From Burkholderiales bacterium (GTDB lineage Bacteria > Pseudomonadota > Gammaproteobacteria > Burkholderiales > Burkholderiaceae_C), in contig CANHNO010000016.1 in assembly GCA_947462065.1 (NCBI GenBank), positions 1 to 32,020 on the forward strand: 32,020 nt of DNA. Direction: 5' to 3'. Below the pieces are notes generated by a model that worked only from the letters and a program-made list of their open reading frames with translations, was not told the DNA's origin and did not search any database. This document shows positions 1 through 32,020 of the stretch, piece after piece. The translations under genes and the position numbers were made by a program. Within the stretch, counting starts at the first letter, position 1, and every line of letters starts with the position of its first letter.

Positions 1-103
1 CCCGATCGGGATCACGCGAATTCCAGGCATCCTCGGCCATCCGCACCTTCTGGCGTGCGGTCTCGGCAGTGAAGGGCGGTAACGGTGGGCGGGTCTCATT
101 CAT
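1..103 (-). CDS. DUF1348-like / nuclear transport factor 2 family protein, N-terminal part only (runs off the window)
   Basis: Minus-strand ATG at 103; reads [34 protein letters not shown], which resembles the N-terminus of DUF1348 NTF2-like proteins as I remember them. Confidence 0.7.
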
Positions 104-158
104 GGCGTTGCTCCCGGCATGTTGCGTTTGACCACATCAAGAGTTGAGATCGGCGCGA

Positions 159-287
159 GAGCGCTGCGGCGGGCCGCTGTGTTGCGTTCATGTCCCCCGG
201 GCCGGTTCACCGGTTGCTCGCTTCGGCTCGAGTCCCGCCGGCCCTCCTCCTTTACTTCACTCCACACAGCAGCCCGCCGCAGCGCTC
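159..287. repeat. Long inverted repeat (24-bp arms 159-182 and 264-287, one mismatch)
   Basis: GAGCGCTGCGGCGGGCCGCTGTGT versus reverse complement of ACACAGCAGCCCGCCGCAGCGCTC. Confidence 0.85.
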
Positions 288-447
288 CTGCTACCACCGA
301 AGCGGTCTTGGTTTTGAAGCCTTCGCATGCGGCGATGGTGCCGGCTGACGAGGGTGTGGGGTGACCGGCGCAGCGAAGTAAAGGAGGAAGGCCGGATCGG
401 TCTTGCCGGTAGCGTTTGGGCGGTGACCCGGCCTGGGGGACATGAGC
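186..447. repeat. Two diverged inverted copies (about 75 bp each: ~186-260 and ~373-447) of an intergenic repeat
   Basis: Shared blocks TCATGTCCCCC (188-198; complement 435-445) and CCTCCTTTACTTC (246-258; complement 375-387) in the same order and spacing, inverted relative to each other. Confidence 0.75.
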
Positions 448-487
448 GGAGCCGGTCACCCCGCATCCTCGTCAGCATCGCAAAATG

Positions 488-931
488 TCAGTAGGTTTTG
501 TACGACAGGAACTTGCCCGACATCACGATGCTGACCCGGTCGCCGGCGGCGTTCGGCTCGCGTGTCAGATCCATCTTGAAGTCGATCGCGCTCATGATGC
601 CGTCGCCGAACTCCTCGTGGATCAGTTCCTTGAAGGTGGTGCCGTAGACGCTCACGAGTTCGTAAAAGCGGTAGATCAGCGGATCGGTCGGCACCGCTGT
701 CGGCAGCGAGCCCTTGTATGGCACGACCTGCAGCCACTTCTCGGCTTCGGCGTCCAGACCGAAGATCTTTGCCACCACCTTGGCCTGCTTTGCGTCGAAG
801 GTCATCTGTCCGAGGCAGCCGGCAGTGACCCACTCCTTGCTCAGGCCGACCTTCTTGGCCACGTCTTCCCATTTGATGCCCTTCCTGACCTTGGCCTCGA
901 TGATCATTTCGGTGACGTCGTTGCGGTTCAT
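488..931 (-). CDS. cynS: Cyanate hydratase (cyanase)
   Basis: 147 aa from ATG at 931: MNRNDVTEMIIEAKVRKGIKWEDVAKKVGLSKEWVTAGCLGQMTFDAKQAKVVAKIFGL...VPTDPLIYRFYELVSVYGTTFKELIHEEFGDGIMSAIDF...SGKFLSYKTY; typical cyanase sequence. Confidence 0.97.
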   Translation of the reverse strand: MNRNDVTEMIIEAKVRKGIKWEDVAKKVGLSKEWVTAGCLGQMTFDAKQAKVVAKIFGLDAEAEKWLQVVPYKGSLPTAVPTDPLIYRFYELVSVYGTTFKELIHEEFGDGIMSAIDFKMDLTREPNAAGDRVSIVMSGKFLSYKTY

Positions 932-968
932 GCGTGCTCCTTGTGTTGTGCGGTAAGGGAAAGCGGCG

Positions 969-1859
969 TCAGGCCGCGGGTTCGGCGAGCGATAGCCCGG
1001 GCTCGACGACCGGCGGAAACGCCGGCGCGCGGCCGTGAGAAAGCTCTTTCGATCGTGCAACCAGGAAGTCAACCAGGTGGTTGCGGATGCGGTAGTACTG
1101 GGGGTCGTGGTGCAGCGTCGCGCGCTGCCGGTCGCGCGGCATCGTGTTGCGCACGATCTCGGCAATGCGAGCCTGCGGGCCGTTGCTCATCAGCAGGATC
1201 TTGTCGGCCAGCAGGATGGCTTCATCGACGTCGTGCGTGATCATGAACACCGTCTGGTGCGTCTCTGCACAGATGCGCAGCAACTCGTCCTGAATGGTCC
1301 CGCGCGTCAGCGCGTCGAGCGCGCCGAAAGGTTCGTCGAGCAGCAGCATCTTTGGCTCGATCGCGAACGCGCGGGCGATACCCACACGCTGCTTCATGCC
1401 GCCCGACAGCGCGGAAGGGTTCTTGTCGATGGCAGAGGTCAGGCCGACCAGCTTCACGAACTTCTCGACCTGCGCGTTGGTCTGCGCCGCACTCCACTGC
1501 GGCCACTTGCTGCGCACTGCGAAGGCGATGTTCTTGCGCACCGACAGCCATGGCATCAACGCATGGCCCTGAAAAACAACGCCGCGTTCCAGGCTCGGGC
1601 CGGCCACTTCGCGGTTGTCCATGAACACATGGCCGGTGGTCGCCTGGTCCAGCCCCGCCAGCACATTCAGGATCGTCGTCTTGCCGCAGCCCGAGTGGCC
1701 GATGATGCAGACGAACTCACCCTTCTGGATGCCGAAGTTGACGCTGTCGAAGACAGGCTCGCTGACCTTCCCGTCCGGTGACGGGTAGCTTTTCGACAGA
1801 CCCTCGATGCGCAGGAATCGCGCTTCGGACGACGAGTTCATGCCGGACTCATTCGACAT
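969..1859 (-). CDS. Nitrate/cyanate-type ABC transporter ATP-binding protein (NrtD/CynD-like)
   Basis: 296 aa; Walker A GHSGCGKTT, signature LSGGMKQRVGIARA, Walker B MLLLDEP; adjacent to cynS and an NrtB-like permease. Confidence 0.92.
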   Translation of the reverse strand: MSNESGMNSSSEARFLRIEGLSKSYPSPDGKVSEPVFDSVNFGIQKGEFVCIIGHSGCGKTTILNVLAGLDQATTGHVFMDNREVAGPSLERGVVFQGHALMPWLSVRKNIAFAVRSKWPQWSAAQTNAQVEKFVKLVGLTSAIDKNPSALSGGMKQRVGIARAFAIEPKMLLLDEPFGALDALTRGTIQDELLRICAETHQTVFMITHDVDEAILLADKILLMSNGPQARIAEIVRNTMPRDRQRATLHHDPQYYRIRNHLVDFLVARSKELSHGRAPAFPPVVEPGLSLAEPAA

Positions 1860-2730
1860 ACGACACCGCCTTCTGTGCTTTCGAGAACATCAGGTCGAGC
1901 AGCATGCCGACGACGCCGATCACCAGGATCGCGAAGATCACGTTGGTCAGCGACAGGTTGTTCCACTCGTTCCAGACGAAGTAGCCGATGCCGGTGCCTC
2001 CGACCAGCATCTCGGCCGCGACGATCACCAGCCAGGCGATGCCCATGCTGATGCGCATGCCGGTCAGGATCGTCGGCGCTGCGGCCGGCAGGATCACCTC
2101 AAAGGCCAGCCGAACACGCGATACCTCCAAGGTCTTCGCGACGTTCAGCCATTCGCGCCGCACGCCGGAAACGCCGAACGCGGTGTTGATCAACATCGGC
2201 CACACCGAGCAGATGAAGATCACGAAGATGCCGGAGATCGACGAGTCCTTGATGGTGTAAAGCGCCAGGGGCATCCAGGCCAGCGGCGAGATCGGCTTGA
2301 GGACCTGGATGAACGGATCGAGCGCGCGGTAGAGCATCGGGCTCATGCCGATCAGGAATCCCAGGGGGATCGCCACCAGCGCGGCGATGCCGAAACCAAG
2401 CGCGACTCGGCCCAGCGAATAGCCGAGTTGCAGCCCAATGCCCTTGTCGTTGGGGCCGTTGTCGTAGAGCGGGTCGGCGAGGTTCTTGACCACCGTCTGA
2501 CCCATCTGCGCGAGCGTCGGGAAGCCGCTGCTCTTCTTGTCGCCTTCGGCAGCGGCCGGATCCTTGCCGAGCAGCTTCTGGTATTCGATCTGTTCAGGGG
2601 TCAGCGTGACGACCGGGCCCGGCGTCGTCTTTGCAGGCAGCGTGGCCAGGTGCCACACAGCCAGCAAAACGAGCAGGATGAGCAGAGACAAGGCGCCCGA
2701 TTGCAGCGCCTGCTTTTTCTGAGGATTCAC
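1849..2730 (-). CDS. Nitrate/cyanate-type ABC transporter permease (NrtB/CynB-like)
   Basis: 293 aa, multiple hydrophobic segments, BPD_transp_1-like EVILPAAAPTILTGMRISMGIAWLVIVAAEML; start overlaps next ORF. Confidence 0.92.
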   Translation of the reverse strand: MNPQKKQALQSGALSLLILLVLLAVWHLATLPAKTTPGPVVTLTPEQIEYQKLLGKDPAAAEGDKKSSGFPTLAQMGQTVVKNLADPLYDNGPNDKGIGLQLGYSLGRVALGFGIAALVAIPLGFLIGMSPMLYRALDPFIQVLKPISPLAWMPLALYTIKDSSISGIFVIFICSVWPMLINTAFGVSGVRREWLNVAKTLEVSRVRLAFEVILPAAAPTILTGMRISMGIAWLVIVAAEMLVGGTGIGYFVWNEWNNLSLTNVIFAILVIGVVGMLLDLMFSKAQKAVSYVE

Positions 2731-2739
2731 CGTGCCGCC

Positions 2740-4125
2740 TCAGGTCTTGCTGATCGCAAAGCTCTTGGCGTACGCATCGGCCTTGGCCGGGTCGAACTCC
2801 TTGCCCATGATCTTGTAGGACTTGTACGCGCCCTCGGGCACCTTCTGGTCGAGCAGCTTTATCTGTTTTTTCGCGTCGGTCAGCAGGAAGACCTGCTCGG
2901 CGATCTGCTTGTAGTTGACCTCGCCTTTCAGGTAGCCCCAGCGCTTCATCTGCGTCAGCATCCACACCGCCATGCTCTGCCACGGCACCGGGTCGAAGTC
3001 GGCGCGATCAGGCACGTTCTTGATGCCGCCGAGGCCGTCGGCGAACTTGCCGGTCAGAACCTGGTTGACCACGGTCTCGGGCTGGTTCAGGTAGGCCGTC
3101 GGGCTGATGACCTTCGCGATCAGCTCACGGTTCTTCGGCTCGCGTGCCATCGCGGCGGCGGTCAGCACCGCGCGGTACAGCGCGGCGAAGGTGTTCGGGT
3201 TCTGCTTGATGAAGTCGTCGCTGACACCGAAAGCGCAGCAGGGGTGGCCGTCCCAGATCTCCTTCGACAGGATGTGGATGAAGCCGACCTCGTCGTAGAC
3301 CGCGCGCTGGTTGAAGGGGTCCGGGCCGAGGAAGCCGTCGATATTGCCGGCCCGCAGGTTGGCCACCATCTCGGGCGGCGGCACGACGCGGATCTGCACA
3401 TCGGTGTCCGGGTTCAGGCCGCTCTCGGCGAGGTAGTAGCGCAGCAGGAAGTTGTGCATCGAGAACTCGAACGGCACCGCGAACTTGAAGCCCTTCCAGT
3501 TCTTCGGGTCACGGTTGTCCTTGTGCTTCAGTGCCAGCGTGATCGCCTGGCCGTTGACGTTCTGGATGGTGGCCACGCGCATCGGCTGGGCCACCGAGCC
3601 GATGCCCATCGAGATCGCCAGCGGCATCGGCGACAGGAAGTGCGAGGCGTCGTGCTCCTTGTTGAGCATCTTGTCCCGGATCAACGCCCAGCCGGCGGTC
3701 TTGTTGAGCTGGACGTTCAGACCCTGCTGCTTGTAGAAGCCCAGCGGGCTCGCCATGATCAGCGGCGTGGCGCAGGTGATCGCGATGAAGCCGAGCTTCA
3801 GGTCGGTTTTCTCCAGCGAACCCTTGTCCTGCGCCATGGCTTCGAGAGCGCCCATCGGCAGCAGCGAAGCGATCGCGGCGCGCGCGGTGCCGGCGCCGAC
3901 GGCCTGCAGGAAGCGACGGCGCAGCGGTTCGGACGGAAACAACGCCTTGACCAGCGTCGCCTCGATGAAGTCGCGCGAGTAGGACTCGGCAGACAGCGCC
4001 TGCGTCTCGGCCTGGTGATCGGCGGCGCTGTGGTCACGACCGCAGCCGCACTTCATCATCAGCGGCCGGTCCGCGTTGTAGGGGTCGAAGCTGTTCGTGG
4101 GCTTGGGGTCGTTGTTGCTGCGCAT
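2740..4125 (-). CDS. CmpA/NrtA-family ABC transporter substrate-binding protein with twin-arginine-like signal
   Basis: ATG at 4125 (MRSNNDPKPTNSFDPYNADRPLMMKCGCGRDHS...); RRRFLQAVGAGTARAAIASLLPMGALEAMA Tat-like segment; NrtA-like body (LKLGFIAITCATPLIMASPLGFYKQQGL). Confidence 0.9.
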   Translation of the reverse strand: MRSNNDPKPTNSFDPYNADRPLMMKCGCGRDHSAADHQAETQALSAESYSRDFIEATLVKALFPSEPLRRRFLQAVGAGTARAAIASLLPMGALEAMAQDKGSLEKTDLKLGFIAITCATPLIMASPLGFYKQQGLNVQLNKTAGWALIRDKMLNKEHDASHFLSPMPLAISMGIGSVAQPMRVATIQNVNGQAITLALKHKDNRDPKNWKGFKFAVPFEFSMHNFLLRYYLAESGLNPDTDVQIRVVPPPEMVANLRAGNIDGFLGPDPFNQRAVYDEVGFIHILSKEIWDGHPCCAFGVSDDFIKQNPNTFAALYRAVLTAAAMAREPKNRELIAKVISPTAYLNQPETVVNQVLTGKFADGLGGIKNVPDRADFDPVPWQSMAVWMLTQMKRWGYLKGEVNYKQIAEQVFLLTDAKKQIKLLDQKVPEGAYKSYKIMGKEFDPAKADAYAKSFAISKT

Positions 4126-4166
4126 GCGGTCACTCCAGTAGATATGGGAGTGAGCGTACGCAACGC

Positions 4167-4181
4167 GCATGCAACTGGCCA
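4167..4181 (-). promoter_or_regulatory. Candidate sigma54 (-24/-12) promoter for the NrtA-like/cynS cluster
   Basis: Minus-strand TGGCCAGTTGCATGC: GG-N10-GC spacing with TGGC and TGC cores, about 41 nt upstream of the ATG at 4125. Confidence 0.45.
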
Positions 4182-4243
4182 TCGCACGAGTGGGGAAAGC
4201 TGCGTAGGGCTGGCACTACAAACGGCAGTGCGCCCCCGCGGGT

Positions 4244-4633
4244 CTAGCGCTGGCGCCGCCGCTGTTCGCAGAATCCGCAGTGCTGCACCTGCGGCCGCCC
4301 GGCAAGCCGATGGCGTTCGATCGGCGCGTCGCACGAAGCGCACAGGCCATAGCTGCCGGCCTCCAGCCGGGCCCGAGCAGCTCGCACCTCGCTCAGGACC
4401 ACCTGGTCCGGGCGCGCGCCGGGCAATGCGGCGGTAGCTGCCGTGTGGTCGTTGCCGGACACCGGCGACTCGCGCAGCAGCCGATCCATCGTCTGCGACA
4501 TGTCGACCAGTCGCCGTTCGAGGTCGTCCAGGCGATGCCGGAGCAGGCTGTTCATCGGCTCTTCCATCGCAGGGCCGTGGCTGTGGCTCGGCATGGCGTA
4601 TCGAGCGGTCCAGAGAGTCGGTGTCGTCTGCAT
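4244..4633 (-). CDS. DksA/TraR-type C4 zinc finger family protein
   Basis: 129 aa; C-terminal YGLCASCDAPIERHRLAGRPQVQHCGFCEQRRRQR has DksA/TraR C-x2-C...C-x2-C pattern. Confidence 0.85.
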   Translation of the reverse strand: MQTTPTLWTARYAMPSHSHGPAMEEPMNSLLRHRLDDLERRLVDMSQTMDRLLRESPVSGNDHTAATAALPGARPDQVVLSEVRAARARLEAGSYGLCASCDAPIERHRLAGRPQVQHCGFCEQRRRQR

Positions 4634-4784
4634 GGCAGTCCTCCGGGATTCAGCCCTGCGGTGGCGCAGGACGAGACACGATGTTGTCAGCACACGGGTC
4701 GTCGAGTTTGCGTTCGATCAAACAATCGACGCGGGACCGGATGACGCCCCATCGGGCGTTGCCGCGCCGCACGGCGCAGCGTGC

Positions 4785-5456
4785 TCACTCGTGCAGCAGT
4801 TCCTGCTTCACCGCGTACAACGCCAGTTCGACGTCGTTGCGCGCGCCGGTCTTGTCGAGGATGCGGGCGCGGTAGGTGCTGACGGTGTTCGACGACAGGA
4901 TCAGCTGCTCGGCGATCTCGCCGACGCTGCGACCGACCGCGAGCAGACGGAACACCTGGTACTCGCGGTGCGACAGCCGCTCGTGCAGCGGCTCGTCGGC
5001 TGAGCGCGTCGCGCCGACCCCGGCCCCGAGTGCCGTCGCCATGTGCTCGGCCACCGTTGGCGTAATGAACAGCCCGCCCGCCGCGACCTTGCGGATCGCG
5101 GCGGACATCTGCTCCGAGTCGGCACTCTTGTTCAGATAGCCGGCCGCGCCCAGCTTCAGGCTGCGCACCGCGTACTGCTTGTCGGGGTAGGTGCTGAGCA
5201 TCAGCACCGGCAGCTTCGGGAACTCCGTCTTCAACTGGCGCAGCACGTCGAGTCCGTCGCGTTGCGGCATCGCGATGTCCATCAGTACCACCTTGATACC
5301 CAACGCGTCGGCCGTGCTGGCCTCGCGCACCTTGCGGATCGCGTCCGGACCGTTGTCGGCCTCGCCGGCCACCACGATGTCGCCGGTGTCGGCGAGCATC
5401 TGCTTGATGCCCTGGCGCACGATCAGGTGGTCGTCGCAGATCAGCACGCGGATCAT
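4785..5456 (-). CDS. NarL/FixJ-family LuxR-type response regulator
   Basis: 223 aa; receiver MIRVLICDDHLIVRQGIKQML...KVVLMDIAMPQRDG and HTH LSHREYQVFRLLAVGRSVGEIAEQLILSSNTVSTYRARIL. Confidence 0.93.
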   Translation of the reverse strand: MIRVLICDDHLIVRQGIKQMLADTGDIVVAGEADNGPDAIRKVREASTADALGIKVVLMDIAMPQRDGLDVLRQLKTEFPKLPVLMLSTYPDKQYAVRSLKLGAAGYLNKSADSEQMSAAIRKVAAGGLFITPTVAEHMATALGAGVGATRSADEPLHERLSHREYQVFRLLAVGRSVGEIAEQLILSSNTVSTYRARILDKTGARNDVELALYAVKQELLHE

Positions 5457-6667
5457 GGCAAGGACTCACCGGATGGCAGCGGTATCGGCATGGTGAGCCG
5501 GACGCAGGTGCCGTGGCGAGGCACGCTGTCGATCTCCAGCGTGCCGCCGAAATGGCCGGCCCGCTCGCGCATGCCCATCACGCCGTAGCTTCGCGGATGG
5601 TTCAATGCCGACGGCTCGGCGCCGACGCCGTCGTCGCGAACCTCGACATGCAAGGTCGCTTGCGGCGGGCCGTCGACATACAGCCGGATGCGCACGGAAT
5701 GCGCCTGTGCATGCCGGGCGACATTGCTCAGCATTTCCTGGAAGATGCGGAACACCGCGATCGCCCAGCGGTCTCCTCCCGGGCCGCTCGGTGGGTCGGT
5801 GTGTGCGGCGACATGCATCTGCAGGTCGGCGCGCAGCTCGGTGGTCTCGATGAACTCCTGCGCCTGCCATTCGAGAGCCGCCCACAAACCCTGATGGTCG
5901 AGGATGCTCGGGCGAAGGTCGGTGATGATGCGGCCCAGGTTGTCCACAGCGGTGTCGATCGTGCGGCCCATGCCAAGACACTTGCCCCTGAGCTCGGGCC
6001 GGTCCTGCACCCGCTTCTCGACCCAGCCAACGTCCATCTTCAAGGCGACCAGCAGCGAGCCCAATTCGTCGTGGATCTCGCGGGCGATGCGGGTGCGCTC
6101 TTCCTCACGCACCGACTCCGAATACGCCGACAGCTCACGCAATGCGCCCAGCGCCTGCGTCAGCTCGGCGGTGCGCTCTGCGACCCGGCGTTCGAGTTGC
6201 TCGTGAGATTGCTGCAGCAGCGACTCGCTGCGCTTGCGCTCGGTGATGTCGCGCATGGTGACGACCGCCCCCTGCACCACGCCGCCGTCGAGGATCGGGT
6301 GTGATGAGTACTCGGCCGAGAACGCGCTGCCATCGGCTCGCCACAGCACCTCGTTGTCAATGCGACAGGGCAAGCCGCGGCGGAAGGCGTTGAAGATCGG
6401 ACAGTCGGCCTCCGGGTAGGGTATCCCGTCGGCATGGGTATGGTGGATCAGCTCATGCATGTTGCGGCCGAGCACAGCATCAGTGGCGTAACCCAGCATC
6501 TCGGCCGCTGCGCTGTTGACGAAATTGCAGCAACCGAACATGTCAACGCCGAAGATGCCTTCGCCGGTCGACTCGAGCAGCAGCTGAAGTTGCTCCGTCC
6601 ACGCTCCGCCCTCGGTCGGTACGATCGGAGCAGACGACGGGGTAGGACGCAGGGTGAGGGAGGGCAT
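5453..6667 (-). CDS. PAS-domain sensor histidine kinase (HisKA_3/NarX type)
   Basis: Start ATG at 6667 (MPSLTLRPTPSS...); PAS segment LLLESTGEGIFGVDMFGCCNFVNSAAAEMLG; EERTRIAREIHDELGSLLVALKMDVGWVEKR dimerization/H-box; ATPase motif VRDDGVGAEP; ATGA overlap with response regulator. Confidence 0.92.
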   Translation of the reverse strand: MPSLTLRPTPSSAPIVPTEGGAWTEQLQLLLESTGEGIFGVDMFGCCNFVNSAAAEMLGYATDAVLGRNMHELIHHTHADGIPYPEADCPIFNAFRRGLPCRIDNEVLWRADGSAFSAEYSSHPILDGGVVQGAVVTMRDITERKRSESLLQQSHEQLERRVAERTAELTQALGALRELSAYSESVREEERTRIAREIHDELGSLLVALKMDVGWVEKRVQDRPELRGKCLGMGRTIDTAVDNLGRIITDLRPSILDHQGLWAALEWQAQEFIETTELRADLQMHVAAHTDPPSGPGGDRWAIAVFRIFQEMLSNVARHAQAHSVRIRLYVDGPPQATLHVEVRDDGVGAEPSALNHPRSYGVMGMRERAGHFGGTLEIDSVPRHGTCVRLTMPIPLPSGESLP

Positions 6668-6810
6668 GGAGGTGCACGGTTCTGGTGCGAATTCCGGGGT
6701 GCTGCAAACGACGTGCCACCTGCGGCCGGGCCACTGTGAACAGGACATCGGGAAGAATCTCGGCTGGTCTTCGACCCAGCCGATTCATCCTTGCGACGAG
6801 ATCCACCGCC

Positions 6811-7305
6811 ATGCCACCCAGCCCGCTTCGCTCGCTGCTCGCAGCCGTTGGCCTTGCGCCGAAGCCTTCGGCGATTCGAGCCGACGCTGCCCCGGCGCAG
6901 GCGCCTGGCGACGCGCCCTCGCTCAGCCTCAGCGCAGCCGAATGGCAGCAGCGTCTGAGCCCAGCGCAGTTCCACGTGCTGCGTGAAGAAGGCACTGAGC
7001 GGCCTCATTCCAGCGCGCTGAATCGGGAAAAGCGCGCTGGCGTCTACGCCTGCGCCGGCTGCGGCACGGCACTGTTCAGCTCGGAAATGAAGTTCGACAG
7101 CGGTACCGGCTGGCCCAGTTTCTTCACCACTCTGCCCAGCGTGTTCGCGACAACGACTGACTATCAGCTGATCTTCCCGCGCACCGAGTACCACTGCGCC
7201 TGCTGCGGTGGCCACCACGGCCATGTGTTCAACGATGGCCCGGCGCCCACGGGCCATCGCTATTGCAACAACGGAGTCGCGCTGACGTTTCACCCCGCGG
7301 ACTGA
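6811..7305 (+). CDS. msrB: Peptide-methionine (R)-S-oxide reductase MsrB
   Basis: [10 protein letters not shown]...; [25 protein letters not shown]...[36 protein letters not shown]. Confidence 0.95.
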
Positions 7306-7351
7306 GCTCAGGGCGCGCACCCGACAATCGCGCATTCCATCGAAAGCCCGC

Positions 7352-8134
7352 ATGCCCAAACCCACGACCATTCCGCAGTCTCGCGTCCACCGCGACCTGA
7401 CCGACGCCGAGTTCGCCGAGCTCGACGATCTGCTGACGAAGACACCCGAGCCGCTGGAGCCGGTCGATGTGGTGATGCTTGATGGCTTCCTCTGCGGCGT
7501 GCTGGTGCAGCCAGTGCTGCTGGAGACTGCGACCTGGCTGCCGCATGTCTTCGACTTCGATGGCACACCGCTGCCGGAGGATGTCGATGCCGCATGGCTG
7601 GAACGGACTACCGCGCTGATTCTGCGCCGCCACGCCGCGCTGACCCGGGCGATCGCCGAAGACGGCTGGTTCGACCCGCTGGTGCTCGAAGCCGACGAGA
7701 ACGCGCAAGCGGACTCGGCGGGCGATGGCGAGAAGGCGCCCCAGGACGAGCTTCTGGCTGGATTGCACCCCGTGTCGCAGTCGCTGATGCCCTGGGTCGC
7801 CGGTTTTCAGCACGCCACGCAGTGCTTCCCGGACCTCTCCGAACTGAGCGACGACGCGGTACTGTCGGCACTGGCGCGGCTCTACCGACACCTGCCGGCC
7901 GAGAGCGACGACGAGCGCGAGGTGGTCGCCACGCTGGATCGGGAGCAGCCACTGACCACGCTCGATGATGCGATCGAGGATCTGGTGATCGCGGTGGCCG
8001 ACCTGTCCGACCTGACCCGCAAGGCGCGCTTCAAGGTTGAGACCGTCAAGCGCGACGCGCCCAAGGCTGGTCGCAACGATCCCTGCCCCTGCGGCAGCGG
8101 CAAGAAGTTCAAGGCCTGTCACGGCAAAACCTGA
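7352..8134 (+). CDS. UPF0149/YecA-family protein with C-terminal SEC-C metal-binding motif
   Basis: 260 aa; [13 protein letters not shown]...; C-terminus [21 protein letters not shown]. Confidence 0.92.
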
Positions 8135-8138
8135 TCAG

Positions 8139-8936
8139 ATGCGCCTGCAGCTGCTGTCCGACCTGCACCTGGAAACCGAGGTCTTCGAGCCGCAGCCAGC
8201 GCCGGGTGCCGAGTTGCTGGTGCTGGCCGGGGACGTGGACAGCACCTGGCGTGAACTCGACCGATTCGGCAGTTGGCCGGTACCGGTGATCTTCGTCCCC
8301 GGCAACCACGAATTCGACCAGCGCGAGCTTGACGACGCGACGCCCGCGCTGAGGGCACGCTGTGAATCGCTGGGCATCACGATGCTTGAGAAGCAGTGCT
8401 GCATCCGCACCGATGTGCAGGGCCGGCGCATCCGTTTCGTTGCCACCACCCGCTGGAGTGATTTCGAGCTGTTCGGCAGCGCCCAGCAGGCTCGGGCGAT
8501 GCGTGCGGCCACCTACTTCGTCGACGTGATGCGATCGACACACCACGGCGCACCGTTCGATGCTGCTGCGGTACGCGCCCTGGCGCTGGCCTGTCGCGAC
8601 TGGCTTGCTGCGGAATTGGTGCGCGCACCGGCGTCGCCCGACGAGACCTGGGATGCGACGGTCGTCGTCACCCACTACGCGCCCAGCGTGCGCAGCGCCG
8701 ACCCGCGCTACGGCAAGCAGCCTGGCACCGCCAGCTTCTGCAACGCCGACGATGAGCTGCTGCCACACGCCGATCTGTGGATCCACGGCCACCTGCATAG
8801 CCGCCATGACTACCGCATCGCGCATCCGAGGTGCCCGAGCGGCAAGAGCGAGACGCGGGTGATCTGCAACGCCCGCGGCCACAGCCGCAAGGGTGAGGCC
8901 GATCACTACAACGGGCTGCTCACCGTCGAGGTGTGA
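8139..8936 (+). CDS. Metallophosphoesterase
   Basis: ATG at 8139; MRLQLLSDLHLET...LVLAGDVDS...FVPGNHEFD...IHGHLHSRHDYRI motifs. Confidence 0.92.
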   Translation: MRLQLLSDLHLETEVFEPQPAPGAELLVLAGDVDSTWRELDRFGSWPVPVIFVPGNHEFDQRELDDATPALRARCESLGITMLEKQCCIRTDVQGRRIRFVATTRWSDFELFGSAQQARAMRAATYFVDVMRSTHHGAPFDAAAVRALALACRDWLAAELVRAPASPDETWDATVVVTHYAPSVRSADPRYGKQPGTASFCNADDELLPHADLWIHGHLHSRHDYRIAHPRCPSGKSETRVICNARGHSRKGEADHYNGLLTVEV

Positions 8937-8952
8937 GTCGCGTCGGGCTGCC

Positions 8953-9063
8953 TCAGTCCGCGCCGCTCAGTCCGTCGAAGCAGGTCGGCAGCAGCAACTC
9001 GAGGATCCGTTCGTCGGAATGCTGGCCGGACATTTTCAGCAGGCCCAGCACCGGGTCGCAGGC
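8953..9063 (-). pseudogene. Possible 3'-terminal gene remnant (C-terminal peptide fragment only)
   Basis: In-frame ACDPVLGLLKMSGQHSDERILELLLPTCFDGLSGAD followed by TGA (8953-8955); GC-rich third positions; upstream reading loses protein-like character and no longer ORF is available. Confidence 0.4.
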
Positions 9064-9162
9064 CCGCGCGCGTCTTCCTGCGCTCGAAAGACAGCAAGAC
9101 CCCCGGACCCGATCCAGTCGGCGCTGGTTCTACGATCGACACTCCTGGATCGCCGCATTCCC

Positions 9163-9822
9163 ATGTATCTGCCATCCCACTTCGAAGAATCCCGTGTCGA
9201 GGTGTTGCATCAGCTGATGCGCACCCACCCGCTGGGCCTGCTGATCACTCAGTCGAGACCCCACGCTGACGGCGCGCCTGCACCCGTCGAGGCCAACGCG
9301 CTGCCGTTCCACCTCGACGAGGGGCGCGGTCCGCACGGCACGCTGGTCGCGCACGTGGCGCGGGCCAACCCAGTGTGGCGTGAGGCGCGCACCGATGCCG
9401 AGGTCCTGGTGGTGTTCCAGGGCCCGCAGGCCTACATCTCTCCGGGCTGGTATGCGACCAAGCGGGAGACCGGCAAGGTGGTGCCAACCTGGAATTACGT
9501 GCTGGTCGAGGCGCGTGGCCGATTGATCGTTCGCGATGACGCCACCTGGGCGCATGCACTGGTGTCGACCTTGACCGACCTGCACGAGGCGGCTCGCCCT
9601 GTGCCGTGGAAGGTCAGCGATGCGCCGGCCGATTACATTGCGGCGACCCAGCGCGCCATCGTTGGCATCGAGGTCGAGCTGAGCTCGCTGAAAGGCAAGT
9701 GGAAGGTCAGCCAGAACCGCTCGGCGGCCGACCGCGCTGGCGTCGTTCAAGGCCTGACGGCCATCGGCCGTGAAGACGCCGCGACACTGGTCGATACGCA
9801 CGGGCCCGTGCCAACGTCCTGA
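9163..9822 (+). CDS. FMN-binding negative transcriptional regulator, PaiB family
   Basis: MYLPSHFEESRVEVLHQLMRTHPLGLLIT...AYISPGWYATKRETGKVVPTWNYVLVEARG; classic PaiB signature. Confidence 0.93.
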   Translation: MYLPSHFEESRVEVLHQLMRTHPLGLLITQSRPHADGAPAPVEANALPFHLDEGRGPHGTLVAHVARANPVWREARTDAEVLVVFQGPQAYISPGWYATKRETGKVVPTWNYVLVEARGRLIVRDDATWAHALVSTLTDLHEAARPVPWKVSDAPADYIAATQRAIVGIEVELSSLKGKWKVSQNRSAADRAGVVQGLTAIGREDAATLVDTHGPVPTS

Positions 9823-9830
9823 ACTTCCTC

Positions 9831-10556
9831 ATGAAGAGATCCGTACTCGTGTTGCTTGCCTGGCTGGTCACTGCCGCGGCCCATGCCGCGCCGCCGTTCG
9901 AGGACACGCTGGCCCAGCGTCTGCAGGCCTGCACCGGATGCCACGGTGCGCAAGGCCGAGCCGCAGCCGGCGGTTACCAGCCACGGCTGGCGGGCAAGCC
10001 GGCCGGCTATCTGTATCACCAACTGCTGAATTTCCGCGATGGCCGACGCGACTACGGGCCGATGACTTCGCTGGTCGACCCGCTCAGCGATGCCTACCTG
10101 CAGGAGATCGCCGACCACTTCGCAGCGCTCGAGGTGCCATACCCCGCGCCGCAACCGTCCACCTTGGCGCCCGCCACCCTGCAGCGCGGCGAACAAATCG
10201 TGCGCCAAGGCGATGCCGCCCGTGGCGTGCTGGCCTGCAACCAGTGCCACGGCGACACGATGATGGGCGTGGCTCCGGCCATCCCCGGCCTGCTCGGCCT
10301 GCCGCGTGATTACATCAACGCGCAGCTTGGCGCCTGGCGCAGTGGCAAGCGTCGCGCGCAGGCGCCCGACTGCATGGCGCATGTCGCGCAGCAGCTGAGC
10401 CTGGTCGATATCGAAGCGGTCTCGCACTGGCTCGCGGCGCAGCCGGTGCCGGCCGGCGGAAAGCCGCTGACGGCCTTGCCTGATGGCCACAAGCTGCCTG
10501 CGGCCTGCGGCGGAGTCAGCGCCGAAGCGGCAACCGCGGCGGGTGCCGTCCGATGA
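9831..10556 (+). CDS. Diheme c4-type cytochrome c
   Basis: 241 aa, signal peptide-like N-terminus, two heme motifs CTGCH and CNQCH. Confidence 0.9.
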   Translation: MKRSVLVLLAWLVTAAAHAAPPFEDTLAQRLQACTGCHGAQGRAAAGGYQPRLAGKPAGYLYHQLLNFRDGRRDYGPMTSLVDPLSDAYLQEIADHFAALEVPYPAPQPSTLAPATLQRGEQIVRQGDAARGVLACNQCHGDTMMGVAPAIPGLLGLPRDYINAQLGAWRSGKRRAQAPDCMAHVAQQLSLVDIEAVSHWLAAQPVPAGGKPLTALPDGHKLPAACGGVSAEAATAAGAVR

Positions 10557-11881
10557 GCCGCAGTCGGATCGGGTTGTGGGCCCTGGCAAGCGCTGCCGTC
10601 ATTGGTGCATTGGCAGCCGGTGTCGTCGCGCTGAACCTGCGCGGCGAGGGCGACCTGAGCGCCGAGATCGCCGCGGCGCAGCCACCCGGCCAGCCCGCCA
10701 GTACTGAACTGGTGGCGCGTGGTGCGTACCTCGCTCGGGCTGGCAACTGCATGGCCTGCCACACCTCGCGTGGTGGCGAGCCGTATGCCGGCGGGCGCGG
10801 CATCGACACGCCGTTCGGCACCGTCTACAGCAGCAACCTGACCCCCGATGAGCAGACCGGCCTGGGCCGATGGTCAGCGCCGGCCTTCTGGCGCGCGATG
10901 CACCACGGCCGCTCCGCCGATGGCCGGCTGCTGGTGCCGGCCTTCCCGTACACCAGCACCACGCAGGTCAGCCGTGCCGACTCGGACGCGCTGTATGCGT
11001 ACCTGCGCAGCCTGCCGCCGGTGATGCAGGCTGCCCGCCCGCACGACCTGCGCTTCCCGTTCAACACCCAGGCCGCGCTGGCCGTCTGGCGCGCGCTGTA
11101 CTTCCAGCCGGGCGAGTTCCAGCCCGACACGGCTCGATCGGCCGAATGGAACCGCGGCGCCTACCTGGTGCAGGGCCTGGGCCATTGCAACGCCTGCCAT
11201 GCGCACCGCAATGCGCTGGGCGGCACGACCGGTCCGCTGGACCTGGGCGGCGGGTTGATCCCGGTGCAGAACTGGTATGCGCCGTCGCTGACCGATTCAC
11301 GCGAGGCTGGCGTGGCCGAATGGACCGAATCCGAAATCGTCGCGCTGCTGAAGGCCGGTGTGGTCGATCGCCATGGCGCGCTGGCCGTGGCCTCAGGCCC
11401 GATGGGCGAGGTGGTGCTGCGCAGCACGCAGCACCTGAGCGATGCCGATCTGGGCGCGATGGCGGTGTATCTGAAGACGCTGGGCCAAGCGCAGGGTGAC
11501 ATGCAGGGTGCGGCGCCTGCAACGGTCGCAACTGGCTTGAGCACCACCGGCGATCGCGGTGCGACGTTGTATGCCGACCACTGCGCCAGCTGCCACGGCG
11601 AGCGCGGGGAGGGCATTTCGGGTGCTTATCCCGCATTGGCCGGCAACCGGGCGGTGACGATGGCGGTGCCAGCGAACCTGGTGCGCATCGTCCTGGAAGG
11701 CGGCTTCGCCCCGGCCACCGCCGGCAACCCACAGCCCTACGGCATGCCACCGTTTGCGCAGACCTTCAGCAACGACGAGGTGGCCGCGGTGCTGACTCAT
11801 CTGCGCCGCAGTTGGGGCAACAGCGCGGAGGCGGTGACGCCGTTGGACGTCCTTCGGTACCGCGAAAGCGGCGCGCGCTGA
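10553..11881 (+). CDS. Triheme membrane-anchored cytochrome c (alcohol dehydrogenase cytochrome subunit-like)
   Basis: 442 aa; N-terminal hydrophobic anchor; CMACH, CNACH, CASCH heme motifs; ATGA overlap with preceding cytochrome. Confidence 0.9.
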   Translation: MSRSRIGLWALASAAVIGALAAGVVALNLRGEGDLSAEIAAAQPPGQPASTELVARGAYLARAGNCMACHTSRGGEPYAGGRGIDTPFGTVYSSNLTPDEQTGLGRWSAPAFWRAMHHGRSADGRLLVPAFPYTSTTQVSRADSDALYAYLRSLPPVMQAARPHDLRFPFNTQAALAVWRALYFQPGEFQPDTARSAEWNRGAYLVQGLGHCNACHAHRNALGGTTGPLDLGGGLIPVQNWYAPSLTDSREAGVAEWTESEIVALLKAGVVDRHGALAVASGPMGEVVLRSTQHLSDADLGAMAVYLKTLGQAQGDMQGAAPATVATGLSTTGDRGATLYADHCASCHGERGEGISGAYPALAGNRAVTMAVPANLVRIVLEGGFAPATAGNPQPYGMPPFAQTFSNDEVAAVLTHLRRSWGNSAEAVTPLDVLRYRESGAR

Positions 11882-11902
11882 CGTGGCGCTGCGACCGATC
11901 GA

Positions 11903-12418
11903 TCAGAACGGGATGTCGTCGTCCATGTCGTCGAAGCCGGTCGACGATTTCGCGGCGGGCTTGGTCGCAGCCGGGCGGCTGGCCGGCGGTGCGCTGCGAG
12001 TCGCTGGTGCGGCGCGGCTTTCGCCCCGGCCGCCACCACCCTGGTCGTAACTCGAATCGCCACCGGCATCGCCGCCCATGCCTTCACGGCCGCCCAGCAA
12101 TTGCATGTTGTCGGCGATGACCTCGGTGGTGTAGACGTCCTTGCCATCCTTGTCCTGCCACTTGCGGGTCTTCAGCCGGCCTTCGACATAGACGGGGCGG
12201 CCCTTCTTCAGGTACTCGCCGGCGATCTCGGCCAGGCGGTCGTAGAAGACGACGCGATGCCATTCGGTTTCCTCCACCTTGTCGCCGCTGGTCTTGTCCT
12301 TCCAGTTGCGGGTGGTGGCGACGCTGATGTTGCAGATCGCGTTGCCGTTCGGGGTGTAGCGCACCTCGGGGTCGCGACCCAGGTTGCCGATGAGGATGAC
12401 TTTGTTGATCGAGGCCAT
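11903..12418 (-). CDS. ssb: Single-stranded DNA-binding protein
   Basis: [42 protein letters not shown]...; acidic tip DDMDDDIPF. Confidence 0.97.
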
Positions 12419-12518
12419 GTGCGCTGCTCCGGAAGACGATTTCTGATCCGGCAGATTATCGACTTCGCGCCATCCTGTCCTCATCGTTACCATCGGGTTT
12501 CATGCTTTTGGCCGCCCA

Positions 12519-14471
<1,953 letters not shown>

Positions 14472-14643
14472 GCTGCCCGGACTGCACGCCTGTTGAACAC
14501 GCAAGCCCCAAGAAGGGACACGAGTTCGTCAGGCCCGCGGGCTGTCCATCCACGTGAACCCGGCTTGTTGTGCTGTGGAGCGATCTCTATGCTATTTGCC
14601 GCTTGATGTAAGGAAACGTGTCCGTTCATTGCAGAATCATCTG

Positions 14644-15744
14644 ATGTCGACAATCACCCCATGGGTCGCCAGCCCTGCAACTTGGCTCATCGGCGCGAAG
14701 CGCTGCATCCTGATGACGGCCATGGTGGGCGCATGGACCTGCACGGGCGCCCTGGCGCAGTCGGCTGCCGACAGCCCGCCGTTCACCTCGCCAGGCAGCA
14801 ATTCATGGACCTTCGCCATCGACAACGACTTTCTGGCCTTGAGTTCCCGTGACGCGGGCTATTCCGGCGGCTTCATGTTCACGATCTCCGGCCCGGATGC
14901 GGCAGACAACCTGGTGTCCCTCGATGGTGTGCTCGGATTCATCGACAACTGGTGGCTGCCTGGCGCCACGCGTACCTCGTCGAAAACAGCTTTGCAGTTT
15001 GGGGCCCAGGCGTACACACCGGAGGACAAGGAATCGCGCGCACCGATTTACGACGACCGGCCCTATGCAGGCCTGTTCTCGTTGACCAGCACCCGGATGA
15101 CTATCACCGATGCGGGCCAGACCGCCTGGTCTTCGGCGCTGACCGTGGGCGTGCTCGGCACCTCATTGGGCAAGCACCTGCACCGCGGCTTTCACCAACT
15201 GATCGGCAGCCAGAAACCGAACGGCTACAAATACCAGATCTCGGAGGGCGGTGAGCCCACCCTGAAGTACACCGCGCGGCGGCAGGGTCTGATCGCCAAA
15301 TATCGCTCGGTTCCTGGTGGACGGGCCGACTTCAAGTGGGGCGTCGAGGCCGGCCTGGGCTACATCACCGAAGCGAGCTTGATGGTGTCTGGACGGTATG
15401 GCAAGTTCTCGACGCCGTGGTGGTCGCTGTACCCGGAGCGCAGCGAGTACTACGCACCGCCGGCCAGCAGCATCGACGGCGATCTGTACCTGCTGTACGG
15501 AGCCAGCACCAGTCTGCGTGGCTACAACGCACTGCTGCAGGGGCAGTTCCGCCACTCGGATGTGAAGCTTTCTTCCAACGAAGTGGAGAAGGTACTGGGT
15601 GCGGCGCACCTCGGGGTCGTTTGGGGCATCACCCGTGCAACCAGCCTGAGTTATGTGCTGCGATTCCAATCTGCGGAAATCAAGCGCGGAGCTGGTGCGC
15701 GCGACAGCTACGTCGGCAGCCTGTATCTGAACATCGGGTTCTGA
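14644..15744 (+). CDS. Lipid A deacylase LpxR family / DUF2219 outer-membrane protein
   Basis: Start at 14644 (MSTITPW...); FAIDNDFLALSSRDAGYSGGFMFTISG, DDRPYAGLFSL and C-terminal SLYLNIGF typical of LpxR-like beta-barrels. Confidence 0.85.
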   Translation: MSTITPWVASPATWLIGAKRCILMTAMVGAWTCTGALAQSAADSPPFTSPGSNSWTFAIDNDFLALSSRDAGYSGGFMFTISGPDAADNLVSLDGVLGFIDNWWLPGATRTSSKTALQFGAQAYTPEDKESRAPIYDDRPYAGLFSLTSTRMTITDAGQTAWSSALTVGVLGTSLGKHLHRGFHQLIGSQKPNGYKYQISEGGEPTLKYTARRQGLIAKYRSVPGGRADFKWGVEAGLGYITEASLMVSGRYGKFSTPWWSLYPERSEYYAPPASSIDGDLYLLYGASTSLRGYNALLQGQFRHSDVKLSSNEVEKVLGAAHLGVVWGITRATSLSYVLRFQSAEIKRGAGARDSYVGSLYLNIGF

Positions 15745-15818
15745 CGGCCAGCGGCTGAGCTGCGGCCGCCGCGCCCGGGGGCGATCCGTATGATGGGCGG
15801 CTTTGCGTTGCGCAGCCG

Positions 15819-18800
<2,982 letters not shown>

Positions 18801-18816
18801 AGAGCGCATTGAGTGT

Positions 18817-18892
18817 TGGTGCGCCCGGCTGGGATCGAACCAGCAACCCCTGCCTTCGGAGGGCAGTACTCTATCCATTGAGCTACGGACGC
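18817..18892 (-). tRNA. tRNA-Arg (anticodon CCG)
   Basis: Reverse complement GCGTCCGTAGCTCAATGGATAGAGTACTGCCCTCCGAAGGCAGGGGTTGCTGGTTCGATCCCAGCCGGGCGCACCA folds as a cloverleaf; anticodon loop CTCCGAA; CCA encoded. Confidence 0.95.
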
Positions 18893-19112
18893 AACGCTTT
18901 CGATTGTAGGGGGCGCCCCGGAAGGCGCGGCCTCGCGAGCACGACGTCATGCTTCGAGACGCTTGGATGGTCACCCCCAGCTTTATACTCAGTCGCTGTG
19001 CTGACGTGGTCCGCTATGGGTTGCGTCTCCGGCGCCGTTTGGGTTCCGGATCGCGTGACGCGCGCACGACTCCGAACTGATTTTCAGCATCACCCCGCGA
19101 TCCGAGGAATTC

Positions 19113-20012
19113 ATGAGCGACCCCAGCCACTCCCACGACGAAGAAAACCATGAAGGGCCGATCAAGACCACCAAGCAGTTGGTTGTCACGGTGCTGCTGT
19201 CCTTCGTTGTTCCAGTGATTGCCATCGTTTTGCTGGCCAGCTATGTGACCGCCGACAAGAGGCCCGCGGCGGGCAGCGACGCTCTCACCCCCGAGTCCAT
19301 CGCACTCCGCATCGCTCCGATCGGGGCGGTCACTGTCAAGGATGTGGCCAATCCGGCATCCTGGAAGACCGGTGAGCAGGTGTATGCCGCGCAATGCTCG
19401 GCCTGCCATACGGCGGGTCTGGCCGGGGCACCCAAGTTTGGCGATACCGCTGCCTGGGCAGCGCGCAACGCTCAGGGGTATGACGTCCTGCTGACCAGTG
19501 CGCTGAAAGGCAAGAACGCCATGGGCGCTCAAGGCGGCGGTGATTACAGCGACGTCGAGATTGGCCGCGCGGTCGTCTACATGGCCAACAAGAGCGGTGC
19601 GAGTTTCGCTGAGCCTGCAGCACCCAGCGCAGCACCTGCTGCCGACGCTGCACCGGCGCCGGTGACTGAGCCGGTCGCTGCGGCGCCTGAGCCAGCGCCT
19701 GCAGAGGCCAAGCCGGCCGAACCGGCAGCTGCGGTGGTGGTCGCGGCGGCTGCGGTACCTGCTGCTGCTGCAACCAATGCGGTTCCAGCCCTTTACACCC
19801 AGGCCTGCGCGGTCTGCCACGGAGCGGGCATAGCCGGCGCACCGAAGCTGGGTGACAAGGCCGCCTGGGCGCCTCGTCTGGCGCAGGGTATTGATGGCCT
19901 GACGGCCAGTGCCATCAAGGGCAAAAACGCAATGCCGCCGCGCGGTGGCTCACAGGGCAGCGATGCCGACATCAAGGCGGTGGTCACCTACATGGTCAAC
20001 ACTGTCAAGTAA
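19113..20012 (+). CDS. c5-type cytochrome with two heme domains joined by Pro/Ala-rich linker
   Basis: 299 aa; N-terminal TM segment; CSACH and CAVCH heme sites; repeated 'AGLAGAPKFGDTAAWAAR' / 'AGIAGAPKLGDKAAWAPR'. Confidence 0.9.
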   Translation: MSDPSHSHDEENHEGPIKTTKQLVVTVLLSFVVPVIAIVLLASYVTADKRPAAGSDALTPESIALRIAPIGAVTVKDVANPASWKTGEQVYAAQCSACHTAGLAGAPKFGDTAAWAARNAQGYDVLLTSALKGKNAMGAQGGGDYSDVEIGRAVVYMANKSGASFAEPAAPSAAPAADAAPAPVTEPVAAAPEPAPAEAKPAEPAAAVVVAAAAVPAAAATNAVPALYTQACAVCHGAGIAGAPKLGDKAAWAPRLAQGIDGLTASAIKGKNAMPPRGGSQGSDADIKAVVTYMVNTVK

Positions 20013-20030
20013 GCGCCAGCCGCACGATAG

Positions 20031-20056
20031 AAAGCCGACCCGAGGGTCGGCTTTTT
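20031..20056 (+). terminator. Rho-independent terminator
   Basis: AAAGCCGACCCGAGGGTCGGCTTTTT: hairpin GCCGACC/GGTCGGC followed by T run, 18 bp after the cytochrome stop. Confidence 0.9.
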
Positions 20057-20077
20057 CATGCCGGTGCCGCCCCGCGG

Positions 20078-20620
20078 CTAGCCCGCCTGATCGCTGGCCG
20101 GGCTGAGTCTGAAGCCGAAACGCGCAGGCAGATCGGCGAAGCGAGCCTCGCGCAAGGTCCAGCCGCCGCACTCGATTGCATCAGCCGCAGTTTCCATGTC
20201 CAGTGTGTGCACCAGGCCCAGTCCGAGGTCGGTGGAAATGAACAGGCGTCCGCGTTCATCAAGCCAGGCCGAGTCGTACTGCGCCAGCGCGCCGCTGTGG
20301 CTGCGCAAGACGACGGTCTGATCTGCGCCTGGGCGCTGCAGCCGCCAGACCCACGGCGCGGCTTCGAGCTCGACATACACCCGCTGCGGCCCGTTCTGGA
20401 AGTACCAGGCGCCAGCCTCGTCGCAGGCGTAATTGCGCTCGATGAATTCGCGCAGCCCGACATGTTCGAGGCGGCTGCCCTTGGGATGCGGGAAACGGCC
20501 GGCGGCCTGGACATGGTCATCACGCAGGTACCAGTTTCCGCGCGCATCCAGCCCCAGCCAGCCGCGGCAGTGCGGTACGTTCGGCCATTTCGCGAGCGCC
20601 GCAGCAACGATGTCGTCCAT
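20078..20620 (-). CDS. Conserved hypothetical protein (MDDIVAAALAKWPNVPHCRGWLGLDARGNWYLRDD-type)
   Basis: 180 aa from ATG at 20620; resembles a conserved betaproteobacterial protein of unknown function as I recall it; family number not certain. Confidence 0.75.
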   Translation of the reverse strand: MDDIVAAALAKWPNVPHCRGWLGLDARGNWYLRDDHVQAAGRFPHPKGSRLEHVGLREFIERNYACDEAGAWYFQNGPQRVYVELEAAPWVWRLQRPGADQTVVLRSHSGALAQYDSAWLDERGRLFISTDLGLGLVHTLDMETAADAIECGGWTLREARFADLPARFGFRLSPASDQAG

Positions 20621-20637
20621 GGCTGATGGTCGCCGAT

Positions 20638-21648
20638 TCAGCCGCCGTGCGCGTGCAGCCAGCGCACCACTTGCTCGGGCATGGCTTGCAAGTGCCCGGG
20701 AAACGCTCCGCTGGCGAACCCGGCGTGCCCGCCGCGCGCCGGCTGCCACAGGGTCACATGGCGTCCGACCTCTTGTGGGCCTGGCAATGAAGCAGCCGGC
20801 ACGAAGGGATCGTTGCGCGCGTTGATCACCAAGGCCGGGATGCGGATCCGATGCAAATGCGGTTTGGCCGAGCCGCGATGCCAGTAGTCGTCGGTGCTGC
20901 GAAAGCCGTGCACCGGTGCGGTGTAGAGGTTGTCGAACTGGTACAGATCGCCAGCCGCCAGCATCTTGTCGCGGTCGAACAGGCCCGGATGGCTTTTCAG
21001 CTTCAGCAGCGTTTTCGGGCGGAGCGAACGCATGAACATTTGCGTGTAAACAAGGCGGTTGAAGCCACGACCGATCGCATGCCCGCCAGCGGCGAGATCG
21101 ATCGGTGATGACACCGCTGCCACCGCACTGACCGCGCCAGCGGCGGTCTCGCCGGCCTCTTCCGCCCAGCGTAACAAGGCATTGCCGCCAAGCGAGACTC
21201 CCACCGCCAGCCGGGGCCCGGCGTGCAGCGTGCGAAAGCGCTCTAGGATCCAGCCGACTTCTTCGAAATCGCCTGAGTGATAGGCGCGTGCGGTGAGGTT
21301 AGGCTCCCCGGAACAGCCACGGAAATGCGGCACTGCATACCGCCAGCCCAGTCGCTGCGCGACTCGCGCGTATGCACGTGCATAGTGACTGGACGACGAG
21401 CCTTCAAGGCCGTGGAAAAGGATCAGCAGGGGCGCTGCGGGATCGCTCGCGCTCGCCTCGGGTTCGAGCCAGTCGACATCTATGAAGTCGGCATCTGGCG
21501 TGGTCCAGCGCTCGCGCTGATAGGGCGGCTTGGCGCCATCGATGCGCTTGCACACCAGCGCCGGCCAGATCGACTGCAGGTTGCCGCCGATCGCGCCATC
21601 GCCCAGCAGCCATCCTGGCGAGGAGTGCCACAAGCCATCTGGAATCAA
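20638..21648 (-). CDS. Alpha/beta hydrolase, YheT family
   Basis: 336 aa; LLILFHGLEGSSSSHYARAYARVAQRLGWRYAVPHFRGCSGEPNLTARAYHSGDFEEVGWIL. Confidence 0.92.
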   Translation of the reverse strand: MIPDGLWHSSPGWLLGDGAIGGNLQSIWPALVCKRIDGAKPPYQRERWTTPDADFIDVDWLEPEASASDPAAPLLILFHGLEGSSSSHYARAYARVAQRLGWRYAVPHFRGCSGEPNLTARAYHSGDFEEVGWILERFRTLHAGPRLAVGVSLGGNALLRWAEEAGETAAGAVSAVAAVSSPIDLAAGGHAIGRGFNRLVYTQMFMRSLRPKTLLKLKSHPGLFDRDKMLAAGDLYQFDNLYTAPVHGFRSTDDYWHRGSAKPHLHRIRIPALVINARNDPFVPAASLPGPQEVGRHVTLWQPARGGHAGFASGAFPGHLQAMPEQVVRWLHAHGG

Positions 21649-22091
21649 TGCAGCACGGCGCTCGATTCGAGGACTTCCTGTGCTTCGCGTGCTGTGCCCG
21701 GACTGGCGTGGTGAGCGACGAGCCGCCAGCCCAGTGCAGTCTTCACGTACACATTTGTCGCGATGACCCAGGCCGATTGGCGGCCCTTGTCGGTGTGCAC
21801 CTGCACGCGTTCGAGCACGCTGTGCACCGCGCTGAAGTGAGAGTCGACGCGCCGGACTTTCTCTGGGTGGACATCAAGCGGACCCTTCGCGAAGATCCCT
21901 GCGAAGCTCTCCCGGATCACGCCCACGCCGATCAGGCGCGGACCACCGGGGTGCACGCAGTAGACGTCGTCTTCGTCGCTCCACACCGACATGAAGCGAT
22001 CCAGGTCGGCGTGCTGCATCGATTCATAAAACTGTTGCTCGGCCTCGTCAGGAGAGGACAGCGCCATCACGGGGGGGTTCGGAGAATTCAT
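21645..22091 (-). CDS. SnoaL-like / NTF2-like nuclear transport factor 2 family protein
   Basis: 148 aa; EQQFYESMQHADLDRFMSVWSDEDDVYCVHPGGPRLIG...; overlaps YheT start by ATGA. Confidence 0.88.
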   Translation of the reverse strand: MNSPNPPVMALSSPDEAEQQFYESMQHADLDRFMSVWSDEDDVYCVHPGGPRLIGVGVIRESFAGIFAKGPLDVHPEKVRRVDSHFSAVHSVLERVQVHTDKGRQSAWVIATNVYVKTALGWRLVAHHASPGTAREAQEVLESSAVLH

Positions 22092-22307
22092 TCCACCTTC
22101 CTCTTCAGCACGCGAGCTGAAAGATTCGAGCCAGCCAACCGATATTTCATTGTACGAAGCCTATAGGAGGCGCCCGCTCATGCCCACCCTTTCCGCCGCC
22201 CGCACAGCCATCGTGACCCCCACCTTGGTCGATGTCGGCGTCCAGCCTGATCGCCCCCTGGGACTGTGGGCCATTCCCGGCAGTGGCGCGCCGACCGGCC
22301 CAGTGCT

Positions 22308-23870
22308 TCACGTCGGCAAGCTGGGGCTCCGAGTGGTGGCTCCCGGGGTGGGGCCTTCGGGGAGGAACACGCTGAAAGTCGAGCCCTCGCCCAGGGTGCT
22401 CTCGACGTCGAGGCGACCTGACATCAACTGAATCAGGCCGCGCGTCACCGCCAGGCCGATCCCGGTACCCTCGATCGCGCTGTGACGGTGATCGAGTCGG
22501 TTGAACGGCTCGCCCAGCGTGGGCAACTGCGCTTGGGAGATTCCGACACCCGTGTCGATGACCTGCACGCGCACGCCGTCGGTCGCTGACTCTGCCAGCA
22601 CTCGCACGGTGCCTTCGGGTCGGTTGTACTTGATGGCGTTGCAGACCAGGTTGAGCACCACCTGACGCAATCGCGTCGCGTCGGCATGTACCGTCAGCGA
22701 CTCTCTGGCCTCGATCGGCAACAGGCGCACCGATGCAGCGTCAGCGAGCGGGTGCAGCATGTCCATGCATTCGGCCAGCAATGCCGGCAACTGCACTTCC
22801 GTGCAGTCGAGCGCAAGCTGTCCTGATTCGATGCGTGTGAGATCCAGTAACTCGCTGATCATCTGCAGCAGATGGTCGCCAGCTTCGTGGATCAGCGCCA
22901 CACGGCGGCGCTGGTTGGGCGACAGCGGGTCGCTTTCGTCAATCTGCAGCAGCTGCGCAAAGCCCATCACCGCGTTCAGCGGCGTGCGCAGCTCGTGGCT
23001 CATGTGCGACAGGAACTCGGTCTTGGCCCGATTGGCCGCCTGTGCCATCGCGGCCGATTGGCGAGCCAGCTGCAACTCATGCACTTCCGTGGAGTCTTCG
23101 AAGTAGCCGTACCACAGCACGCCGCCGTCACTTTCGCGCTGAGGCGTCGAGGTGCCGGTCATCCAGCGCAGCGCGCCGTCAGGGCGGCGCAGCCGGAAGT
23201 CGAAGCGCCATGGCGTGAGCGTGCGTGCCGACAGCTTCATCGCTGCGATGGTCGAGCCGTAGTGCTCGCGCTCGATCATCCGCAGCACCGCAGCCCCATC
23301 GCGCATCACCTCGCTGGCAGTCAGGCCCAGTACGTCGAAACAGCTTTCGCTGACGTAGCAGAACGCGCCGTCGCCGTCGCCGTTGTGGCGGTATTGGTAG
23401 ATCACGCCGGGCACATGGCGCGCTGTTTCGCTCAGCTGCGCCGCGATGGCCAGCGCACGGCTCTCGGCCTGATGGCGCTGAGTGACATCGACCAGCGTAC
23501 CGACCACGCGCAGAGGCTTTCCGTCGGTGCTCCACTCGACGATACGACCGCGTTCGGCGATCCATCGCCACTGGCCGTCCTTTGTCCGAGCGCGGTATTC
23601 GTGCTCGTAATAGGGCAGCTCGCCACGGGCATGGCGCAGGAAGTGCTCGTCGTTTTCTGCGCAGTCGTCCGGGTGTATCAGAAGGTTCCAGGCCTGCTGG
23701 GTCAGTCGACCTTCCTCCGGGCCATAGCCCAGCAGGTTCAGGTCAGAGTCAACACCCGAAAGCACATCGGTCTGCGGGTTCCATTCCCACACGGAGGTGC
23801 CAGCGCCGATCAACGCGGCGCGCACCAGGGTTTCGTAATCGCGCCTTGCAGGATCGCTGTCGCGGCTCAC
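22308..23870 (-). CDS. PAS-domain HisKA/HATPase sensor histidine kinase
   Basis: 520 aa; two PAS regions; FLSHMSHELRTPLNAVMGFAQLL H-box; VIDTGVGISQAQLPTLGEPFNRLDHR and GTGIGLAVTRGL motifs. Confidence 0.92.
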   Translation of the reverse strand: MSRDSDPARRDYETLVRAALIGAGTSVWEWNPQTDVLSGVDSDLNLLGYGPEEGRLTQQAWNLLIHPDDCAENDEHFLRHARGELPYYEHEYRARTKDGQWRWIAERGRIVEWSTDGKPLRVVGTLVDVTQRHQAESRALAIAAQLSETARHVPGVIYQYRHNGDGDGAFCYVSESCFDVLGLTASEVMRDGAAVLRMIEREHYGSTIAAMKLSARTLTPWRFDFRLRRPDGALRWMTGTSTPQRESDGGVLWYGYFEDSTEVHELQLARQSAAMAQAANRAKTEFLSHMSHELRTPLNAVMGFAQLLQIDESDPLSPNQRRRVALIHEAGDHLLQMISELLDLTRIESGQLALDCTEVQLPALLAECMDMLHPLADAASVRLLPIEARESLTVHADATRLRQVVLNLVCNAIKYNRPEGTVRVLAESATDGVRVQVIDTGVGISQAQLPTLGEPFNRLDHRHSAIEGTGIGLAVTRGLIQLMSGRLDVESTLGEGSTFSVFLPEGPTPGATTRSPSLPT

Positions 23871-23913
23871 GGTGACCCTGACGGCCGCCGCCGTTGCTTG
23901 CCTCGGTGCGCTA

Positions 23914-24129
23914 TCAATGCGCGTGAATCTTTTCGCCCGCCTTCAGCGAGTAAACGGTGCCGCAATAAGGGCACTTTCCCGAGCCGGTGGTGACCACATC
24001 AATGAACACCTTCGGGTGATTGCTCCAGAGCGGCATCTTCGGGTTCGGGCAAGTGACCGCACCCGGCCCCTGCAGATCGTGCGCGGTGACTTCGATGGCG
24101 CTGGACGAGGTGGATGGCGCTGTGCTCAT
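23914..24129 (-). CDS. zf-CHCC domain (NDUFS6-like) small zinc-finger protein
   Basis: 71 aa; VTCPNPKMPLWSNHPKVFIDVVTTGSGKCPYCGTVYSLK. Confidence 0.9.
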   Translation of the reverse strand: MSTAPSTSSSAIEVTAHDLQGPGAVTCPNPKMPLWSNHPKVFIDVVTTGSGKCPYCGTVYSLKAGEKIHAH

Positions 24130-24196
24130 GATCGGCTCCGTGGAGATGTGCGTGACGGGGGCTGGATCAGCGTATTGCGGTGGCTGGATACAGGCT

Positions 24197-25120
24197 TCAG
24201 ACCGGCGTCAGCCACTCGGCGTACTTCGGGTTGCGGCCGTTCACGATGTCGAAGAACGCAGACTGGATTTTCTCGGTGATCGGCCCGCGAGAACCTTGGC
24301 CGATCTCCAGCCGGTCCAGTTCACGGATTGGCGTCACCTCGGCGGCCGTGCCGGTGAAGAAAGCCTCGTCGGCGATGTAGATCTCGTCGCGGGTGATCCG
24401 CTTTTCGACGACCTTCAGCCCGAGGTCCGCGCAGATCGCGAAGATGGTGTTGCGGGTGATGCCGTTCAGCGCACCTGCCGACAGATCCGGCGTGTAGACC
24501 ACCCCGTTCTTGATGATGAACAGGTTCTCGCCGGCGCCTTCGCTGGCGAAGCCGCTCGCGTCGAGCAGCAGCGCCTCGTCGTAGCCGTCGTCGGTGGCTT
24601 CCATGTTGGCCAGGATCGAATTGGTGTAATTGCTCACCGCCTTCGCCTGGGTCATCGTGATGTTGACATGGTGACGCGTGTAGCTGCTGGTCTTCACGCG
24701 GATGCCGCGCTTCATGCCGTCTTCGCCGAGATAGGCGCCCCAGGTCCACGCGGCGACCATCAGGTGAATGGTGTTGCCCTTCGGGCTGACGCCGAGCTTC
24801 TTGTCGCCGATCCAGGTCAGTGGCCGGATGTAGCCGCTTTCCAGCTTGTTCTCGCGCACGACACGGCGCTGGGCCTCCATCACCTGATCGATGGAGAAAG
24901 GGATCTTCATCCGCAGGATCTTGGCGCTGTTGAACAGCCGCTCGGTGTGCTCGCGCAGCCGGAAGATCGCCGTGCCCTGCTCGGTCTTGTAGGCGCGCAC
25001 CCCTTCGAAGGCGCCACAACCATAGTGCAGCGTGTGCGACAGCACATGGATCTTGGCGTCGCGCCACTCCACCAGCTCGCCATCCATCCAGATCTTTCCG
25101 TCACGATCGGCCATCGACAT
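24197..25120 (-). CDS. ilvE: Branched-chain amino acid aminotransferase
   Basis: 307 aa; MADRDGKIWMDGELVEWRDAKIHVLSHTLHYGCGAFEGVRAYKT...GAGENLFIIKNGVVYTP. Confidence 0.96.
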   Translation of the reverse strand: MSMADRDGKIWMDGELVEWRDAKIHVLSHTLHYGCGAFEGVRAYKTEQGTAIFRLREHTERLFNSAKILRMKIPFSIDQVMEAQRRVVRENKLESGYIRPLTWIGDKKLGVSPKGNTIHLMVAAWTWGAYLGEDGMKRGIRVKTSSYTRHHVNITMTQAKAVSNYTNSILANMEATDDGYDEALLLDASGFASEGAGENLFIIKNGVVYTPDLSAGALNGITRNTIFAICADLGLKVVEKRITRDEIYIADEAFFTGTAAEVTPIRELDRLEIGQGSRGPITEKIQSAFFDIVNGRNPKYAEWLTPV

Positions 25121-25215
25121 GGCGAGACTCCAAACTGTTCATTAGCCCATGATTTTAGGCGCCGACCTGGGGCAGTTCCGAGGCGTTGTCTGAATGGGAG
25201 CCTGCGGCGCGCTGG

Positions 25216-25449
25216 TCACAGGGTGCGCACCAGCGCGATCGCTTCCTTCAAGCGCTCCTGGCCTCGCGGTGCAGGTCGTACCTCGCCGGCCAGGCCGACC
25301 TCACCGAACGCAATGAACCCGCGTGGCAGTGGCTTGCCGCGCAGACTGCTCTGGATGGCCAGCATCACCGCCAGGTCGGCCGCTGGCTCCGCGATACGCA
25401 CGCCACCTACCGCGTTGACGAACACGTCCTGATCGTTGCAAGCGATGCC
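25216..25449 (-). pseudogene. Truncated radA 3'-end copy (no start, internal C-terminal deletion)
   Basis: Encodes GIACNDQDVFVNAVGGVRIAEPAADLAVMLAIQSSLRGKPLPRGFIAFGEVGLAGEVRPAPRGQERLKEA identical to RadA of 27418-28788, then IALVRTL-stop, skipping most of the RadA C-terminus. Confidence 0.92.
25240..25449. repeat. 210-bp direct repeat, left copy (pairs with 27544-27753)
   Basis: 206/210 identical by direct reading; constant offset 2304 bp. Confidence 0.95.
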
Positions 25450-25456
25450 CGATGGG

Positions 25457-25487
25457 CTGTCCGTAATCAGGCTTCAATTGCGGACAG
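25457..25487. other. 11-bp-arm dyad / hairpin at the edge of the radA remnant
   Basis: CTGTCCGTAAT-CAGGCTTCA-ATTGCGGACAG; one mismatch in the arms. Confidence 0.75.
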
Positions 25488-25592
25488 GAACTGCCCGAGG
25501 CGGCGTAACCCGAGAGATCGCCACCAACCTGCATTCGCGGATTGGTGGACGGTCGCTCATTGCATGTAGCCCAGGACTCCCGGCGTGCCGGG

Positions 25593-27257
25593 TCAGTAGG
25601 TGGCGTCGACCTGCAAGATCGCGGTGGTGCCACTGATCTCGTGGCCCAGGATCACCAGCGGCTTGCCGTTGGGCGACTTGGCGGCCGGAATGAACAGCAC
25701 ACCCTCGGGGCCGAGCTCGCCGGTGTCGCTGGTGCGCAGGTTCAGGTAGGTCACAAAGTTGGGGGCCGTGGGGGTAGACACGTCGTAGGCCATCACGCCG
25801 CCGATCCGCTCCAGCCCGACAAAGGCGAAGGTCTTTTTGCCGATCTTGCCGACGGAAACGCCCTCCGGCTCCGGGCCCTTGTTCGCGCTGCGGCCGTCGA
25901 GCGTGTGGGTTTCGTGGTTGGCGTTGAAGAGCGCGTTGGGCAGCGTGGTGGTGCGCTGCTCGAACTGATCGCCAGAGTCCCATACCGGCATGATGTCGGA
26001 GTCCCAGATCGTGAATGAGCGGGCACCGAAGCTGTAGAGCTCGGTGCACTCCCCGGCCCCATTCTTGCCAGTGGTGCCGTCACCTGTGGGGTTGGCGGTG
26101 ACCCGCAGGCGGCCCAGGTTGGAGTCGAGGATGAGCGCGGACGCGTTGGGGAACACCGTCGGGTCCAGGCCGGCCGCGCAGTGTGTACGCACGCGCGTTT
26201 CGTCGCTGTAGCCGGGCCAGTCGGCGCGGGCCTCGCCTTCGTTGGCGGTCACCAGGTAGGTCTTGCCGTCGATGGTGAAGCGGGAAATCGCGTCGGGCTG
26301 GTACATGCCGCGCACCGGGTAGTTGGCGATCTTGATCGACGGCGTGCCGCTGTTGGTGTCGGTGCCGCCGTCCTCGTCGCTGGCATCCAGGCCGTTGCCG
26401 GCCAGGTTGTGGTCCTTGGTGCCCAGGGGCTTGACAGACAGCACCGTCGCTGCCGCGATGTCGACGACGGCGATGGCGTTGTTCTCCTGCAGCGTAACGT
26501 AGGCGATGGCGCTGTTCTCGCTGACCGCGATGTACTCTGGCTCGAAGTCCTGAGCGGCGTTGGCGCCCGGGCCGAAGATGCGCACGCCCAGCGCGCGCAA
26601 TGCGGCTTCCTGGCCGATGAAGGCCTTGAAGTCGGCTGTCGCGACGGTGGGGTTGGTGCCGCCGTTGACGGTGATGATGCTGACAGAGCCTTCGGGATCG
26701 ACGGATTCGGCTTCGCCGTAGCTGTTGGGCTCGCCTTCGTTGGCCACGATCACCTTGCTGCCGTCGGGCGTGAAGGTCAGCATGTCGGGCTGCGAGCCGA
26801 CGGTGACGTGGCCAAGCAGGCTCAGATTGCTGGCGTTGTAGAAGGCCACAGTGCCGGGGTCGGTCTTGGGAGATGCCTGAATCGCCACAGCAATCAGGCC
26901 GTTGTAGGTCGACACGCTGTTGACGGTGTCGCCGAAGACCCCCACATTGATCGTGCCCACCAGCGCCGGCTGGGTCGGGTCGGCCAGATTCAGCACATCG
27001 ACGGTGCCGATGGCGCCGTTGACGACAAACAATCGCTTGGTAGTGGCGTCGTAGGCCGTGATTTCAGCCGCGGCCGGGGCGCCGCCGTTGTAGCCGCCGA
27101 TGCGGCTGAGGGTGAAGCTCACGGGAGTCGGCTCCTCGGGCGTACCGCCGCCGCCGCCGCATCCGGTCAGGACGGCGACGGACAACACACCGGCACTGAG
27201 CAGCGCCAGCGGCAGACGACAGAGGGAGGGATTGCGACGGGTGGCCGAACGGTACAT
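25593..27257 (-). CDS. Choice-of-anchor I family / alkaline phosphatase-like lipoprotein
   Basis: ATG at 27257; lipobox-like LSVAVLTGCGGGGG; body with LVVNGAIGTVDVLNLADP, VIVANEGEPNSY, YVTLQENNAIAVVD, FEPEYIAVSE, GPEPEGVSVG, LGHEISGTTAI typical of this family. Confidence 0.88.
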   Translation of the reverse strand: MYRSATRRNPSLCRLPLALLSAGVLSVAVLTGCGGGGGTPEEPTPVSFTLSRIGGYNGGAPAAAEITAYDATTKRLFVVNGAIGTVDVLNLADPTQPALVGTINVGVFGDTVNSVSTYNGLIAVAIQASPKTDPGTVAFYNASNLSLLGHVTVGSQPDMLTFTPDGSKVIVANEGEPNSYGEAESVDPEGSVSIITVNGGTNPTVATADFKAFIGQEAALRALGVRIFGPGANAAQDFEPEYIAVSENSAIAYVTLQENNAIAVVDIAAATVLSVKPLGTKDHNLAGNGLDASDEDGGTDTNSGTPSIKIANYPVRGMYQPDAISRFTIDGKTYLVTANEGEARADWPGYSDETRVRTHCAAGLDPTVFPNASALILDSNLGRLRVTANPTGDGTTGKNGAGECTELYSFGARSFTIWDSDIMPVWDSGDQFEQRTTTLPNALFNANHETHTLDGRSANKGPEPEGVSVGKIGKKTFAFVGLERIGGVMAYDVSTPTAPNFVTYLNLRTSDTGELGPEGVLFIPAAKSPNGKPLVILGHEISGTTAILQVDATY

Positions 27258-27307
27258 CGGTGGGGCTCCTGTTGAAAACCGAAACCCTTTGACTTTGACA
27301 ATATTTT

Positions 27308-27325
27308 GTGAAAACTGAGTGAAAA
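27308..27325 (-). promoter_or_regulatory. Pho-box-like 7-4-7 direct repeat upstream of the phosphatase-like lipoprotein gene
   Basis: Minus strand TTTTCAC-TCAG-TTTTCAC; perfect 7-bp repeat, 11-bp period, in an AT-rich upstream region. Confidence 0.35.
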
Positions 27326-27417
27326 AAGAAAACCTCGAATATTGAGAAGATATGGGGAAACTTGAGCAGTTTGTGTCGGGTCGGCCCGATGCTCGGGCCC
27401 GGCTGCGCACGCAGCGT

Positions 27418-28788
27418 CTACAGACCCCGCACCATGTCGATGGCCTGTTCGATTCGCTCCACCGCATGGATCGTCAGCCCCTCGATGGGCTTCTTTGGCG
27501 CATTGGCCTTGGGCACCACGGCCACGCTGAAGCCCAGCTTCGCCGCTTCCTTCAAGCGCTCCTGGCCTCGCGGTGCAGGCCGCACCTCGCCGGCCAGGCC
27601 GACCTCACCGAACGCAATGAACCCGCGTGGCAGTGGCTTGCCGCGCAGACTGCTCTGGATGGCCAGCATCACCGCCAGGTCGGCCGCTGGCTCCGCGATA
27701 CGCACGCCACCCACCGCGTTGACGAACACGTCCTGGTCGTTGCAAGCGATGCCGGCGTGGCGGTGCAGCACCGCCAGCATCATCGCCAGCCGGTCCCGGT
27801 CCAGCCCGACGCTGAGCCGGCGCGGGCTGGGGCCCCCGCTGTCAACCAGTGCCTGAATCTCCACCAGCAACGGTCGCGTACCTTCCAGCGTGACCAGCAC
27901 GCAGGAGCCCGCCACCGGATCGCCGTGTGTGGACAAAAAGATCGCGCTGGGATTCGCCACGCCCTTCAGGCCGCGCTCGGTCATCGCGAACACGCCGATC
28001 TCGTTGACGGCGCCGAAGCGGTTCTTGATGGCGCGCACCAGCCGGAAGCTGCTGTGGGTGTCACCTTCGAAATAGAGCACCGTATCCACGATGTGCTCCA
28101 GGACGCGCGGCCCGGCCAGCGCGCCTTCCTTCGTCACGTGGCCGACCAGCACGATGGTGGTCCCGCTCGATTTCGCGATGCGCGTCAGCTGCGCCGCGCA
28201 TTCGCGCACCTGCGCAACGGAGCCCGGCGCTGAAGTCAACTGGTCGCTGTAGACCGTCTGGATCGAATCGACCACGCACACCACGGGCTGCTCTGCGGCG
28301 ATGGTGGCGGCGATCTTCTCCAGCTGGATCTCGGCAATGACCCGCACCCGCGAGCCGCCCTGCGCCTCACCCAGACCCAGCCGCCGCGAGCGAAGGGCGA
28401 CTTGCGCACCCGACTCCTCGCCCGTCACGTACAGCGCGCGCACGTTGCGCGACAGCGCGTCCAGCGCCTGCAGCAACAGCGTCGACTTGCCGATCCCCGG
28501 ATCGCCGCCGATCAGCACCACGCCACCGGCGACGATGCCGCCGCCGAGCACGCGATCGAGCTCGTCGATGCCGGTGGGCAGCCGGTCGACGTCCGAAGCC
28601 TCGATGTCGCCCAGTGTGGCCACCGGCAGCGCTCCGGCCAGCGACTGGTAGCGGTGCTTCGGCCCGGCGCTTTCAGCGACCGACTCGACCAGTGTGTTCC
28701 ACGCCTCGCAGGACGGGCACTTGCCCAGCCACTTCGGACTGGTGCCGCCGCATTCGGTGCAGGTGTACAGCGATTTGGGTTTGCTCAC
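27418..28788 (-). CDS. radA: DNA repair protein RadA
   Basis: 456 aa; zinc finger CTECGGTSPKWLGKCPSCEAWNT; GGDPGIGKSTLLLQ; KNRFG motif; Lon-protease-like C-terminus. Confidence 0.97.
   Translation of the reverse strand: MSKPKSLYTCTECGGTSPKWLGKCPSCEAWNTLVESVAESAGPKHRYQSLAGALPVATLGDIEASDVDRLPTGIDELDRVLGGGIVAGGVVLIGGDPGIGKSTLLLQALDALSRNVRALYVTGEESGAQVALRSRRLGLGEAQGGSRVRVIAEIQLEKIAATIAAEQPVVCVVDSIQTVYSDQLTSAPGSVAQVRECAAQLTRIAKSSGTTIVLVGHVTKEGALAGPRVLEHIVDTVLYFEGDTHSSFRLVRAIKNRFGAVNEIGVFAMTERGLKGVANPSAIFLSTHGDPVAGSCVLVTLEGTRPLLVEIQALVDSGGPSPRRLSVGLDRDRLAMMLAVLHRHAGIACNDQDVFVNAVGGVRIAEPAADLAVMLAIQSSLRGKPLPRGFIAFGEVGLAGEVRPAPRGQERLKEAAKLGFSVAVVPKANAPKKPIEGLTIHAVERIEQAIDMVRGL
27544..27753. repeat. 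210-bp direct repeat, right copy (inside intact radA)
   Basis: See 25240-25449. Confidence 0.95.
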
Positions 28789-28819
28789 CCGAAGACTGTA
28801 GCCGGCCCTTGGGCGTGTA

Positions 28820-29260
28820 TCACTCGTGGCCGACCTTGCCTCGTGAGGCCTTCACCTGCGCTCGAATGCCTTTGCCCTCTAGCCGCCGCTGCTTCGAGCC
28901 GTAGGTCGGCTTCGTCGGTCTGCGCACGCGCGGCGGCGAGGCGACGCTGTCGATCAGTTCCTGCAGCCGCATCAGTGCGTCGATGCGGTTCGCCTCCTGG
29001 CTGCGCGAGGTCTGCGCCTTGATGACGACCACGCCCTCGGCGGTGATGCGCTGGTCGCGCAGCGCCAGCAGCCGCTGTTTCACGCCGTCGGGCAGCGATG
29101 AGGCCTGCACGTCATAGCGCAGGTGTACCGCGCTGGAAACCTTGTTGACGTTCTGGCCGCCAGCGCCCTGTGCGCGGATCGCGGTGATCTCGACCTCGTG
29201 TTCGGCCACCACCAAGCTGGGCGAAATCACGGTGCGCCGTGCCTCAGGCGTCGCCGTCAA
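28820..29260 (-). CDS. arfB: Peptidyl-tRNA hydrolase / alternative ribosome-rescue factor ArfB
   Basis: RAQGAGGQNVNKVSSAVHLRYD GGQ motif; basic C-terminal tail KPTYGSKQRRLEGKGIRAQVKASRGK. Confidence 0.93.
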   Translation of the reverse strand: MTATPEARRTVISPSLVVAEHEVEITAIRAQGAGGQNVNKVSSAVHLRYDVQASSLPDGVKQRLLALRDQRITAEGVVVIKAQTSRSQEANRIDALMRLQELIDSVASPPRVRRPTKPTYGSKQRRLEGKGIRAQVKASRGKVGHE

Positions 29261-29789
29261 CGGCGGTCGATGGCATCGCCTTTAGCAACGCGGCTTCGCG
29301 CTGCGCAAGCTCCGCGCGCAGATGCTTGCGGATCTTCGCGGCCTCGAAGCGGCGGACCTCGTCGGGTGTGGTGGGCACGCGCGGTGGCACCGCGGTGGGT
29401 CGGCCGTCGTCGCCCATCGCCACCATCGTCAGGAAGCAGCTGTTGGCATGTCGCACGACCTGCGTGCGGATGTTCTCTGCAATGACCTTGACGCCCACCT
29501 CCATCGAGGAGGTGCCCGTGTGGTTGACGCTGGCGAGGAAGGTCACGAGTTCGCCGACGTGGATCGGCTGCAGGAAAAGCACGTGGTTGACCGACAGCGT
29601 GACCACATAGGTTCCGGCATAGCGGCTGGCACAGGCGTAGGCCACCTGGTCGAGCAGTTTCAGGATCGTGCCGCCATGCACATTGCCGGAGAAATTGGCC
29701 ATGTCCGGCGTCATCAGCACGGTCATCGTCAACATGTGGCTGGGCAGGTGCATCGTGGTCTTGGCGGTGCGTTTGCGCTCAATCGTCAA
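29244..29789 (-). CDS. Acyl-CoA thioesterase (hotdog fold); real start may be internal ([10 protein letters not shown]...)
   Basis: [51 protein letters not shown]. Confidence 0.9.
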
Positions 29790-30888
29790 CGCGGGTCGGC
29801 ACCCGCGACGCCAGCGCGCACATCAGCTCGTAGCCGACGGTGCCAGCGGCATGCGCAACCTCGTCGATGGGCAGCACGGCGCCCCCCGGCCCTCGCCCCC
29901 ACAGCGTGACCTCGCTGCCGATATGCGCCGTGGGCACCGCGGTGAGATCGACGGTGACCATGTCCATCGAGACGCGACCGACCATCTCGCAGCGCACCCC
30001 GTCGACCAGCATCGGTGCGCCGTTGGGCGCGCTGCGCGGATAGCCATCGGCGTAGCCGCAGGCGACCACCCCGATGCGCATTGGTCGCAAGGCGGTGTAG
30101 CGGCTGCCGTAGCCCACCGTGTCGCCGGGTTGCAGGTCCTGCGTGGCGATCAATTCGCTGCGCAGCGTCATCGTCGGTTGCAGGCCCCAGTCGGCGATTT
30201 TTCGGTCGGGGAAGTCGGGGGCCGAGCCGTACAGCGCGATGCCAGGGCGCACCCAGTCGCCGCGCACTGCCTCGTTTTCGGGTGCATGGCGCAATGTGGC
30301 AGCGCTGTTGCAAAGTGACCGCTCTCCGGGCAGTTCACGGGTGGTGGCTTCGAACACCGCCCACTGGCGAGCGATGCCGCCGCCCGATCCATCGCGGTCC
30401 GCATCGGCAAAGTGCGTCATCAGCGTGATGCTTTCCACCTGCGTCAAACCACTCAGCCGCAACCAGGCCGAGCGGTAGGCCGATGGGGTGAAGCCCAGTC
30501 GGTTCATGCCGCTGTTCATCTTCAGGAAGACATGATGCGGCGCCTGCGTCTTGTGCGCCGCCAGCCAGTCGATCTGCGCCTCCCGGTGCACCGTGTGCCA
30601 CAGGCTCAGGCGCGAACAGAGCTCCAGGTCGCGCGCGTCGAAGCAGCCTTCGAGCAGCAGGATCGGTCCGCGCCAGCCAAGTGCACGCACACGCTGTGCC
30701 TCGTCAAGGTCGAGCAGCGCAAAGCCATCTGCGCCTTGAAAACCGGCATAAACACGCTCGATGCCATGGCCGTATGCATTGGCCTTGACCACGGCCCAGA
30801 CGCGGGCATCCGGTGCATGGACCCGTGCGCGCCGCAGGTTGTGCGTCAGCGCCTGGGGGTGGATCACGGCTTCGATGGGGCGGGGCAT
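29779..30888 (-). CDS. alr: Alanine racemase
   Basis: ATG at 30888; [45 protein letters not shown]-lysine motif; catalytic Tyr region VGYGSRY. Confidence 0.95.
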
Positions 30889-31012
30889 GGGAGGTCGAAT
30901 GACAAGAACCCATTCTGCCGCAGGGCTTGCAAACCCTTGCCGCGCAGTGCCCCGCACAGCGGTTCCGCAGCACCCCGCGTGCTATAACCCGCGCCGCAAG
31001 GAGACCCGTCGG

Positions 31013-31066
31013 ATGTACGGCCTCGTCATCGTGCCGACCCGGAAACTGAGCGCCACCAGCGAATGA
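31013..31066 (+). CDS. Candidate 17-aa upstream ORF overlapping lplT start
   Basis: AAGGAG-N8-ATG; MYGLVIVPTRKLSATSE-stop; TGA overlaps lplT ATG (ATGA). Confidence 0.4.
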   Translation: MYGLVIVPTRKLSATSE

Positions 31067-32020
31067 AAAAAGGTTTTTACACCATCATGGCGGCGCAGTT
31101 TTTCAGCTCGCTGGCTGATAACGCGCTGTTCGTGGCGGGGGTGGAGTTGTTGAAGAGCTCAGGCCAGCCTGAGTGGCAACGCGCCGCACTGGTGCCGATG
31201 TTTGCGCTCTTCTATGTGATCCTGGCGCCGTTCGTCGGTGCCATCGCCGACGCCCTGCCGAAGGGCCGGGTGATGTTTTTCTCGAACCTGATCAAGGTGG
31301 TTGGCTGCCTGATGATGCTGTTCGGCAGCCATCCTCTGATTGCCTACGCCATCGTCGGCCTCGGTGCCGCAGCCTACTCGCCAGCCAAGTACGGCATCCT
31401 GACCGAGTTGCTGCCCAACTCCCAACTGGTCAAGGCCAACGGGTGGATTGAGGGCCTGACGATCCTCTCGATCATCCTCGGCGTTCTTCTTGGCGGGCAG
31501 TTGATCGGCCCCACCATCTCCGGCCACCTGCTCGCATTCGATTTCCCCTGGATCGACACGGGCATCGACACACCTGCCGAAGCGGCCATCGCTGCCATGG
31601 TGGGTCTCTACGCGCTCGCTGCGGCCTTCAATCTACGTATCCCGCGCACCGACGCTCCCTTGCAGCCGATCGCCCACAGCCCGCTTGATCTCGTGCGCGA
31701 TTTCCATGTCTGCAATGTGCGCCTGTGGACAGACAAGCTGGGCCAGATCTCGCTGGCCACCACGACGTTGTTCTGGGGCGTCTCGGGCAATCTGCGCTAT
31801 ATCGTGCTGGCCTGGGCAGCCGTTGCGCTGGGTTACGAGACCACGCAGGCGTCGGCGCTCGTGGGTGTGGTCGCCATCGGTACGGCTGCTGGCGCGGTGG
31901 TCGCCTCGCTGCGCATGCGGCTCGATCAGGCGACCTGGGTCATCCCACTGGGCATCGTGATGGGTCTGCTGGTACTGGGCATGAACTTCATCACGCAGTT
32001 GTGGGTTGCGGTGCCATTCC
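31063..32020 (+). CDS. lplT: Lysophospholipid transporter LplT (MFS), 5' part; runs off the window
   Basis: MKKGFYTIMAAQFFSSLADNALFVAGVELL...PAKYGILTELLPNSQLVKANGWIEGLTI; characteristic LplT. Confidence 0.93.
   Translation, partial: MKKGFYTIMAAQFFSSLADNALFVAGVELLKSSGQPEWQRAALVPMFALFYVILAPFVGAIADALPKGRVMFFSNLIKVVGCLMMLFGSHPLIAYAIVGLGAAAYSPAKYGILTELLPNSQLVKANGWIEGLTILSIILGVLLGGQLIGPTISGHLLAFDFPWIDTGIDTPAEAAIAAMVGLYALAAAFNLRIPRTDAPLQPIAHSPLDLVRDFHVCNVRLWTDKLGQISLATTTLFWGVSGNLRYIVLAWAAVALGYETTQASALVGVVAIGTAAGAVVASLRMRLDQATWVIPLGIVMGLLVLGMNFITQLWVAVPF

Follow-up and report, generated by a model that had tools for sequence, protein, structure and literature searches.

Partial duplication of radA around a lipoprotein gene: a probable scar of gene acquisition in a member of the Burkholderiales

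How does a single gene come to lie between two partial copies of a conserved neighbour gene, with no recombinase beside it? A Burkholderiales draft genome (assembly GCA_947462065.1; 252 contigs, 86% complete, the one genome representing its species) raises this question in contig CANHNO010000016.1, the whole of which (C16; 32,020 nucleotides) was analysed and is referred to here as the window. An initial annotation had suggested that a lipoprotein gene entered by homologous recombination in radA at one end and illegitimate joining at the other, or else that it is the residue of an element targeting radA. From comparison with relatives, we conclude with moderate confidence that the locus is a gene-acquisition scar, produced by homologous recombination in radA and one illegitimate joint through a single crossover by a re-circularised fragment. 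This is a known kind of event, and no new mobile element.

Sequence comparison bore out the direct repeats described initially: positions 25240-25449 and 27544-27753 are identical at 206 of 210 sites and lie 2304 bp apart (Table 1). Precise chance statistics were judged needless for a match of 98% over 210 bp, and no third copy of the repeat was found in the draft genome. The right copy lies within an intact radA, as had been stated, the TIGR00416 match extending over the complete gene. Profile matches likewise confirmed that one lipoprotein gene, of the choice-of-anchor I family, is the sole gene between the copies, and no transposase, integrase or other recombinase was found there. The encoded protein scored 554.6 bits against NF038117 (curated cut-off 300, full domain) and 401.8 bits against PF22494, and the GC content of its gene (66%) is like that of the window. 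A literature search on choice-of-anchor I and msp130 homology gave no results.

Table 1. Features of the radA-ilvE region of the window
Feature	Position	Strand	Basis
ilvE, branched-chain aminotransferase, native left flank	24197..25120	-	NF005146/TIGR01122
Native radA 3' end and stop codon, displaced from its gene (tail IALVRTL-stop)	25216..25239	-	Alignment with radA termini of G014, G007 and G008
8-bp repeat CGCTTCCT; the left copy lacks 102 bp (34 codons) here	25240..25247		Alignment; G014 blast offsets
Left radA fragment, approximately codons 345-415	25240..25449	-	206/210 identity with 27544-27753
Non-homologous joint between radA and inserted DNA	25449..25450		Identity with right copy stops here
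Inserted non-coding DNA downstream of lipoprotein gene, two hairpins	25450..25592		Folding; unique in own genome
Lipoprotein gene of the choice-of-anchor I family, start codon ATG at 27257, 554 aa, lipobox LTGC	25593..27257	-	NF038117, PF22494, translation
AT-richer region upstream of lipoprotein gene, 50% GC (window 65.6%)	27258..27417	-	GC content
Imported radA 3' terminus (EQAIDMVRGL-stop), right boundary approximate	27418..27455	-	Nearest to G011/G002/G005/G009 subclade
radA/sms, complete	27418..28788	-	TIGR00416, 603.8 bits
Right repeat copy, within complete radA	27544..27753	-	Sequence comparison

The state of the site before the insertion can be read from the closest relative (genome G014), which is 94-97% identical to the window from position 11903 onward. 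Window positions 20097-25258 and 27438-28804 are adjacent in this genome, and its ilvE (99% amino acid identity) adjoins radA directly downstream. The lipoprotein gene is lacking and the radA-ilvE junction uninterrupted, which is what the initial annotation had expected of relatives without the gene; the plain local state is thus radA-ilvE. Twelve congeners with a radA match were compared, in one of which (G013) radA is divided between two contigs. All 12 lack any close relative of the lipoprotein gene, and several gave no match at all; distant paralogues (41-44% identical) occur elsewhere in some congeners, and in the present genome on contig C29. The genus is variable 3' of radA, where ilvE follows directly, or a short PEP-CTERM-type gene, or other DNA.

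The two radA ends differ, and the initial annotation had taken the tail of the left copy (LKEA-IALVRTL-stop) as divergent and the end of the right copy as native. Alignment of radA 3' ends reverses this polarity. The terminus of the left fragment, EAIALVRTL-stop, is that of G014 and G007 and resembles the termini of G008 and G012; it is the native C-terminus of the subclade, joined to the fragment after an in-frame deletion. The right-copy terminus, QAIDMVRGL, is the atypical one: it matches the subclade of G011, G002, G005 and G009 at 49-52 of 60 nucleotides and the closest relative at 45 of 60. Above approximately 27460 the right copy returns to the G014 type, so that a foreign terminus runs on into G014-like radA sequence. 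The complete gene therefore carries an imported 3' end (the last ~40 bp), and the fragment the old native one. The deleted 102 bp lie between two copies of CGCTTCCT, as seen from the blast offsets in G014, where position 25240 corresponds to both 19268 and 19370; the deletion was absent from every radA sampled. Two other origins of the arrangement were rejected. A pure tandem duplication of radA and the lipoprotein gene is ruled out by the terminus of the left copy, which is native and not imported, and a displaced crossover at the CGCTTCCT sites would have made the upstream radA longer, yet it is intact.

The body of both copies points to a common background. Compared with G014, eight of the ten differences in the left copy also occur in the right copy, and the copies differ from each other at four sites, two private to each; those specific to the left copy are 25279 and 25408. 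Both radA copies thus derive from the same species-level lineage and parted well after the split from G014.

The nearest relatives of the lipoprotein gene found in family-wide and named-genome searches are 70-72% identical and belong to two Roseateles-like species (G562 and G448), in which the gene lies directly 3' of radA and before ilvE, on the same strand. The radA-ilvE interval also holds the gene in one Rhizobacter genome and in genome G513, and in Piscinibacter the gene adjoins ilvE, radA not being in the stretch seen. In a phylogenetic tree the window gene clusters with the two Roseateles-like genes and a single Rhodoferax sequence (support 100/99). Since its closest relatives stand next to radA, the gene probably came from a relative carrying the radA-lipoprotein linkage, and no direct donor was found in these searches.

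We infer the following order of events. The recipient would have started with a plain radA-ilvE junction, as still present in the closest relative, and DNA would have entered from a relative with a choice-of-anchor I gene behind radA. The incoming fragment may have begun near radA codon 343 and taken in the 3' end of the donor radA and the lipoprotein gene, and its ends may have been joined without homology, the joint now lying at 25449/25450. The circularised fragment would then have integrated via one homologous crossover within radA. On the upstream side, full-length radA would thereby have acquired the donor terminus, with the new gene behind it; on the downstream side, an incomplete radA would have remained, leading into the native terminus and ilvE. 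This spare left copy would later have lost 102 bp between the 8-bp repeats. Homologues of comEC and dprA are present in the genome; these permit natural transformation as the route of entry, but do not prove competence.

Two expected products of a single crossover are found: a direct repeat of the homologous segment on either side of the insert, and an upstream copy with the donor and a downstream copy with the native 3' end. There is also experimental precedent. In Escherichia coli supplied with one-ended homology, 56 of 60 integrants were partial duplications, ascribed to re-circularised DNA that had entered through one crossover; the other four were true deletions by homology-facilitated illegitimate recombination (HFIR) (PMC3240628). 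The present locus resembles this Campbell-type integration in having a partial duplication around the insert (109-950 bp in the 14 sequenced integrants, at least 210 bp here) and one non-homologous joint; it differs in that a laboratory plasmid and lacZ were involved there, against a natural insertion with a later deletion in the spare copy here (PMC3240628). One feature speaks against a single crossover. Under this model the left copy should be donor DNA, yet it appears resident-like, with 98% identity to the right copy and an equal distance from G014, in a species known from one genome; the donor tail, in contrast, has diverged. A conspecific donor with an already foreign-tailed mosaic radA would explain this, as would a sister-chromosome template.

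The resident type of the left copy is accounted for by linear HFIR, in which the donor radA end would have anchored a linear fragment and the other end been joined by chance into the radA of a sister chromosome, giving the duplication. The anatomy is also alike, with one homologous end, one non-homologous end, at which radA identity stops at 25449, and no recombinase; moreover, HFIR has been put forward to account for gene 3' ends displaced within T6SS loci of Vibrio (PMC5361080). A further mark of HFIR is microhomology of 3-10 bp at the joint, and no donor sequence beyond the lipoprotein gene was found. However, HFIR normally deletes about as much as it inserts (PMC3240628), whereas a duplication is seen here with no recipient DNA deleted at the joint, the only loss being the 102 bp inside the spare copy. 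A duplication in place of a deletion fits the single crossover by a re-circularised molecule, and we consider linear HFIR unlikely. Of the mechanism suggested initially, homologous recombination in radA with an illegitimate joint thus stands, on the empty site, the foreign and native ends and the radA-linked relatives; its textbook linear form is unlikely.

The occurrence of the order radA-lipoprotein-ilvE in three other genera of the family could mean that the gene originally stood between radA and ilvE and that the congeners have lost it, a later recombination with a lipoprotein-less relative having imported a plain radA-ilvE junction and left the fragment. We find this doubtful: in none of the 12 radA-positive congeners does a closely related gene adjoin radA, several are without any match, and both flanks of the insert are equally near G014 (94-97%), which leaves the insert and the tail as the odd part. 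Still less probable is an assembly or binning artefact, that is, a chimeric contig from two strains. A draft of this fragmentation and completeness invites the suspicion, but the four differing sites between the copies argue against it, two being private to each, as do the left-copy deletion unseen in any sampled radA, the continuous G014-like sequence on both sides and the lack of a repeat at the 25449/25450 joint that could mislead an assembler. The alternative proposed initially was the remnant of an element targeting the 3' end of radA. Taken as an integrase-borne element by which that end is restored, this is barely credible: an intact radA whose terminus has been exchanged, next to the displaced native one, does resemble such integration, and an analogue exists in another family (G060), but the insert holds no recombinase, the 210-bp repeat far exceeds the usual length of an att core, G060 is the only other genome of the order survey with an in-cis radA fragment, the joint sequence has no match in viral contigs, and in plasmids just ordinary radA genes were found among the matches listed.

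That survey covered 388 genomes of the order with a radA match, the present one included. Seven of them had two radA matches, and an in-cis fragment was found only in the present genome and in G060; on checking, radA was split between contigs in four of the others, and the last (G339) had two full copies. With one such fragment among approximately 387 other radA-positive genomes, radA is not a common insertion target; the arrangement recurs, but is rare. In G060 (contig C17, 3157-6429 of locus L059) a complete radA is followed by two ORFs, of 309 aa with a weak FG-GAP match and of 192 aa without a Pfam match, and then by a 189-bp radA 3' fragment with stop codon, 88.9% identical to the intact end; which end is native is not evident from its congeners. 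It is very improbable that DNA in this order repeatedly enters at the radA 3' end without a recombinase, repairing that end and displacing the old one, as here and in G060. If true, this might be due to RadA acting in transformation recombination. The two complete copies in G339 lie on separate contigs (C96 and C93) of one draft genome, are 67% and 66% identical to the query, and represent a paralogue or contamination.

Related arrangements are known. In Neisseria, minimal mobile elements are variable genes between conserved neighbours that are exchanged via homology on both sides, without partial duplication. The present locus is alike in that gene content between conserved neighbours varies and is swapped through the flanks, but one end is non-homologous here and a partial duplication was left. 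In the displaced effector 3' ends of Vibrio cholerae T6SS loci (PMC5361080), as here, a conserved upstream part gains another terminus, and the former one comes to lie 3' of the new gene; in contrast, radA is a housekeeping DNA-repair gene, the terminus that it received is almost equivalent to the old one, and the gene brought in is an unrelated neighbour.

The scar described here records, with unusual clarity, a natural gene gain in which no mobile element took part; it is legible because relatives provide the empty site and the two radA ends tell native from imported. Such scars reveal small gene gains through conserved neighbour genes. They also call for caution, as the seemingly divergent tail of a fragment may be the original end and the complete gene the one with the imported end.

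The inserted DNA just inside the joint (25457-25558) contains an 11-bp stem at 25457-25487 and another hairpin at approximately 25517-25558, with a fold z-score of -1.54, which is not exceptional. No convincing counterpart of 25450-25620 was found among 40 relatives, and a dispersed repeat at the insert end is ruled out, this end being unique in its own genome. Weak matches of 22-33 bp in three relatives are at chance level for 41 genomes; one lies within the radA of G021 (contig C10, 14914-16380). That radA has an in-frame insertion of ~38 residues near residues 109-144, and a 22-bp stretch at the edge of this insertion resembles window positions 25549-25570, probably by chance.

Further differences from the closest relative were observed elsewhere in the window. 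Between radA and an arfB-like gene (window 28804-28829), G014 carries an extra 1.25 kb (5631-6881 of locus L060), which is missing in the window and encodes a protein with a PEP-CTERM-like tail (VPEPASLLL...RR). Relative to window positions 14471-14539, just after a recQ-like gene, G014 has an insertion of ~5.5 kb (3000-8534 of locus L191) with long ORFs, among them an open frame of 1119 codons.
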